A stretch of 64,000 nt of DNA from Deefgea salmonis (GTDB lineage: Bacteria > Pseudomonadota > Gammaproteobacteria > Burkholderiales > Chitinibacteraceae): contig NZ_JAJAWG010000002.1 of NCBI RefSeq assembly GCF_020531905.1, positions 1 through 64,000 of the forward strand, written 5' to 3'. The notes beneath the pieces were generated by a model. The model was given only the letters and a program-made list of their open reading frames with translations. It was not told the origin of the DNA and searched no databases. Shown here one piece after another: positions 1 to 64,000 of this stretch; within the stretch, counting starts at the first letter, position 1, and each line of letters opens with the position of its first letter. The position numbers and the translations under genes are program-made.

Positions 1-18
1 AGGTCATTGCCAGACTCC
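1..18 (+). rRNA. rrf: 5S rRNA, 3' end only (partial)
   Basis: The first bases (AGGTCATTGCCAGACTC) match the conserved 3' end of proteobacterial 5S rRNA, where GCCAGAC/GCCAGGC pairs with the molecule's 5' end. A strong terminator follows at once, as expected at the end of an rRNA operon. Only the tail is in the window, so the identification rests on a short match. Confidence 0.7.
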
Positions 19-27
19 CCATACCAG

Positions 28-58
28 AAAGCCCGATTCGAAAGAGTCGGGCTTTTTG
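28..58 (+). terminator. Rho-independent terminator of the rRNA operon
   Basis: A 12-bp stem (28-39 with 44-55, one G-T wobble) is closed by a GAAA tetraloop, and its 3' arm runs into TTTTT. It directly follows the 5S rRNA tail. Confidence 0.85.
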
Positions 59-101
59 CTGTCCGGCGGTTATGCGCTGGAGGGCTATCGTAGATACCGA
101 T

Positions 102-152
102 GGGCCGTATTTGCTTCTGGCCCTTGCTGTATCAGCTACTGAGGAATATACC
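102..152. repeat. GGGTAT-family hairpin repeat, divergent copy
   Basis: The segment begins GGGCCGTAT and ends ATATACC, with the same total length (about 51 bp) as the better copies at 13909, 17948, 20167, 30907, 34342, 38340 and 45652. The interior differs. It lies 42 bp beyond the stop codon of the hydrate dehydratase gene. Confidence 0.4.
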
Positions 153-193
153 TACCATTATTGTTTGTTGCTAATCTTGTTCGAAAACTCGAT

Positions 194-1048
194 TTAACAA
201 TGTTCTTGGCTTAAGTTTAATTGTAGGTTGAGTTCTTCACGCACCAGTAAAAAGGTTTCGCTAGCGGTTAGGCCAATGCCATTGGGATGTTTTTTTCTCC
301 ATGAATCTGCTGCGCTACCGTGCAGATAGGCCGCGCAACAGCTTGCTTGGATTGCGCTTAGGCCTTGGGCTAATAGTGCGAGAACAATCCCGCTCAATAT
401 ATCACCCTGTCCGGCACTGCTCAGTGCTGAATTGCCACTCGTATTGATCCAGACTTCATGTTGATTGGCGATTAATGTATTGCTGCCTTTAAGAATGGTG
501 TGGCAACAAAAGTCTTTACTCAATGTTTTGACTGCTTGTTCGCGTTGAGCTTGTACTGCTTTTGTAGGGCACTGCAGCAGACGCGCAGCTTCAGCTGGAT
601 GAGGGGTGATGATTGTTTCTGCTGCTCTAGTGTGCAGTAGTGATTTAAACTCAGCTTCTTGTGCAATTAAGTTTAATGCATCAGCATCAAGCACTAAGGG
701 CAAGCTGCTCATTAAGGCGCTATGCAACAACTCGATTGCCTGCTTGGATTGCCCAAGGCCTGGGCCGATGAGTAAATGGCTTGGCTTTTGTTTTAGTAAT
801 TGATTCGCAGCGACAATCATCAATTCTGGCTGAGTTGGATCAACGAGTAATCGTTCATCTAATAAACCAACCCATATTTTTCCGGCCCCTAAATGCAGTG
901 CTGCACGTCCAGCCAGTAATGCAGCTCCAATCATTCCGGTTGCACCGCCGAGTATGGCAACGCTACCGTAGAGCCCCTTGTGGCTATCTATTGGTCGTAT
1001 TAATTGCTGGAGCGCGGGGAGTAGGTCAGAACTGGGTCGAATAGTCAT
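194..1048 (-). CDS. nnrD: ADP/ATP-dependent NAD(P)H-hydrate dehydratase
   Basis: This 284-residue protein is a YjeF C-terminal (carbohydrate kinase-like) domain. The family repairs NADHX/NADPHX, the hydrated damage products of NAD(P)H, using ADP or ATP in the cytosol. Visible signatures are an N-terminal KGxxGxVxxxGG segment, a DADAL motif and a GQGDILSG nucleotide-binding motif near residue 215. The NnrE epimerase domain found in E. coli YjeF is absent, so this is the stand-alone form. Its ATG overlaps the stop codon of the upstream PilZ gene by one base, implying co-transcription with the two genes before it. Confidence 0.93.
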   Translation of the reverse strand: MTIRPSSDLLPALQQLIRPIDSHKGLYGSVAILGGATGMIGAALLAGRAALHLGAGKIWVGLLDERLLVDPTQPELMIVAANQLLKQKPSHLLIGPGLGQSKQAIELLHSALMSSLPLVLDADALNLIAQEAEFKSLLHTRAAETIITPHPAEAARLLQCPTKAVQAQREQAVKTLSKDFCCHTILKGSNTLIANQHEVWINTSGNSALSSAGQGDILSGIVLALLAQGLSAIQASCCAAYLHGSAADSWRKKHPNGIGLTASETFLLVREELNLQLNLSQEHC

Positions 1049-1791
1049 TATTCTCGCGCTAAACGTTTACGTTCAACATGGTTTATGTAGCGCTGTACTA
1101 AGGTTTGTCCTGGACCGGATAGATTAATAAAGCGACAACCACTGCGAATGGTGCGGATGCCATTCTTCATCATCAATTCATTACTAGTGCATATTTCAAT
1201 ATCTGCAGTAATTAGCCCTACCTGTGGCAACTCAATACGACAATTGTGCAAAATACTGCCGATGTCGAGTGAAATGTCGGTAACAAAACCGAGTAGGCCA
1301 ATGCCACCAAGACTGATATCTGACATTGAAATCTCGACATCACCACCTTGCTGTAGAGGGATAAGGCAAGATAATGGGGTTGATAATGGAATAGATAGTC
1401 GGTAAAAATCTCTTCTTTGTAAACTCAGCATTTGCTTTGGAAATAAACAAACAATGGCGGCTTGCTCATTAATCAGTGTGGCCGTACTTACGATTAAATC
1501 AAATTGGTAATGAATACTATTGATGTGCGCAACACAGCATATTGTTTTTGCTGAAACTAGACGCTGGTTTAACTCGGCATCGCGGCCAAGGTCAAAAATT
1601 AAATTGTTCTGATCCACTTGCAGTAGTGCGCTTAAAATAAACACATCATGTTGTTGATTTGCATAGAGGCAAAGCAATTCAGGCTTTTTAGCGAGGCGAG
1701 TTAATATAAGAAAAATTTCATCTGCATCATGAACTAAATAAGGGCTAGGATCTTTGAGTCGAATTGGCGTTAACGAGGAATTGTTAGCCAT
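1048..1791 (-). CDS. ycgR: YcgR-like flagellar brake / PilZ c-di-GMP receptor
   Basis: The 247-residue protein has an N-terminal YcgR-type domain (about 1-120) followed by a PilZ domain. The c-di-GMP-binding signatures are both present: RRDFYRL near residue 126 (RxxxR) and DISLGGIGL near 157 (DxSxxG). In enterobacteria YcgR slows the flagellar motor when c-di-GMP is high. Its target here could equally be pilus-based motility. An AGGA Shine-Dalgarno lies 8 bases before the ATG. The gene sits between a nucleotidyltransferase-like gene and nnrD in a compact minus-strand operon, so its partners do not reveal its job. Confidence 0.85.
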   Translation of the reverse strand: MANNSSLTPIRLKDPSPYLVHDADEIFLILTRLAKKPELLCLYANQQHDVFILSALLQVDQNNLIFDLGRDAELNQRLVSAKTICCVAHINSIHYQFDLIVSTATLINEQAAIVCLFPKQMLSLQRRDFYRLSIPLSTPLSCLIPLQQGGDVEISMSDISLGGIGLLGFVTDISLDIGSILHNCRIELPQVGLITADIEICTSNELMMKNGIRTIRSGCRFINLSGPGQTLVQRYINHVERKRLARE

Positions 1792-1800
1792 AAAATAATC

Positions 1801-2409
1801 CTATTCTTCTGATGCAAGAATGTATGTCGATTTACAGTTTGCAATCAGCTGTTGAAGTTGTCGGTAGTTGGCGCGCTCATGTTTTTTTGCGTATTGATGA
1901 CGAGCGACACTGGGTAATATTTGTAAATGTACTTCTGTTTGATCAAACCAAAAAGCAATTGTTGGCGAATCGGTCTGGCGATATTGCGTCTTTCTCTCTT
2001 TACTTGAATAGTCTATTTGTTGATTTAATAAAAAAATTTCAATTACTTTTGGATCGTCAGAATAAACCAAAAGATTGATGTCGGAATGCTGATTGGCATT
2101 GCCCTTGAGTACCGAGCCAATTAGATAGGGCTCAAATTGCTGGAAAAAATCCATTAAAGCCAAGGATTTTTGACGTAGTTGAAGTAAATCTTCGTCAAAA
2201 TCGGGACTAAATAAGTGCTGATAATGCGCCATTTCGGCCTCTATTTCAACTGTGCAAGCGCCCACCTCTTTGCTGGATAAGCCTAATTCAAGACAGGCTT
2301 GACGACGTGCTTGATCTAAATTTTTGGCGTGACCCGCGTGGATTAATTGTGCCGCACGTTGGGCAATTTTGTCGCGTTGGGAAGATATTAATGTCGTTGT
2401 GATAGACAT
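1801..2409 (-). CDS. Nucleotidyltransferase-fold protein with altered active site
   Basis: The 202-residue protein has a helical N-terminal half (to about 90) and a C-terminal MNT-like nucleotidyltransferase motif, GSVLKGNANQHSDINLLVY. In active members this reads GSxxxG...SDxD; here the second aspartate is Asn (SDIN). The usual third carboxylate position also appears changed (EVHLQI). It may be a non-catalytic regulator or have a different chemistry. The start has an AAGGA ribosome site 8 bases upstream. It is first in the operon with the PilZ and nnrD genes, with a 9-bp gap to the PilZ gene. Confidence 0.6.
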   Translation of the reverse strand: MSITTTLISSQRDKIAQRAAQLIHAGHAKNLDQARRQACLELGLSSKEVGACTVEIEAEMAHYQHLFSPDFDEDLLQLRQKSLALMDFFQQFEPYLIGSVLKGNANQHSDINLLVYSDDPKVIEIFLLNQQIDYSSKERKTQYRQTDSPTIAFWFDQTEVHLQILPSVARHQYAKKHERANYRQLQQLIANCKSTYILASEE

Positions 2410-2509
2410 ACCGTCTTTCCTTGTAGCACGAGTTCAAGGGAGAGTAGAGTAATGCATCAATACATTATTATGGCAGGACAATGCTCTAACAACAGCATAA
2501 TTTATACAC

Positions 2510-2571
2510 CTATGTATATCGATAAAGCCTAATCTAGACTTGGCTTCTAGCGATATACATAGAATTTTTTT
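2510..2571. repeat. Long dyad with T-run between PBP1A and nucleotidyltransferase genes
   Basis: CTATGTATATCG (2510-2521) is perfectly repeated in inverted form at 2551-2562, with an inner AAGCC/GGCTT pair. The right side is followed by AATTTTTTT. Read rightward it looks like a terminator, but both neighbouring genes run leftward. It could therefore be an operator, a foldback repeat or a terminator against antisense transcription. Confidence 0.5.
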
Positions 2572-2662
2572 GAGGATTAAATATTCCAAACTGCAGTGAT
2601 TTAACGTGACTGATTATTATCAGTTGATCGGTGTTCACTGCTTATATTTCGTAATGTTGGTA

Positions 2663-4960
2663 CTAAAATAATTGCTCTTTAATTTCATCAATTGGGGCGA
2701 CTTCAGTTTCACTGCCGCCACTTAAGCCAAGCTGTGGATTGGTCGATTGAAACTCTTGATAAAAATACTCGGTGATCGGGCCGCGCTCAGTATCACTAGT
2801 ACGGCTAGTGACGCCATCGGGCATCACCCACGGCGACTCAGGAATATCTTTGAGTGCTTTACCCATGAAATTCACCCAAATAGGCAGTGCCGCTCCCCCA
2901 CCGGTTTCGCGCGCACCAAGTGATTTGGGTTGATCAAAGCCAATCCAAGTAATGGTGACGAGCTGAGCTTGGTAGCCCGCAAACCAAGCATCATAGGCAT
3001 CATTGGTGGTGCCTGTTTTGCCGGCTAAATCATTGCGGCCGAGCACTTTTGCTTTCGTCGCCGTACCCATTTTGATCACATCCCCCATCATTGAATTCAT
3101 GATAAAGGCGTTTCGTGCATCCAGCGTGCGCGGTGCATTTTTGCCGGCAACTTCGGGCTGTGTTTGCGCTAGCACTTTGCCGCGCGCATCTTCAATACGA
3201 TCAATAAAATATGAACGAACACGATAGCCTGTATTGGCAAACACCGAATAGCCTTCTGCCAATTGCAATGGTGTGACGCTGCCGGCTCCGAGCGCCATGG
3301 TGAGATAGGCGGGGTGTTGTTTCGGGTCAAAACCAAAGCGAGTCAGATGCTGTTGCGCATAGTCAGCGCCAATCGCTTGCAAGATGCGTACAGACACTAA
3401 GTTCGTCGATAGTGTTAACGCTTTACGCACCGAGGTCATGCCTCTAAAACGACCATCGTAATTCTTCGGCTCCCAGCGTTGCCCACCGACTTCAATCACT
3501 AGAGGTGCATCATTGATCATGGTCGCAGGAGTGACGCCACGTTCCAGGCTGGCTGAGTACACAAAAGGTTTAAAGCTCGAACCAGGCTGACGCCATGCTT
3601 GGGTCACATGATTAAAATTGTTGTGATTAAAATCAAAACCACCGACTAATGCTCGAATAGCGCCGCTTTGTGGGTCCATTGCGACAATGGCACCTTCGAC
3701 GTCGGGTAGTTGTTTAATCGCCCAGCCTTTTTCTGTGGCATTGACACGAATGATGGCGCCTGGCCGAATTCGGTTGGCGGGGGTATTTTTGTCAGATAGA
3801 GCACTACGTGCAAAGCGTAAACCCTCGCCTTGGATGGTGATTTTTTCGCCACCTTGTAAGTAGGCGTTGACTTCTTTGCTATTACTGCTCAATACAACGG
3901 CGGGACGTAAGTCATCCGCTTCTTTGATATTGTTGAGTGCTTCATCGAGCTGTTCATCAATTTGATTTGCCAAAAGTGCAGCATCAATAAAGCCTTCTGG
4001 GCCTCTATAGCCGTGACGATTGTCGTAATCGAGAATACCGTTACGTAATGCACTATAAGCATCGTTTTGTGCCTGGCTATTAATCGTCGTAAAAACTTGA
4101 AAGCCTTGTGTGTAGGTCGCTTCTTGGTATTTTTTAAACATCATTTGCCGTACCATTTCCGCTACATATTCAGCGTGCACAGGAAATTGTTGGCTATTTC
4201 GACTAAAAACTAATCGCTCGGTCTGCGCCGCCTTATATTGGGCTGCATCGATAAAATTGAGTTCAGCCATTCTGCGTAATACATACATTTGGCGTAATGT
4301 TGCGCGCTTGGGATTTACAATCGGATTGTAAGCTGATGGTGCTTTGGGTAACCCCGCCAACATAGCAAACTCAGCAACAGTGAGGTCTTTGAGGTTTTTA
4401 CCAAAGTAAGTTTGCGCTGCTGAAGAAAAACCGTAAGCGCGTTGGCCTAGATAGATTTGATTAATGTAAAGTTCTAAGATCTGATCTTTTGATAGATTGT
4501 GTTCAATTTTGAATGCAAGCAGCGCTTCATTGAATTTACGTGTGTAAGTTTTTTCATTGGATAGATAGAAGTTTTTAGCGACCTGCATCGTGATTGTACT
4601 TGCGCCAGACTGTGAATGGCCTGAAAGCACATTGCCAACAATGGCACGTAGCACCCCGAGATAATCAATCCCGCCATGCTGATAAAAACGTTCATCTTCT
4701 GCCGCAAGTAGCGCGTTAATCATCATTGGTGGCACTTGATTGATGGGAACAAACGCACGTCGTTCTTCACCAAACTCACCAATTAAAACCTTATCTTCGC
4801 TGAAAATGCGCAATGGAATTTTGGGTTTATAGTCCGTCAGAGCATTGAGCGGAGGCAGCTTTGGATAGGTCACAATGACCGCTAAAGCCGCTAAACTTAT
4901 GCCGATAATTGTAATTCCAAAGGAAAGTACCAGCAGGGAAATAATTATTTTTTTTGCCAT
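2663..4960 (-). CDS. mrcA: Penicillin-binding protein 1A (bifunctional peptidoglycan synthase)
   Basis: The 765-residue class A PBP polymerises lipid II and cross-links peptides in the periplasm. An N-terminal membrane helix (about 7-29) anchors it. The glycosyltransferase motif EDERFYQHGG falls near residue 92. The transpeptidase domain shows SSFK (catalytic Ser461), STN and KTGTT motifs. Length is typical of PBP1A, including the OB-like insert between the domains. It is divergent from pilM across about 140 bp, the classic ponA-pilM arrangement of beta- and gammaproteobacteria. Confidence 0.95.
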   Translation of the reverse strand: MAKKIIISLLVLSFGITIIGISLAALAVIVTYPKLPPLNALTDYKPKIPLRIFSEDKVLIGEFGEERRAFVPINQVPPMMINALLAAEDERFYQHGGIDYLGVLRAIVGNVLSGHSQSGASTITMQVAKNFYLSNEKTYTRKFNEALLAFKIEHNLSKDQILELYINQIYLGQRAYGFSSAAQTYFGKNLKDLTVAEFAMLAGLPKAPSAYNPIVNPKRATLRQMYVLRRMAELNFIDAAQYKAAQTERLVFSRNSQQFPVHAEYVAEMVRQMMFKKYQEATYTQGFQVFTTINSQAQNDAYSALRNGILDYDNRHGYRGPEGFIDAALLANQIDEQLDEALNNIKEADDLRPAVVLSSNSKEVNAYLQGGEKITIQGEGLRFARSALSDKNTPANRIRPGAIIRVNATEKGWAIKQLPDVEGAIVAMDPQSGAIRALVGGFDFNHNNFNHVTQAWRQPGSSFKPFVYSASLERGVTPATMINDAPLVIEVGGQRWEPKNYDGRFRGMTSVRKALTLSTNLVSVRILQAIGADYAQQHLTRFGFDPKQHPAYLTMALGAGSVTPLQLAEGYSVFANTGYRVRSYFIDRIEDARGKVLAQTQPEVAGKNAPRTLDARNAFIMNSMMGDVIKMGTATKAKVLGRNDLAGKTGTTNDAYDAWFAGYQAQLVTITWIGFDQPKSLGARETGGGAALPIWVNFMGKALKDIPESPWVMPDGVTSRTSDTERGPITEYFYQEFQSTNPQLGLSGGSETEVAPIDEIKEQLF

Positions 4961-5103
4961 GAGTATGAATCTATTATTCAGTGAGTGGTAATTTACGGGT
5001 TTTGTACTGATGTTGCAAAAAAAGAGATAAAGGGTCAGCTTACTTTACAGGAGTAAGGTGTCACTGATAGGATTTTTTACCAATTACAATAGGGAATATT
5101 GCG

Positions 5104-6177
5104 TTGAACCTCGATTTTCTTAAACCGAAAGCACCACCGCTTATCGGTCTAGACATCAGCTCTTCTGCCGTAAAGATGGTCGAGCTGAGTCAAGCGGGGC
5201 GCAATTTTAGCCTTGAGCGCTATGTTATTGAGCCCTTACCTAAAGATGCGGTGACTGATAATAATATCGTGAATTCCGAGGCTGTGGCACTTGCGATTCG
5301 AAATGCTTGGCGGCGGATGGGGAGCAAGGTTAAAAATGTTGCGGCAGCGTTGCCAGCCTCAGCAGTTATTACAAAAAAGATTTTAGTACAAGCGGGCATG
5401 AGTGAACGAGAGCTAGAAAGCCAAGTTGAGACAGAGGCCAATCAATACATTCCATTTTCATTAGACGAAGTTAATCTAGATTTTCAAGTGCTTGGCATTG
5501 CCGCAAATAATCCAGATGAAGTAGATGTCTTGATTGCAGCTGCGAAGAAAGACAAGGTCGATGAGCGCGTAGCGGCAATTGAAGATGCGGGCTTAAAGGC
5601 TGTAGTGTTGGATGTTGAATCGTATGCAACACAAGCGGCATTTGAGTTGATGCGTCCACAATTACCCAATGGTGGAGAAAACCAAATCGTTGCGGTGGTT
5701 GATATTGGCTCAACGGCGATGCATATGAATATTTTTAAAGATGGCCAGTCAATCTATAGCCGTGATCAAGGCTATGCAGGCAATCAATTAACACAAGAAA
5801 TCCAAAGAAAATTCAATATGTCGGCCGAGGAGGCCGAGCAAGCCAAGCGACAAGGTGGTTTACCTGATAATTACGAGCCAGATGTACTGCAGCCATTTAT
5901 GGATACGATGGCGCTTGAAATTTCTCGCTCGTTGCAGTTTTTTTACACATCAAGTAATTACAACGCGGTGGATCATATTCTTTTGGCGGGCGGGTGCAGT
6001 GTGATTCATGGCCTCGATGAAGCCGTTTCAAGTCGTACTCAAGTCGCAAGTACTATGCGAGCAAACCCATTTTTTAGTATGTCAACTGGCAAGGTAAAAG
6101 GTAAGCAAATTCAGCTGGATGCGCCTTCATTGCTAATTGCCTGTGGTTTGGCTATGCGGAGGTTTGACCCAGTATGA
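5104..6177 (+). CDS. pilM: Type IV pilus inner-membrane platform protein PilM
   Basis: This 357-residue actin-like ATPase-fold protein sits on the cytoplasmic face of the pilus machine and binds the N-terminus of PilN. The N-terminal LIGLDISSSAVKMVEL segment is the family's phosphate-binding strand, and VAVVDIGSTAMHMNIF is the second one. The start is TTG, supported by AGGGA about 9 bases upstream; this matches the usual PilM N-terminus. It is the first gene of pilMNOPQ and its end overlaps pilN by 4 bases. Confidence 0.95.
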   Translation: MNLDFLKPKAPPLIGLDISSSAVKMVELSQAGRNFSLERYVIEPLPKDAVTDNNIVNSEAVALAIRNAWRRMGSKVKNVAAALPASAVITKKILVQAGMSERELESQVETEANQYIPFSLDEVNLDFQVLGIAANNPDEVDVLIAAAKKDKVDERVAAIEDAGLKAVVLDVESYATQAAFELMRPQLPNGGENQIVAVVDIGSTAMHMNIFKDGQSIYSRDQGYAGNQLTQEIQRKFNMSAEEAEQAKRQGGLPDNYEPDVLQPFMDTMALEISRSLQFFYTSSNYNAVDHILLAGGCSVIHGLDEAVSSRTQVASTMRANPFFSMSTGKVKGKQIQLDAPSLLIACGLAMRRFDPV

Positions 6178-6764
6178 TTCGGATTAATTTATTGCCTCAT
6201 CGTGAACAAAAGCGAGTGGCGCGGCAACGGCAATATGTGTCAATGCTCGTTATGTCTTTCTTGTTGGCGGTGGGGGTGGTGCTGGCTGGTTATATGTTGC
6301 TTTCGGCAAAAGTGGATATTCAAAATGGGCGTAATCATTTTTTGACTGAAGAAAATGCCAAGCTTGATCGAGAGATCGCTGAAATTGATAAATTAAAAAC
6401 AGAAAAACAAGCGTTGCTTGATCGCAAAAAAATTGTTGAGCGTTTGCAATCGAATCGGACAGAAACGGTTCATTTACTTGACCAATTAACACGGCAAGTG
6501 CCTGAAGGCGTATACCTAAAAGAAGTAAAGCAAACCAATGAGCAATTGGTGCTAACAGGTTATGCGCAATCGAATGCGCGTGTTTCCACATTAATGCGTA
6601 ATCTGAATGACTCTCCTATTTTTGAACAGCCGCTATTGATCGAAGTAAAATCTGCTTCGATTGGTAATCAGCGACTATCCGATTTCACATTAAATATAAA
6701 ATTAACACGTGTTGATGAGCCTGCAGAAAGTGCCGCCAGTTCAGTGAAGAGAGGCCAGCAATGA
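6174..6764 (+). CDS. pilN: Type IV pilus assembly protein PilN
   Basis: This 196-residue bitopic protein begins MIRINLLPHRE, the short cytoplasmic motif that docks in PilM. One membrane helix (about 22-44) follows, then a coiled coil (about 50-90) and a periplasmic ferredoxin-like domain that pairs with PilO. Overlap with both pilM and pilO (ATGA-type junctions) shows translational coupling in the alignment sub-complex operon. Confidence 0.95.
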   Translation: MIRINLLPHREQKRVARQRQYVSMLVMSFLLAVGVVLAGYMLLSAKVDIQNGRNHFLTEENAKLDREIAEIDKLKTEKQALLDRKKIVERLQSNRTETVHLLDQLTRQVPEGVYLKEVKQTNEQLVLTGYAQSNARVSTLMRNLNDSPIFEQPLLIEVKSASIGNQRLSDFTLNIKLTRVDEPAESAASSVKRGQQ

Positions 6765-7390
6765 CATTGGATGATTTAAGAAATTTAGATCCAAAAGATG
6801 CAGGAAATTGGCCAATACAGGCTCAATTAGGCTCATTAATTGTTGTATTGGTTTTGACTATTGCAGCAGGCTACTTTTATGTTTGGAGTGCGCAAGTCGA
6901 AGAGCTCGATGCAGGTCAGGCCACAGAAATTCAATTAAAGACTGAGTTTATTGATAAGAAAAAGCGAGCGATTAATCTCGCTGAATACAAACAACAGCTG
7001 TTAGAAATACAACAATCGTTTGGTGCTTTGCTTAAGCAATTGCCAAATCGCTCTGAAATGGAAACATTACTCACTGAAATCAATCAAGCCGGTGTGGGAC
7101 GTGGTTTATTATTTGAATTATTTAAACCCGGTCTTGAAGTAAAAACTGCAGAGTTTGTTGAGGCACCGATTTCAATTAAAGTCACCGGTAGTTATCATGA
7201 TTTGGCTGCATTTGTGAGTGATGTTGCGCAGTTGTCACGGATTGTTATTTTAAGTGATATAAAATTAACGAGTTCAAAAGATCAGTTACTAACCATGGAA
7301 GCGACAATTAAAACCTATCGCGCATTGGATGAGGCTGAATTACAGGCGATTCGTCAAGCAGAAGCTGAAGCGCGTAAAAAGAAAAAATAA
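6761..7390 (+). CDS. pilO: Type IV pilus assembly protein PilO
   Basis: This 209-residue inner-membrane protein has a short cytoplasmic tail, a membrane helix near residues 26-46, a coiled coil and a periplasmic ferredoxin-like domain. The family forms PilN/PilO heterodimers that link the motor platform to PilP and the secretin. It overlaps pilN by 4 bases and is followed after 21 bp by pilP. The C-terminus ends in a lysine-rich tail. Confidence 0.95.
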   Translation: MTLDDLRNLDPKDAGNWPIQAQLGSLIVVLVLTIAAGYFYVWSAQVEELDAGQATEIQLKTEFIDKKKRAINLAEYKQQLLEIQQSFGALLKQLPNRSEMETLLTEINQAGVGRGLLFELFKPGLEVKTAEFVEAPISIKVTGSYHDLAAFVSDVAQLSRIVILSDIKLTSSKDQLLTMEATIKTYRALDEAELQAIRQAEAEARKKKK

Positions 7391-7411
7391 AGGTCTATCG
7401 GAGAAAATATT

Positions 7412-7936
7412 GTGAAAAGATGGCTCCTTTATGTATTGCTGCTCACTGGATTAACCGGTTGTTTTGGCGATGAACATAGTGATTTAAAAGAATGGATGGT
7501 GGAACAATCTAAAGGTTTACGTGGGAAAATAGAGCCTTTGCCCGAGGCAAAGGTGTATGTTGCATTTCCCTACGAAGCTTTTGAAATTGCTGATCCATTC
7601 CGAACTAGTAAAATGGAATTGGCTAAAAAAACCAACGGCAGTGGTCTAGCGCCAAATATGAATCGAGTCAAAGAGGTCTTAGAAAATTACGACCTTGAAA
7701 AACTACGCATGGTTGGTACTTTGCAACAAGGTGCTGCAGTACAAGCACTTATTCGTGCGCCTGATGGTAATTTGTACCGAGTTAAGCAAGGTAGTTATAT
7801 GGGGCAAAACTTTGGCATGGTTGCTAAAGTCTCTGAAACTGAAATTACCTTAAAAGAAATTGTTGAAGACAGTGGTGGCGATTGGGTTGAACGCACGACG
7901 GTCTTGGGCTTGGATGATGCGGAGCAGAAAAAATGA
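7412..7936 (+). CDS. pilP: Type IV pilus lipoprotein PilP
   Basis: This 174-residue inner-membrane lipoprotein connects PilN/PilO to the secretin PilQ. The signal peptide ends in a lipobox, LTGC, placing the lipidated cysteine at residue 17. A HR/PilP beta domain fills the C-terminal half. The start is GTG with a GGAG ribosome site about 9 bases upstream. The stop overlaps the pilQ start (ATGA). Confidence 0.94.
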   Translation: MKRWLLYVLLLTGLTGCFGDEHSDLKEWMVEQSKGLRGKIEPLPEAKVYVAFPYEAFEIADPFRTSKMELAKKTNGSGLAPNMNRVKEVLENYDLEKLRMVGTLQQGAAVQALIRAPDGNLYRVKQGSYMGQNFGMVAKVSETEITLKEIVEDSGGDWVERTTVLGLDDAEQKK

Positions 7937-10017
7937 AAATGAATAAGAGCCTAGCGCGTTTAAGCTATTTTGCTTTATGTTTGTTAACGCCATTTGCATT
8001 TGCAATCGACGCGGCCAATATCACCAATGTTGAAGTCAGTAATGTCAGTGCCGATAAGCAAATTATTAAAGTGACCTTTAATAGTGCACCACCAACGCCA
8101 ACAAGCTTTTCGGTGAATACGCCGCCACGGATTGCATTTGATTTTGCCAATACAGCGAACCAGACAGGAAAAAATGTTTATCCTGTTAATGGTGCCGCCT
8201 TGCGTTCGGTGAATGTCGCCGAGGGAACCGGTCGGACTCGTTTAGTTTTTAATTTACAAAAGCAAGCCAGTTACGAAACCAGCGTTGAAGGTAATTCTTA
8301 TTTGATTACGGTTGATGCGGCAGCGGCTGCAAATACCGCAGTCAATAGCGCACCTGTTCGGAGTAATACGCAGTTTTCAGATGCGAAATCCACCAGTAAA
8401 TCAGAAGGGATTCAAGCGATTGATTTTCGACGTGGTTCAGCTGGTGAAGGTAAAGTTATTATCGATTTATCTAGTCCTAATGTTGGTATTGATATTCGCC
8501 AGCAAGGCAAAAATCTGGTGGTTGATTTTTCAAAAGCTGGCTTACCGAAAAATCTTGAACGACAACTCGATGTCACTGATTTTGGTACACCAATTCAAAA
8601 GATTGAAACTCACGCTCAGGGTGATTCAGTAAAAATGCTGATTGAGCCTAAGGGCAATTGGGAATATTCGGCCTATCAAACTGAGAATCGATTTGTAGTT
8701 GAAGTGCGTGATGCCAGTGCCAACAAAGATAAAGTAGCCAGTAAAGCGAATTACAAAGGTGAGAAATTATCTTTGAATTTCCAAAATGTTGAAGTGCGTA
8801 CTGTTTTACAGGTCATCGCAGAATTTACGGGGTTAAATATTATTACCAGTGATTCAGTCGGTGGGGCATTAACATTGCGTTTAAAAGATGTGCCTTGGGA
8901 TCAAGCGTTGGATATTATTTTGCAAGCCAAAGGGCTTGATCAACGTAAAACCGGCAATGTGATGTGGATTGCACCAAGGGATGAATTGGCAGCAAAAGAA
9001 AAATCTGAATTAGAAAACCGTAAACAAATTTCTGAATTAGAGCCCACTCGTACTGAATATTTCCAATTGAAATATCATAAAGCCGATGCGTTGAAAACGA
9101 TTTTAAGTGATGAAAAACAGAAAATCCTTTCTCCACGCGGTTCAGCGGTCATTGATCCACGTACCAATCAAGTGGTGGTGCAGGATATTCCTTCTAAGCT
9201 GGAGCAAATTCGCGAGTTGTTGACCAAAATTGACATACCTGTACGCCAAGTAATGATTGAAGCGCGGATTGTTGAGGCGGAAGATGGCTTTCAGCGTGAG
9301 CTTGGGGTGAAGTTGCATGGTTTGTATGCCAAAGGCGATACGGCTTTGGGTGGCAAATTAACCACTAAAGATTACACTAGCCCAGGCGGTTCTACGTTTC
9401 CAGGGCCGGGTATTGGTGGCAATGTGCCTTCAGTGAGTTTGCCTGCAGCAGGGATTGGCGGTTTTAATCCAGGCTCAATTGCCATGTTGATTGCCGGTTC
9501 TGATGGGATTTTGGGGCTAGAATTGAGTGCATTAGAGCAAGATGGTAAGTTGAAAATTGTTTCAAGTCCGCGTTTAGTCACTGCAGATCAAGTTGAGGCG
9601 GTGATTGAAGATGGTCAAGAAATTCCGTATTCGACGTCTTCACAAAATGGCGCAACCACGGTTGAGTTTAAGAAAGCTACCTTGTCATTAAAAGTCACGC
9701 CGCAAATTACACCAGATGGCAGCGTATTTATGGATGTGCACGTGAATAAAGACAGCCGAGGGACCGAAACCTTAAATGGCCCAGCGATTAATACTAAGCA
9801 AATCAAAACCAAGGTTTTGGTTGAAAGCGGCGGCACCGTGGTAATTGGCGGTATTTATATCGAAAACACCGGCAATACCATTACTCAAGTTCCTTTCTTG
9901 GGCGATATTCCGGTGTTGGGTAATTTGTTTAAGAATCGATCAACCAAGAAAGAGCGCAGAGAGTTACTGATTTTCTTGACGCCTCGCGTATTGGAATCGG
10001 ATTTAACGCTGCGATAA
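7933..10017 (+). CDS. pilQ: Type IV pilus outer-membrane secretin PilQ
   Basis: This 694-residue secretin forms the outer-membrane channel through which the pilus passes. In order: signal peptide (about 1-24), two AMIN domains that bind peptidoglycan (about 28-125 and 155-255), an STN/N0 domain near 280-350, a secretin N1 domain near 375-440, and the C-terminal secretin barrel from about 515. A proline/glycine-rich gate segment lies near residues 485-515. The [15 protein letters not shown] signature is at the C-terminus. It closes the pilMNOPQ operon. Confidence 0.96.
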
Positions 10018-10018
10018 T

Positions 10019-10045
10019 CTCGCAACGTTGCGAGTCGATGACTCG
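10019..10045. repeat. Two small palindromes downstream of pilQ
   Basis: CTCGCAACGTTGCGAG (10019-10034) is a perfect 16-bp palindrome. It overlaps CGAGTC-gat-GACTCG (10031-10045). Both lie directly after the pilQ stop and before the terminator-like hairpin at 10071. They could shape the 3' end of the pil transcript or the leader of aroK. Confidence 0.5.
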
Positions 10046-10069
10046 CTAAGGATCTTAGATTCAAGTAAA

Positions 10070-10600
10070 ATGCCTGGCATGAGAATGCCAGGCAATTTTT
10101 ATTTAGTCGGCCTAATGGGGGCTGGCAAAACGACTGTGGGGCGTGCCCTAGCGCGTGCAACCCAGAAAACTTTCTATGATTCGGATCATGAAATCGAAGC
10201 GCGAACTGGCGCTCGTATTCCTATGATTTTTGAAATCGAAGGAGAGGGTGGGTTTCGTGAACGCGAAGCAGAAACCATCGCCGAACTTTCCAAGCTACAC
10301 GGCATTGTATTGGGAACGGGCGGCGGCGTGATCTTAAACCCAATTAACCGGAATCATTTACGGCGTAATGGCTATGTGATCTATTTGCGCGCTAGCGCAG
10401 AAGAGCTGTATTCACGCACTTGCCACGATAAAAATCGGCCTTTATTACAAACGGCAGATCCCTTAGGCAAACTCAAAGAACTCTACGAACTTCGTGATCC
10501 ACTGTATCGCGAAGTCGCTGATCTGGTAATCGATACCAGCCAACAAACTGTAAATTCCCTTTTGCAATTATTGCTAAAAGAATTGGAGCGTCAGGCATGA
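10070..10600 (+). CDS. aroK: Shikimate kinase
   Basis: The enzyme phosphorylates shikimate at O3 with ATP in aromatic amino acid synthesis. The Walker A motif [12 protein letters not shown] and the shikimate-binding GTGGGVIL stretch are clear, and the length (about 176 residues) is normal. The frame stays open upstream to a TTG at 10028. Alignment with other AroK proteins, which start a few residues before NFYLVG, favours ATG 10070, 10079 or 10085. None has a strong ribosome site, and all lie in the hairpin at 10071-10094. The stop overlaps the aroB start. Confidence 0.9.
10071..10100 (+). terminator. Terminator-like hairpin overlapping the aroK start region
   Basis: TGCCTGGCAT (10071-10080), loop GAGA, ATGCCAGGCA (10085-10094), then ATTTTT. 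This is a perfect 10-bp stem with a U-run, typical of an intrinsic terminator. It lies 53 bp after pilQ, and the possible aroK start codons at 10070, 10079 and 10085 are inside or touching it. It may partly terminate pil transcripts and hide the aroK start. Confidence 0.6.
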
Positions 10601-11688
10601 TCCGCACTGTACACGTTGATATTGACCACGCCCCGTACTCGATTTTGATCGGCGAAGGTTTACTTCAATCCGTCGAGCCACTGCTGGCATTACTCGCGCA
10701 AAAGCGCGTCGCCATTGTTACGAATGAGACCATTGCACCATTGTACTTGGCGGGGTTAGTCGCCCAATTACAGGCCGCCGGTGTTGAATGCCAGTCGATC
10801 ATCCTGCCCGATGGTGAGAAATATAAAACTTGGGACAGCTTAAATTTAATTTTTGATGCGTTATTAACGGCACGTGCCGAGCGCAAAACCACCTTGATCG
10901 CCTTAGGCGGTGGCGTTATTGGTGATATGACCGGTTTTGCCGCTGCGGTCTATCAGCGCGGCGTGCCGTTTATTCAAATTCCAACGACGCTGCTCGCTCA
11001 GGTTGATTCATCGGTTGGCGGTAAAACGGCGATTAACCATCCTTTGGGTAAAAATATGCTGGGCGCTTTTTATCAGCCCAAGCTGGTGCTTGCGGATTTA
11101 AGTACGCTAGCGACTTTGCCGCAGCGCGAGTTTTCGGCAGGCATGGCCGAAGTCATTAAATATGGTTTGATTGACGATCTCGAGTTCCTCGTTTGGCTTG
11201 AGGAAAACATGGATGCTTTAATGGCGCGTGATGTGGATTTAATCGCCTATGCCGTTGAGCGCTGCTGCCAAAATAAAGCGCGAATTGTGGCTGCTGATGA
11301 AAAAGAAACCGGTCAACGCGCTTTACTCAACTTGGGGCATACCTTTGGCCACGCCATTGAAGCGGGTTTGGGTTATGGGGTTTGGTTGCATGGTGAGGCA
11401 GTGGCGGCGGGGATGATGCTCGCGGCATATGCTTCGCGGGCATTAGGTCATTTAAACGCTGCTGACGTGGATCGCGTGATCAATCTACTGCAGCGAGCCG
11501 GCTTGCCGGTGGTGTCTCCCGCTTTGGGTGGTGAGCGTTATAAGGCTTTAATGGCGCAAGATAAAAAAGTCGATGCCGGTCGAATCAAATTTATCTTGCT
11601 GCGCCAGTTAGGTGACGCTTATATCGGTGAATTGCCCGAGATCGCGATTGATGCCGCGTTGCTGGCAGGTTGTGAATCTAGCAAGTAA
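10597..11688 (+). CDS. aroB: 3-dehydroquinate synthase
   Basis: This 363-residue NAD- and metal-dependent enzyme converts DAHP to 3-dehydroquinate, the second shikimate-pathway step. The NAD-binding [13 protein letters not shown] motif and the metal-binding GHTFGHAIE motif are present. It overlaps aroK by 4 bases (ATGA), the widely conserved aroK-aroB pair behind pilQ. Its last 70 bp overlap the 3' end of the convergent BrkB-family gene. Confidence 0.96.
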
Positions 11689-12854
11689 TCGGCGAGCGAT
11701 AGATCTAAAGCAGAGCGGGCTAACTCTAGACGAGATTCTAGCCCGCTATCGACTTCACTATTGAGTGGGCTGACCACCAATTCAAATACCGCCAGCAAAC
11801 TAATCCGCTGGCTGCTACACGCTAAAATCCATTCACCATCCCGAGTCGATTCAACCCATAGTTTGGCGGTCATTTGCTCTAATAATTGCTGTGTGGCATC
11901 GATGCCTAGTTCGACTTTACGGCGTAATTGATCGATGTGCAGCACTTCGCCGCTTTGATGGGCGCGGGCTAAGGCGGCTAAGATCTGTACCGCTTGCTCA
12001 AAGCGCGTGCCGTGATGATTATCCCAGCGCCAGCCATTGCCATGCCAATACGACAAACTCGCTGACAATACCGCCCCTGCCAAAATCAATACCCAGCATA
12101 AATACAACCACATCAAAAAAATCGGAAAACTAGCAAAAGTGCCGTAAACCAAGTTGTAAGTGGTGAATTGCTTGATATACAAACCAAACAACATCTTCAT
12201 TAGCTCAAGACAAGCACTACTTAAGAGGGCGGCTATTAAGGCGTGCGAACGCGGGACAAAGCAATTGGGGAGTGTGAGATACAGTAATCCCAAAGTAATA
12301 AACATCAGCAGCCATGAAGAGATTTGCAACATGGGGATGTTGAGTCCACCTAGGCCCGAATTTTGCGATATCCAGCTGGTGAGCGACAAACTCAAACCAA
12401 TTAAAATCGGTGCTAAGGTCAGCGCGGCCCAATAAGTGAGCGTGCGCGAGAGTAGTTTTCTTGGGCGTTTAACGCGCCAAATTGAATTAAACGTTTTCTC
12501 AATGGTAAACATCATCAATAGCGCCGTGGCCAATAAGCCAATCATGCCCATCGTGGTGAGGCTATCGGCATTGGCGGCAAATTGGCGCATATATACCCCA
12601 ATGACTTTGCCGGAGGCTTCGGGCACCAAGTTATTGAGGATAAAACTGCGAAATTTCCCCACATTGATACTGAACATCGGAAAGGCCGAAATCAGTGTAA
12701 TCGCAATGGTAAACAGGGGTACCACCGCCAGCAAGGTAGTGTAGGTCAGGCTACCGGCAGTTTCTAGGCAACGGTCATTAAGTAGACGTTGACCGACGAA
12801 GCGAGAAAAACCGCTAATTCGGGCCAGTTGTGGGAAAGTGTTAGCAAAATTCAT
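11619..12854 (-). CDS. YihY/BrkB family inner-membrane protein
   Basis: The protein (411 residues from this start) has six predicted membrane helices and the family's conserved early segment [24 protein letters not shown]. Members were once called ribonuclease BN, which is now regarded as wrong; their function is unsettled. A soluble C-terminal winged-helix-like part begins near residue 290. The frame extends to 12923, but the start at 12854 (MNFANTF) leaves room for a divergent promoter with wrbA. The 3' end overlaps aroB by 70 bp on the opposite strand. Confidence 0.82.
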
Positions 12855-12891
12855 AGCAGGCAACGATAAGAAGCGAATCCCATTATAATAG

Positions 12892-13892
<1,001 letters not shown>

Positions 13893-13908
13893 TGGGTAGT
13901 TGATGTGT

Positions 13909-13957
13909 GGGTATATGGCTGCATAGTATTTATTTCAATGCATAGATGAATATACCC
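13909..13957. repeat. GGGTAT-family hairpin repeat, copy A
   Basis: GGGTATAT at the left is inverted as ATATACCC at the right, 49 bp in all, 17 bp after the DUF2069 stop. The inner AGTATTTATTT and the adjoining ATGC.T.GATG.ATATACC are shared with the copy at 34342. Confidence 0.65.
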
Positions 13958-14020
13958 ATTGTTGACTGATGATTGAGTTTGGTTTTCAGCTTTGAAGGGA
14001 TTGTCGCCCGATAGACAGAA

Positions 14021-14056
14021 CAATGCCCCGCTGGATCGCAGCGGGGCATTGTAGTT
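14021..14056. terminator. Probable bidirectional transcription terminator
   Basis: CAATGCCCCGCT (14021-14032) pairs with AGCGGGGCATTG (14040-14051) around a 7-base loop. The stem is strong and GC-rich between two convergent genes (DUF2069 gene and leuA). The T-tracts on either side are poor, so termination efficiency is uncertain. Confidence 0.6.
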
Positions 14057-14263
14057 TATGCGTTCGGTTTCTTCAGTTGTGGTTGAGGTTCACCAGACTG
14101 AAAGCTTGAGCGCGCGCAACTTGTGGTTGCTGCCTCCAGCAATCGACGGGGGTGGTATCGATTGCTGCCGTGATTCGCAAATGCTGGCCATTGAGCAGTA
14201 CCTAATTCAGCGTGTGCTGCTCAACGACAAAAACGCAGTTGATATCGCGCTTAGCGCATCAAC

Positions 14264-16066
14264 TTAAACCGGCTGTGGATGCACCCGATTGATATTGTTG
14301 TGGATTTTATTAAGGGCCGAAATATACGCTTTGGCGCTGGCAACAATAATGTCGGTATCTGCGCCTTGGCCGTTGACGATTTTGGCGTCCTTCATCAAAC
14401 GGACGGTCACTTCACCTTGGCTATCCGTGCCCGAGGTAATTGCATTGACCGAATACAGCTGCATCTCTGCACCGCTATTAAACAGTGATTCAATCGCTTT
14501 AAAGGTGGCATCTACTGTGCCATCGCCGTGTGCCGTCGCATGACGCTCGATACCCGCTTCGCTAACGACGATATCGGCGCTCGGTGTTTCACCGGTTTCG
14601 GAAACGACTTTTAGCGAAATAAGTTTGATGTGCTCTTGTTCAATCGAAATCAACTCATCGGACACCAAGGCGTGCAAATCTTCGTCAAAGATTTCGCGTT
14701 TTTTATCCGCCAAAGTTTTAAAGCGCGCAAAAGCGGCATTCAAGGCTTCTTCCGATTGCAGCTCGATGCCCAATTCAATCAATTTGGTTTTAAACGCATT
14801 GCGGCCAGATAATTTACCCAAGCTCAAACGATTCGTGCTCCAGCCGACCGATTCAGCGCTCATGATTTCGTAAGTTTCGCGGCATTTCAAAATGCCATCT
14901 TGGTGAATGCCCGATTCGTGGGCAAAGGCATTGGCGCCGACAATGGCTTTGTTCGGTTGCACTGGATAGCCGGTAATCGTTGACACCAATTTACTGGTTG
15001 GCACGATTTGGGTGGCATCGACATTGCATTGAACATTAAAAATATCGTGGCGAGTGCGTGTCGCCATAACGATTTCTTCGAGCGAGGCATTGCCAGCACG
15101 TTCGCCCAAGCCGTTAATGGTGCATTCAACTTGGCGTGCGCCGCCCAAAACCGCCGCCAAAGAGTTGGCGACCGCCATGCCTAAATCATTATGGCAATGC
15201 GCCGACCAGATGACGCTATCGCCACCTTTGGTTTTGGCAATCAATTCGCGGAAAAAGGCTTCTGTGCGTTGGGGTACGGCGTAGCCGACGGTGTCGGGTA
15301 CGTTTAATGTTGTTGCGCCAGCTTCGATCACTGCGCCAAAAATCCGCGCCAAAAAGTCGATATCGCTACGCAAGGCGTCTTCGGCCGAAAACTCAACATC
15401 ATCGGTGTATTCACGCGCCATTTTGACAGCTTTCACGGCGGCATCCACCACCTGATCTGGTGTCATACGCAGCTTGTGTTCCATATGAATCGGGCTGGTG
15501 GCGATAAAGGTATGAATGCGGCCACGTTTGGCGTCTTTAATCGCTTCACCCGCAGCGCGTACGTCACGCTCATTGGCGCGCGCTAAAGAACAGACGATGC
15601 TGTTTTCGATAATGCCAGCGATGGTTTTAATCGCATCCGCGTCGCCGGGGCTGGCGGCGGCAAAACCGGCTTCAATGACGTCAACGCCGAGTTTTTCCAA
15701 TTGGCGGGCGATACGGATTTTTTCTTCTTTGGTCATCGATGCGCCAGGAGACTGCTCGCCATCACGCAATGTCGTATCAAAAATCACCAAGCGGTCATTA
15801 CTGCGTTGAGTCATGCTGTGCTCCTGAGTTTCTGCGGCGGTGGTTTGATCACGGCCCATATAATTTTGGATATTGAATTGCCGGCCTTGCTGACTTGCCA
15901 ATTGCGCCAGTTTATTCACTTGGGCGAGTGGCAGGCTGCCGCGTTCGCGCCATTTATAAATCGCAGCTCGGGATACCGGCTCAGCTGGAAAAGCAGCATT
16001 GAGCTGATCGGCCAGTGTACTGGGTCCACCAAAATCAGCGATTAGACGGTCGATGTCTAATGACAC
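14264..16066 (-). CDS. leuA: 2-isopropylmalate synthase with N-terminal helix-turn-helix extension
   Basis: The frame encodes 600 residues. From Met85 (ATG 15812-15814) it is a normal LeuA of 516 residues, with the HMGL-like barrel ([16 protein letters not shown], metal-binding [10 protein letters not shown]) and a C-terminal leucine-binding regulatory domain. It condenses acetyl-CoA with 2-ketoisovalerate, the first leucine-specific step. Residues 1-84 resemble a Cro/CI-type DNA-binding fold: [11 protein letters not shown], then [19 protein letters not shown]. The GTG at 16064-16066 has AAAGGAG 6 bases upstream, and Met85 has AGGAG about 8 bases upstream, so both a fusion and a short form may be made. 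Dyads TTAGAC/GTCTAA surround the promoter. Confidence 0.9.
15812..15829 (-). promoter_or_regulatory. Internal ribosome binding site and ATG for canonical LeuA
   Basis: On the minus strand AGGAG lies about 8 bases before ATG 15814, exactly where ordinary LeuA proteins begin ([19 protein letters not shown]). This would allow independent translation of the enzyme without its helix-turn-helix extension. Confidence 0.65.
16042..16060. promoter_or_regulatory. TTAGAC-N7-GTCTAA dyad at the leuA fusion start
   Basis: TTAGAC (16042-16047) and GTCTAA (16055-16060) form a perfect 6-bp inverted repeat just inside the coding start of the extended leuA. It is the same half-site as at 16107 and 16189, suggesting an operator set. 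Confidence 0.5.
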
Positions 16067-16093
16067 AGTGTTCTCCTTTGCAGCGATGACTTG

Positions 16094-16122
16094 AGATTAG
16101 CTATTTTTAGACTTAGTGTCAA
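16094..16122 (-). promoter_or_regulatory. Predicted leuA promoter
   Basis: Reading the minus strand, a consensus -35 TTGACA (16122-16117) is followed after 17 bp by TAATCT (16099-16094). The -10 is weak (3 of 6). The start point would lie about 20 bp upstream of the GTG at 16066. The -35 overlaps the dyad at 16107-16123. Confidence 0.5.
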
Positions 16123-16123
16123 A
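16107..16123. promoter_or_regulatory. TTAGAC-N5-GTCAAA dyad over the leuA -35
   Basis: TTAGAC, 5-bp spacer, GTCAAA: one mismatch from the perfect dyad at 16189. It covers the predicted -35 element, so a bound protein would block RNA polymerase. Confidence 0.5.
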
Positions 16124-16188
16124 TATTGAAAATAAAAAAAAGCGATCTGTTGTATTGGCCGCTATTTTTTCTACATTATATTGTTAAA

Positions 16189-16205
16189 TTAGACTATTTG
16201 TCTAA
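16189..16205. promoter_or_regulatory. TTAGAC-N5-GTCTAA dyad upstream of leuA
   Basis: A perfect 6-bp inverted repeat with a 5-bp spacer. It overlaps the last codons and stop of pssA, about 70 bp upstream of the predicted leuA -35. It shares its half-site with two more dyads at 16042 and 16107. Confidence 0.5.
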
Positions 16206-16970
16206 TGTTACAGCTTGTTTTGGACGTTTAATCACACGCCACAGCCAATACACATAGCCTGAGGCGGCGTAGCAGATAAAGAAACTAAACAACACCAAGG
16301 CCGGACGGGATGCGCCGATGAGTAAAATCAAGGTGGCAATCAATAAACTCACAAAGGGCACGGTTTTGCGCATATGCAGCTCTTTAAAGCTCCAGTACGG
16401 CACGTTGGACACCATGGTTAAACCGGCAAACAGCGTAAAGCACAGCGCAGCGTAGGGCAGTAGTTCAACCAAAGGCGATAAATCGTCATGGTATTCAATA
16501 TTAATCCACACTAAACCGGCGACTAAGGCCGCTGCAGCAGGGCTGGGCAAGCCTTGAAAAAAACGTTTATCAACCACTTCGATATTGGTATTAAACCGCG
16601 CCAAACGCAGCGCCGCACCAGCGCAATAGATAAAGGCCACTGCCCAACCGAGTTTGCCAAAGCCCGACAAACCCCATTCATACATAATTAAAGCGGGGGC
16701 GACGCCAAACGACACCATGTCGGACAAGCTATCAAATTGCGCGCCAAACTCAGATTGCGTATGCGTCATTCTGGCGACTCGACCATCCAGGCCGTCTAAA
16801 ATCATCGCAGCAAAAATCGCCAACGCCGCCGATTCAAACTGGCCATTCATAGCTTGCACGATGGCATAAAAACCAGAAAACAGTGCGGCGAGGGTAAACA
16901 AATTGGGCAGTAAGTAAATACTTTGACGGCGCAAGGTTTGTGCGCGGCTTGATGGGGATTGCAGTTGCAT
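16194..16970 (-). CDS. pssA: CDP-diacylglycerol-serine O-phosphatidyltransferase
   Basis: This 258-residue integral membrane enzyme makes phosphatidylserine from CDP-diacylglycerol and serine. It belongs to the CDP-alcohol phosphatidyltransferase family. The motif DGLDGRVARMTHTQSEFGAQFDSLSD carries the DG..AR...G...D...D catalytic pattern (near residues 59-84). About seven membrane helices follow from the hydropathy. The start has GAGG 6 bases upstream. The next enzyme of the pathway, psd, is divergent from it. Confidence 0.94.
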   Translation of the reverse strand: MQLQSPSSRAQTLRRQSIYLLPNLFTLAALFSGFYAIVQAMNGQFESAALAIFAAMILDGLDGRVARMTHTQSEFGAQFDSLSDMVSFGVAPALIMYEWGLSGFGKLGWAVAFIYCAGAALRLARFNTNIEVVDKRFFQGLPSPAAAALVAGLVWINIEYHDDLSPLVELLPYAALCFTLFAGLTMVSNVPYWSFKELHMRKTVPFVSLLIATLILLIGASRPALVLFSFFICYAASGYVYWLWRVIKRPKQAVTLDK

Positions 16971-17049
16971 GAAAGCCTCGATTGCATAGCATTTGAGGCA
17001 ACATTGTAACTGACGTCTCGTGCCATCGGTAGCATGTAGGTAGATACGT

Positions 17050-17055
17050 TATAAT
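17050..17055 (+). promoter_or_regulatory. Probable -10 element for psd
   Basis: A perfect TATAAT lies about 30 bp before the psd start. No good -35 is seen at the proper spacing (CGGTAG at 17027), so the promoter would be of moderate strength or activator-dependent. Confidence 0.4.
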
Positions 17056-17085
17056 CCGCGCTCTTATTTGTCCTAGGTGACTTTC

Positions 17086-17928
17086 GTGTCTGAGCGTCTA
17101 TTTGTACTTTTGCAGTATGTCATCCCCAAGTTGGCGTTGACTCGATTGATGGGCTACTTGGCCGGTTTACGTGCTGGCCGCCTGACTCACGCCGTGATTA
17201 CTCGCTTTGTCGCCAAATACCAAGTCAATATGGCCGAAGCGGCCAATCCAAATCCTGCCGCTTATGCCACATTTAATGCATTTTTTACCCGCGCTTTAAA
17301 AGACGGCGTGCGGCCACTGGCCAATGCGCAACTGCTATGTACGGTTGACGGGGCAATTAGTCAGTTTGGCCCAATTGAGCACGGGCAAATTTATCAAGCC
17401 AAAGGCAAGCAATTTACCACCACGGCGTTATTGGCTGGCAATGCGGCATTGGCCAAGCAATTTGATAACGGCCTATTTGCCACGATTTATCTCAGCCCGA
17501 AAGATTATCACCGCATTCATATGCCATGCCGTGGTCGTTTGTTAGAAATGACTTACGTGCCGGGCGAATTGTTTTCGGTAAATCCAGCCACGGCGCGCGG
17601 CGTTGATGGCTTGTTTGCGCGCAATGAGCGGGTGGTATGCGTGTTTGAAGCCGACAACGGCCAGCCTTTTGTGCAAGTGCTGGTGGGTGCAACGATTGTT
17701 GGCAGTATGGCCACCACTTGGCACGGCGTGGTTAATCCGCCGCGCAGCAAATCAGTCTGGACCCAAGATTATCGCGACCAGCAAATCGTGCTAGAGCAGG
17801 GCGCAGAAATGGGCCGCTTCTTACTTGGATCAACCGTGGTATTGCTGTTTCCTGAAAGCGATTTGGAGTTTAATGCCGATTGGAAAGCAGGGCGCGGTGT
17901 ACGCTTGGGCGAGGTGATGGCGGATTAA
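17086..17928 (+). CDS. psd: Phosphatidylserine decarboxylase proenzyme
   Basis: The 280-residue membrane-associated enzyme converts phosphatidylserine to phosphatidylethanolamine. It self-cleaves at the LGST motif near the C-terminus to give a pyruvoyl-bearing alpha chain and a beta chain; the cut lies between Gly and Ser in FLLGSTVVLLFP. The conserved YLSPKDYHRIHMP segment is present. The frame opens at GTG 17077, but GTG 17086 has AGGTGA 5 bases upstream and is preferred. Confidence 0.93.
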   Translation: MSERLFVLLQYVIPKLALTRLMGYLAGLRAGRLTHAVITRFVAKYQVNMAEAANPNPAAYATFNAFFTRALKDGVRPLANAQLLCTVDGAISQFGPIEHGQIYQAKGKQFTTTALLAGNAALAKQFDNGLFATIYLSPKDYHRIHMPCRGRLLEMTYVPGELFSVNPATARGVDGLFARNERVVCVFEADNGQPFVQVLVGATIVGSMATTWHGVVNPPRSKSVWTQDYRDQQIVLEQGAEMGRFLLGSTVVLLFPESDLEFNADWKAGRGVRLGEVMAD

Positions 17929-17947
17929 GTTGGCTGGTTTATTGTTT

Positions 17948-17996
17948 GGGTATGTTCATGTGGCTATTTACTAGTAATACTTGTATCTATATACCC
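17948..17996. repeat. GGGTAT-family hairpin repeat, copy B
   Basis: GGGTAT at the left and ATACCC at the right, 49 bp in all, 20 bp after the psd stop codon. The inner part resembles copy A (CTATTTACT..., ...TCTATATACCC). Confidence 0.6.
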
Positions 17997-18044
17997 ATTA
18001 TGTTTCGGATTACTGAGTCATCTTAAGGCCAACAATGCGCGTTT

Positions 18045-18133
18045 GTAGGAGCAGGCTTGCCTGCGAAGACACGGTAAATTAGAGCGATTCACGTTCATAT
18101 TGGCACTGCTTTCGCGGGCAAGCCCGCTCCTAC
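18045..18133. repeat. REP-I pair (BIME-like), copy 1
   Basis: GTAGGAGCAGGCTTGCCTGC at the left and its near-complement GCGGGCAAGCCCGCTCCTAC at the right face each other across about 48 bp. The sequence matches the classic Pseudomonas-type REP. The spacer shares GAAGACAC and CACTGCTTTCGCGGG with the copy at 20267. Confidence 0.85.
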
Positions 18134-18229
18134 GGCGTCTTGTTGAGACTAATCAGGTATTTTTATTTAGATGCATAAATCCTAGGTATAGATTTTGTAT
18201 TGGGTTTTTTCGCTACCAGTGAGGTGTAA

Positions 18230-18754
18230 ATGAGTGCAGTACGAGTATTAGGCCAGATTACGATTCCTGAATCGCTTAAGCAAAACCTTGGCGAAATTCG
18301 CCAAACACGCAGTTCGGCGTTTGCCGCCAAAGGCGTGATTGAAGTGCACTATTTTCCGCAAGGCAATCCCAACCTGCCGACGGGGGATGCGTGGCAGCTG
18401 GATGCGGAAAAAACCGCATTTGGCATCGCCGTATTAAATCGTTTGGGCCTTGCGCCCGAATATATGCACGACGCCAATTTGATGGGCTATGCCCAGCTTG
18501 ATCCGCATACCGATATTGGCTTTTTGGTGCAAAACGAGCCCGTCGCGTTTTTGCATGTGGTACTGCAAGGCGAGGGCGTGCTGCGAATGACTGGCGCGAG
18601 TAATCCACTTGAGCAAGCCACTGCAGTGAGCGAAGGCATGGTCTTTATCCTTAACCCAGAAATCGAACACGCTTTTGGCGACTGCCCAGATATTTTATTT
18701 TCGCTATCGATGGTCGTGCCCCGCTCGAAAATGGCGGAGTTGACGTTGGTTTGA
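18230..18754 (+). CDS. Uncharacterised protein, possibly cupin-like
   Basis: This 174-residue soluble protein is not recognised. The middle (about 95-160) reads like a beta-barrel cupin: FLHVVLQGEGVLRM, then EGMVFILNPEIEHAF, with His residues in positions cupins use for metal. The match is weak, and no HxH(x)nE motif is complete. A good ribosome site (GAGG) precedes the ATG. It stands alone, between REP/GGGTAT repeats on one side and a terminator on the other. Confidence 0.6.
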   Translation: MSAVRVLGQITIPESLKQNLGEIRQTRSSAFAAKGVIEVHYFPQGNPNLPTGDAWQLDAEKTAFGIAVLNRLGLAPEYMHDANLMGYAQLDPHTDIGFLVQNEPVAFLHVVLQGEGVLRMTGASNPLEQATAVSEGMVFILNPEIEHAFGDCPDILFSLSMVVPRSKMAELTLV

Positions 18755-19130
18755 TGCGGATGATGCGCCTGCGTAGGGGACAATGAGTGAAACGAATTGC
18801 GCCGAATAAACGTGGAGCAACAACCCAGTGTGATTCAAGCATTACTCATTTTATAAACAGATTGATTCAATTTACGTAAAAGCCGGTGCAATTCGCTAAA
18901 GCTCATTGCCCCCTACGATTGCGGCTTACGAGCTATTGGTTAATGTCCAAGAGTTGAGTCAGGAATATACGAATTGGTATGAATAAAAAAACCGGCGTGA
19001 AGCCGGTTTTTTTATTTGATGCATCATTTTAGCGAGCGAAACGCGATTGGGCGCGAAGCTAGCGGCGACGTGTACGTTGAGTACATGAGCCGCGCAGTGA
19101 CAAAGCCCAGACGCGTTGCAGCCGCTATTG
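18755..19130. other. Intergenic region between 18754 and ilvC
   Basis: Apart from the terminator at 18984-19013 no gene, RNA or repeat is recognised. Open frames here are short and lack ribosome sites. Confidence 0.5.
18984..19013. terminator. Bidirectional terminator downstream of ilvC
   Basis: A stem of AAACCGGC against GCCGGTTT with a GTGAA loop is flanked by A7 and T7 runs, so it can end transcription in either direction. It serves ilvC (minus) and possibly the gene at 18230 (plus). Confidence 0.8.
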
Positions 19131-20214
<1,084 letters not shown>

Positions 20215-20266
20215 TTATTAGTTTTTAATTAGCTAGCGGTTTCAGCTGGCTTGAAATCGCATTCTC

Positions 20267-20354
20267 GTAGGAGCGGGCTTGCCCGCGAAGACACTGTTTG
20301 TAGAGCCACTTCACTCCGTATTGACACTGCTTTCGCGGGCAAGCCCGCTCCTAC
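20267..20354. repeat. REP-I pair (BIME-like), copy 2
   Basis: GTAGGAGCGGGCTTGCCCGC and the inverted GCGGGCAAGCCCGCTCCTAC enclose about 48 bp. Nearly identical in layout to the copy at 18045. It fills the gap between ilvN and ilvC and may stabilise or punctuate the ilv transcript. Confidence 0.88.
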
Positions 20355-20365
20355 AGTGCTAATCG

Positions 20366-20857
20366 TTATAGTTTCAAGATCCGTTCGCCACGGCCAATGC
20401 CAGAGGCACCGGTGCGCACGGTTTCTAAAATCGCTGATTGATCGAGCGCGCTGATGAAAGCGCTGAGCTTTTCACCCGTGCCAGTCAGTTCAATCGTATA
20501 GGTTTTTTCGGTCACGTCGATGATGCGCCCACGGAAAATATCCGCCATGCGTTTCATTTCGTCGCGATCTTTGCCGGTGGCGCGTACTTTAATGAGCATC
20601 AGTTCACGCTCAATGTGATCGGCCTCGTTCAGGTCGATCACTTTAACCACTTCAATCAGCTTGTTGAGCTGCTTGGTGATTTGTTCGATCACATCTTCCG
20701 AGCCATGCGTGACAATCGTCATGCGGCTCATGGTTGGATCTTCGGTGGTTTGCACCGTCAGTGAATCAATATTGTAGCCACGAGCCGAAAACAGCCCCGT
20801 TACGCGCGAGAGCGCACCGGCTTCGTTTTCAATCAGGACAGATAAAATATGGCGCAT
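20366..20857 (-). CDS. ilvN: Acetolactate synthase, small regulatory subunit
   Basis: This 163-residue ACT-domain protein gives valine feedback control to the large subunit. The N-terminal ACT motif LSVLIENEAGALSRVTGLFSARGYNID is typical of the IlvH/IlvN family. The frame opens at ATG 20863, but the AAGGAG site, formed over the ilvI stop, is only 2 bases from it. ATG 20857 (MRHILSVL) has an 8-base spacing and matches homologues. It is translationally close to ilvI (about 12 bp). Confidence 0.94.
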   Translation of the reverse strand: MRHILSVLIENEAGALSRVTGLFSARGYNIDSLTVQTTEDPTMSRMTIVTHGSEDVIEQITKQLNKLIEVVKVIDLNEADHIERELMLIKVRATGKDRDEMKRMADIFRGRIIDVTEKTYTIELTGTGEKLSAFISALDQSAILETVRTGASGIGRGERILKL

Positions 20858-20869
20858 GTTCATCTCTCC

Positions 20870-22630
20870 TTAGCAAAGATTGCCGTAATCACGGTTGTTT
20901 TCAAATGGCGTGAGCTGCATTGATTGCATATGCGGCGGCAAGTCCATTTGGTTAAGCCCTTTGCCGTTTTGGATCATTGGGAACACATTGGCTTTTGGAT
21001 TGGTTAAGAAATCCATAAATACCAAGCGCTCTTTCATCGCAAACGCTTCGCGTAGTGCCGGCTCTACGTCGGCTGGCTTAGTGATTTGCATACCAACGTG
21101 ACCATAAGCTTCAGCCAATTTCACAAAATCAGGTAGCGCATCGACATACGACTCGGAATAACGCGTGCCGTAGAAGAACTCTTGCCATTGACGAACCATA
21201 CCCAAGTAGCCGTTGTTCAGATTAATAATCTTCACAGGCGTGTGGTACTGCTTGCACGTCGACAATTCTTGGATATTCATCTGGATCGAGCCGTCGCCGG
21301 TGATACAAGCCACATCCGCATACGGATTAGCCAGTTGCGCACCCATCGCGGCAGGTAAACCAAAGCCCATCGTGCCCAAGCCGCCCGAGTTAATCCATTG
21401 GCGTGGACGGTTAAATTGATAATATTGCGCGGTAAACATTTGATGCTGGCCAACGTCGGAGGTGATAATCGCATCGCCACCGGTGACTTCAAATAGTTTT
21501 TGCATCACAAATTGCGGCTGAATAATTTCGTCGTCTTGTGGATACCACAAGCTTTTCGGCGCACGCCATTCGTTAATTTGGTCCCACCACGCATTCAAGG
21601 CTTTTTCGCTTGGACGGGCGTTGGTTTCTTTAAGTACGGCGATCAGATCTTTCAGTACGTCTTTCACGTCGCCAACAATCGGCACGTCAACTTTAACGCG
21701 TTTGGCAATCGACGATGGATCGATGTCGATTTGTACGATGCGTTTGTTTTGCGACAAAAACTGCGCCGGATTAGAGATTACTCGGTCGTCAAAACGTGCA
21801 CCGATGGCAATAATCGTATCGGCATAATGCATCGCCATATTGGCTTCGTAAGTACCGTGCATACCGAGCATGCCGACAAACAGCGGGTCCGATCCCGGAT
21901 AAGCGCCCAAACCCATCAGCGTATTAGTACATGGCACGTTGAGCATGCGCACCAACTCAGTGACTTCTTCTGAGGCATTGCCCAAGATCGCGCCGCCGCC
22001 AACATAAATGAACGGACGTTTCGCTTCAGAGAGTAATTGCGCTGCTTTTTTGATCTGCCCTGGATGGCCTTTCACCGGTGGGTTATAGCTGCGAATCGAG
22101 ACCGATTTAGGGTACTCAAAAACCGCTTTGGCTTGCGTCACATCTTTCGGCACATCAATCACCACCGGGCCGGGACGACCTGTGGTGGCAATGTAAAACG
22201 CTTTTTTGATCGTTGTTGCTAGATCTTTAACGTCTTTGACTAAAAAATTATGCTTCACAATCGGGCGTGAACAGCCAACCATATCGACTTCTTGGAAGGC
22301 GTCTGAGCCAATCGATGGCGTACCGACTTGGCCAGAAATCACCACCATTGGAATCGAGTCCATAAACGCTGTGGCAATGCCGGTTAAAGCATTGGTAGCG
22401 CCTGGGCCCGATGTCACTAACGCGACGCCAATTTTATCGCTGGATCGTGAGTAAGCATCAGCGGCATGAACGGCAGCTTGTTCATGACGAACGAGTACGT
22501 GTTTGAATTTATTTTGTTTGAAAATCGCATCATAGATTTCCAAAACCGCGCCGCCGGGATAGCCGAATACAAATTCGACATTTTCTTCGGCAAGACAGCG
22601 CGCAAGAATTTCAGCGCCCGAGATCTGCAT
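20870..22630 (-). CDS. ilvI: Acetolactate synthase, large catalytic subunit
   Basis: This 586-residue ThDP/FAD enzyme makes acetolactate or acetohydroxybutyrate from pyruvate (and 2-ketobutyrate). The N-terminal ThDP domain has the catalytic glutamate in VRHEQAAVHAADAYSR. The C-terminal domain carries the GDGSIQMNIQELST...NNGYLGM Mg-ThDP motif. Length is typical. AGGA precedes the ATG. No clear leucine/valine-rich leader peptide or attenuator is visible upstream, so control is not evident from the sequence. Confidence 0.96.
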   Translation of the reverse strand: MQISGAEILARCLAEENVEFVFGYPGGAVLEIYDAIFKQNKFKHVLVRHEQAAVHAADAYSRSSDKIGVALVTSGPGATNALTGIATAFMDSIPMVVISGQVGTPSIGSDAFQEVDMVGCSRPIVKHNFLVKDVKDLATTIKKAFYIATTGRPGPVVIDVPKDVTQAKAVFEYPKSVSIRSYNPPVKGHPGQIKKAAQLLSEAKRPFIYVGGGAILGNASEEVTELVRMLNVPCTNTLMGLGAYPGSDPLFVGMLGMHGTYEANMAMHYADTIIAIGARFDDRVISNPAQFLSQNKRIVQIDIDPSSIAKRVKVDVPIVGDVKDVLKDLIAVLKETNARPSEKALNAWWDQINEWRAPKSLWYPQDDEIIQPQFVMQKLFEVTGGDAIITSDVGQHQMFTAQYYQFNRPRQWINSGGLGTMGFGLPAAMGAQLANPYADVACITGDGSIQMNIQELSTCKQYHTPVKIINLNNGYLGMVRQWQEFFYGTRYSESYVDALPDFVKLAEAYGHVGMQITKPADVEPALREAFAMKERLVFMDFLTNPKANVFPMIQNGKGLNQMDLPPHMQSMQLTPFENNRDYGNLC

Positions 22631-23027
22631 GGGATAAGTCCTGAGTCAATCGTTGATCGGTTGGTGCAAGCTGCTAGTTAGCAGCAGGCAACTATTGAAG
22701 AGCATTCAATAGGCAATGCCGCGCTTGTAAGCTTTATCAGCTCATCTATTTGAGCGGGCATTTTATTAACTGGACTTGCCGCAGTTCACTGGCTTGTGGC
22801 CATCAAGAACGAAGTGTGATGCGCTTGCGGTGTCGATCCAGTGCCCCTGCCGTCTGTTTAAACGACCGGTCGCTATAGTGACTTTGTGTAGGGGGTTAAA
22901 GGTAAACGATAGGCTTTATTTTGGCAAGTTTTTCTGGCTGAATATTTTTGCTTTTGTTAGTATCAATCCCCTGTTTTTGCTGGCTATTTGGCAGCAGTTT
23001 TACGCGTCCCTGTTTTGGAGTCCAAGT
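22631..23027. other. Divergent intergenic region between ilvI and the sigma factor gene
   Basis: Two short dyads (GCTGCTA...TAGCAGC near 22670 and CTATTGAA...TTCAATAG near 22692) lie within 85 bp of the ilvI start. The plus-strand frame of the sigma gene stays open through here and encodes a hydrophobic stretch, but without a convincing start. No attenuator or T-box is recognised. Confidence 0.45.
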
Positions 23028-23594
23028 TTGGCAAGTCAGCAGCAATTAAATGATTTTTTAGCCAGCGTCGAGCGCCGTGCATGGCGGCAAGCGCAGTACG
23101 CCGTGCGCGATCATGAGCACGCTTTGGATATTGTGCAAGATGCCATGCTCAAATTAGCCACGCGTTATGCTGACAAGCCCGCGTCTGAATGGCCGATGTT
23201 GTTTCAAACTATCTTGCAAAATACGATACGAGACTTTCTCCGTCGGAATAAATTGCGTCAATTTTGGGTGAGTTTGTATTCTAAATTTTCGTCTCATTCT
23301 GATGATGAAACTGACTCAGCCGATCCACTGTCCTATGTGCCGCACTGCAGCGAGCTCAATCCCAGCGCAGAACAGACGGTTTTGCAGCAGCAAAATATGG
23401 CGTTAATCGAAGAAGGGCTGGCTTTATTGCCAGCACGTCAACGCGAAGCCTTCTTGCTGCGTTATTGGGAGGAGATGGATGTGCAAGAAACCGCGCAAGT
23501 GATGGGCTGCTCAGTGGGGAGTGTCAAAACGCATTGTTCGCGTGCCTGCCATACCTTGGCCGATTGGCTTAAACAACAGGGGCTCACCCTATGA
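23028..23594 (+). CDS. RNA polymerase sigma factor, ECF-like (sigma-70 family)
   Basis: The 188-residue protein has sigma region 2 (ALDIVQDAMLKLATRY) and region 4 (LPARQREAFLLRYWEEMDVQETAQVMGCSVGSVKTHCSRA), separated by an acidic linker. A TTG start at 23028 is chosen because GGAG stands about 8 bases upstream. The frame is open as far as 22776, but the extra residues are unlike sigma factors. It heads a four-gene overlapping operon with DUF3619, DUF3106 and RDD proteins, a set conserved in betaproteobacteria. The DUF3619 protein is a likely anti-sigma partner by position. Confidence 0.9.
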   Translation: MASQQQLNDFLASVERRAWRQAQYAVRDHEHALDIVQDAMLKLATRYADKPASEWPMLFQTILQNTIRDFLRRNKLRQFWVSLYSKFSSHSDDETDSADPLSYVPHCSELNPSAEQTVLQQQNMALIEEGLALLPARQREAFLLRYWEEMDVQETAQVMGCSVGSVKTHCSRACHTLADWLKQQGLTL

Positions 23595-23941
23595 ATGAAT
23601 TGAATGAAGCAAAGCAGCAGCATTTAGCACAGTTAAGTCGGCAGGTAGCGGATGCGCCGATTCCTGAAGAGATTCGTGCCCGTTTAATTCAGGCGCGCCA
23701 AGCGGCGGTAGCACAGGCGGGGATGCCACATTCTCGCGCGAGCGAGGTGTTAGCGCTGGTTAATGCCCACCCTAAAATCAGCATGGTCAGCGTATTGCTG
23801 GTGCTGTTATTGAGTGTCACTTTCGTGCAACAGCAGCAGGCCAAACCAATGACCAGCTCGATTGATTTGGCTTTATTAAGTAGCGATGTGGCAATGGACG
23901 ATTTACTCGACCCCACTTTATTGGATGCGCCGCCACGATGA
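23591..23941 (+). CDS. DUF3619 membrane protein, candidate anti-sigma factor
   Basis: This 116-residue protein has a soluble N-terminal half, a single membrane helix near residues 58-76 and a short acidic tail. That is the layout of many anti-sigma factors, and the gene overlaps the sigma factor gene by 4 bases. The family name is descriptive only. Function as an anti-sigma factor is inferred from context and topology. Confidence 0.72.
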   Translation: MNELNEAKQQHLAQLSRQVADAPIPEEIRARLIQARQAAVAQAGMPHSRASEVLALVNAHPKISMVSVLLVLLLSVTFVQQQQAKPMTSSIDLALLSSDVAMDDLLDPTLLDAPPR

Positions 23942-24321
23942 AACGATGGATGATATTGCTGTGTACCGTATTGGTTTGGAGTGCTGCGGCGCAGGCCGCG
24001 CCCGCTTGGTCTGAGTTAACGCCAGCTCAACGCGAAGTATTAAGCGCCATGCAAACGCAGTGGGATGGTTTGCCCAATGAAGATCAGCAACGATTTTCGC
24101 TTTTGGCTTTGCGCTTTGCGCAAATGCCGCCGCATCATCAAGAAAAAATGCGGGCGCGTTTAAATCGATGGGCCACGTTAAGCCCTGAGCAACGTGAGCG
24201 CGCGCGCGAAAACTACCAGCGTTTGCAAGCGATGTCGCCCGAAGAGCGCCAAAAACTGATGCAACATCGCCATCAACGACGAGCCAGCCAAGCTTGCTGT
24301 AATTCACCAAAGACGGAGTAG
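23938..24321 (+). CDS. DUF3106 secreted protein
   Basis: The 127-residue protein has a signal peptide (cut near APA, residue 22) followed by a helical, arginine/glutamine-rich body. The body repeats WxxLxPxQRxxxxxxxxxW motifs: WSELTPAQREVLSAMQTQW, WATLSPEQRERARENYQRL. This is the hallmark of DUF3106, an unstudied periplasmic family. It overlaps the DUF3619 gene by 4 bases. Confidence 0.8.
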   Translation: MKRWMILLCTVLVWSAAAQAAPAWSELTPAQREVLSAMQTQWDGLPNEDQQRFSLLALRFAQMPPHHQEKMRARLNRWATLSPEQRERARENYQRLQAMSPEERQKLMQHRHQRRASQACCNSPKTE

Positions 24322-24328
24322 GGCCAAT

Positions 24329-24886
24329 ATGCTAATTAGCGCGGGTTTAACACGCCGTTTTGTGTCGTTTTTGTATGAGATTTTATTACTCACCGCCTTG
24401 TTACTGATTGCTGAAGGGCTGTTTCAAGGTGGCTTTCAGCTGATTTCTGGCCAAGCGGTGACCGAATTGAGTGCTTATCCTTGGCTTAATGCACTTAATT
24501 TTGTGTGGCTGACGCTGGTGACCCTATTGTATTTTGGCTGGTGCTGGCTGCGCGGCGGGCAAACCTTGGCGATGAAAACTTGGCGCTGCCGCTTGCTGAT
24601 GCAAGACGGCGCCAATTTAACGCCTAAAGCGGTGTTGATTCGTTTTGCGCTGGCGAGCGCCTGTTATCTGCCGTTATTGCCGATTTATCTGTTGGCGCGT
24701 AAGCAGCCGGAATATCAACTGGGCTTATATATTGCGGGCGGCTTATTTGTATTGCCGTTTATTTGGGCGTTATTCGATGGTGATCGGCAATTTATTTACG
24801 ATCGTTTTGCCAACACCCGCACGGTGTTTTTTCCCAAAGAAGTGCCGTCAAAATACGCCCAGCCAAGTCAGGATGAGGCTGTGTAG
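24329..24886 (+). CDS. RDD family inner-membrane protein
   Basis: This 185-residue protein starts with the RDD-like segment AGLTRRFVSFLYEILLLTALL and has about four membrane helices. A conserved arginine/aspartate-containing QFIYDRFANTRTV stretch is near the C-terminus. RDD proteins are of unclear function; some are linked to ion exchange or stress. It is the last gene of the sigma operon, 7 bp after the DUF3106 gene, and is followed by a strong terminator. Confidence 0.85.
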   Translation: MLISAGLTRRFVSFLYEILLLTALLLIAEGLFQGGFQLISGQAVTELSAYPWLNALNFVWLTLVTLLYFGWCWLRGGQTLAMKTWRCRLLMQDGANLTPKAVLIRFALASACYLPLLPIYLLARKQPEYQLGLYIAGGLFVLPFIWALFDGDRQFIYDRFANTRTVFFPKEVPSKYAQPSQDEAV

Positions 24887-24919
24887 TCTATTGGGCTAAA
24901 GCGCAGGCATTTAGCGACG

Positions 24920-24965
24920 AAAAAACCGTTGTCACTGGTGTATGAAGCAGTGCAACGGTTTTTTT
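24920..24965. terminator. Bidirectional terminator between RDD gene and lnt
   Basis: AAAAAACCGTTG pairs with CAACGGTTTTTT, with an additional CACT/AGTG inner pair. Runs of A and T on both sides suit both convergent transcripts. Confidence 0.82.
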
Positions 24966-24974
24966 ATGCCGGTT

Positions 24975-26438
24975 TTAGTTTTGACGACTACGCAAAAATG
25001 CCAGTACTAGCAGCGCTACCAACAAGCCAATCACTGGTTTATCACCGGCCCATTGATACGGTGTATGGCCTTGCATATGGCGCACTTCGCCTTCTAAAAC
25101 CGCTTGGGTTTGCTCGGGCAAGCTGCTGACAATCCGGCCTTTGGCATCAATAATCGCCGTTTTACCCGTGTTGGTGGCGCGGATCAGGTAGCGACCGTTT
25201 TCGAGCGCGCGGGCGCGCGCCATTTGCGCGTGTTGCTCGGCCGCCCAAGAGCCATCAAACCACGCCATATTGGTAAAGTTAGTCAGTAATGTGGCGTTGG
25301 CGGCGTTAATGCGGATTTCGTCGCCAAAAACGTCTTCGTAGCAAATATTGGCCGCGATTTGCCCGCCGTTGAGATTGAATGGCGCTTGCGCCAGTGGTGC
25401 GCGTTGAAAACCGCTCATTGGCATTTCAAGCATTTGATACGCCCAGCCAAACAACCACGGTAGCGGAATGTATTCGCCAAAGGGCACCAAATGCGATTTG
25501 GCGTATTGTGTTTGGTTTGGCTCGGCTAAATTCACCACTGAATTTTGGTATTGCTGCGGCTCTGCGCCCCGCGTGGCGACGCCCATTAACAGCGTGGCGG
25601 ATTTTTGCTGGGCGATTTGGCGTAGCTCGGCCAAATAATCAGCAGGAATTTCGTTAAAAAACGACGGAATCGCCGTTTCTGGCAATAAGATCAGTTGCCC
25701 TTTGGCGGCTTGAGTGAGGGTGAGGTAGCTCTGTAGACTGTCAAAATAAAAATCGCTATTCCACTTCATGCTTTGCCCGATATTGCCCTGCAAAACGCTC
25801 ACTTTCACTGGCTCGCCGATGGGGTGCGTCCAATTGATTTTTTGCAGTAATTGGCTGCTACTGAATAGTGCAATCGCCAAACCGAGCGCGAGTTTTTTAT
25901 CCCATAAAAATACGCCAACACTCAAGGCCATTAACCAACCCGCGCCATAACTGCCAATGATAGGGTATAGCCCGCCAAGCCAATCAATCTGTGCGCTACC
26001 GACCGATGCCCAAGGAAATCCAGTAAACAGCCAACCGCGCAGCCATTCACATAAAATAAATAGTGTTGGCGCAATCAGCGTAAAGCGCCAGCTATCGCGG
26101 CAGGGTATTTTCCACGTGAGCCAACCGGCTAACATTGGAAACAAGGCTAAATAAGCGGCAAACAACAGCACCGCGCCCGCAGCAGCGGGTGCTGGCATTT
26201 TGCCGTGGGTATGTAGACTGATGTAAATCCAGCCGGCATTGGCAACGAAATACCCCAGCCCCCAAGCCAAGCCCGGCCATAGCGCTTGCCGCGCCGAACC
26301 GGCGTTTTGCCAACCGGTAAATAAAATCCACAGTGCAATCGGCAGCAACCAAAATTGCGATAAAGGCGCAAAAGCGGCCACAGTGCTAGCACCGGCCAAG
26401 CATTGAATCAGAAGCAAGAGAGTGCGATTTTTAAGCAT
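24975..26438 (-). CDS. lnt: Apolipoprotein N-acyltransferase
   Basis: This 487-residue inner-membrane enzyme adds the third acyl chain to lipoproteins. Several N-terminal membrane helices (to about 195) are followed by a nitrilase-like periplasmic domain. The catalytic triad is visible: Glu in LLPETAIPSF, Lys in YAKSHLVPFGEYIPL, Cys in ANICYEDVFG. It is the last gene of the miaB-phoH-ybeY-corC-lnt series and is separated from corC by about 165 bp of hairpin-forming DNA. Confidence 0.95.
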   Translation of the reverse strand: MLKNRTLLLLIQCLAGASTVAAFAPLSQFWLLPIALWILFTGWQNAGSARQALWPGLAWGLGYFVANAGWIYISLHTHGKMPAPAAAGAVLLFAAYLALFPMLAGWLTWKIPCRDSWRFTLIAPTLFILCEWLRGWLFTGFPWASVGSAQIDWLGGLYPIIGSYGAGWLMALSVGVFLWDKKLALGLAIALFSSSQLLQKINWTHPIGEPVKVSVLQGNIGQSMKWNSDFYFDSLQSYLTLTQAAKGQLILLPETAIPSFFNEIPADYLAELRQIAQQKSATLLMGVATRGAEPQQYQNSVVNLAEPNQTQYAKSHLVPFGEYIPLPWLFGWAYQMLEMPMSGFQRAPLAQAPFNLNGGQIAANICYEDVFGDEIRINAANATLLTNFTNMAWFDGSWAAEQHAQMARARALENGRYLIRATNTGKTAIIDAKGRIVSSLPEQTQAVLEGEVRHMQGHTPYQWAGDKPVIGLLVALLVLAFLRSRQN

Positions 26439-26497
26439 TTTTGGCGTCTAAAGGCGGTGTTGAAGTCGCAAAGTCGTTTGCGCAGCAGGGGCAGTTT

Positions 26498-26528
26498 GGA
26501 TCACGATGCATTGAGTTGATCGTGATCC
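26498..26528. repeat. Perfect 10-bp hairpin between corC and lnt
   Basis: GGATCACGAT (26498-26507) and ATCGTGATCC (26519-26528) enclose an 11-base loop. There is no T-run. It lies in the lnt leader on the minus strand. Confidence 0.6.
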
Positions 26529-26548
26529 ATGGAGATTGAGTCGGTGTT

Positions 26549-26595
26549 GATACTGGGTTTGCCTTGGCATCAATACGGCTGGCAAACGCAGTATC
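26549..26595. repeat. 13-bp interrupted hairpin between corC and lnt
   Basis: GATACTG-gg-TTTGCC (26549-26563) pairs with GGCAAA-cg-CAGTATC (26581-26595). It starts 9 bp after the corC stop on the minus strand and stands next to the hairpin at 26498. Together they may act as an RNA processing or partial termination site. Confidence 0.55.
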
Positions 26596-26603
26596 AAGCC
26601 AGC

Positions 26604-27452
26604 TTAAGCCTCGTGATGCTCGGTGATTTTTTCGAGCAAAATCGAATGCACGCGGCGGCTATCGGCGCGCAAAATTAAGCAACGGTAGCCATGACAATCG
26701 ATACTTTCGCCACGTTTAGGCACATGGCCAAAGCAATCCATCATCACCCCGGCAATGGTGTCAAATTCATCGGTTGGAAAGCGGCTACCGATGGTTTCAT
26801 TCAGATCAGTCAGTTCGGTCACGCCTTTGACGCGCCAATGGCCTTTGCGATCTGGCACCATATTGTCTTCGTCTTCATCTTCGTCGTATTCGTCTTCGAT
26901 ATCGCCGACGATTTGTTCCATGACGTCTTCAATGGTGACTAAACCGGCAACGCCGCCGTATTCATCGACCACAATCGCCATATGGTTGCGATTATTCCGA
27001 AAATCTTTAAGTAGCACATTCAGGCGTTTGGCTTCGGGGATATACACCGCAGGACGCAGCATTTCGCGGACATTAAATTCGCTGTCGCTGGCATAAAAAC
27101 GCAGTAAATCTTTGGCTAGCAACACGCCCAATACATGGTCTTTGCTGCCGTCGATCACCGGAAAGCGCGAGTGGGCGGTTTCAATGACAAAGGGGATAAA
27201 TTCGGCGGGGGAGTCGTTGATGTCGATGACATCCATTTGCGAGCGCGGCACCATCACATCGCGCACTTGCATATCGCCCACATTGAGCACGCCTTCGATC
27301 ATACCGAGGGCATCGGCATCGAGCAGTTGGCGCTCGAAAGCGGTGTGGAGAATTTCAACCAGTTCGCCGCGGTTTTCCGGCTCCCGTAACAGGAAATGGG
27401 TCAATCTTTCTAATAAGCTGGGCTTATAACTCGGGGACGGAACGTCGTCCAT
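26604..27452 (-). CDS. corC: CorC/HlyC family CBS-domain protein
   Basis: The 282-residue cytosolic protein has two CBS domains (about 65-190) and a C-terminal CorC_HlyC domain. It is named for cobalt/magnesium efflux, but its exact role is unproven. The acidic run EDEYDEDEDEDN near residue 190 separates the parts. It lies in the conserved ybeY-corC-lnt order, 62 bp after ybeY. It lacks the membrane DUF21 domain, so it is the soluble (CorC/YbeX) type. Confidence 0.92.
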   Translation of the reverse strand: MDDVPSPSYKPSLLERLTHFLLREPENRGELVEILHTAFERQLLDADALGMIEGVLNVGDMQVRDVMVPRSQMDVIDINDSPAEFIPFVIETAHSRFPVIDGSKDHVLGVLLAKDLLRFYASDSEFNVREMLRPAVYIPEAKRLNVLLKDFRNNRNHMAIVVDEYGGVAGLVTIEDVMEQIVGDIEDEYDEDEDEDNMVPDRKGHWRVKGVTELTDLNETIGSRFPTDEFDTIAGVMMDCFGHVPKRGESIDCHGYRCLILRADSRRVHSILLEKITEHHEA

Positions 27453-27514
27453 AATGCGTATTGCTCCTATGGGTGAATCGCAGCGGAATCGCCCGCAGCG
27501 ATCAATGAGTGAAG

Positions 27515-27991
27515 TTATTCACGCTCGGTCAGATAGGGGTCATCATAACCCAGCTGCGTGACAATTTGGGTTTCGAGCAATTCCATCGCTTCGGCCTCGG
27601 CCTCTTCAAGATGGTCAAAGCCTTGTAAATGCAGCGTACCGTGCACCACCATATGACAATAATGCGCCAATAAAGCTTTGCCTTGCTGCTGCGCTTCACG
27701 CTCAATCACCGCGCCACACAACACCAAGTCGCCCATTAAAGGCTGGCCCGCAACCTGTGGTAATTCATCATCAAAAGTAAACGTGAGTACATTGGTGGCG
27801 TAATCTTTTTGCCGATAATCGCGGTTTAAGCTTTGGCCTTCGTCGGTATCGACAAAGCGCAGCGTGATTTCAGCGTGCTCAATTTGCGCGGACAAGGCGG
27901 CGCTCACCCATTTTTTCAGTAGGCTGCGACGGGGAATGGGGCTGGCATGGCTTTGGTTTTGTATCGTAATAATTTGCACGAGTTTGCTCAT
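27515..27991 (-). CDS. ybeY: Endoribonuclease YbeY (16S rRNA maturation)
   Basis: The 158-residue metalloprotein acts in ribosome quality control and 16S rRNA 3'-end maturation. The zinc motif HGTLHLQGFDH (HxxxHxxxxxH) is complete. It is on the same strand as phoH, as usual, but the customary close spacing is broken by 393 bp of nested repeats. Confidence 0.95.
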   Translation of the reverse strand: MSKLVQIITIQNQSHASPIPRRSLLKKWVSAALSAQIEHAEITLRFVDTDEGQSLNRDYRQKDYATNVLTFTFDDELPQVAGQPLMGDLVLCGAVIEREAQQQGKALLAHYCHMVVHGTLHLQGFDHLEEAEAEAMELLETQIVTQLGYDDPYLTERE

Positions 27992-28100
27992 GGATTGGAG
28001 GTCTTAAAACCTAAATCTTGAATCACAGAGAACACCGAGCCTCACAGAGAAAACCGCTAATTGGAGTTAAAACTAATTCTACTTTGTCACTCCAAAAACC

Positions 28101-28380
28101 TTGCAACGCAGAGTCGCAGAGACGCGGAGAAAAGCAAAAGAGTTTCTAGGGTCTGTTGACATTTGGTTTGCCAACCGCGTTTGTGCGGCTTTTGGCCTGA
28201 GGCAAGGCACGAAGCGCGCAGCGTAGTCATTCTACGCCAGCGCTTGGTAACGCAGCATCAGGCCAAAAGCCGCCAAACCCAAAGGGCTCCAGCGCGGCGG
28301 GAAACCAATCGTCAACAGACCCTAATGAATTAGCTAAGATTTACTCGTTTTTCCTCTGTGTCTCTGCGACTCTGCGTCGG
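28101..28380. repeat. CGCAGAGTCGCAGAGAC palindromic repeat, interrupted
   Basis: The left arm (28101-28135) carries CGCAGAGTCGCAGAGACGCG. The right arm (28347-28380) carries its inverse, CTCTGCGACTCTGCG. They are separated by the foldback element at 28147. A further related CACAGAGAA motif lies at 28023-28053. Confidence 0.75.
28147..28324. mobile_element. MITE-like foldback element with TA ends
   Basis: The ends are TAGGGTCTGTTGAC and GTCAACAGACCCTA; the inverted similarity runs about 20 bp. A second inner inverted pair, GCGGCTTTTGGCCTGA / TCAGGCCAAAAGCCGC, makes the whole 178 bp a long hairpin. TA at both outer edges suggests a TA target duplication. It encodes nothing, so it would need a transposase in trans. 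Confidence 0.75.
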
Positions 28381-28384
28381 AATT

Positions 28385-29347
28385 TCAAGGTTTAGCGCTT
28401 GTTTTTAAATGGTGTTTTTCATACGCGGTGACAATTTTTTGCACCAGCGGATGGCGCACCACATCGGCGGCGGTGAAGTGGTGAATGCCTATGCCACGCA
28501 CGCCTTGCAGTACTTCTTGTGCATCGGTGAGACCGGATTTTTGATGCTTAGGCAAGTCAACTTGCGTGGCGTCGCCGGTAATCACCGCTTTGCTGCCAAA
28601 ACCAATCCGCGTTAAAAACATCTTCATTTGTTCTGGCGTGGTGTTTTGCGCTTCGTCCAAAATAATAAAGCTGTGGCTTAGCGTTCGGCCACGCATAAAC
28701 GCCAGCGGGGCGATTTCGATAATTTGTTTTTCAAATAACTTGGTGACTTTTTCTACGCCCATTAAGTCATACAGCGCGTCGTACAGTGGTCGCAAATACG
28801 GATCGACTTTTTGCACCAAGTCGCCCGGCAAGAAACCGAGCTTTTCACCGGCCTCAACGGCAGGGCGAACCAAAACTAATCTTTGGACGGTATCTCGCTC
28901 TAACGCATCAATGGCGCTGGCTACAGCCAGATACGTCTTGCCAGTGCCGGCCGGGCCAATACCAAAAGTGATGTCGTTGTCGGCAATGGCTTTGATATAA
29001 ACATTTTGCCCCAGCGTGCGCCCGCGTAAATCACCGCGTTTGGTGCGCAATTGCGGCACGGTAGGGTCGATAATTTGCGCGTTGGGATTACGCAAGATTT
29101 CCATCAAGCCCAATTGCACCGCATCGACGTCGAGCGGCGAGGCGCTGTCTTCGTAAAAACATTCCAGCGCATCGAGCGCCTGACGAACTGATTTTAATTC
29201 GCCGCTGACGCGAAATGCTTCATTGTGGCGATGCACCGTGACATCAAACGCCACTTCGATTTGTTTTAAGTTTTCATCCAGCGCGCCACATAAATTGGCC
29301 AAACGCAGATTATCGATGGGCGTGAAATGGATGGATTCGGTATGCAC
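28385..29347 (-). CDS. phoL: PhoH-like ATPase (PhoL/YbeZ)
   Basis: This 320-residue P-loop protein has Walker A GPAGTGKTYLA and Walker B LIILDEAQN (in SFIILDEAQNTTP), plus an N-terminal KH-like part. The family is linked to RNA metabolism and works with YbeY. The minus-strand stop abuts the repeat cluster that separates it from ybeY. miaB lies just upstream, as in other proteobacteria. Confidence 0.93.
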   Translation of the reverse strand: MHTESIHFTPIDNLRLANLCGALDENLKQIEVAFDVTVHRHNEAFRVSGELKSVRQALDALECFYEDSASPLDVDAVQLGLMEILRNPNAQIIDPTVPQLRTKRGDLRGRTLGQNVYIKAIADNDITFGIGPAGTGKTYLAVASAIDALERDTVQRLVLVRPAVEAGEKLGFLPGDLVQKVDPYLRPLYDALYDLMGVEKVTKLFEKQIIEIAPLAFMRGRTLSHSFIILDEAQNTTPEQMKMFLTRIGFGSKAVITGDATQVDLPKHQKSGLTDAQEVLQGVRGIGIHHFTAADVVRHPLVQKIVTAYEKHHLKTSAKP

Positions 29348-29425
29348 AGGTTTTTCTCAAGGGCAGGGCGGGTGATTAGGAGATGGATCGACAAAATTTC
29401 CGAAAATAGCAATTCTAAAGAACAT

Positions 29426-29499
29426 CGTCATCCCCGAATGTTTTTATCGGGGATCCAGCCGCGCAGCTGGATTCCCGCCAACAACTCGCGGGAATGACG
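29426..29499. repeat. GTCATTCCCGC-type dispersed repeat between miaB and phoH
   Basis: CGTCATCCCCGA at the left is inverted as CGCGGGAATGACG at the right. Inside is ATTCCC-N13-GGGAAT, which resembles the neisserial dRS3 element but has a longer spacer. Similar repeats are common in proteobacterial intergenic DNA. Confidence 0.6.
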
Positions 29500-29548
29500 G
29501 TTTTTTTAAATATCAGTTCTTGCCGTGCTTTGGTATAGATTCCATACC

Positions 29549-30892
29549 TCACTCAGCAATTATGATTTCGCCACGCAAGCTGCGTGGGAAGGCATCGGTA
29601 ATGCGAACTTCAACAAACTGATTCATCAGGCGTGGGCTGCCTTCAAAATTCACAATGCGGTTATTGTCGGTGCGGCCAGCGAGCTCGGTTTTGTCTTTTT
29701 TGGCAAAACGCTCCACCAACACGCGCTGCACGCTACCAATCATCGATAGATTAATTGCTTCGGCTTGCTGCTCTAGGCGTTTTTGCATTCTTTGCAAGCG
29801 CGCCAGTTTGATGGCTTCTGGCACATCATCCGGCAAATCAGCAGCTGGCGTGCCCGGGCGGCGGCTGTACACAAAGCTGTAGCTGGTATCAAAACCGACG
29901 TCTTCGATTAGCTTCATCGTGCGCTCGAAGTCTTCTTCGGTTTCGCCCGGAAAGCCGACGATAAAGTCACTCGAGAAACACAAATCAGGGCGCGCTTCGC
30001 GCAATTTGCGAATTACTGATTTGTATTCCAGCGTGGTGTAGCCGCGCTTCATATTCACCAACACGCGATCCGAGCCCGCTTGCACTGGCAAATGTAATTG
30101 CGAACACAGCTTTGGCAAAGTGCGGTAGCAATCAATAATCCGCGCGGTCATTTCTTTGGGGTGGCTGGTGGTGTAGCGAATGCGCTCGATGCCGGGGATT
30201 TCGTGCACGTATTCAAGTAGCGTCGCCAAATCGGCGATTTCGCCAGCGTCTTCACCATCCAAAATCACACCGCGATACGCGTTCACATTTTGGCCGAGCA
30301 AATGCAATTCTTTCACGCCTTGCTGCGCCAAATGCGCGACTTCAGTCAGGATGTCTTCAAACGGACGCGATACTTCTTCGCCTCGGGTGTACGGCACCAC
30401 GCAGAAACTGCAGTATTTAGAACAGCCTTCCATAATCGATACATATGCCGCGCCGCCTTCAACCCGAGCGGGTGGCAAGTGGTCGAATTTTTCGATTTCG
30501 GGGAAGGAAATATCCACTTGGCTAATGCCGGACTTACGTTTTTCGGCAATCAGCTCGGGCAAACGATGCAAAGTTTGCGGGCCAAACACAATATCCACAT
30601 ACGGCGCGCGCTTGATAATCGCATCACCCTCTTGCGAAGCCACACAGCCGCCGACACCGATGACGATATTGGGATTGGCCAGTTTAAGCTCACGAACGCG
30701 GCCTAAATCCGAGAAGACTTTTTCTTGCGCTTTTTCGCGCACGCTGCAGGTGTTAAATAAAATAATGTCCGCTTCTTCGACATTATCGGTTTTCACCAAG
30801 CCATCGGCGGCATGCAATACGTCGACCATTTTGTCTGAATCGTATTCATTCATTTGGCAGCCGAAGGTTTTAATAAATACTTTTTTGCTCAT
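29549..30892 (-). CDS. miaB: tRNA-2-methylthio-N6-dimethylallyladenosine synthase
   Basis: The 447-residue radical SAM methylthiotransferase modifies A37 of tRNAs reading UNN codons. The N-terminal MTTase domain has [11 protein letters not shown], the radical SAM domain has CSKYCSFC, and a C-terminal TRAM domain ends the protein. Upstream it begins 15 bp from GGGTAT repeat copy E. Confidence 0.96.
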
Positions 30893-30906
30893 GGCTTTCT
30901 TCTATA

Positions 30907-30957
30907 GGGGTATTGGTTTTACTGCTTTTATCAACAAGGGCTGCATAGCAATACCCT
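30907..30957. repeat. GGGTAT-family hairpin repeat, copy E
   Basis: GGGTATTG (30908-30915) and CAATACCC (30949-30956) are perfectly inverted, with GC-containing inner pairs. The copy is 50 bp and lies in the miaB leader. Confidence 0.65.
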
Positions 30958-31231
30958 TGGAAGGCAATAAAATAAGAATTTTCTTTGAGCCACTGGGCAC
31001 AATGCCAGCAAAGGCTAGGGCGTGATTTTAACGCAAATCGACCGGCAAGCGGCGCTCTTATGACATGGGATTTGTTACACCGGGGGGAGCCGCGGCAATC
31101 ACTCGCACATTATCGTAGCTACTGGGCTGTTTGCCGTCGTCATCTGCGGCGGGGAATTATGTTAGCTGCGTAGAAGTACGGTTTTGCTGATTATGCCTTT
31201 GCTGCAGAAACCCATAAAAAGCGTGGCCTTG

Positions 31232-31299
31232 GTAGGAGCGGGCTCGCCCGCGAATGCGAGCTCAATAAGGAAAATCTTCGCTGGCAAGCCAGCTCCTAC
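31232..31299. repeat. REP-I pair, copy 3 (shorter)
   Basis: GTAGGAGCGGGCTCGCCCGC at the left and GCTGGCAAGCCAGCTCCTAC at the right, 68 bp. It is more diverged, with a shorter spacer than the copies at 18045 and 20267. Confidence 0.8.
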
Positions 31300-31424
31300 G
31301 CGGCTCTTTTGAAGTTGCGCCGATAGCGCGCAGCAAAATCGAAGGCTGCGCCACATTATCCGCCAGCGCTTGCTCGCAATGATGCCATACGGGCGATGAC
31401 GCGACGCTAATCGCAGCTAGACTG

Positions 31425-31802
31425 CTATTGCACCGCATTGCAGTCAACAAACCAGCAGCCTATCCCCAAAAAACCACCGCGCGGTTCTTTGATTCGGCCG
31501 ATGGATTTAAGGAAATCAATCTCCGCTGGTGACAGCAACCACGCTTTCCATACCAAATCCTTGCGATTGGCCTCGAGCTGCACCCAAACCGGCGCATCAC
31601 GCGGCACACGCTGCGCAGGGATCAAACGATTTTGCTGATCACGCACCTGAAACGCCGCCGAAACCGAAAAATCCTGCCCATTCAAACGAATCACCGGCGG
31701 CGCATAATAATCCATCTGCGCATAAGCCCCTTCCGGCAAAATCCGCGCCGCAAAGGCCGGGATTGCGCTGAGCAATAACAAAGCCACCAAAAATAAACGC
31801 AT
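31425..31802 (-). CDS. Uncharacterised secreted protein
   Basis: The 125-residue protein has a clear signal peptide ending AIPAFA (cut near residue 18). The mature part has YYAPPVIRLNGQDFSVSAAFQVRD and two C-terminal cysteines (GCWFVDC), probably disulfide-linked in the periplasm. No family is recognised. It is an isolated gene between REP copies. Confidence 0.65.
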   Translation of the reverse strand: MRLFLVALLLLSAIPAFAARILPEGAYAQMDYYAPPVIRLNGQDFSVSAAFQVRDQQNRLIPAQRVPRDAPVWVQLEANRKDLVWKAWLLSPAEIDFLKSIGRIKEPRGGFLGIGCWFVDCNAVQ

Positions 31803-32016
31803 ACGCCACCTCGTTAACTGATGCGCTTGATGGTAACAAGCCCAGATTTGTCAGGGAAGTTTTAATGTGAGAGTGGGGTGGAAAGGTTGAATGGGGTGTG
31901 GGTAATTAGATTGATGTTGTTTGCCGTATAGGTATTTTTACCATTTTCGGCAGTTTTGGTGACGAAAATGGTCAGCTTTGAGGTGGTTAAACTGAGTGTT
32001 TGTGTAAATTTGTATT

Positions 32017-32123
32017 GTAGCTCCGATAGAGCGCAGCGAAATCGGCGGCTGCACTGCGTGATTCCCTAGATTGATTGCTGTGATTTCATGCGTGCGATTA
32101 CGCTACGCTAATCGCACCTACTG
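32017..32123. repeat. REP-II pair
   Basis: GTAGCTCCGATAGAGCGCAG...AAATCG at the left and GCGATTACGCTACGCTAATCGCACCTAC-type sequence at the right, about 107 bp. The same two halves recur at 33747-33854. Confidence 0.75.
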
Positions 32124-32152
32124 TGCTGACCCCTTTGATTTCTTTCACAGGC

Positions 32153-32188
32153 AAATTAAACCGCCGAGATTTGTCGGCGGTTTAATTT
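32153..32188. terminator. Hairpin with A/T flanks, possible terminator
   Basis: AAATTAAACCGCCGA pairs with TCGGCGGTTTAATTT around a 6-base loop. The stem is long and symmetric, but T-runs are broken, so it may be a repeat rather than a terminator. Confidence 0.5.
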
Positions 32189-32303
32189 GAACCATTCGTA
32201 CGATTACGCTACGCGTGCATACCTACAGGCCTGAGTTAAATGGAGCGCAAATCAATTTACTCTGACCCCTTTGATTCTTGATTTCTTTGATTTCACAGCG
32301 TAA

Positions 32304-32329
32304 AAAAAGCAACCCAAGGGTTGCTTTTT
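32304..32329 (-). terminator. Terminator of pilA
   Basis: AAAAAGCAACCC and GGGTTGCTTTTT pair around AA, followed on the minus strand by T7. It is about 135 bp after the pilA stop. Confidence 0.75.
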
Positions 32330-32465
32330 GAAAACAAATATACAATTAAGTCATATTTAAATAGGGCATTTTGTGAGCGTTAATTTAAATGAATCTAAAT
32401 TATTTGCATTAATTAAAAAATGACCTTCCCAAGTTACGACTTATAAGTATAAAAATATCGTGCAC

Positions 32466-32933
32466 TTATTTGCACGAGCTAGGTAGTAATTTTTGTAATG
32501 TTGCATCGGTAGATGAGCATTTCCAAGTTGAAATTGAAGTGCCGCCATTTGCAGTCCATACCGCAACCACTGGTGTTGCCGCATTATCATATGGTGTGAA
32601 TTCAACTGGACCATTTGCAGTTAGGCCCTGAGTTGTAATGGTGATTTTACCATCTTTATCTGTTTCAATTTTCTTAACAAATTTAGATGTTGAGGTAGCA
32701 CTTTCACAACCGAAAGAATCTGCTGCTGGCGCTTCATTTGCATTTTGGTAGGCATCAGTTACGGCGGTACGGCAAGTGCTTGCTGCAAGAATAACTTCAG
32801 TGAGTTTTGCTTTTTGCGTGTAGTCCTGATAAGACGGAATGGCCACTGCTGCCAAAATACCAATAATTGCGACGACGATCATCAATTCGATGAGGGTGAA
32901 ACCTTGTTGTGCGCGTTGCATAGTGCGGTTCAT
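32466..32933 (-). CDS. pilA: Type IV major pilin
   Basis: This 155-residue prepilin is the structural subunit of the pilus. The leader is cut after Gly11 in [11 protein letters not shown], leaving Phe+1 and Glu+5. A hydrophobic helix follows ([16 protein letters not shown]). Two cysteine pairs (STCRT, FGCES; WKCSS, SSCK) probably stabilise the globular head. The frame continues upstream to 33044, but ATG 32933 has GGAG 8 bases before it. A sigma-54 promoter precedes it. The pilMNOPQ machinery is 23 kb away. Confidence 0.93.
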
Positions 32934-32981
32934 GTTAGTTCTCCAATGAGTTAGGTAGCCATTATGACTTGAATTGGTATA

Positions 32982-32997
32982 AGCAAGTCTTGTGCCA
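32982..32997 (-). promoter_or_regulatory. Sigma-54 promoter of pilA
   Basis: The minus strand reads TGGCACAAGACTTGCT, matching the RpoN consensus TGGCAC-N5-TTGC with the invariant GG and GC ten bases apart. It would start transcription about 38 bp before the pilA ATG. RpoN/PilR control of pilA is well known in Pseudomonas and Neisseriales relatives. Confidence 0.8.
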
Positions 32998-33127
32998 GCT
33001 TTGAGATCAGCCTTATTGACATGAAAGTAGTGATGTTTTTGCATTTATTGACGAAAAACGTCACTTTAGTTGACTGGCTTAGGCAGTTTTACGTTAGAAA
33101 GAGCTCGTAGCCACGATTGGTTCAGCT

Positions 33128-33163
33128 CCGTAGGTACGATTAGCGCAGCGTAATCGTACGAAT
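33128..33163. repeat. REP-II half, adjoining the RAYT gene 3' end
   Basis: CGTAGGTACGATTAGCGCAG...TAATCGTACG, a palindromic REP-II unit. It ends 12 bp from the transposase stop codon. Confidence 0.75.
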
Positions 33164-33175
33164 GTGGCATCGCCA

Positions 33176-33706
33176 TCAATCATCCGCTGCATCGGCCGTC
33201 ATATCCCCACACCAATCTGCCGGATAAATCCCCGCCGCCACTGCGCGATGAAAAGTAGAATACGGCCAGTCGCTCACTCGTTTGACCAAACCGTGCTTGA
33301 ATGGATTCACATGTACATAATCAACGTGCCGTTGATAATCCAGCTCATCACGGATCAAGTGTTCCCAGTAATGCCGTTGCCAAATGCCCCGCTCCCCTGT
33401 TTTTTGGCGAACAACAGACAAGTGCTCTGTTTTGGGTAAAGCGCGCGAAAAGCCACTTTTAATCAAGCGCCAGCGCAGACTAAAATCCGCATCATCAGGC
33501 GGCAACGTTAACACCGCGTGCAAATGCTCCGGCAGTACAACCCACGCATCAATTGTAAATGGATGACGCTTGCGCACCTGCCACACCACATGCCGTAATG
33601 TTTCAATTTCTCGTACCAGCAAATCATTTCCACGACGCTGCAGCAGGTTAACGGTAAAAAACCAAGTTCCACCCGCAACAAAAGCCCGACGATAATTTGG
33701 CATCAA
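33176..33706 (-). CDS. rayT: REP-associated tyrosine transposase (RAYT, Y1_Tnp family)
   Basis: This 176-residue protein belongs to the IS200-like TnpA_REP family, single-strand HUH endonucleases that move or cut REP hairpins. The HUH motif is HLHAVLTLP (here EHLHAVL near residue 61). The catalytic Tyr region and the IWQRHYWEHLIRDELDYQRHVDYVHVNP stretch are diagnostic. REP-II units flank it on both sides (33128 and 33747), and more lie at 31.3-34.7 kb. This suggests a functional gene-plus-substrate locus. Confidence 0.92.
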   Translation of the reverse strand: MMPNYRRAFVAGGTWFFTVNLLQRRGNDLLVREIETLRHVVWQVRKRHPFTIDAWVVLPEHLHAVLTLPPDDADFSLRWRLIKSGFSRALPKTEHLSVVRQKTGERGIWQRHYWEHLIRDELDYQRHVDYVHVNPFKHGLVKRVSDWPYSTFHRAVAAGIYPADWCGDMTADAADD

Positions 33707-33746
33707 TATTCAAGCCTACAGTTTGCATTACAGAAACTCTAGCATT

Positions 33747-33854
33747 GTAGCTGCGACAGAGCGCAGCGAAATCGCAGGCTCCGCCGTGTCGTGGCACATG
33801 CATTTTATTTCGGCGATTTCATGCGTACGAATACGCTGCGCTATTCGTACCTAC
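33747..33854. repeat. REP-II pair upstream of the RAYT gene
   Basis: GTAGCTGCGACAGAGCGCAG at the left and ATTCGTACCTAC with ACGCTGCGCTATTCGTAC at the right, about 108 bp. It starts 41 bp before the RAYT start. The layout is the same as the pair at 32017. Confidence 0.78.
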
Positions 33855-33873
33855 GCTTTTCCAAATCCCAAAT

Positions 33874-34341
33874 CTAATCGCCACCACGGCCACGGTAGTT
33901 TTTGAGTTCGATTAGGCGTTGGTTGCTGGATCCGCGCCAGGGTTGGCTGGTGGGGTGGTTTTGTTCGAATTTGCCGTCGATGAGCACGTCGATGTATTGC
34001 AAGATGGCGAGGTCTTGCAGGTCTTCAAAGACGTAGCCGGTCCAGAGCCAGATGTTTTTTTCGGGGTAGCGTTGTTTAAAGGCTTGGCAGAGTTTGAGGA
34101 TGGCGTCCCGATTGGCGGGGTGCAGCGGGTCGCCGCCGGAGAGGCTAAGGCCGTCGTGTGATTCGCAGGCTTGCAGTAGCTGTTGCTCGATGTCGGCGGT
34201 GAAGGCTTGGCCGGATTTTCTATCCCATGTGGATGGGTTGTAGCAACCTTCGCACGCATGTTGGCAGCCGCTGACAAACAGCGTCACGCGGATGCCGGGG
34301 CCGTTGATGAGATCATGCGTGTAATAGCGGTCGTAATTCAT
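33874..34341 (-). CDS. nrdG: Anaerobic ribonucleotide reductase activating protein
   Basis: The 155-residue radical SAM enzyme makes the glycyl radical on NrdD. The [4Fe-4S] motif is CQHACEGC (CxxxCxxC near residue 26), and GGDPLHPANRDA is the SAM-binding GGEP-like motif. It is downstream of nrdD on the same strand but separated by 433 bp of repeats. The start codon ATG is immediately preceded by repeat copy D with no visible ribosome site. Confidence 0.93.
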   Translation of the reverse strand: MNYDRYYTHDLINGPGIRVTLFVSGCQHACEGCYNPSTWDRKSGQAFTADIEQQLLQACESHDGLSLSGGDPLHPANRDAILKLCQAFKQRYPEKNIWLWTGYVFEDLQDLAILQYIDVLIDGKFEQNHPTSQPWRGSSNQRLIELKNYRGRGGD

Positions 34342-34389
34342 GGGTATGTCGTTGTGAGTATTTATTTAAAATGCGTTGATGGATATACC
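34342..34389. repeat. GGGTAT-family hairpin repeat, copy D (abuts nrdG start)
   Basis: GGGTAT at the left edge touches the nrdG ATG on the opposite strand, and ATATACC is at the right, 48 bp. The inner AGTATTTATTT and the adjoining ATGC.T.GATG.ATATACC are shared with the copy at 13909. The normal nrdG leader seems to be replaced. Confidence 0.65.
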
Positions 34390-34447
34390 TGTTGTTTATG
34401 ATCGTGTTCAGATTGCGTGTTGATGGTGGTTAAAGCATCGCGGCATT

Positions 34448-34552
34448 CCCTCTCCCTTGATGGGAGAGGGTTAGGGTGAGGGTGATACTACCGAGTATAT
34501 TTTAAGCTCAACACCCCCATCCCAGCCTTCCCCCATCAAGGGGGAAGGGGCT
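34448..34552. repeat. CCCTCTCCC / GGGAGAGGG dispersed repeat
   Basis: CCCTCTCCCTTGATGGGAGAGGG is a hairpin, followed by GTTAGGGTGAGGGTG. A second hairpin CTTCCCCC...GGGGGAAGG closes the unit. This type is frequent in intergenic DNA of many proteobacteria. Confidence 0.65.
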
Positions 34553-34683
34553 GCAGTCGATTCACTCCAGCGCTTGTGATTTAACGTTTCAACAGCCCAC
34601 CTGAACAAAGCCTGTTTTTTTTCGGTTAGCTGCGATGGGCGTCGCATCATCGCAGGCATTGCCGCGCCAGCGCCGCATATTAC

Positions 34684-34734
34684 ATTGTAGCCGCCGCTTC
34701 ATGCGTGCGAATACGCTGCGCTATTCGCACCTAC
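34684..34734. repeat. REP-II half
   Basis: ATACGCTGCGCTATTCGCAC followed by CTAC, with a preceding CATTGTAGCC. Degenerate pair of the family flanking the RAYT gene. Confidence 0.6.
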
Positions 34735-34740
34735 ACTTTT

Positions 34741-34768
34741 CCCAACTCCCAACTCCCAACTCCCAACT
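34741..34768. repeat. Tandem heptamer CCCAACT x4
   Basis: Four perfect head-to-tail CCCAACT units end 6 bp beyond the nrdD stop codon (minus strand). They may vary in number by slippage. Confidence 0.8.
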
Positions 34769-34774
34769 CCCCAA

Positions 34775-36928
34775 TCACTCAACCGCCTGCGCGTGGTGTT
34801 TAACTCGGCGCATGACTTCTTTTTGTTTGCCGTTGTTAAACGGCCGGGCGTTGGGGCTGCCGAGGTAGCCGCAGACTCGGCGGGTGACCGATAGCGTGGC
34901 GCTGTCGTGGTTGCCGCAGTCGGGGCAAACAAAACCGTTGGCGGTGGCGAGGGTTTCGCCCATAAAGCCGCAAACGCCGCAGGCGTCAACCGGCGTATTA
35001 CTGCCAAAATACGGCACCCGTTCGATGGCGTAATCCCAAATGCGTTCGAGCGCCAATAGATTGTGCTTCATATTGGGCAGCTCAACATACGTAATGTGGC
35101 CGCCGGTCGCGAGCTCGGCATAGCCGGTTTCAAAGTCGATTTTTTCAAATGGATTGACTTTGCGATACACGTCCAGATGGAAGGAATTGGTGTAATAGCC
35201 TTTGTCGGTCACGTCGCTGATGTCGCCAAAGCGTTCTTGATCGAGTTTACAAAAGCGGTAGCACAGCGATTCGCTGGGCGTGGAGTACAGCGAAAAGCCC
35301 AAGCCAGTTTCGTCTTTCCAGCGCTGCGTGGCGTCCCCCATGGTTTTGACCACATTGTGCAAAAAGGCTTGCGCGGCGCTGCTGTCGGCAGGGTGTTGAC
35401 CAAACAGTAATACGCCAACTTCGTGCAGACCGATATAACCCAAAGAGATCGATGCGCGGCCATCTTTAAATAGCGTCATGATGTCGTCTTGCGGCTGGAG
35501 TCGAATCCCAAACGCGCCTTCGGTATACAAAATCGGGGCCACATTGGCTTTGACGCCTTGCAGGCGTTGGATGCGAATATTGAGTGCGCGTAAGCACACT
35601 TGCAGGCGCTGCTGTAATAACTGATTAAATTGCTCGATATTGCCTTGCGCTTCAATCGCAATGCGCGGCAAGTTCAGGCTGACTACCCCTAGATTATTGC
35701 GGCCGTTAAGGATTTCTTGGCCTTGTTCATCGCGCCAAGCGGGCAAAAAGCTGCGGCAACCCATAGGCGATACGGGCACGCTAGAGCCAGTAATTTGGCG
35801 ATTGAGCTTGGCCGAGATAATGTCCGGATACATGCGTTTTGAGGTGCATTCGAGCGCCAATTGTTTGATGTCGTAATTGGGATCGGTGGGCTTGAGGTTG
35901 ATGCCTTCGTCGATAAAAAACACCAATTTAGGGAATACCGGCGTGGTGCCTTCTTTGCCTAGGCCTTTAATTCGCACCCGCAAAATTGACTGCTGAATAA
36001 TCCGCTCGGCCCAGCTAGTCCCCATGCCGAATGAGAACGTCACAAAGGGCTGCTGACCGTTAGAGCTAAATAGCGTGTTGATTTCGTATTCACACGCTTG
36101 AATGCCGTCGTAGGCTTCTTTTTCGGTGCGCTCGGTGGCGTAGCGTTCTGGATCGTTAATGCCGTATTCATGGGCAATGGCTAAATTTTTGGCGTGACTT
36201 TTCAGTACATACGGCGCCAGCACTTGGTCCAAATTGGGAATGGTGGTGCCGCCATATTGATGGCTGGCTACTTGGGCGATAATTTGGGCGGTGACCGCGC
36301 AAGCGACGCCGACGGATTTAGGGCTTTCAATTTTGGCATTGCCAAGGCGAAAACCGTTGTTGAGCATGCCTTCTAAATCGACGAGGCAGCAATTGGTCAG
36401 CGGCAAAAACGGTGAGTAATCCAAATCATGAAAATGGATATCGCCTTGGTGGTGCGCTTCTAAAATATCTTTGGGCAAAAAGGTGCTGGCAAATTGTTTC
36501 GAGACAATGCCGGCCATCAAGTCGCGCATCACCGGAAACACATTGGCGTCTTTATTGGCGTTTTCAGTGGTGGCTTCGCTGTCGGTTTTATTCACTAAGC
36601 CCATCAGTTTGGCGTGTAGCTCAGAGCCTTGCGCGCGCGTGCGATCTCTGTCGTAGCGATATTGGATATAAATCCGCGCCACTTCGGGGTAATCGTGCAT
36701 CAAGGCGTCTTCGACCCATTGCTGAATCGTTGGAATATCTAATAAACAGCTCGGGGCATTGTGCTGGCTCAAAGTGCGGCATTGCGCTTCGACCCGCGCC
36801 GTAATCTGTTCGGCCAATTGGTCTGGCTGCGGGTATTTTGCCGCAGTGGCAGCGCGGCGGCAGGCTTCAAAAATTTTGGCGCTGTCGTAGGCGGCTTGGG
36901 TGCCGTCGCGTTTAATCACTTTGAGCAT
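34775..36928 (-). CDS. nrdD: Anaerobic ribonucleoside-triphosphate reductase
   Basis: This 717-residue class III reductase makes dNTPs without oxygen. An N-terminal ATP-cone (MLKVIKRDG, about 1-95) controls activity. The catalytic domain follows. The C-terminal zinc site has CGVCG and CPDCG, and the glycyl-radical site is RRVCGYLG (near residue 695). Two NrdR-type boxes lie upstream. nrdG is downstream on the same strand. Confidence 0.95.
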   Translation of the reverse strand: MLKVIKRDGTQAAYDSAKIFEACRRAATAAKYPQPDQLAEQITARVEAQCRTLSQHNAPSCLLDIPTIQQWVEDALMHDYPEVARIYIQYRYDRDRTRAQGSELHAKLMGLVNKTDSEATTENANKDANVFPVMRDLMAGIVSKQFASTFLPKDILEAHHQGDIHFHDLDYSPFLPLTNCCLVDLEGMLNNGFRLGNAKIESPKSVGVACAVTAQIIAQVASHQYGGTTIPNLDQVLAPYVLKSHAKNLAIAHEYGINDPERYATERTEKEAYDGIQACEYEINTLFSSNGQQPFVTFSFGMGTSWAERIIQQSILRVRIKGLGKEGTTPVFPKLVFFIDEGINLKPTDPNYDIKQLALECTSKRMYPDIISAKLNRQITGSSVPVSPMGCRSFLPAWRDEQGQEILNGRNNLGVVSLNLPRIAIEAQGNIEQFNQLLQQRLQVCLRALNIRIQRLQGVKANVAPILYTEGAFGIRLQPQDDIMTLFKDGRASISLGYIGLHEVGVLLFGQHPADSSAAQAFLHNVVKTMGDATQRWKDETGLGFSLYSTPSESLCYRFCKLDQERFGDISDVTDKGYYTNSFHLDVYRKVNPFEKIDFETGYAELATGGHITYVELPNMKHNLLALERIWDYAIERVPYFGSNTPVDACGVCGFMGETLATANGFVCPDCGNHDSATLSVTRRVCGYLGSPNARPFNNGKQKEVMRRVKHHAQAVE

Positions 36929-37003
36929 TGCTGTTTTTTCCTTGATGCGTAATCAGTGGTACAGGTATTGAGATTATTGGCTGACAGGCTTTTTGCTTTT
37001 GGC

Positions 37004-37019
37004 CTGCAGTTTATTGTGT
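37004..37019. promoter_or_regulatory. NrdR box, weaker copy
   Basis: CTGCAGTTTATTGTGT matches the NrdR consensus ACACWATATATWGTGT at 11 of 16 positions, with the right half intact. It is 41 bp (about four helical turns) from the stronger box. Confidence 0.6.
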
Positions 37020-37044
37020 TTTGGCGTGCTTTATCTCGAAGCAA

Positions 37045-37060
37045 ACACAATATATGGTGT
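37045..37060. promoter_or_regulatory. NrdR box, strong copy
   Basis: ACACAATATATGGTGT differs from the consensus at one position. NrdR is an ATP/dATP-sensing repressor of ribonucleotide reductase genes and binds paired boxes on the same helix face. The pair lies 76-132 bp before nrdD. Confidence 0.8.
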
Positions 37061-37248
37061 TTTTGTTTTGCTTGCTGCACATAATGAGCTGTTTTTGATG
37101 GCGGTCAATGTTTGGTTTTTTTGTCTGCCGTGTTGCCAAAATGGGCTATTTGTCGTGTTAATGCCGCGCCTTGGCACGGCTTTACTGGGCTGGCAAGCGT
37201 TGATGCTATGCTGAAAATCTCTTTGCAATATCTACGAACGATCTGTTT

Positions 37249-38193
37249 ATGAAAAAATTACTGTTGGTTGTTTTGCTCGGTTTTAGTTGGCTGCCTGCGG
37301 TGTCGGCCAAAGATAAAAAAGAGCTGCATTTATTGCCCAATAGCAATGTGCAGCGCAGCGCGAATGCGGTGTTGTCTTTGATGTCGTATTCGGTGATTTT
37401 GGATTTAGCTGCCAGCAGTTTGTCGATTAAAGGCACAGAAAGTGAAAATAAAAAATTAATGATGACGCAATTGGGCGGCGGCGCCACCTTGAGTAAAGAA
37501 GTGCCGTTGTATTTGGAGGGCGCAATCGCGGGTAGCCGTTTTGACCCGACTTTTGTCGCCACTAATGGTGAAGAAGAACGCGTTATCCCTTTAAAGTGGA
37601 CTTCATTGAGCGGCACGGGCGGGATCGGCTGGGATTTTCCACTGGCAGAAAACTGGGTGTTGCGGCCGATTTTTAATTTTTCGCTGGGTACGGTGGCCAG
37701 TGATTTAAAAATCGCTAATTGGTGGATTAATTATAAAACGGGTAAAGAGTTTAATTTTTTTGATAAAGGCAGCATGAATGTGTACGGCTTAGGCGGCGCT
37801 TTGATGCTCGATTACGAGCTGGTCAAGCCCGAATACGAAGTGGATTTAGAGCTGCGTTTATCGCAAGTGCATCTGAAAACATTCAAAACCGATGCCGCTG
37901 TATCGGGCAGTGCCACCTCGCAAACCGCCAATCTATGGACGCGCTATCGCGCGCCAACCGGCATGACTTTTTTAAGCCGTCCGCTACGTTATGTCTTGGA
38001 AGCATCGCATTCGCATTACTACGGCGATCAAGCTGGGGTATTGGGGTTTGATTATTTATCTACCGTAGGCTTGGGCTTTGAAGTCGACAGCAGCGCCCAC
38101 TCGGTGTTGGTCACCCGAACCCGCTTTTTGATGCGCTATATGTTCGGCCCGAATGTATCGGGCTCTGGGATGAGTATTGCGATGAGTTTTTGA
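37249..38193 (+). CDS. Uncharacterised outer-membrane beta-barrel protein
   Basis: The 314-residue protein has a signal peptide (cut near VSA, residue 20). The rest alternates aromatic/polar strands typical of barrels (GGIGWDFPLAENWVLRPIFNFSLG; YVLEASHSHYY) and ends in Phe (SIAMSF), the usual outer-membrane insertion signal. It resembles the translocator part of autotransporters without a passenger. Function is unknown. It stands alone, divergent from nrdD. Confidence 0.7.
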   Translation: MKKLLLVVLLGFSWLPAVSAKDKKELHLLPNSNVQRSANAVLSLMSYSVILDLAASSLSIKGTESENKKLMMTQLGGGATLSKEVPLYLEGAIAGSRFDPTFVATNGEEERVIPLKWTSLSGTGGIGWDFPLAENWVLRPIFNFSLGTVASDLKIANWWINYKTGKEFNFFDKGSMNVYGLGGALMLDYELVKPEYEVDLELRLSQVHLKTFKTDAAVSGSATSQTANLWTRYRAPTGMTFLSRPLRYVLEASHSHYYGDQAGVLGFDYLSTVGLGFEVDSSAHSVLVTRTRFLMRYMFGPNVSGSGMSIAMSF

Positions 38194-38232
38194 GGGGATT
38201 AGCTTTCAGCCAATATAAAAAATAATGCCATT

Positions 38233-38310
38233 GTAGGGTGGAATAAGCACCGCGCATTCCACCTGGTCGCGAAGCTTATGATGGAATGCACTGCGTTTAT
38301 TCCACCCTAC
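38233..38310. repeat. GTAGGGTGGAATAA inverted repeat
   Basis: GTAGGGTGGAATAA at the left and TTATTCCACCCTAC at the right (14-bp perfect), with a second GCATTCCA/TGGAATGC pair inside. Similar repeats occur in many proteobacteria. Confidence 0.7.
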
Positions 38311-38339
38311 GGTTGGCAAATTATCATTGCTTTATGGTT

Positions 38340-38387
38340 GGGTATTTCCTTCTAGTCATTTAAAAATAATAGCTAGAAGGCAATACC
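38340..38387. repeat. GGGTAT-family hairpin repeat, copy F
   Basis: The clearest hairpin of the family: GGTATTTCCTTCTAG (38341-38355) pairs with CTAGAAGGCAATACC (38373-38387), 14 of 15 positions. It lies 41 bp past the hslU stop. Confidence 0.75.
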
Positions 38388-38428
38388 TTGATAGTTGAAG
38401 TTTTAAATTCAAGCCGTTTGCCGGTAAT

Positions 38429-39751
38429 TTAGAGCATAAAGCGGGCAAGGTCGTCGTTGCTGGCGACGCTGGCGAGTTTATTGCTCACAAATTCCGCATC
38501 AATGGTCACCGTGCCGCGCTTGGCGTCAAACGAAATATCGGCCAGTAAACGTTCCATCACGGTATACAAGCGGCGCGCGCCGATGTTTTCGGTGCTTTCA
38601 TTCACTTGCCACGCCATTTGCGCCAGTTTGCGAATGCCGTCTTCGGTGTATACCAGCTCAACGTCTTCAGTCGCTAGTAAAGCTTGGTATTGCTTGGCGA
38701 GGCAGGCATCAGTGCCGGTCAGAATAGTGGCAAAATCATCCACCGTGAGCGAGCTTAGCTCAACGCGAATCGGGAAGCGGCCTTGTAATTCTGGAATCAA
38801 GTCCGAGGGTTTGGCCAAATGAAACGCGCCAGAGGCGATAAACAAAATATGATCGGTTTTGACCATCCCGTATTTGGTGGTCACGGTGGTTCCTTCCACT
38901 AGCGGCAGCAAATCTCGCTGTACACCTTGGCGAGAGACTTCGCCGCCTTGTCCTTCGGAGCGGGTGGTGACTTTGTCGATTTCGTCGATAAACACAATCC
39001 CATTTTGCTCAACCGCGCGCAGCGCTTCGGTTTTGGTGTCTTCATCATTGACCAGTTTGGCGGCTTCTTCGTCGATCAATGCTTTGAGCGCGTCAGGCAC
39101 TTTGAGTTTTTGCGCCTTGGTTTTTTCACTCATTGCGCCTTTAAACATGTTTTGAATCTGGCTAGAAAAGTCTTCCATTCCCGGTGGCGCAAAGACTTCC
39201 ATTGTCGGGGCGGTGGCGGCGACTTGGATTTCGATTTCTTTGTCGTCAAATTTGCCTTCACGCAGCATTTTTCTGAATTTTTGCCGGGTTTCGCTCATGC
39301 CATCATTGGCATTGACTTCGCCATAGGCTTGCGTTGCGGGCGGTAATAGCACATCCAGTACGCGGTTTTCTGCGGCGTCTTCGGCCTTGATGCGATTTTT
39401 GCTGATGGCTTGATCGCGAACTTGCTTAATGGCGATTTCCATTAAATCACGGATGATGCTGTCGACATCTTTACCGACATAGCCCACTTCGGTGAATTTA
39501 GTCGCTTCGACTTTAATAAACGGCGCATCAGATAATTTGGCCAGACGGCGGGCGATTTCGGTTTTGCCGACGCCAGTCGGGCCAATCATTAAGATGTTTT
39601 TGGGCGTGATTTCACTGCGTAGCGGCTCGGCCACTTGCTGACGACGCCAGCGATTACGCAGCGCAATGGCAACGGCTTTTTTGGCTGCGGCTTGGCCGAC
39701 GATGTGTTTGTCCAGTTCGTGGACAATTTCTTGTGGGGTCATTTGAGTCAT
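38429..39751 (-). CDS. hslU: HslU ATPase subunit of the HslUV (ClpYQ) protease
   Basis: The 440-residue AAA+ unfoldase has Walker [10 protein letters not shown], Walker [10 protein letters not shown], the I-domain (about 110-240), and the sensor-2 region near the C-terminus ([10 protein letters not shown]), and ends RFML-like as in HslV-contacting tails. The frame opens at 39784, but ATG 39751 with AAGGA 7 bases before it matches homologues. hslV, usually directly upstream, is not here. Confidence 0.95.
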
Positions 39752-40016
39752 TGCACAGTCCTTAAGCATACGGTTGTAAATCACATCAGGGCATTTGGCG
39801 ATTTTTAAAGGTCTGAGTGTGACTTGGAGGAGACGCTGATGTGATGACCGGTGTGATACCTAGTGCATTTCCCTGAATTTTGACTAATCTACTTTGTATA
39901 GCTTGCGTGGAAATGACGCTTGCTCGCTTATATCCTTATTTCACAATGGTTTTAAAATATAAAATTTTTGCGTGTGTTGTAAGAGGCGATCGCACGACGG
40001 GGTTTAACAGGGGCGC

Positions 40017-41588
40017 ATGATGATTGATGATGAAAATTGGCTCGAAGAAGATACTGATTTATCGCTGCATGCGGAGGTAGAGCCGTGGAATGTACTGGTG
40101 GTAGATGATGAACCTGATATTCACCATGTAACCAAATTGGCCTTATCCAATATTGATTTTTTAAATCGACCGCTCAATTTATTGTCGTGTTATTCGGGTG
40201 CAGAAGCATTAGATATGCTCAACACGCGAGACGATATCGCCTTGGTTTTATTGGATGTGGTGATGGAGTCAGAAGACGCCGGTTTGAATGTCGCCAGAGA
40301 TATTCGTGAAAAACTGCACAACCATCATATTCGGATTATTTTACGCACCGGCCAGCCCGGTGTTGCGCCAGAACGACATGTGATTGAAAACTACGACATC
40401 AATGATTACAAAGCCAAAACCGAGCTCACCCGCGATAAATTGTATACCGCGGTGCTGGGTACGTTGCGTTCTTACAACGACATTATGTTGATTGAGCATC
40501 AACGCCGACAATTAGACGCCAATCGCCGTGGCTTAATTAAAGTCGTCGATGCATCGACAACGATTTTTAAACAACAATCGGTGATTAAATTCGCGCAAGG
40601 CGTGCTCGAGCAATTGCAGTCATTATTGTTTTTTGAACAAGATGCTTTGTATGTAGTGGTGACTGGCGGCATGGCGGCGCTATCGCAAAGCGACGATCTA
40701 ACTATTATGTACGCCACCGGCGGCTATCAGGCTTTTTGTGGGCAAACCTTGGCCGATGCCGAGTTAAGCCGCTTAAAACCCTCTATTGACGAAGCTTTGG
40801 CAGAGCGGCGCAGTATTTTTGCCCCGGATCACTTTATTGGATTTTTTCAAGCGCCGTATGGCTCGGTGAATCTATTGATTATTGATGGTCCGGTGGCGTT
40901 GTCGCACCCTGACGCGAATTTGATCGATATGTTTTGTAAGAATGTCGCGATTGCCTACGAAAATTTGATGCTCAATAAAGAGATCGAGGAAACGCAGCGC
41001 AGTATTATTTATCAGTTGTCAGAAGTGATCGAAAATCGCTCAAAAGACACCGGCAAGCATATTCACCGCATGGCTGAGTTTTCTTATGCGCTGGCCATTG
41101 AGCTGGGCATGAGTGAAGAAGAAGCTGAGATTATTCGTATCGCCAGTCCTTTACACGATATTGGCAAAGTTGGGATTCCGGATTTGGTACTCAATAAACC
41201 GGGGGTTTTAGATGCCGAAGAACGCGCGGTGATGAATACCCATGCTCAACTTGGTTATGAAATGCTTAAAGCATCTAAGCCACGTATTTTAAAAATGGCG
41301 GCGGTGATTGCCCATCAGCATCATGAAAAGTGGAATGGCACCGGTTATCCGCAGCAATTGGTCGGCGAGCAAATTCATATTGCGGGGCGAATTATTGCTT
41401 TGGCCGATGTGTATGATGCGCTGGCGCATTCTCGTTGCTACAAACCGCCTTGGTCGCGAGAGCGGGTATTAGAAGAAATACAGGCCGGATCAGGAACACA
41501 TTTTGATCCTGAGGTGGTGGCGGCGTTTTTCCGTTGTTTACCTAAAATTGAAGAAATCAGAATGTCGTATCGAGATTACGCAGACTAA
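40017..41588 (+). CDS. Response regulator c-di-GMP phosphodiesterase (REC-DUF3369-HD-GYP)
   Basis: The 523-residue protein has an N-terminal receiver (about 25-155, phosphoacceptor Asp80 in LLDVVME), a DUF3369 sensory domain (about 175-325) and an HD-GYP domain. The HD pair is His380-Asp381 (LHDIGKVGIPD) and the GYP motif is GTGYP. The family hydrolyses c-di-GMP and lowers it after phosphorylation by an unlinked kinase. AGGGG precedes the ATG. It is monocistronic, ended by the terminator at 41616. Confidence 0.92.
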   Translation: MMIDDENWLEEDTDLSLHAEVEPWNVLVVDDEPDIHHVTKLALSNIDFLNRPLNLLSCYSGAEALDMLNTRDDIALVLLDVVMESEDAGLNVARDIREKLHNHHIRIILRTGQPGVAPERHVIENYDINDYKAKTELTRDKLYTAVLGTLRSYNDIMLIEHQRRQLDANRRGLIKVVDASTTIFKQQSVIKFAQGVLEQLQSLLFFEQDALYVVVTGGMAALSQSDDLTIMYATGGYQAFCGQTLADAELSRLKPSIDEALAERRSIFAPDHFIGFFQAPYGSVNLLIIDGPVALSHPDANLIDMFCKNVAIAYENLMLNKEIEETQRSIIYQLSEVIENRSKDTGKHIHRMAEFSYALAIELGMSEEEAEIIRIASPLHDIGKVGIPDLVLNKPGVLDAEERAVMNTHAQLGYEMLKASKPRILKMAAVIAHQHHEKWNGTGYPQQLVGEQIHIAGRIIALADVYDALAHSRCYKPPWSRERVLEEIQAGSGTHFDPEVVAAFFRCLPKIEEIRMSYRDYAD

Positions 41589-41615
41589 CTGTGTAAGCTG
41601 TGAATTTGCGGTTAG

Positions 41616-41650
41616 AATAGGCGATTGAAATAATCAATCGCCTATTTTTT
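41616..41650 (+). terminator. Terminator of the REC-DUF3369-HD-GYP gene
   Basis: AATAGGCGATTG (41616-41627) and CAATCGCCTATT (41635-41646) form a 12-bp stem followed by TTTT, 27 bp after the stop codon. Confidence 0.88.
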
Positions 41651-41782
41651 CGCCGTTCTCAATCCATGACTTGGGTCGTGTCATCAATATGTTCTCCGCT
41701 TGATTTTTGCTCGTCGTGCTGCGGGATGGGGGGTGACACAGCGTACCGAGCCATGGACTGGGTTAAACCAAGGTTTGCGCCA

Positions 41783-43309
41783 ATGAATAAAGACTACCTC
41801 GAACGAACGCTCTCTGCCCGTGTGTACGATGTTGCGATTGAATCGCCACTTGAGCATGCACCGAATTTATCGCGTCGTATTGGCAATACGGTGTATTTCA
41901 AACGTGAAGATATGCAGCCGGTGTTCTCGTTTAAAATTCGCGGCGCGTATAACAAAATGGTGCAGTTATCTCGCGCTGATTTAGAGCGTGGTGTGATTGC
42001 GGCTTCGGCGGGCAATCATGCGCAAGGCGTGGCGATGGCCGCGCAATATTTAAAATGCCGCGCCACGATTGTGATGCCAGCCACCGCGCCGCGCATCAAG
42101 GTCGATGCGGTCACCCGCCGTGGCGCTGAGGTGGTGTTGATTGGTGATTCTTATTCCGATTGCTATGAACACGCGATGAAGTTGGTGGCGCAATCGGGCG
42201 CGACCTTTGTGCATCCTTATGATGATCCCGATGTGATTGCGGGGCAGGGTACGGTGGCAATGGAAATCTTACGCCAACATCCTGATCCGATTGATGCGGT
42301 GTTTATTCCGGTCGGTGGCGGTGGCTTGCTGGCGGGGATGGCGGCGTATATCAAGCGTTTACGCCCCGAAGTCAAAGTGATTGGCGTTGAGCCTACCGAT
42401 GCCAATGCGATGTATTTATCGCTTAAATTGGGCGAGCGGATTACTTTGCCGCAAGTAGGGATTTTTGCTGACGGTGTGGCCGTGAAGCAAGTGGGCGAAG
42501 AAACCTTTCGCTTAGCCCAAGAATTTGTTGATGACGTGATCTTGGTCGATACCGATGCGATGTGCGCGGCGATTAAAGATGTGTTTGAAGATAATCGCTC
42601 GATTTTAGAGCCCGCTGGCGCATTGGCCATTGCCGGCATGAAGGCCTGGGCCGCGCGCGAAGGCGTACAAGATCAAACTTTTGTGGCGATTGCTTCTGGC
42701 GCCAATATGAATTTTGATCGCTTGCGCTATGTGGCCGAACAAGCCGAAATGGGTGAGCAGCGCGAAGCGATTATGGTGGTGACGGTGCCGGAAAAACCGG
42801 GTAGTTTTCGCACCTTCTGTAGCTTGATTGGCGCGCGCAATGTGACTGAATTTAATTACCGCTACGCCAAAGCAAGCGAAGCGCATGTATTTGTTGGCTT
42901 GTCGATTCAGCATCGCTCAGAAGTGGTCGATTTAATTGCCACGCTGGCGAGTCATGAATTGGCCGCGGTGGATTTAACCGACAATGAGTTGGCTAAATTG
43001 CATATTCGCCATTTAGTCGGTGGGCATGCGCCGCAAGCGGTCAATGAGCGTTTAATTCGCTTTGAATTTCCTGAGCGCCCTGGCGCTTTGTTGAATTTTC
43101 TCAATGGCATGAGCGACAACTGGAATATTTCTTTATTTCATTATCGCAATCATGGCGCAGATTATGGTCGAGTTTTAGTTGGGATTCAGGTGCCGCCCAA
43201 TGAGGATGCGCAATTTAATGCCTTCCTAACGCGTTTGGCTTATCCGTATTGGCTGGAGACGCATAATTTGGCGTATCAGTTATTTTTGGGTACCGACGCG
43301 GAAAATTGA
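41783..43309 (+). CDS. ilvA: Threonine ammonia-lyase, biosynthetic
   Basis: The 508-residue PLP enzyme deaminates threonine to 2-ketobutyrate, the first isoleucine step. The PLP lysine lies in FSFKIRGAYNKM, the phosphate loop in VGGGGLLAG. Two C-terminal ACT-like regulatory domains (about 325-505) mark the isoleucine-inhibited form. The frame opens at 41666, but ATG 41783 agrees with homologues and has AAGG upstream. It stands apart from ilvI-ilvN-ilvC. Confidence 0.96.
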   Translation: MNKDYLERTLSARVYDVAIESPLEHAPNLSRRIGNTVYFKREDMQPVFSFKIRGAYNKMVQLSRADLERGVIAASAGNHAQGVAMAAQYLKCRATIVMPATAPRIKVDAVTRRGAEVVLIGDSYSDCYEHAMKLVAQSGATFVHPYDDPDVIAGQGTVAMEILRQHPDPIDAVFIPVGGGGLLAGMAAYIKRLRPEVKVIGVEPTDANAMYLSLKLGERITLPQVGIFADGVAVKQVGEETFRLAQEFVDDVILVDTDAMCAAIKDVFEDNRSILEPAGALAIAGMKAWAAREGVQDQTFVAIASGANMNFDRLRYVAEQAEMGEQREAIMVVTVPEKPGSFRTFCSLIGARNVTEFNYRYAKASEAHVFVGLSIQHRSEVVDLIATLASHELAAVDLTDNELAKLHIRHLVGGHAPQAVNERLIRFEFPERPGALLNFLNGMSDNWNISLFHYRNHGADYGRVLVGIQVPPNEDAQFNAFLTRLAYPYWLETHNLAYQLFLGTDAEN

Positions 43310-43337
43310 TTTTAATCTGACAACTATTGTTATTTTT

Positions 43338-43370
43338 ATGGCAGGTGTTGCACGACACCTGCCATTTTTT
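43338..43370 (+). terminator. Terminator of ilvA
   Basis: ATGGCAGGTGT and ACACCTGCCAT form an 11-bp stem with a 6-base loop, followed by TTTTT, 28 bp after ilvA. Confidence 0.88.
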
Positions 43371-43461
43371 GATGACACTGTTCTTTTGTAACGTTCTCAC
43401 TTTATAGTGATGTATTGCCTTGTGTTGAGTGCAAAGCATCATCCCTAATCAATAGAGTGTT

Positions 43462-45651
43462 ATGTTTGAGCTAAAAAAATACACTGTTTTTATTGCGACG
43501 CTCTTGCTCGGTGTGTTGCTCACGACAGTGAGCATCAGCTTGTATTATTGGCAGGCCATTGATTCGGCGCGTTGGCGCTGGCAGCAAAGCCAAGATCAGT
43601 TATTGCATCAATTTCAGACGCAGTTATTACTCGCACAGTCTGATTTACACCTCATTCAAGCGGCTTTTATCGCGCAAAATCAGTTGTCTCCCGAGTTGTT
43701 CAGTCAATTGCAATTACAAAGTCAAGCCCGCCAAATCAACGCTGGCGTGTTGGCAATGGGCTTTGTGCGTTCCGTTCCGGCGGATTTTTTGCGCCAATAT
43801 ATTGAGCAAAACCGCAACGGTACCCGCTTTGCTGCGCGGTTTTATTCGGCATTTGACGTTGCCAGCTCGCAAGACCATCAGCCTTTACAGATTGTTGAAA
43901 TGCTCAGCCCACTCAATAGCACCACATCACAATGGTTGGGATTTAATTTGGCGCACGATGCGGCGCTAAAGCGCGCTTTAGAGCAAGCCAAAGTGAGCGG
44001 CCAGCCGTGGATGAGTGATGGTTTTACCGCCAGCTTGGTGCGCACTGAATCGCTGGTGTTTTATTTGCCGATTTATCGCACTGTATTGAACCGGCCAACG
44101 CCAGCATTAAGGTCGAGTCATTATTTGGGTAGCGCGATGGTGTTGCTGCAAACCCAGCCTTTTTTTGCCGAACTCAATCGATTGGCCGACTCGGCCGGCT
44201 TGGCGTTTCGTGTCGTTGATCTGGGTGCTATCGATGCGGTAAATCGATCAGAAACTACCAGCAAAATACGCTATACCTCGCCGCAATTTGAATCAGATGC
44301 TGGCGCACCGATGGCGACAGCGTCGATGAATGTCTTGGGCCGACAATGGCGATTTGAATTTCAAGCCATTACCAGTGCACTGAGTTTGTTGCAAATCCAG
44401 TTCATGGCATGGTGTGCGATTTTGGGCTTGGTTTTCAGTTTGTTGCTGGCCAGTTTATTACAGCGTCGTCATCGTTTGCAGTCGCCAGCGCTGGGGGATG
44501 ACGTGGATAAGCCCAGTTTGGGTTTAACTCAGGCGCAACAAATACGGGCTTTACTGGAGGCGGTGAGTGACCCTTTGATCTTGCGCGATGCACGCGGTCA
44601 AATTACCTATGCCAATGCCGTTGCCGAGCTGCGTTTGGCTGAGCATGATCGTCGTTTACTGGGCGGTTTTGATCCGGTATTTGATGCGGCTGAATTAGGC
44701 CGATTAAGTATGCCGCTGCAACGCATGGTCAGCCATATTGATCGCGATGCACAAATGCGGCAGTACGAGTTGATGCTCAAACCCTTGCGCGATGACCGCT
44801 TGCAATGGATGGGGACAGTGATGCAGGCGCGCGATATTAGCGCCAGTTCGGCGACGATTAAATCTCTGCGTGAGCAAGTTGAGCGCTTGAGTATGCTGGT
44901 GGAGATTGCCAACGACTGGTTTTGGGAACAAGATCGGGAAGGGTGCTTTACTGCGGTTTCGGGTGGTTTTTTTACTGATTTAGATCTTAATCCGGCGCTG
45001 TTTATTGGCAAATGTCGTTGGGAGTTGGGTCAAGGTGGATTGTCGGCGGCGCAATGGGCGGCGCATCGAGCGATGATTATTGCGCAACAAGCGTATCGTG
45101 ATTTTGAGTATCAAGCTGAATTTAATCAGCAAAAATTATTTCTCAGCGTTTCAGGCCGACCGGTTTTTGATCTCAATGGTGAGTTCATTGGTTACCGAGG
45201 CGTGGGCCGCAATGTGACTGCGATTCGTTTGGCGCAAGCGGCCTTATTATCGGAGCAGCAGCGTGCCCAAGCGACTTTGGCGTCGATGTCCGATGCGATA
45301 GTCACCACCGACTTAAACGGACGAATTTATTATCTCAACCCTGTGGCATCGGCTTTACTGGGCTGGGAGCCCGAAATGGCGCAAGGGCAATATCTCAACG
45401 CGGTTTACCAAACGATTGATGCCAAAACCCGCTTGCCGCTAGCGGGTTTAGCCGCGCTGGCTTTACAAAATTCAGCGCAATGCTACGGCGCTCGGCGCTG
45501 TATTTTACTCAATAAGCTTGGGCTGCATTTTTCTATTGAAGAAAGCGCCGCGCGAATTCGCGACGATGCGCAGGGCACTTTGGGTGCTGTTTTGGTGTTT
45601 CGTGATATTAGTAATTGGCAAGATGAAGAGGAGAAAGTGTTTGGTTTTTAG
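43462..45651 (+). CDS. Membrane CHASE-PAS-PAS-PAS sensor lacking an output domain
   Basis: The 729-residue protein has a membrane helix (about 8-30), a periplasmic CHASE ligand-binding domain (about 80-235), a second helix (about 310-332) and three PAS domains. The last ends in AVLVFRDISNWQDEEEKVFGF and then a stop. A GGDEF, EAL or histidine kinase module normally continues from exactly this point; here there is none. The stop is followed at once by repeat copy G. It may be truncated, or may signal through a partner. A promoter-proximal ribosome site is weak. Confidence 0.83.
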   Translation: MFELKKYTVFIATLLLGVLLTTVSISLYYWQAIDSARWRWQQSQDQLLHQFQTQLLLAQSDLHLIQAAFIAQNQLSPELFSQLQLQSQARQINAGVLAMGFVRSVPADFLRQYIEQNRNGTRFAARFYSAFDVASSQDHQPLQIVEMLSPLNSTTSQWLGFNLAHDAALKRALEQAKVSGQPWMSDGFTASLVRTESLVFYLPIYRTVLNRPTPALRSSHYLGSAMVLLQTQPFFAELNRLADSAGLAFRVVDLGAIDAVNRSETTSKIRYTSPQFESDAGAPMATASMNVLGRQWRFEFQAITSALSLLQIQFMAWCAILGLVFSLLLASLLQRRHRLQSPALGDDVDKPSLGLTQAQQIRALLEAVSDPLILRDARGQITYANAVAELRLAEHDRRLLGGFDPVFDAAELGRLSMPLQRMVSHIDRDAQMRQYELMLKPLRDDRLQWMGTVMQARDISASSATIKSLREQVERLSMLVEIANDWFWEQDREGCFTAVSGGFFTDLDLNPALFIGKCRWELGQGGLSAAQWAAHRAMIIAQQAYRDFEYQAEFNQQKLFLSVSGRPVFDLNGEFIGYRGVGRNVTAIRLAQAALLSEQQRAQATLASMSDAIVTTDLNGRIYYLNPVASALLGWEPEMAQGQYLNAVYQTIDAKTRLPLAGLAALALQNSAQCYGARRCILLNKLGLHFSIEESAARIRDDAQGTLGAVLVFRDISNWQDEEEKVFGF

Positions 45652-45699
45652 GGGTATAACTGGCTAGGCTTTTATATTCGCAGGTTTGAAGTAAATACG
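45652..45699. repeat. GGGTAT-family hairpin repeat, copy G
   Basis: GGGTATA at the left, AAATACG at the right, about 48 bp, beginning at the base after the stop codon of the CHASE-PAS gene. The right end shares the GTTGATGG run with the neighbourhood of copy D. Confidence 0.5.
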
Positions 45700-45763
45700 T
45701 TGATGGTCTAGTGATGACTTGCTGCCGATGGTTGTAAGTACCTACGGCACGCCATCACACTCA

Positions 45764-45811
45764 ATCTGCCCAGCGCCATGTTCATCACTGAACGTACATC
45801 ACGCTGGGCGG
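45764..45811. repeat. GCCCAGCG hairpin near the cysK 3' end
   Basis: GCCCAGCG and CGCTGGGC pair across about 30 bp. No T-run follows, so it is not a standard terminator. Confidence 0.4.
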
Positions 45812-45838
45812 GCCATGTTGTTGGTGACTTGACTGGGT

Positions 45839-46771
45839 TTAGTCAGCCAGACCTTCAAACAATTTGGTCGACAAATAACGCTCGCCAAACGACGGAATAA
45901 TAATCGCAATCAGCTTGCCGGCGTTTTCTGGCCGTTTGGCTACTTGTAACGCCGCCCAGACCGCCGCACCGGCTGAAATGCCGCACAAAATACCTTCTTG
46001 CGTTGCCATTAAGCGAGCGGTGGCAAAGGCATCGTCATTACTGACGCCAATCACTTCGTCGTAAATCTCGGTATTGAGCACTTTAGGAATAAACCCTGCG
46101 CCAATGCCTTGAATCGGATGTGGGCCTTTGGCGCCGCCAGACAACACTGGGCTGGCTTCGGGCTCAATCGCAATCGCTTGAAACGACGGTTTTTTGGCTT
46201 TAAGCACTTCGGCAATGCCGGTAATCGTGCCACCGGTGCCGACGCCAGCAACCAAAATATCAATTTGCCCATCGGTGTCTTCCCATAATTCAATCGCCGT
46301 GGTTTGGCGATGAATTTCTGGATTAGCCGGGTTTTCAAATTGCTGTGGCATTAAGTAATTGGCGTTTTCTTCGGTGAGCGCTTTGGCTTTGGCAATCGCG
46401 CCGCCCATGCCATCCGGTCCCGGGGTTAAAATCAATTCAGCACCATAACCACGCAATAAGGCGCGGCGCTCTTTTGACATGGTTTCTGGCATGGTTAATA
46501 CCAATTTATAACCGCGCGCAGCGCACACCATCGCCAAACCAATCCCAGTATTGCCCGAGGTCGGTTCAACAATCACCGTATCAGCTTGGATTAAGCCCGC
46601 TTTTTCGGCGGCATCGATCATGCTCACGGCAATTCGATCTTTAACCGAGTGCGATGGATTCATGTATTCCAACTTGGTGACCAAGGTGGCTAAGCAGCCT
46701 TCGGTAATGCGGTTGAGTTTAACCAATGGGGTGTGGCCGATCAGTTCGGTGACATTGTTCGCGATCTTCAT
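45839..46771 (-). CDS. cysK: Cysteine synthase A (O-acetylserine sulfhydrylase)
   Basis: The 310-residue PLP enzyme makes cysteine from O-acetylserine and sulfide. The PLP lysine lies in [11 protein letters not shown], the substrate loop in [12 protein letters not shown], and the PLP-phosphate loop in [10 protein letters not shown]. Length and motifs fit CysK rather than CysM. It is divergent from cca. Confidence 0.94.
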
Positions 46772-46864
46772 AGCAGCTCCAGCTAAAATTAAACGGCAAT
46801 CGGCAGATTGTAGACGGTATTATGGGCGCAGTGAAAAGCACTTTTTTGCCTAAGGAAAGAAGTA

Positions 46865-48100
46865 ATGCAGATATATCGTGTTGGCGGCGCTGTTCGTGAT
46901 CGTTTATTGGGTTTGCCAGTCAAAGACATTGATTGGGTGGTGGTGGGTAGTACGCCACAAGCGATGCTCGATTTGGGCTATCAAGCGGTAGGAAAAGACT
47001 TCCCAGTTTTTTTGCACCCTAACACACATCAAGAGTATGCGCTGGCACGCCTTGAACGTAAAAGCGGCCATGGCTATACCGGCTTTGAAGTGCAGGCTAG
47101 CCCCGATGTGACTTTAGAAGAAGACTTGCTGCGCCGTGATTTAACCATCAATGCCATTGCCGAGGACGAGCACGGCAACTTAATCGATCCTTACTATGGT
47201 CAAGCCGATTTAGCCGCCAAAGTATTACGCCATGTTTCGCCCGCTTTTGCCGAAGACCCGGTGCGAATTTTACGACTAGCTCGATTTGCGGCGCGATTTG
47301 GCTTTCGGGTGGCTGATGAAACCATGGCTTTAATGCGGCAAATGGTTGGCGATGGCGAGGTCGATCATTTGGTCGCTGAGCGCGTTTGGCAAGAAATGGC
47401 CAAAGGCTTAATGGAAGCGCAGCCCAGCTTAATGTTTGCCATTTTGCGTGAATGCGGCGCTTTGGCCAAAATTGCGCCAGAGATCGACGCGCTATGGGGC
47501 GTGCCGCAGCGCGCCGATTACCATCCAGAAGTCGATACCGGCCTGCATGTCATGCTGGTGCTGGACTATTGCGCGGCGCAAGGCTGGCCACTGGCCACGC
47601 GCTTTGCCGCGCTGTGCCACGACTTAGGCAAGGCCATCACGCCGGCCGATGTCTTGCCACGCCATATCGGCCATGAAGCACGCGGCGTGCCGCTGGTGGA
47701 GGCGCTGTGCCAGCGCTTGCGAGTGCCAACTGAATGTAAAGAATTGGCGGTTTTAGTCTGCCGTGAACATACCCTAGTACATACCGCCGAGCAATTACGC
47801 CCCGAAACGCTCTGCGCTTTATTTATGCGCTGCGATGCATTACGCCGGCCCGAGCGATTTAAGCAATTGCTTGATGCGTGTTTGGCCGATGCGCGCGGGC
47901 GTTGGCAGTTTGAAGATTGCGAATATCCACAGCAGGTCTTTTTGTTGCAGCTGCGCGACGTGGTGGCGGCGGTGGATGCCGGCGCGATTGCCGCGCAATG
48001 CAGTCAACCCAAAGACATTGCCAGCGCAGTACAGGCAGCGCGAATTACCGCGATTGCCCAAGCCAAGCCTGCGCTGTTGGCCGCAGCCACTGGCGCTTAA
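46865..48100 (+). CDS. cca: Multifunctional CCA-adding tRNA nucleotidyltransferase
   Basis: The 411-residue enzyme adds or repairs the 3'-CCA of tRNA. The N-terminal nucleotidyltransferase has [23 protein letters not shown] with the DxD pair. The neck ([26 protein letters not shown]) follows, and a C-terminal HD domain (CHDLGKA) gives phosphatase/phosphodiesterase activity typical of the proteobacterial class. A terminator follows at 48265. Confidence 0.95.
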
Positions 48101-48264
48101 TGGCGTGCCGTTTGACAGCTATTGCGCTGGGGATTTCAAGTTAAAATCGGCAGCTCGCTAAGTTCTGCTTGATGGGCTCGCTAACGAGAATGACGCTGAA
48201 ATTTATTTAGGTGGTCTGATGTTTTTCGTCAGAAAAAATTAAGTATTAAATTTACTACCCCAAT

Positions 48265-48293
48265 AGCACGCTGACTTGAGCGTGCTTTTTTTT
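48265..48293 (+). terminator. Terminator of cca
   Basis: AGCACGCT and AGCGTGCT pair around GACTTG, followed by T8. Confidence 0.88.
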
Positions 48294-48348
48294 GGGCGAA
48301 AAGAAATGCCTTTGCTAAGCTGAAATAACTTTGTTGCGAGGCAATATC

Positions 48349-49494
48349 ATGAAGGTGGCTCAGATTAAAGTCAGTAATTTCAATGAATTTGAAAGTAGAT
48401 TTTCAATATTGAGTCAGCTTGAGCCGCATTTTTTACTGGTGTTTGCCAGCCGTACATTACTCGCCGATCCACAATGGTTTCAGCGCTTGCGGCAGTGTTT
48501 CCCTGTCGCCGCCTTATTGGGCTGCTCAACTGCGGGTGAAATTGCCAATGATGGCGTTGACGATGATTGCGCTGTGATCACTGCGGTGCATTGGCAGGCG
48601 GGTGTACCTTACTGCGTGGAAACTGAATTGGCAGGCATGGCCGATAGCGAGGCGGCAGGCCAGCGATTGGCCAGCGCACTCAATGAGCAGCCATTGGGCG
48701 GGGTGATTGTGTTGGGCCAAGGGGTAGACATCAATGGCAGTGCCTTACTACAAGGCTTGGTGGCCAGCTTGCAGACCAAAGTACCCGTGATGGGCGGTTT
48801 AGCTGGAGATGGCACGGCATTTAGCCAAACCTTGGTGCTCAGCAACGAAGGCATTAGCAGTCATCGCATCGTTGCCATGGCGATTCCGCCAGAGATACAC
48901 ATCGGTCATGGCTCATTCGGCGGCTGGCAGCCATTTGGCCCTGCTCGGCGCGTGACGCGTAGCGTGGGTAATGTGTTATTTGAGCTCGATGCTGAGCCTG
49001 CGCTGGACGTTTACAAACGTTATTTAGGCGAATATGCCGCGCAACTGCCTGCATCGGGTTTGTTGTTTCCTTTTGAAATGCTCGGGCAAGACCATCAAGC
49101 CATGGGCGTCGTGCGCACCATTTTGGGCGTGAATGAAGCCGATGGCAGCTTGATTTTGGCGGGCGATATTATTGCTGATGGCTACTTGCGGCTGATGCAC
49201 GCCAGTAATGACGCGCTGATTGAGGGCGCAGAGGCCGCTGCGCAGGCCGCGCAAGCGATGGTGACGCCAGCCAATCAAAGCTTGGGCTTATTGGTCAGCT
49301 GTGTGGGGCGCAAATTGGTGATGGGCAGTCGAATTGATGAAGAGATTGAAGCGGTTGCCGATGTGTTTGGCCAGCATGTGACATTGGCAGGGTTTTATTC
49401 TTACGGTGAAATTAGCCCATTTGTGAGCTCAACCGAATGCAAATTACACAACCAAACCATGACCATCACGATACTCAGTGAGTCGCAACGATGA
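48349..49494 (+). CDS. FIST-domain ligand-sensor protein
   Basis: The 381-residue cytosolic protein has the FIST N domain (about 25-215, with the conserved LLGCSTAGEI) and FIST C domain (about 220-370). FIST proteins are thought to bind small ligands, perhaps amino acids, and are found beside kinases and diguanylate enzymes. The frame opens at TTG 48331; ATG 48349 with GAGG 8 bases before it is preferred. The stop overlaps the hybrid kinase start (ATGA), giving a three-gene signalling operon. Confidence 0.88.
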   Translation: MKVAQIKVSNFNEFESRFSILSQLEPHFLLVFASRTLLADPQWFQRLRQCFPVAALLGCSTAGEIANDGVDDDCAVITAVHWQAGVPYCVETELAGMADSEAAGQRLASALNEQPLGGVIVLGQGVDINGSALLQGLVASLQTKVPVMGGLAGDGTAFSQTLVLSNEGISSHRIVAMAIPPEIHIGHGSFGGWQPFGPARRVTRSVGNVLFELDAEPALDVYKRYLGEYAAQLPASGLLFPFEMLGQDHQAMGVVRTILGVNEADGSLILAGDIIADGYLRLMHASNDALIEGAEAAAQAAQAMVTPANQSLGLLVSCVGRKLVMGSRIDEEIEAVADVFGQHVTLAGFYSYGEISPFVSSTECKLHNQTMTITILSESQR

Positions 49495-52481
49495 ATCGAT
49501 TGCTCGCTCGTCAGTTAAAGCGCCATTTGGCGTGGATTGATGAAGCAATGTGCGAGGCTCAGTTGTGTGCCATCGAAACCGAGGCCGCTCAACATCCTGA
49601 ATCATCAAACCATGTTTTGGGGAAAAATTTGCGGCGATTATTGGCTGCAATTGATGAAGCCTATCAGCAATCCGAACGCGATTTGGCATTGAGTTCACGC
49701 AGTTTGCAAATTAGCTCGGATGAATTAACGCGCAGCAATGATGCATTGCGCCTTGAGAGTGCAACCAGGCAAAGAGCGATTGACGCTTTATGGCACACCG
49801 CCCGCCAGCTACAAGAGAGTTTAGGTTTGCCTGTTGCCAGTAATGTAAGCACAGACTTAGAGCAATTATCGATTTTGATGGGGCAGTTAGTCGATGCACG
49901 CCAACAGGCCGAGCTGGCCTTGCAGGCACAAGCGGCGCAATTTTTGACGTTGGTGAATAATATTCCGGGGGTGGTATTTCGCCGCGAAATTGAACCCCCT
50001 TGGGGTATGCAGTATATCGACAAAGAAATTGAAGTGCTATCGGGCTATACCCTCGATTTATTTTTATCATCATCACCGCAGATCAGTTATCACAGTCTGA
50101 TACTGGCCGATGATATGGTGCTGCTAGATCGGGCGACAGCTTCGGCCGCTGCTGGTGGTGAGCGCTATAGCGTTGAATATCGGATTCATGATGCACAAGG
50201 CGTTTTGCATTGGGTGTATGAGCGCGGACAAGTGCTGCGCGATGCGTTGGGTAAAGTGCAATATGTTGATGGCATTTTATTTGATATCACCGAGCAAAAA
50301 CAGGCAGCGCTGCAAGTGCGGCAATTATCGGCCGCCATCGAAGCGAGTCCCAATCCAGTTTTAATTACTAATTTACAAGGCTGTATTGAATACGCTAATC
50401 CAAAGTTTGAGCAAACATTTGGTTTTAGCTCCGCAGAAGTACTTGGCCGAAGCCCAGTTGAGGTGCTCGGTGGCGGCGTGCCCAATCCGGTCGCGCACAA
50501 TAAAATTTTGCAGCAAGTCTTACAAGGCCAAGAGTGGCATAAAGATTTACGTAATATCTGTAAAGATGGCACTTTAGTTTGGATGTCGGTCTCGATTTCT
50601 CCGATTCGTGATCAAAGCGCAGCAGTTACGCATTTTGTTGCCGTCTATGACAATATTGAATTAAGAAAAGCGGTAGAAACCGAATTAATTAATGCCAAAG
50701 AAACGGCAGATCAAGCCAATCGTTTAAAAAGTGATTTTTTAGCCAATATGAGTCATGAGATTCGTACACCCATGAATGCCATTATTGGGATGACGCATTT
50801 AACATTACAGACAGAGTTAAATAATAAACAACGGGATTATCTTAGTAAAATTAGTTATGCCGCAGAATCACTACTGCATATTTTAAATGATATTCTGGAT
50901 TTTTCTAAAATTGAGGCTGACCGATTAAGAATGGAGTTTATTCCATTTCGGTTTGATCAAGTTTTAACCCAAGTTCGATCGCTGCATGAAATTAAAGCGG
51001 AAGAAAAAAAACTTGAATTAGAAATTACGCTAGCAGCCAATTGCCCCGCAACATTATTAGGCGATCCCCTCAGACTAGGGCAAATCCTGAATAATCTAGT
51101 GAGTAATGCGATTAAATTTACCCAAGAAGGAATAATAAAGTTATCGGTTGAAGTTGTCGCACAACAAGAAAAAAAAATTCGTTTGCACATTTCGGTGCGA
51201 GATAGCGGTATTGGCTTGACTCCGATGCAAATGAATAGTTTATTTAGACCCTTTTCCCAAGCAGATAGCTCAACCACTCGCAAATTTGGTGGTACAGGGC
51301 TTGGTTTATCCATTTGTAAAAGTTTGGTTGAAATGATGGAAGGCGAGCTGTGGGTTGAAAGCCAAGTTAATATTGGCAGTACTTTTCATTTTACCGTTTG
51401 GCTAGAGTGCACTGCTGTTGATATTGAAATTGATCATCCAATGAGTCACCGAAAAAATCTTAAAGGTGTGCGTATTTTATTGGTTGAAGATAATCCTCTC
51501 AATCAACAAGTGGCGCAGGAATTACTCACTGGCGCCGGGGCGAGTGTACTGCTGGCTCAACATGGTGGTGAAGCTTTAGGCTGGTTATCCATTGATCCAT
51601 TACCGTGTGATTTTATTTTTATGGATTTACAAATGCCGGTGCTTGATGGACACCAAACAACACAATTAATTCGCAGTGATCCACGTTTTGTTGATTTACC
51701 CATTATTGCCATGACGGCGCACGCAATGTCGGACGAAAGGCAGCGCTGCCTCGAGAATGGTATGAATGATTACATTACCAAACCCATACGCCCGGATGTT
51801 TTGTTTGCCACCGTGATTAAATGGGCCGCAACACAAAATATTATATTGAATGACATTGAAATAAGTGAGCAATATTTTAATGAAGATCAACTCGCTCAAT
51901 TTACAGGGATAAATACGCAAGAGGTTTTGCAGCGATTTATGGGCGATAAAAAACTCTACACTCAGCTATTTAAACAATTTTTGTATGAATATAAAAATGG
52001 CAGTGCCACTCTAGCTAAACTACTTAAAGAAGACTTAACCGCTGCGGGTATTTTTATTCACTCCATGAAGGGCGTAGCGGCTACTTTAGGTATGCATCAA
52101 CTTACTGAGGCGGCCATCGCTTTGGAAGCCAATTTAAAACAAGATCCTCAATCAATCGCCAAAAATTCAGCCATATTTTATGGTGCATTGGATGCAATGC
52201 TGGATGCCATTTCTGCTGCATATCAATCGCCGGTGCTGAATCAGATAAATTCATTATCAAATTCATCTGAGACTGAATTATTGATAAAGCAACTTTTTGA
52301 ATTGTTAGAGGACTGTGATGGTGAGGCGGTCGAGATTTATTATAAATTACGTGATGATTTGGAACCAATAGTTGACGTCAGTTTATTGGATCGACTGGGC
52401 TGTGCAATTGCGAATGATTTTGATTTCTTGGCGGCTACAAGGTGGTTAAAAGAAATTCAGTTGGCAAGGGGTTTGTCATGA
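49491..52481 (+). CDS. Hybrid sensor histidine kinase (PAS-PAS-HisKA-HATPase-REC-Hpt)
   Basis: The 996-residue protein has no membrane helix. In order: N-terminal helical part with coiled coil (1-140), PAS (about 145-265), PAS (about 275-395), HisKA with His422 in MSHEIRTPMNA, HATPase with N and G boxes, a receiver with Asp712 (FMDLQMPVLDG), and an Hpt domain with His857 (IHSMKGVAATLG). The output would pass from Hpt to a response regulator, most simply the HD-GYP protein encoded next. Lies between FIST and HD-GYP genes with 4-bp overlaps. Confidence 0.93.
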   Translation: MNRLLARQLKRHLAWIDEAMCEAQLCAIETEAAQHPESSNHVLGKNLRRLLAAIDEAYQQSERDLALSSRSLQISSDELTRSNDALRLESATRQRAIDALWHTARQLQESLGLPVASNVSTDLEQLSILMGQLVDARQQAELALQAQAAQFLTLVNNIPGVVFRREIEPPWGMQYIDKEIEVLSGYTLDLFLSSSPQISYHSLILADDMVLLDRATASAAAGGERYSVEYRIHDAQGVLHWVYERGQVLRDALGKVQYVDGILFDITEQKQAALQVRQLSAAIEASPNPVLITNLQGCIEYANPKFEQTFGFSSAEVLGRSPVEVLGGGVPNPVAHNKILQQVLQGQEWHKDLRNICKDGTLVWMSVSISPIRDQSAAVTHFVAVYDNIELRKAVETELINAKETADQANRLKSDFLANMSHEIRTPMNAIIGMTHLTLQTELNNKQRDYLSKISYAAESLLHILNDILDFSKIEADRLRMEFIPFRFDQVLTQVRSLHEIKAEEKKLELEITLAANCPATLLGDPLRLGQILNNLVSNAIKFTQEGIIKLSVEVVAQQEKKIRLHISVRDSGIGLTPMQMNSLFRPFSQADSSTTRKFGGTGLGLSICKSLVEMMEGELWVESQVNIGSTFHFTVWLECTAVDIEIDHPMSHRKNLKGVRILLVEDNPLNQQVAQELLTGAGASVLLAQHGGEALGWLSIDPLPCDFIFMDLQMPVLDGHQTTQLIRSDPRFVDLPIIAMTAHAMSDERQRCLENGMNDYITKPIRPDVLFATVIKWAATQNIILNDIEISEQYFNEDQLAQFTGINTQEVLQRFMGDKKLYTQLFKQFLYEYKNGSATLAKLLKEDLTAAGIFIHSMKGVAATLGMHQLTEAAIALEANLKQDPQSIAKNSAIFYGALDAMLDAISAAYQSPVLNQINSLSNSSETELLIKQLFELLEDCDGEAVEIYYKLRDDLEPIVDVSLLDRLGCAIANDFDFLAATRWLKEIQLARGLS

Positions 52482-53620
52482 GTGAAGTGCTGCTCCCTGA
52501 TCGACGAACTATTTTATTAGTTGATGATACTCCGAATAATTTAACTGTACTGAATGCGATTTTGAAAGATCAATACAAAGTGAGAATCGCCAATAATGGT
52601 GAACAAGCATTGCGTTTGGCTGAGCGTTTACCCTTGCCAGATCTGATTTTACTCGATGTGATGATGCCGGGTATGGATGGATTTGAGGTTTGCCGAAATT
52701 TAAAAAAAAATACAATAACAGCTGATATTCCAGTTATTTTTTTAACGGCTAAAACTCAAGAAATTGATGAGATCAATGGTTTTAATGTAGGTGCTGCCGA
52801 CTATTTACATAAGCCGTTAAGTCCTGCGATTGTTTTAATTCGGGTTAGAAATATTTTGTTGATGCAAGATTTAAAAAATTCAATCCGAGAGCATAATTTA
52901 TTATTAGAAGATCGGGTGGCTCAGCGAACTCAAGAACTTTATAAAATGCAAGATGCCATTATTATGGCGATGGGGGTGATGGCTGAATTGCGGGATGAAG
53001 AAACTGGTTTACATTTAAAACGTACGCAAGAGTATGTCCGGTTATTAGCCAATACCGTAATGAATTATCCACGTTTTATTGATGAGCTTGATAGCACCAG
53101 TATTGAATGGATGGTGAAATCTGCGCCTTTGCATGATATTGGCAAAGTAGGGATACCGGATGCGATTTTGCATAAACCAGCGCGATTAACACCAGAAGAA
53201 TTTATTATTATGAAAAATCACCCCGCATATGGGCGAAATATTATTTTGGAAGTAGAAAGAATGCTGGGTGGCGAGAGCTTATTTTTACGCTATGCGCGTG
53301 AAATTGCCTATGGCCATCAAGAAAAATGGGATGGATCAGGTTATCCACTTGGTGCCAAAGGCGATGAAATTCCCGTGAGCGCTCGATTAATGGCCATTGC
53401 CGATGTGTATGATGCTTTGCGCAGTCGTCGGGTGTATAAACCACCGTTTTCTCATGAAATGGCGATGAATATTATGATTGAAGGACGCGGTAAACATTTT
53501 GATCCTGATTTAGTCGATGCATTTCAAATTGTTGCCACACAGTTTGCCGCGATCGCCGAAGAATATGCTGATCCATTGGATGAAGACATTAATGATATGA
53601 CTTGCTCGGCCAATCATTAA
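52478..53620 (+). CDS. Response regulator HD-GYP c-di-GMP phosphodiesterase
   Basis: The 380-residue protein has a receiver (about 10-125, Asp60 in LLDVMMPGMDG) linked by a coiled coil to an HD-GYP domain (about 160-355). The HD pair is His219-Asp220 (LHDIGKVGIPD) and the GYP motif is GSGYP. ATG 52478 is chosen over 52442 because it overlaps the kinase stop (ATGA) and has AAGGGG upstream. It is the natural output of the FIST-kinase pair. Confidence 0.93.
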   Translation: MSEVLLPDRRTILLVDDTPNNLTVLNAILKDQYKVRIANNGEQALRLAERLPLPDLILLDVMMPGMDGFEVCRNLKKNTITADIPVIFLTAKTQEIDEINGFNVGAADYLHKPLSPAIVLIRVRNILLMQDLKNSIREHNLLLEDRVAQRTQELYKMQDAIIMAMGVMAELRDEETGLHLKRTQEYVRLLANTVMNYPRFIDELDSTSIEWMVKSAPLHDIGKVGIPDAILHKPARLTPEEFIIMKNHPAYGRNIILEVERMLGGESLFLRYAREIAYGHQEKWDGSGYPLGAKGDEIPVSARLMAIADVYDALRSRRVYKPPFSHEMAMNIMIEGRGKHFDPDLVDAFQIVATQFAAIAEEYADPLDEDINDMTCSANH

Positions 53621-53683
53621 TTAACAATAAAATGCCGATGGTTCAAGCGATTGTTATGCGAGTTATCTTATTTTTGTATAAAA

Positions 53684-53715
53684 AAATCGGCCTCATGATG
53701 AGGCCGATTTAGTTT
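53684..53715. terminator. Bidirectional terminator of the FIST operon and chitinase gene
   Basis: AAATCGGCCTCAT and ATGAGGCCGATTT form a 13-bp stem, with A6 before and AGTTT after. Confidence 0.82.
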
Positions 53716-53726
53716 ATTGTGGCGAT

Positions 53727-55433
53727 TTATTTATTAAAATAGCTGCTATGGCTCTTGGCAAATTGGTAGGCTTGCTTACTATCCCAATTAATTGACCAAG
53801 TCATTATGCCGCGTAAATCGGGCTGCGCTTTTAACGGCTTGTAAGTGCCGCAGTTTTGCAGTTTCATCAAGCAATCGAGGGCTTTTTGTGTCTCGGCAAC
53901 CGATAAGTAGCCGCCACCGGCTGCACTGGTGGTGGCGGGTAAACCAAAACCCACTTGATCCGCACGCAAGGCTGGGAATGGTTTAGTCACATCGCCACCC
54001 AGATTAAAGCCGGTGAGCAACATATCGGTCATCGCCACTTGGAAATCCATTGTGCCTTGCGAATATTGACGCCCGTCCGTTGCACCGATACTGCCGGTGT
54101 TGTAATGCTGAACGTGCAGCATCGTTAATTCATTGCGTAGTCCGTAGATGATTGGCAAGTAGCCGCCCCACGTACCGCCGTAGTAGCCTAGACCACCTTG
54201 GACGTAATTCACCTCTGGTGCCATCGTTACCATGAATTTGTCACCAAAGCGTGCTTTTAGTGCTTTGGTCCCTGCAATGATGTTCACGATTTGTGGTGTT
54301 ACTGGATTCTTAAAGTCGTCGCTGGCAGTGATCGACAGATTGTTTTCCATATCCAAGTCGATCCCGTCAAAGCCGTATTTCGCAATGATGTCCCCCATGG
54401 TTTTGATGAACTGATCGCGTGCTGCCGCGCTATCGAGCACGATCACGCCGTTGGCGCCGCCGAGTGAAATTTGTACTTTCACGCCCGCGGCTTGTTTGGC
54501 TTTAATGTCGGCAATGAAATCCGCTTCGTTAAACAGCTTATCGAGTACAAATGCCGCCGTGCCTTTGGCGGCACTTTGATCCCCTTCCGCAAAAGAAACA
54601 TTGATGATGTTGTATTCGGCTGGCACGTCTTTTAGACGAATCACACCTGAGCCGTTGTCAAAATTGTGCCAATAACCGACGACGACATGCTTAGGCAACA
54701 ATCCCGGATTAGGGCTTGTTGTTGGTGTCACCGTTGGTGTGGTGGTTGGTGTGGTGGTTGGCGTTGCGGTTGGTGTTGCGGTTGGTGTTGCGGTTGGTGT
54801 TGCGGTTGGTGTTGCGGTTGGCGTTGCCGTTGCCGTTGCTGTGGGGGTCATCGTTGGAGTAACAGTCGGGGTCGCCGATGGTGTTGTGCTGGCTGTTGTT
54901 GTTGGCGTTGGACTGGTTGTGATTGTCGGGGATGCTGTTGGTGTACCTGAAATTAATTTCCACGGGCCCCATTGGTCGCTCCCTGGTACATTGCCTTGGG
55001 TCCACCATTTGGCTTCATAAATGACCGTGCCGACGCTAACGCGTGCGCCACCGTTATACACCTTGCTCGCATCCCAAGCGGCAACACCGTTGCTCGGCGG
55101 TGGGGTTGGGGCATTGCTTGCGACTGGGCTGGTGGTGGGTGTGGCTGTTGGGCTCGTCGTTGGATTGGCGCTTGGGCTTGTCGTCGGTCCTGCCGATGGG
55201 GCGGGGTTAACGCTGTTGCCGACTTCTTTCCATAGTGTTGGTGTTGCGGCTGGATTCCAGCCGGCACCGACATAGGCGGTGTGGCTCACCAAAGCGCTAT
55301 AGATTTTTCCGTTGTAATCGACGACGGTATTGGCTGAATACGTTGTACCTTCTTGCCATGTTGCGGCCTGAACTGAGGCGGCAAATAGCAATGCGCCGAG
55401 CAGACTGGCTAAGCGAATTTTATTTCGTATCAT
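53727..55433 (-). CDS. Secreted chitinase, GH18 with two CBM5/12 modules
   Basis: The 568-residue preprotein (from Met at 55433) has a signal peptide ending SVQA (about 24), a CBM5/12 chitin-binding module (ATWQEGTTYSANTVVDYNG), a Pro/Thr/Ser linker, a second CBM5/12 (YEAKWWTQGNVPG), a long TP-repeat linker (about 170-245) and a GH18 barrel. The catalytic motif DGIDLDMEN carries Glu363, the proton donor of DxxDxDxE. The frame continues to 55610 but AGGAAGAG before 55433 and the signal peptide fix the start. It depolymerises chitin outside the cell. Confidence 0.93.
   Translation of the reverse strand: MIRNKIRLASLLGALLFAASVQAATWQEGTTYSANTVVDYNGKIYSALVSHTAYVGAGWNPAATPTLWKEVGNSVNPAPSAGPTTSPSANPTTSPTATPTTSPVASNAPTPPPSNGVAAWDASKVYNGGARVSVGTVIYEAKWWTQGNVPGSDQWGPWKLISGTPTASPTITTSPTPTTTASTTPSATPTVTPTMTPTATATATPTATPTATPTATPTATPTATPTTTPTTTPTVTPTTSPNPGLLPKHVVVGYWHNFDNGSGVIRLKDVPAEYNIINVSFAEGDQSAAKGTAAFVLDKLFNEADFIADIKAKQAAGVKVQISLGGANGVIVLDSAAARDQFIKTMGDIIAKYGFDGIDLDMENNLSITASDDFKNPVTPQIVNIIAGTKALKARFGDKFMVTMAPEVNYVQGGLGYYGGTWGGYLPIIYGLRNELTMLHVQHYNTGSIGATDGRQYSQGTMDFQVAMTDMLLTGFNLGGDVTKPFPALRADQVGFGLPATTSAAGGGYLSVAETQKALDCLMKLQNCGTYKPLKAQPDLRGIMTWSINWDSKQAYQFAKSHSSYFNK
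54730..54845. repeat. 12-bp tandem repeat coding the chitinase TP linker
   Basis: On the plus strand, units of GCGGTTGGTGTT (coding ATPT on the minus strand) recur several times with small variants. Each unit is a multiple of 3, so copy-number change would alter linker length without a frameshift. Confidence 0.8.
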
Positions 55434-55666
55434 GATCGTCTCTTCCTGTTTGTGTATTGGTATTGAATCACCAAGCCTGAGTCGAATGCTCAAGTCCACA
55501 GGAATATTAAGCGCTTTTCTTACGTATATAAACGTCTGGCTGAATAGTGTTGCGGCTTTATAGTCAATGATAAAAAGATTAATCTGACTATGAATGCCCT
55601 TCATGATCAAGTTGATAACTCAGTGGTAAGATTCATCCTTTGCGATTGTAAAAAAGCAGCTTTGCC

Positions 55667-56503
55667 ATGACGAATCCTTTGCGCCCGATTAGTTTTGAAT
55701 TCTTCCCGCCGAAGACCGACGAAGGTGCGGCTAAATTGGCCACGACTCGCCGGCAATTAGCGCAATTTAATCCTGAATTTTTCTCGGTAACCTTTGGCGC
55801 TGGCGGCACCACGCAAGCAGGCACGCTGCGTGCCGTGGTCGATATTCAAGCCGCCGGCCACGCCGCCGCGCCGCATTTATCTTGCATTGGCTCGACTAAA
55901 GACAATATTCGTGAAGTGGTTCAGCAATACAAAAATCATGGCATTAAACATATCGTCGCTTTGCGCGGCGATATTCCATCGGGTATGGGGGAATTTGGCG
56001 AGTTTCGTTATGCCAATGAATTGGTGAGTTTTTTGCGTAGTGAATTTGGTGATTGGTTTCATATTGAAGTCGCCGCTTACCCCGAGTTTCATCCACAATC
56101 GCCCAATGCCGAAGCAGATGTGCGTAATTTTATTAATAAAGTCAATGCTGGGGCTGATTCGGCGATTACGCAGTATTTCTTTAATGCTGACGCGTATTTT
56201 CGCTTTGTGGATGAAGTGCAAGCGCGTGGCGTGAATATCCCGATTGTGCCGGGGATTATGCCGATTCAAAATTACAGCCAATTACAGCGCTTTTCGGACA
56301 TGTGTGGGGCGGAGATTCCGCGCTGGTTGCGCCTGCGTTTGCAGGCTTACTCAGATGATACCGCGTCGATTCGCGCGTTTGGTTTGGACTTTGTGACCGA
56401 GTTATCGGACCGCCTATTGGCGGGCGGGGCACCGGGCTTGCATTTTTACACCCTCAACGCCGCAGGCGCGGTGTCGACGGTGTGTCAGCGTTTAGGCTAT
56501 TAA
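55667..56503 (+). CDS. metF: 5,10-methylenetetrahydrofolate reductase
   Basis: The 278-residue FAD enzyme makes 5-methyl-THF for methionine synthesis. The N-terminal ISFEFFPPKT carries the catalytic Glu, and VTFGAGG is the folate/FAD loop. Length is that of the bacterial single-domain form. The ribosome site is weak. The short divergent region to the chitinase shows no SAM or homocysteine riboswitch. Confidence 0.95.
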   Translation: MTNPLRPISFEFFPPKTDEGAAKLATTRRQLAQFNPEFFSVTFGAGGTTQAGTLRAVVDIQAAGHAAAPHLSCIGSTKDNIREVVQQYKNHGIKHIVALRGDIPSGMGEFGEFRYANELVSFLRSEFGDWFHIEVAAYPEFHPQSPNAEADVRNFINKVNAGADSAITQYFFNADAYFRFVDEVQARGVNIPIVPGIMPIQNYSQLQRFSDMCGAEIPRWLRLRLQAYSDDTASIRAFGLDFVTELSDRLLAGGAPGLHFYTLNAAGAVSTVCQRLGY

Positions 56504-56515
56504 TTGGCCGTTAAC

Positions 56516-56547
56516 GACGTCCGATTTGGCATTGCGCATCGGACGTC
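56516..56547 (+). terminator. Hairpin after metF, possible terminator
   Basis: GACGTCCGAT (56516-56525) and ATCGGACGTC (56538-56547) form a perfect 10-bp stem with a 12-base loop, 12 bp after the metF stop. Only a short pyrimidine run (CCCCCTT) follows. Confidence 0.55.
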
Positions 56548-56554
56548 CCCCTTG

Positions 56555-56610
56555 CTAGGGGCTGTTGACGTTTGGTTTGTGACCGAAAATCAAATTTCAA
56601 CAGATCCTAG
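56555..56610. mobile_element. Minimal copy of the TAGGG(T)CTGTTGAC foldback element
   Basis: CTAGGGGCTGTTGACGTTTG at the left is inverted as CAAATTTCAACAGATCCTAG at the right, only 56 bp in all with almost no interior. Its ends match the 178-bp element at 28147. It is a likely internal-deletion derivative. Confidence 0.65.
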
Positions 56611-57077
56611 GGCTGGGCAGGCACTACTCGGGCGTTGTTGGCGTTGGCAATCACATCCACCTTTTGCCCCACGCGCAGCGCTGGGTCGGCGTCTTGCACA
56701 ATCACCAGTCGCTCGCCATTGTCGTGCATGCGCACGGTGATTTCTTTGGCCATTTTGCTGCGTACATTGTCTTCGAGCTGATTGCCGACAAAACCACCTA
56801 ATAAAGCGCCAAACACGCTGCTAATCACACTGCCCGTGCCTTGGCCGATGTGATTGCCCGCCAATACGCCACCGACCACACCGCCAGCCACACCTCCGAT
56901 GCCCAATTGCTTGCCCGGTTTGACTTCAACATCGCGAATTTGCTCGATTTGACCGCTGCGCGCTCGCGCCACTTGCAGGGTTTCATTTTGCGTATAGATG
57001 TTGGCTGCATCATTGCTGGCGCAGCCCGTGAGTAAGGCGGCGCTGAGCAAGCCTATTTTAATCCAATGCGTATTCAT
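56607..57077 (-). CDS. SlyB-like glycine-zipper outer-membrane lipoprotein
   Basis: The 156-residue lipoprotein has a signal peptide with lipobox LTGC (Cys19). A glycine-zipper (GIGGVAGGVVGGVLAG, then GALLGGFVG) spans about 58-98. A C-terminal domain reads ITVRMHDNGERLVIVQ. It belongs to the Rick_17kDa/SlyB-type family, which supports outer-membrane integrity. The 3' end is 4 bp inside the minimal foldback element. Confidence 0.88.
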   Translation of the reverse strand: MNTHWIKIGLLSAALLTGCASNDAANIYTQNETLQVARARSGQIEQIRDVEVKPGKQLGIGGVAGGVVGGVLAGNHIGQGTGSVISSVFGALLGGFVGNQLEDNVRSKMAKEITVRMHDNGERLVIVQDADPALRVGQKVDVIANANNARVVPAQP

Positions 57078-57123
57078 CCAATGCTCCTTGGGCTGCGCTG
57101 AGGGATTTCAACGCGCGATTGCG

Positions 57124-57155
57124 TAAAAAAACCATACCGATTTTACTCGGCATGG
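57124..57155 (-). terminator. Terminator of the 2OG oxygenase operon
   Basis: Minus strand: CCATGCCGA...TCGGTATGG with a 6-base loop, followed by T7. It lies 22 bp after the oxygenase stop codon. Confidence 0.83.
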
Positions 57156-57177
57156 TTGGTTTTGACTGTGGTGTGGT

Positions 57178-57762
57178 TCACGGGCGGCGGCGGTACCAGC
57201 CGGTGAGCGAGCGCCGCTCTCGTCTGGCGGGCAATACCTCGTGTTCAAATCGATTGGATAAAAACACCACCAAAGTGCCACCATACGGCGTGACATCAAG
57301 GGTTTGCTCATCGTCTAAATAAATCCGCAATTGACCGCCATCGTCTTCGTGCCAGTTTTGGTTGAGGTATTGCACCACAGTGACCACGCGACTGTCTTGA
57401 TGCCGATGCTGGTCAAGATGGCGCTGGTAAAAACTGCCCGCTGGGTAGCGGGCAAAGTGCCATTCCAATTCATCGAGCCCCAAATACAGTTCGCGATTGA
57501 GGGTTTGCTGTAAATCGCGCATTCTTTGATTGGCTTGCACCATCGCCGGATCATCGTTTTCAACCCAAAGTACCGCATCGCCGCGAATGTCTTGGCGCAC
57601 TTGTTGAGCTGCAGCGCGGCCCACGCCAGCGGCAACAAAATCGTCTTCTCGGCTGCTAAATAATTCATTTAACTGCGCTAAATGGCTGGCGTCTAAAAAG
57701 TCGGGCAAAACCAAATAGCCCGGGCCAGTTAAGGCGGCCACGATATCCAGATCGACGCTCAT
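57178..57762 (-). CDS. 2-oxoglutarate/Fe(II) dioxygenase family protein
   Basis: The 194-residue protein has the double-stranded beta-helix iron motif: HLD (in YQRHLDQH, near 118), the distal His (RFEHEVLP, near 172) and the 2OG-binding Arg (RSLTGWYRR). It resembles prolyl-4-hydroxylase-like enzymes of the 2OG-FeII_Oxy_3 family. The substrate is unknown. Its start overlaps the upstream gene's stop by 4 bases. Confidence 0.85.
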   Translation of the reverse strand: MSVDLDIVAALTGPGYLVLPDFLDASHLAQLNELFSSREDDFVAAGVGRAAAQQVRQDIRGDAVLWVENDDPAMVQANQRMRDLQQTLNRELYLGLDELEWHFARYPAGSFYQRHLDQHRHQDSRVVTVVQYLNQNWHEDDGGQLRIYLDDEQTLDVTPYGGTLVVFLSNRFEHEVLPARRERRSLTGWYRRRP

Positions 57763-59798
57763 TTTGGCTTCTCCTCGGTGCTGGCTGTTTTTGCCACGTC
57801 GTTGACTGTTTTTGTGGTTTCGCTGGCGGATTTGGGCGCGATAAACAAATCAATGGGTCGGCTCATCGCCCGACGCCAAAATTTGCCCCATAAGGGTTTG
57901 AGCTCGCTCATGCGGCGTTTACGTGAGCGCATCGCCACCCAGAGCGCCAAGGTAAAGCTGACAAATAAATTGGTCACGCCAATGGCGGCAACACCGACCG
58001 CGCCCCAAGCCACAATCGGCCAAGCCAAGGTAAAGTTATACGCCGATACCGCATACGCGAGGTTGGCCGCAGAGAAGGTAATGTGACGTATATCGAGCGG
58101 CAGCCCGAGTAGAAAGCCCAGCGTGGCCATACTGCCCAACATAATCCCGAAATAAAAATTACCGGCCAGCGCGCCCAAATTGTGCTCAATATATTGGCCT
58201 AAGTGGCGGCTACGGTATTCACCCAAGATTTTATTCAGTAGCGGCATCGCGGCAATTCGCTGCGGGATTTGGTTATACAGCGATTTATTGTCGTAATAGC
58301 CTGAAATCAAACCGGCCAAAAATAAGCAACAACCGGCAATCGCCGCATAAAAAATCCCCATTCCCGCAATCGGCATCAGCTCTTGCAGCATTTTGTCGGC
58401 CTTGGTGGTATCGACCACATGCTTGCCAAACTCATACCACCACAGCCAAGCAATCCCCAGCGCCACAGGAATGGCGAGTAAAACGTTACCGACGATGGCA
58501 ATAAATTGCGTGCGAATCACCTTGATCATCAGCTCGATCAGCTCGGTATACGCTTCATTTTTTTTGTTTTCTATCGTTGGCAAGGCCGCCGCAATCCGAG
58601 CTGCGGTCATCGCCGGCTGCTTGGTGGCGACGGTAAAATGCAGGATATGAATCAGCATAAAGCCCAGCGCGTAATTCATGCTAAAAGCAAAGGCTTCAAG
58701 TAAAGGCGGTAAATGCGCTTTGGCTGACAAAATTTTAATCAAAGCCATAAAGCCAACAATCACCCCGGCACCAGCCGCAGAGCGAAACATTTGCAGCCAT
58801 TCGCTGCGGTTTTCACTGATGTAATGCTCGCCAGTATGGCTGGCGTGCTCGGTGATTTGCAGTGCGAGTAATTCGGTGTTTTCTTGCAATACATCGCGAA
58901 CGCTGTATTTGCGGTTTTCGGCTTTCACCAGCTCCAGAAACAAGCCGAGTAAGGCGGGGCCGTGTTTTTCTGGCGTCATCGAATCAACCAAATCAAACAG
59001 CACTTTGAGCCGATCAATATGCTGCTTGAGCCGCAGCAAATGGTAGGTCAGGCTCACGGACGCGCCATTTTTGGCAGCCATTTTCCACACTTTGGCGATG
59101 ATCTGCTCGCATTGCTGCAGCAAAACCAAAATATGCGAATGATCTTCATCCGGTGGGCGGCGCGCAGTGAGGTCTTCGCGATAGCGCTCGATATAGCTTA
59201 AAACTTCAGCATTCAAACGCACAAACGGCGATTCAAAGCGCTCGACATCGGGATGGTGCAAAACGATTTCTGGCTCTAAACCAATCGCCGACAGCCGGCA
59301 CGACAAAACTTGAATCGCTTCGAGCTGCTGCAAGCGAATATGCGTTGGAATCTCGGCTAAACTCAATTCTTCTAAATGCGCTGCAGCGCCGACTTCAAAC
59401 CAAACTTCTTTGGGTATCTCGTTGAGCCATACATAATCATTGGTATTGGGGAACAATACCCCGAATAAATCTTTAAGGTATTCGGGCTTAACCGGCGGCG
59501 GTAATAGCTTGGAACCCACGCGGCGCACAATCGCAGTAAAGACGCTTTCATTGGATAAAATACCGGTATCGGTATACAGCTGAACTTGGCGCGTGCTGCC
59601 CAGTAGCGTAAACAACTGCTTACGCAGCGCCACCCGATATTCAGGATGTTGCTCCAGCAAATAACACAAGGCGCGTGCATTATTGACTGCCGTCACACCA
59701 TCAATGGCCTTGCCCGGGCGCAGAGCGTCAATGAGTTCTTTTAGGCTCGTTAGTGGATCGCTTTTGGCGTCCATCATTCGAATCAGGGTTTGTTCCAT
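57759..59798 (-). CDS. Gcr-type membrane protein annotated as 'site-specific recombinase'
   Basis: The 679-residue protein matches the SpecificRecomb/Gcr family (a Neisseria gonococcal recombinase-named gene). Sequence shows a soluble N-terminal half and at least six membrane helices in the C-terminal part (about 350-640), which does not look like a recombinase; the name may be misleading. ATG 59798 is preferred to 59861 because of GGAAA upstream and homologue length. It overlaps the 2OG oxygenase gene. Confidence 0.78.
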   Translation of the reverse strand: MEQTLIRMMDAKSDPLTSLKELIDALRPGKAIDGVTAVNNARALCYLLEQHPEYRVALRKQLFTLLGSTRQVQLYTDTGILSNESVFTAIVRRVGSKLLPPPVKPEYLKDLFGVLFPNTNDYVWLNEIPKEVWFEVGAAAHLEELSLAEIPTHIRLQQLEAIQVLSCRLSAIGLEPEIVLHHPDVERFESPFVRLNAEVLSYIERYREDLTARRPPDEDHSHILVLLQQCEQIIAKVWKMAAKNGASVSLTYHLLRLKQHIDRLKVLFDLVDSMTPEKHGPALLGLFLELVKAENRKYSVRDVLQENTELLALQITEHASHTGEHYISENRSEWLQMFRSAAGAGVIVGFMALIKILSAKAHLPPLLEAFAFSMNYALGFMLIHILHFTVATKQPAMTAARIAAALPTIENKKNEAYTELIELMIKVIRTQFIAIVGNVLLAIPVALGIAWLWWYEFGKHVVDTTKADKMLQELMPIAGMGIFYAAIAGCCLFLAGLISGYYDNKSLYNQIPQRIAAMPLLNKILGEYRSRHLGQYIEHNLGALAGNFYFGIMLGSMATLGFLLGLPLDIRHITFSAANLAYAVSAYNFTLAWPIVAWGAVGVAAIGVTNLFVSFTLALWVAMRSRKRRMSELKPLWGKFWRRAMSRPIDLFIAPKSASETTKTVNDVAKTASTEEKPK

Positions 59799-60101
59799 GT
59801 CTGATTTTCCATCGTGAAGTTGGGGGCTAACGCACCGCAGTTCAAATAGATTGAACTGCACGATGAGGCGTTCGGTCGGTGCTTGCTTAGCACCACCGCC
59901 CGAGTAAAGCGCTCGATTGTACCTTGTTTTTTTTCAAGCCTCTCAATGGCCGCTTAAATCGCCTAAGGCGTGGCTTGGCTGATGATTGCTGGATTGTTCA
60001 CGCCGGCGCTGGGCGATCTTCAACTCAAAGCTGACATAAGTTCAACTGAAAGAAAAGACTAACAGGGGTATAGTTCGATGGCATAATTTCTTGAGGCTGT
60101 C

Positions 60102-62912
60102 ATGAAAAAAACAAACCTACTATTTTTAGCCCTGTTTAGCGTGGCATCGTTGGCTAGTGCCGTCGAAAAACTACCGCCAATTCCGCATCTGCACCCCAGT
60201 GTGATTCAAGGGCAATTGCCCAATGGTCTGCGTTATTTAATCAAACCGATTGCGCCACAAGCTGGGCAAGCCAGCGAAGTTGAGCTGCGTTTACTGGTCA
60301 ATAGCGGCTCGCTCGGCGAAGCCAACGACGAGCGCGGTGTCGCGCATTTGATTGAGCATATGGCGTTTAGGCAAACTAAAAACTTTGGTAAAGATGAAGT
60401 TAAAGGTTTGTTTAATAGCAACGGCATGCGCTGGGGTAATGACAGCAATGCCTATACCAATATTGAAAGTACCAATTACTTTTTTAAAGTGAAGCCCGAG
60501 ACTTTAGATCGTGGCCTGCAATTAATGGCCGATTGGGCCAATGGCGACATTGTGTTTGATGCTGAAGAATTAAACACCGAGCGCGGCGTGGTGCTCGATG
60601 AAATTAATTTACGCAAAGACAATCAGCAAGGCTGGGGGAATTTTTATTCGGTACTCATTCCGCATTCCCCGCATTTGGATCGGCTGCCGGGCGGGTTTGA
60701 ACAGGATGTGCGCGATTTGCCGCCTGAACGCATCGAAGCCTTGTATCGCAAGCTGTATCAGCCACAAAAAATGACTTTGGTCGTTGCCGGTGACGTGCCA
60801 AAAAATATTGAGCAAACGATTAAAACGCTGTTTGCTAAAGCGCCGATGGGCGATCAAGCCAGCCAATATCCGGCCTTGCCACTCACGCCCAAAGTACGCA
60901 GCTACCGCGCTAGTCCACCACCATGGCCACATACTGAATTTGGCATCACTTGGAATTTTATACAGCAGCCAGCGACTGATGCAGCGCAATTGCACTTGCA
61001 ATATATTGCGATGCAAGCGATGCAACAACGGTTGCAAAAATTAGCATCGAAGGACGAGCAGCATTTTTCTTCGGCACAATGGTTTGATGAAAGCGGGGTT
61101 GCGGGGCGTGAACGCTATTTTTCTTTATATACCATCGTAAAAAATGAAAAACTCGGTGACGGATTAACTCAGCTGTATCGTGAGGTACGCCGTGCGCGTG
61201 AAACAGGCTTTAGCGATGCAGAGGTGGCCGATGCCATTGCCAGCTTTGCTTTGGTGCTCAAAAATATGTCAGTGTCGAATGAGACGTGGGCTAATTCGCT
61301 GATACGCTCGGCCAAATTTGGAATTCCTGCTTTGTATGTCGCTGAGCAAAAAGCTATTTTTGACCCTGCAACGATAACACCGCAGGCGGTGAATGCCGCA
61401 TGGCAAAGCGTCGTCACGACGCCCGATCAAATCGCAATGATCTTGCGCCCTAAAGACTCGAGCAGCAGAACCGACGGCGATACTTGGCACGATGAAAAAC
61501 TAGCCGCCATGATCGCCGCTGTCGATGCTGAAACATTGCCAGCGCAAGTGGCGCAAGCCGATAAGCCGCTGATGAGCGAGCAGCCAGCGCGTGGGCAAAT
61601 TGTTCAGACCCAGACCGAGCGTGGCGTGACCGTGTGGACGCTGAGTAATGGCGCGCAAGTGTTGGTGCGAACGCAGCGCCAGGCGGATGAGCGCATCGGC
61701 GTGAATGGTCGATTTGCTGGTGGTGCTTTGGCTTTGCCTAAAGAATGGCGCTTTGTCTCTCAAATTTTGCCGAACTATATGATGCAAGCAGGGGTGGGGG
61801 ATTTAAATACCGCGCAATTGATACAAGCGATTCGTAATGAAGAATTGCAATTGCAACCGATATTTGAAACCGCCCAGCATGGTTTTGGTGGTGGCGCAGC
61901 AACGCGCTCTTTTGAGCCCTTGATGCAGCTGATTTATCTCAGCCTTGCTCAGCCGCGCAGCGATAACACCGCTAGAGAAAAGGCGACCACGCAAGCGTAT
62001 CAAAGCTATTGGCCCAATGGCCCGGGGTTTAACCAAAATCTATTTGGTGCCGCATGGCCGTATCGTGCTTGGGGTAGTGTGAGTGATTTTGCGATTAGCA
62101 CCGAAAAACTTGATCAATTACGCGCGCAGCTGTTCGGCAATCCAGCGCAATTGCGGATGGTGTTGACCGGCGTTGCCGATTTGGCGCAGGCCAAAGACTT
62201 GGTTGAGCGCTATATCGCCAGCATTCCGCCAGCCAAGCCAACGGCAGTGACCTTGTTACCGAGCAAAATTGAACCCAAAGTCCAATCGTTGTCGAACACC
62301 GTGCTCAGTGAACGCTTGAAAGAGTCGCTGAAGACATTTACGTTTCATGATGATAAGTATACTGTCTGGAGCGTTGCGCTAGAAGGCGTAGCGGCCAATA
62401 CCCAGAATGCCTTCTTGCAAGAAGGCTTAAACGATGTGATTAAACAGCGCTTGTTGACCACATTGCGCGAGCAGGCCGGTGATTCTTATACCGTAAATGC
62501 CTGGGGTGAAATGTCGCAATACTTTGGCCCAACACTGGGTTTGGAGTACAGCGTAACGCGTGAAAAGTGCGGTCAGGCTTTAGTGCTGGCCGCGCAGGAA
62601 TTGCGAAAACTCAGTCAAAACTCAGTGACCGATACCGAGCTCAAAGCGATGCATGAATTCATGCAAAAAGGCCTTGATAACGGACCTAAATATCCCTACT
62701 GGTATGCGTATTCGCAAATGTTTCACTGGGTTTATAACCATGACTTGAGCTGGGTGAATCCAAAACCCGAGCAGATTTTGACCCGTGCCAACGTCGATGC
62801 GGCTGCCAAAAGCTGGTTTGTGCCGGAAAAATGGATTGTGGCTGCCGACGCCTGCAAAACCTTGCCCGATTTAACTGTGCTCGATCAAACGGTGACTGCG
62901 GCGAGCCATTAA
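60102..62912 (+). CDS. M16 family zinc metallopeptidase (PqqL-like)
   Basis: The 936-residue secreted/periplasmic protease has a signal peptide ending ASLASA (about 20). The inverted zinc motif is HLIEH (near residue 83) with the distal Glu in ELNTERGVVLDEI. Three further M16 domains fill the rest, as in PqqL. Its role is probably peptide or iron-protein degradation in the periplasm. The terminator at 62921 follows. Confidence 0.9.
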   Translation: MKKTNLLFLALFSVASLASAVEKLPPIPHLHPSVIQGQLPNGLRYLIKPIAPQAGQASEVELRLLVNSGSLGEANDERGVAHLIEHMAFRQTKNFGKDEVKGLFNSNGMRWGNDSNAYTNIESTNYFFKVKPETLDRGLQLMADWANGDIVFDAEELNTERGVVLDEINLRKDNQQGWGNFYSVLIPHSPHLDRLPGGFEQDVRDLPPERIEALYRKLYQPQKMTLVVAGDVPKNIEQTIKTLFAKAPMGDQASQYPALPLTPKVRSYRASPPPWPHTEFGITWNFIQQPATDAAQLHLQYIAMQAMQQRLQKLASKDEQHFSSAQWFDESGVAGRERYFSLYTIVKNEKLGDGLTQLYREVRRARETGFSDAEVADAIASFALVLKNMSVSNETWANSLIRSAKFGIPALYVAEQKAIFDPATITPQAVNAAWQSVVTTPDQIAMILRPKDSSSRTDGDTWHDEKLAAMIAAVDAETLPAQVAQADKPLMSEQPARGQIVQTQTERGVTVWTLSNGAQVLVRTQRQADERIGVNGRFAGGALALPKEWRFVSQILPNYMMQAGVGDLNTAQLIQAIRNEELQLQPIFETAQHGFGGGAATRSFEPLMQLIYLSLAQPRSDNTAREKATTQAYQSYWPNGPGFNQNLFGAAWPYRAWGSVSDFAISTEKLDQLRAQLFGNPAQLRMVLTGVADLAQAKDLVERYIASIPPAKPTAVTLLPSKIEPKVQSLSNTVLSERLKESLKTFTFHDDKYTVWSVALEGVAANTQNAFLQEGLNDVIKQRLLTTLREQAGDSYTVNAWGEMSQYFGPTLGLEYSVTREKCGQALVLAAQELRKLSQNSVTDTELKAMHEFMQKGLDNGPKYPYWYAYSQMFHWVYNHDLSWVNPKPEQILTRANVDAAAKSWFVPEKWIVAADACKTLPDLTVLDQTVTAASH

Positions 62913-62920
62913 TCCGTAAA

Positions 62921-62961
62921 AATAAAAAAGCCACTGCCAGATTGATTGCAGTGGCTTTTTT
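62921..62961. terminator. Bidirectional terminator of the M16 gene and YkgJ gene
   Basis: AAAAAAGCCACTGC and GCAGTGGCTTTTTT form a long stem around CAGATTGATT, with A and T runs on either side. Confidence 0.88.
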
Positions 62962-63260
62962 TATTGGCGACAGTGGCGTTGCGGTGCAGTGGCGATTTCA
63001 AGCTGCGTTAAATAAAACATCGCTTGCGGGGTGTTCTCACCGCACATTTCTAATGACGGTTGCAGCCCAGCGCAGACGGCTGGGCGCGATTCGAGCCCAA
63101 ATAATTCACAGCGAAAATCAGCCAGCAAATGTAAGCAGGCTTCTCCTGCAGCTTTGCCCTGAGGGTGTTTGGGGGTTGGGCTGGATATCGATGGGGCAAT
63201 ACAACAGGCCCCACAGTAAGCACGACATTGCATCGTATTTTGATCTTTTAATTCGGACAT
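62961..63260 (-). CDS. YkgJ family cysteine cluster protein
   Basis: The 99-residue protein has the zinc/iron-chelating CxxCC pattern: CRAYCGACC near residue 12, CLHLL and CELFG near 42 and 51, and RPAVCAG (60). Members are thought to bind a metal cluster. The function is not established. It is convergent with the M16 gene. Confidence 0.85.
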   Translation of the reverse strand: MSELKDQNTMQCRAYCGACCIAPSISSPTPKHPQGKAAGEACLHLLADFRCELFGLESRPAVCAGLQPSLEMCGENTPQAMFYLTQLEIATAPQRHCRQ

Positions 63261-63519
63261 GGCGCAATGATACGTGATTGGGGGGAGTTAGCGTCGAGGA
63301 ATCGTATCGCTTTTGATTGCGTGAAATTTAAAATATTTTTTGTGGCAACAATGGTAATGATGGCAAGTAGTTTTCGGATGTTGTTGATAATTTTCCTATG
63401 GTGCTTTAATGTTTGAATCCTTTCATGCATCTTTCGGTTCGTATTTTTTTTCGCAAGCCATATTGATGTAATGACAAGTATTCGCATGATTCATAATTAA
63501 TTTTTTAAATGGATTTGAA

Positions 63520-64000
63520 ATGGAAATTAATTTATTCGCCATATTTGCCACTGTTGCATTAGCCCATTTCATTGCTTTACTTAGTCCCGGGCCTGATTTT
63601 TTGCTGGTGGTTAAAAGTGCAGTTAAAAATAAAAAACAAGTTGCAATTGGGGTCGCCATCGGTATTGCGTCAGCAAATGCAGTTTATATCGCTTTATGCC
63701 TGATTGGTGTGGGGGCCATTTTGGCTAGTTCAATTGTAATTATGATGGCGATTAAGCTTGCTGGAGGAGTGTTTTTAATATATCTAGCGGTTATGGCACT
63801 CAAAGCCAAGAAAAGTGATTATTCTTTTTTAGCTAATGCTGTGGATGTTAAAGAAAGTAATGAATCAACTATAGCAAAAGAATTTGTTACTGGTTTTTTG
63901 TCTGGAATTTTAAACCCGAAAAATCCTCTTTTTTATCTTAGTTTATTTACTTTGGTTTTGAATGGTGATGTTGGATTAGGGTTTAAAATCGCACTTGGTG
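63520..64000 (+). CDS. LysE/RhtB family amino-acid exporter (partial, runs off the window)
   Basis: From ATG 63520 the frame is open to the last base (160 codons). The start of the family is clear: MEINLFAIFATVALAHF, LSPGPDFLLVVKSAV and IGIASANAVYI, with four membrane helices so far. The GPGPD-like motif and NPKNPLFYLSLF are RhtB hallmarks. GGA lies 7 bases upstream. The substrate cannot be told. This stretch is AT-richer than its neighbours. Confidence 0.88.
   Translation, partial: MEINLFAIFATVALAHFIALLSPGPDFLLVVKSAVKNKKQVAIGVAIGIASANAVYIALCLIGVGAILASSIVIMMAIKLAGGVFLIYLAVMALKAKKSDYSFLANAVDVKESNESTIAKEFVTGFLSGILNPKNPLFYLSLFTLVLNGDVGLGFKIALG

Follow-up and report, generated by a model that had tools for sequence, protein, structure and literature searches.

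The window (the whole 64,000-nt stretch of Deefgea salmonis DNA analysed here) carries a 2-isopropylmalate synthase (LeuA) gene with an N-terminal helix-turn-helix (HTH) domain of the carph-isopro type (14264..16066, minus strand), identified from its reading frame and from profile matches. The frame runs from a GTG at 16066 to the stop at 14264 and encodes 600 aa with no internal stops. Codons 1-84 (16066-15815) form an HTH module of 84 residues directly ahead of an inner ATG (15814-15812), from which the LeuA enzyme proper extends (14264..15814, minus strand), with HMGL-like, HCS_D2 and LeuA_dimer (leucine-sensing) domains located by profile matches. Within the module, the carph-isopro HTH domain (15872..16054, minus strand; residues 5-65, with a conserved segment inside) was delimited by profile, alignment, AlphaFold2 (AF2) model and viral fold matches. 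It is followed by a variable HTH-to-LeuA linker (15815..15871, minus strand), defined from alignments and from pLDDT values below 50 at residues 72-89 of the full-length AF2 model. An original prediction, made from the letters of this DNA, had described an in-frame join of an HTH domain to a full-length LeuA, and this was borne out by the stop-free 600-codon frame with domain matches on both sides. The ribosome sites that it named are likewise present at both starts: AAAGGAG (16073..16079, minus strand) precedes the fusion start GTG (16066-16064), where an SD-like word was found in 66/68 loci, and AGGAG (15821..15825, minus strand) precedes the inner ATG, where the SD-like word is kept in relatives. 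The upstream neighbour (16194..16970, minus strand, frame only) was named pssA-like from its sequence and the gene order, and presumably encodes a phosphatidylserine synthase.

Residues 5-65 matched the NCBIfam model NF046037 (carph-isopro) at 75.6 bits (cut-off 38, E 2.5e-21) over model positions 1-54 of 54. Pfam matches to the same part were below threshold (P22_Cro, E 0.025; YdaS, E 0.033), so that a profile search of residues 1-84, as originally proposed, gave a divided answer, with the NCBIfam model well above its cut-off and Pfam below. Residues 89-598 matched NF002087 at 885.2 bits (cut-off 729), and the LeuA part also matched TIGR00973 at 674 bits (cut-off 598.7); PF00682 and PF08502 (LeuA_dimer, 126.5 bits) are both present in the enzyme part, to which the closest solved chain is PDB 3rmj. 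An intact enzyme and an HTH domain, the latter presumed to bind DNA, are thus joined in a single chain.

Folding of the first 84 residues with AF2, using 39 sequences, gave a confident helical domain (mean pLDDT 86.6) with helices at residues 5-11, 15-25, 33-42 and 47-59 and a short one of four residues at 66-69. Residues R33, A35, Y37 to G43 and P46 are invariant across the 39 aligned sequences. When the model was compared with viral models by Foldseek, 2/139 matches had E < 0.001. The cleaner of the two best was the phage 'DNA-binding protein' A0A6J5LMK2 (TM 0.76/0.86, rmsd 2.0); for targets called Cro or YdaS the matches had E 0.15 or worse. PHROG 8008 ('DNA binding protein') matched 35/39 HTH members. 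Among solved structures no relative of the HTH was found by sequence, the one match being irrelevant (E 0.79), and the phage record collection gave no match to the window HTH domain at E 0.01. The full-length AF2 model of the fusion was poor (pLDDT 71.5), and no dimer was obtained.

Spread of the fusion and its inner start

The same fusion was sought in Chitinibacteraceae, as originally suggested, and was present in all 43 of the 43 genomes of the window's family, each with an above-cut-off domain match within an uninterrupted frame of 599-674 aa. HTH-LeuA in the same order was also found outside the family in two genomes (G048 and G524). Because the frame is stop-free across all of these genomes, assembly error, chance fusion and frameshift were ruled out. 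A named collection yielded 69 loci with relatives, ranging from Deefgea to Chromobacterium; the nearest record, with 98% identity across the query, is a metagenome-assembled genome of Deefgea. The genera with named fusion loci include Deefgea, Chitinibacter, Iodobacter, Silvimonas, Chromobacterium, Vogesella, Aquitalea, Pseudogulbenkiania, Paludibacterium, Crenobacter and Leeia, among others, and the LeuA active-site motif was reached in frame in 68/69 named loci. This wide spread over named genera indicates that the fusion is old and has been retained; the fusion loci are mutually related, and their counts are not counts of independent events. At one locus of Paludibacterium denitrificans (L238) the HTH frame falls short of the LeuA active-site motif, and one genome (G017) carries two full HTH-LeuA genes (L019 and L070), each with an O2-like site (see below) scoring 10/10.

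In order-level relatives (G037, G055-G057, G059 and G060) the matched part of LeuA is without the HTH. Across the class, sampled evenly with 369 genomes, three further domain matches turned up, all of them free-standing in frames of 65-120 aa. Scans of the class and of the phylum were run at E up to 1e-8 with at most 17 and 16 candidates scored per genome, respectively, so that members can be missed; within this scope, HTH-LeuA outside the family seems rare.

The inner methionine (M85) is invariant in the 39 sequences. An SD-like word stands ahead of the inner ATG in 62/68 loci (random windows, 178/1380), and a stricter form of the word in 54/68 (windows in the HTH/linker region, 179/4642). 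Since the linker around it is variable in both length and sequence, the conserved ribosome site of the inner start looks selected. This conservation suggests that a second LeuA form without the HTH is made from the inner start, and lends support to the shorter enzyme that had been proposed at the outset.

Predicted operators upstream of leuA

Comparison of 45 fusion loci (the 43 family genomes, the second copy in G017, and G048) revealed a 17-bp palindrome, TTNGAC-N5-GTCNAA, at two upstream positions. In the window, the predicted operator O2 (TTTGACACTAAGTCTAA; 16107..16123, minus strand) spans the leuA promoter's -35 hexamer, TTGACA, and the predicted operator O1 (TTAGACAAATAGTCTAA; 16189..16205, minus strand) overlaps the pssA stop codon; their starts are 82 bp apart, or 7.8 turns. 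The two best sites in these discovery loci summed to 18.2 of 20 (dinucleotide shuffles, 12.5). In 45 held-out loci, chosen by name from outside the discovery genera, the mean sum was 17.2 (shuffled, 12.7), and a sum of at least 16 was reached in 44/45 loci and in 12/2250 shuffles. Both sites scored at least 8 of 10 in 62/69 named loci (exceptions: L178, L179, L192, L224, L228, L233 and L240), and an O2 scoring at least 8 started at -61 to -56 in 63/69.

A generic inverted-repeat test with one mismatch allowed was not discriminating, many spacer lengths exceeding the shuffles, and an exhaustive gapped-word count was therefore used instead. When all words of the form 3-N(0..15)-3 were counted with no prior motif, GAC-N5-GTC ranked first, being present in 68/69 loci (0.6 in shuffles). 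The sole locus without it was L192, where a 27-bp pair was considered as an O1/O2 pair and rejected on an O2 score of 7. In an alignment of 12 promoters selected by hand, all invariant columns ahead of the start codon fell within O1, O2 and the -10 element. The strict pattern TTNGACANNNNGTCNAA occurred in the 3.26-Mb genome of the window (G000) only at O1 and O2, with 3 matches for the reversed control, and was confined to leuA in a second genome (G003) as well. A looser motif added one site in the window genome and, genome-wide, did not exceed its control in frequency, so that the argument for the sites is one of location and conservation and not of abundance. Matches to the loose motif at two Chitinibacter loci (L255 and L256) lie inside an apparent ribosomal protein gene and look accidental. 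Such pairs were absent from ten HTH-less leuA genes, namely those that scored best among the non-fused leuA of order-level genomes; there the best site scored 6-8 and the second best 6 of 10. From the conservation of O1 and O2, a specific operator is predicted at the fusion's own promoter.

The predicted leuA promoter is sigma-70-like (TTGACA-N17-TAATCT; 16094..16122, minus strand) and was read from the sequence; the A and T of its -10 element are invariant in the 12-promoter alignment. Across loci, the best -10 lay at a spacing of 17 nt in 35/68 and of 18 nt in 21/68, mostly with only 3 or 4 of 6 matches. A consensus promoter scan of the window region did not report the leuA promoter and reported one overlapping O1 instead. 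A promoter-like TAGACA-N18-TATAAT (11/12; 16175-16204, minus strand) overlaps O1, with a -10 that lacks conservation in the promoter alignment. Between O1 and O2 lies an inverted repeat (16134-16170) whose 11-nt arms are separated by 15 nt and which has a run of T on the minus strand; it may be the terminator of the pssA-like gene, although a terminator scan of the window region found none. An RNA leader or T-box at leuA was rejected, there being no Rfam match within 15700-16500.

A candidate third site, O3, lies inside the fusion gene at codons 3-9 (TTAGAC-N7-GTCTAA, with a spacer of 7, not 5; 16042..16060, minus strand), and was identified by repeat search and codon usage. In the 3.26-Mb genome, TTAGAC-N(2-9)-GTCTAA was found only at 16189-16205 and 16042-16060, both at leuA (reversed control, 0). 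Leucine codon 8 is CTA in 19/67 loci, against 0.7% of leucine codons in the LeuA body, an excess that points to selection on the DNA at the candidate O3.

Where both sites scored at least 8 (41/45 discovery loci), O1 and O2 were 53 (G048), 64-65, 71-75 or 82-84 bp apart; other distances were 41 bp at L210, 66 bp in Leeia with one poor half-site, and 63 bp in G524, where the sites are weak (8 and 8). The distance classes correspond to about 4, 5, 6, 7 and 8 turns at 10.5 bp, and five hand-entered class means gave a phase concentration of 0.84 (p 0.02). In four Chromobacterium loci (L223, L225, L226 and L230) the sites are 46 bp apart with a weak O1, both scoring 8, and with this class added the phasing of class means had p 0.135. 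Phasing over 25 hand-entered lineages, which are not independent, came to 1/50,000. Given the p of 0.135 with the 46-bp class, same-face cooperative or looped binding is a hint only, and the odds are somewhat against DNA looping between O1 and O2.

CarA fusions and other contexts of the domain

In another family of the phylum (f236, taken here for Acetobacteraceae), the domain was found in 74/80 genomes. At one of these loci (L090) its fusion partner is CarA, the carbamoyl-phosphate synthase small subunit (TIGR01368, 449 bits), and the translations of 32/35 placeable f236 loci read like it. The promoters of HTH-carA hold paired TGGGAA-N5-TTCCCA palindromes, which have the same 6-N5-6 geometry as those of leuA and a different sequence. 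The palindrome was first seen in five loci (L090-L094) and was then tested on 30 others, in which the mean score was 21.5 of 24 (shuffled, 14.5) and a score of at least 20 was reached in 26/30 loci and in 0/1500 shuffles. The loci below 20 were L111 (15), L116 (16), and L114 and L127 (17 each); under another window, L116 and L127 show two sites of at least 10. Spacings are mostly 37-40 bp (3.5-3.8 turns), with some of 44 or 50. In 20 of the 80 f236 genomes searched for perfect CarA sites, 22/25 such sites lay directly before HTH-carA (reversed control, 0); two genomes (G847 and G875) had no perfect site. Six f236 genomes gave no domain match: three show no carA, in G831 carA is cut at a contig end, in G871 it is partial, and in G834 it is intact. 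The last of these, a 1.9-Mb genome, has a CarA without the HTH (L257), and its upstream DNA holds no palindrome (best 8 of 12). The joint lack of domain and palindrome in G834 is what would be predicted for a domain acting on its own promoter, in one case.

Several Chitinibacteraceae possess a second isopropylmalate synthase, of which a 153-aa piece (G014) best matched the PRK03739 type at 254.6 bits (full-length cut-off 455). The region upstream of this gene beat its own shuffles at p <= 0.045 in 9/13 genomes (200 shuffles each); the stretch tested, -300 to -60, was fixed after a wider look. The promoters at L248, L250, L252 and L253 (G048) showed no sites above shuffles. Apart from the failing loci, L241-L252 are promoters of the PRK03739-like second synthase with O1/O2-like sites. 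In the window genome itself, a second isopropylmalate synthase copy was not found at the search threshold.

Two free-standing carph-isopro frames (L095 and L097) adjoin genes with HTH and Peptidase_S24 domains, the make-up of phage CI repressors. From these CI-like neighbours and the viral fold match, a captured prophage Cro is the likely source of the domain. A third setting of the domain is long frames (590-1262 aa) at L087, L089, L100 and L101 (G445 and G726). In L089, a membrane-like and a coiled-coil-like stretch, judged by eye, follow the domain, and in G445 three equal-score domain matches lie near both ends of one contig.

Proposed autoregulation and comparison with known systems

The preferred reading, held at a probability of about 0.82 on comparative evidence, is that HTH-LeuA is an autoregulatory biosynthetic enzyme acting through O1 and O2; its binding and repression are predicted. 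Cro-like domains at the N-termini, paired within the LeuA dimer, would bind the 17-bp palindromes. As O2 overlaps the leuA -35 box, bound HTH-LeuA would block RNA polymerase, and O1 upstream may stabilise repression through cooperative, perhaps looped, binding. The C-terminal leucine domain would probably couple DNA binding to leucine, so that a single protein could serve as catalyst, feedback target and repressor. The inner start would yield additional LeuA without the HTH, which could dilute the repressor. Use of both starts and cooperation of O1 and O2 are parts of the model that we infer. The original prediction of a DNA-binding enzyme is strongly supported by comparison, in that paired palindromes at its own promoter track the fusion and the CarA fusions offer a parallel. 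Its further proposal of leucine-responsiveness gains plausibility from the intact LeuA_dimer domain at the C-terminus; that leucine acts as co-repressor in DNA binding is judged about evenly balanced.

Autorepression could also proceed without leucine sensing, the protein holding its own level constant and leucine acting only on catalysis. This variant is compatible with the autoregulatory core, and it agrees with the lack of any visible ligand dependence in the data and with the layout of the chain, in which the HTH stands at one end, followed by a linker modelled at low confidence, and the LeuA C-terminal domain at the other. It is considered rather unlikely, however, since the characterised fusions are LeuA and CarA and plain level control would not need pathway-entry feedback enzymes; both are pathway-entry enzymes and classical feedback sites. 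An activator or a protein of mixed role, with O1 as an upstream activating site, would account for the conserved position of O1 well upstream of the promoter, but the placement of O2 over the -35 hexamer, within a narrow range of starts in 63 of the 69 loci, favours occlusion and makes activation quite improbable.

The palindromes might instead serve another, free-standing regulator, the HTH of LeuA having some other task or none. Binding by the LeuA HTH is itself a prediction, carph-isopro proteins do stand alone elsewhere, and weak or small matches occur in genomes of the family. Against such a regulator, the strict motif lies only at leuA in both genomes searched, the ten non-fused leuA genes are without pairs, and the CarA fusion has 6-N5-6 palindromes of its own that are absent from the domain-less G834; it is regarded as improbable. 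That the HTH is a functionless passenger, the remnant of a captured phage Cro, is hardly credible with a core invariant across many genera and palindromes conserved along with it, even if the free relatives beside HTH and Peptidase_S24 genes make a phage Cro origin probable.

With autoregulation of HTH-LeuA as the core, a wider reading can be offered tentatively, at a little under even odds. A phage Cro-like domain would have been added to two or more enzymes at the entry of pathways, LeuA and CarA among them, to combine end-product sensing with repression by the same dimer through twin operators; by setting what fraction of subunits bears the HTH, the inner start would adjust how strong repression is, and the second synthase would come under the same control in several Chitinibacteraceae. 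Control of amino-acid pathways generally falls to a repressor distinct from the enzymes, a leader peptide or a riboswitch, and feedback on the enzyme adds a further layer. Here the regulatory and feedback layers appear to be combined in one polypeptide, and the predicted operators are precise enough for direct testing. The findings suggest how leuA is controlled in Chitinibacteraceae and Chromobacteriaceae. The parallel with HTH-CarA points to a possible function of this catalogued domain and to a path that can be taken repeatedly from phage regulator to metabolic regulator.

The window HTH is a clear member of NF046037, and the members found here sit on LeuA and CarA; we read the name carph-isopro as pointing to those two enzymes. 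The entry names the domain, gives no function and says nothing of operators, autoregulation or an inner start. The original statement that no HTH-LeuA fusion had been described held in part. The domain is modelled in NCBIfam and matches both enzymes, so that the fusion itself is not unknown to databases. A literature search for 'carph-isopro' gave no paper, and no description of an HTH-LeuA or HTH-CarA regulator was found among the matches listed, in which subscription papers and preprints are thinly covered. What is new, by comparison of sequences, is the conserved pair of palindromes upstream of leuA that is tied to the fusion.

Ordinary bacterial LeuA (NF002087, TIGR00973; 3rmj) is alike in its full-length enzyme part, whereas the HTH and the paired upstream sites are absent from the ordinary LeuA compared. 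Phage Cro/YdaS-type regulators share with the HTH a phage DNA-binding fold match, weak P22_Cro and YdaS Pfam matches and, at L095 and L097, CI-like neighbours, but they are small free proteins and the LeuA HTH is fused to an enzyme. Among enzymes that double as repressors, BirA differs in its winged HTH, its ligand and its pathway, and PutA in its ribbon-helix-helix domain and in belonging to a catabolic pathway. BirA is described as both biotin ligase and repressor of the bio operon, an enzyme that also represses transcription of its pathway, and PutA as both proline dehydrogenase and repressor of the put operon, a catalytic enzyme and direct transcriptional repressor (PMC6978683). Judged from those descriptions, HTH-LeuA would be like BirA in joining the roles of enzyme and repressor and unlike it in appearing to act mainly on its own gene, and would be like PutA, by description and not by sequence, in its proposed role of enzyme as repressor. 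The mode of control would thus resemble that of BirA and PutA, but with another enzyme, another domain and another operator pair.
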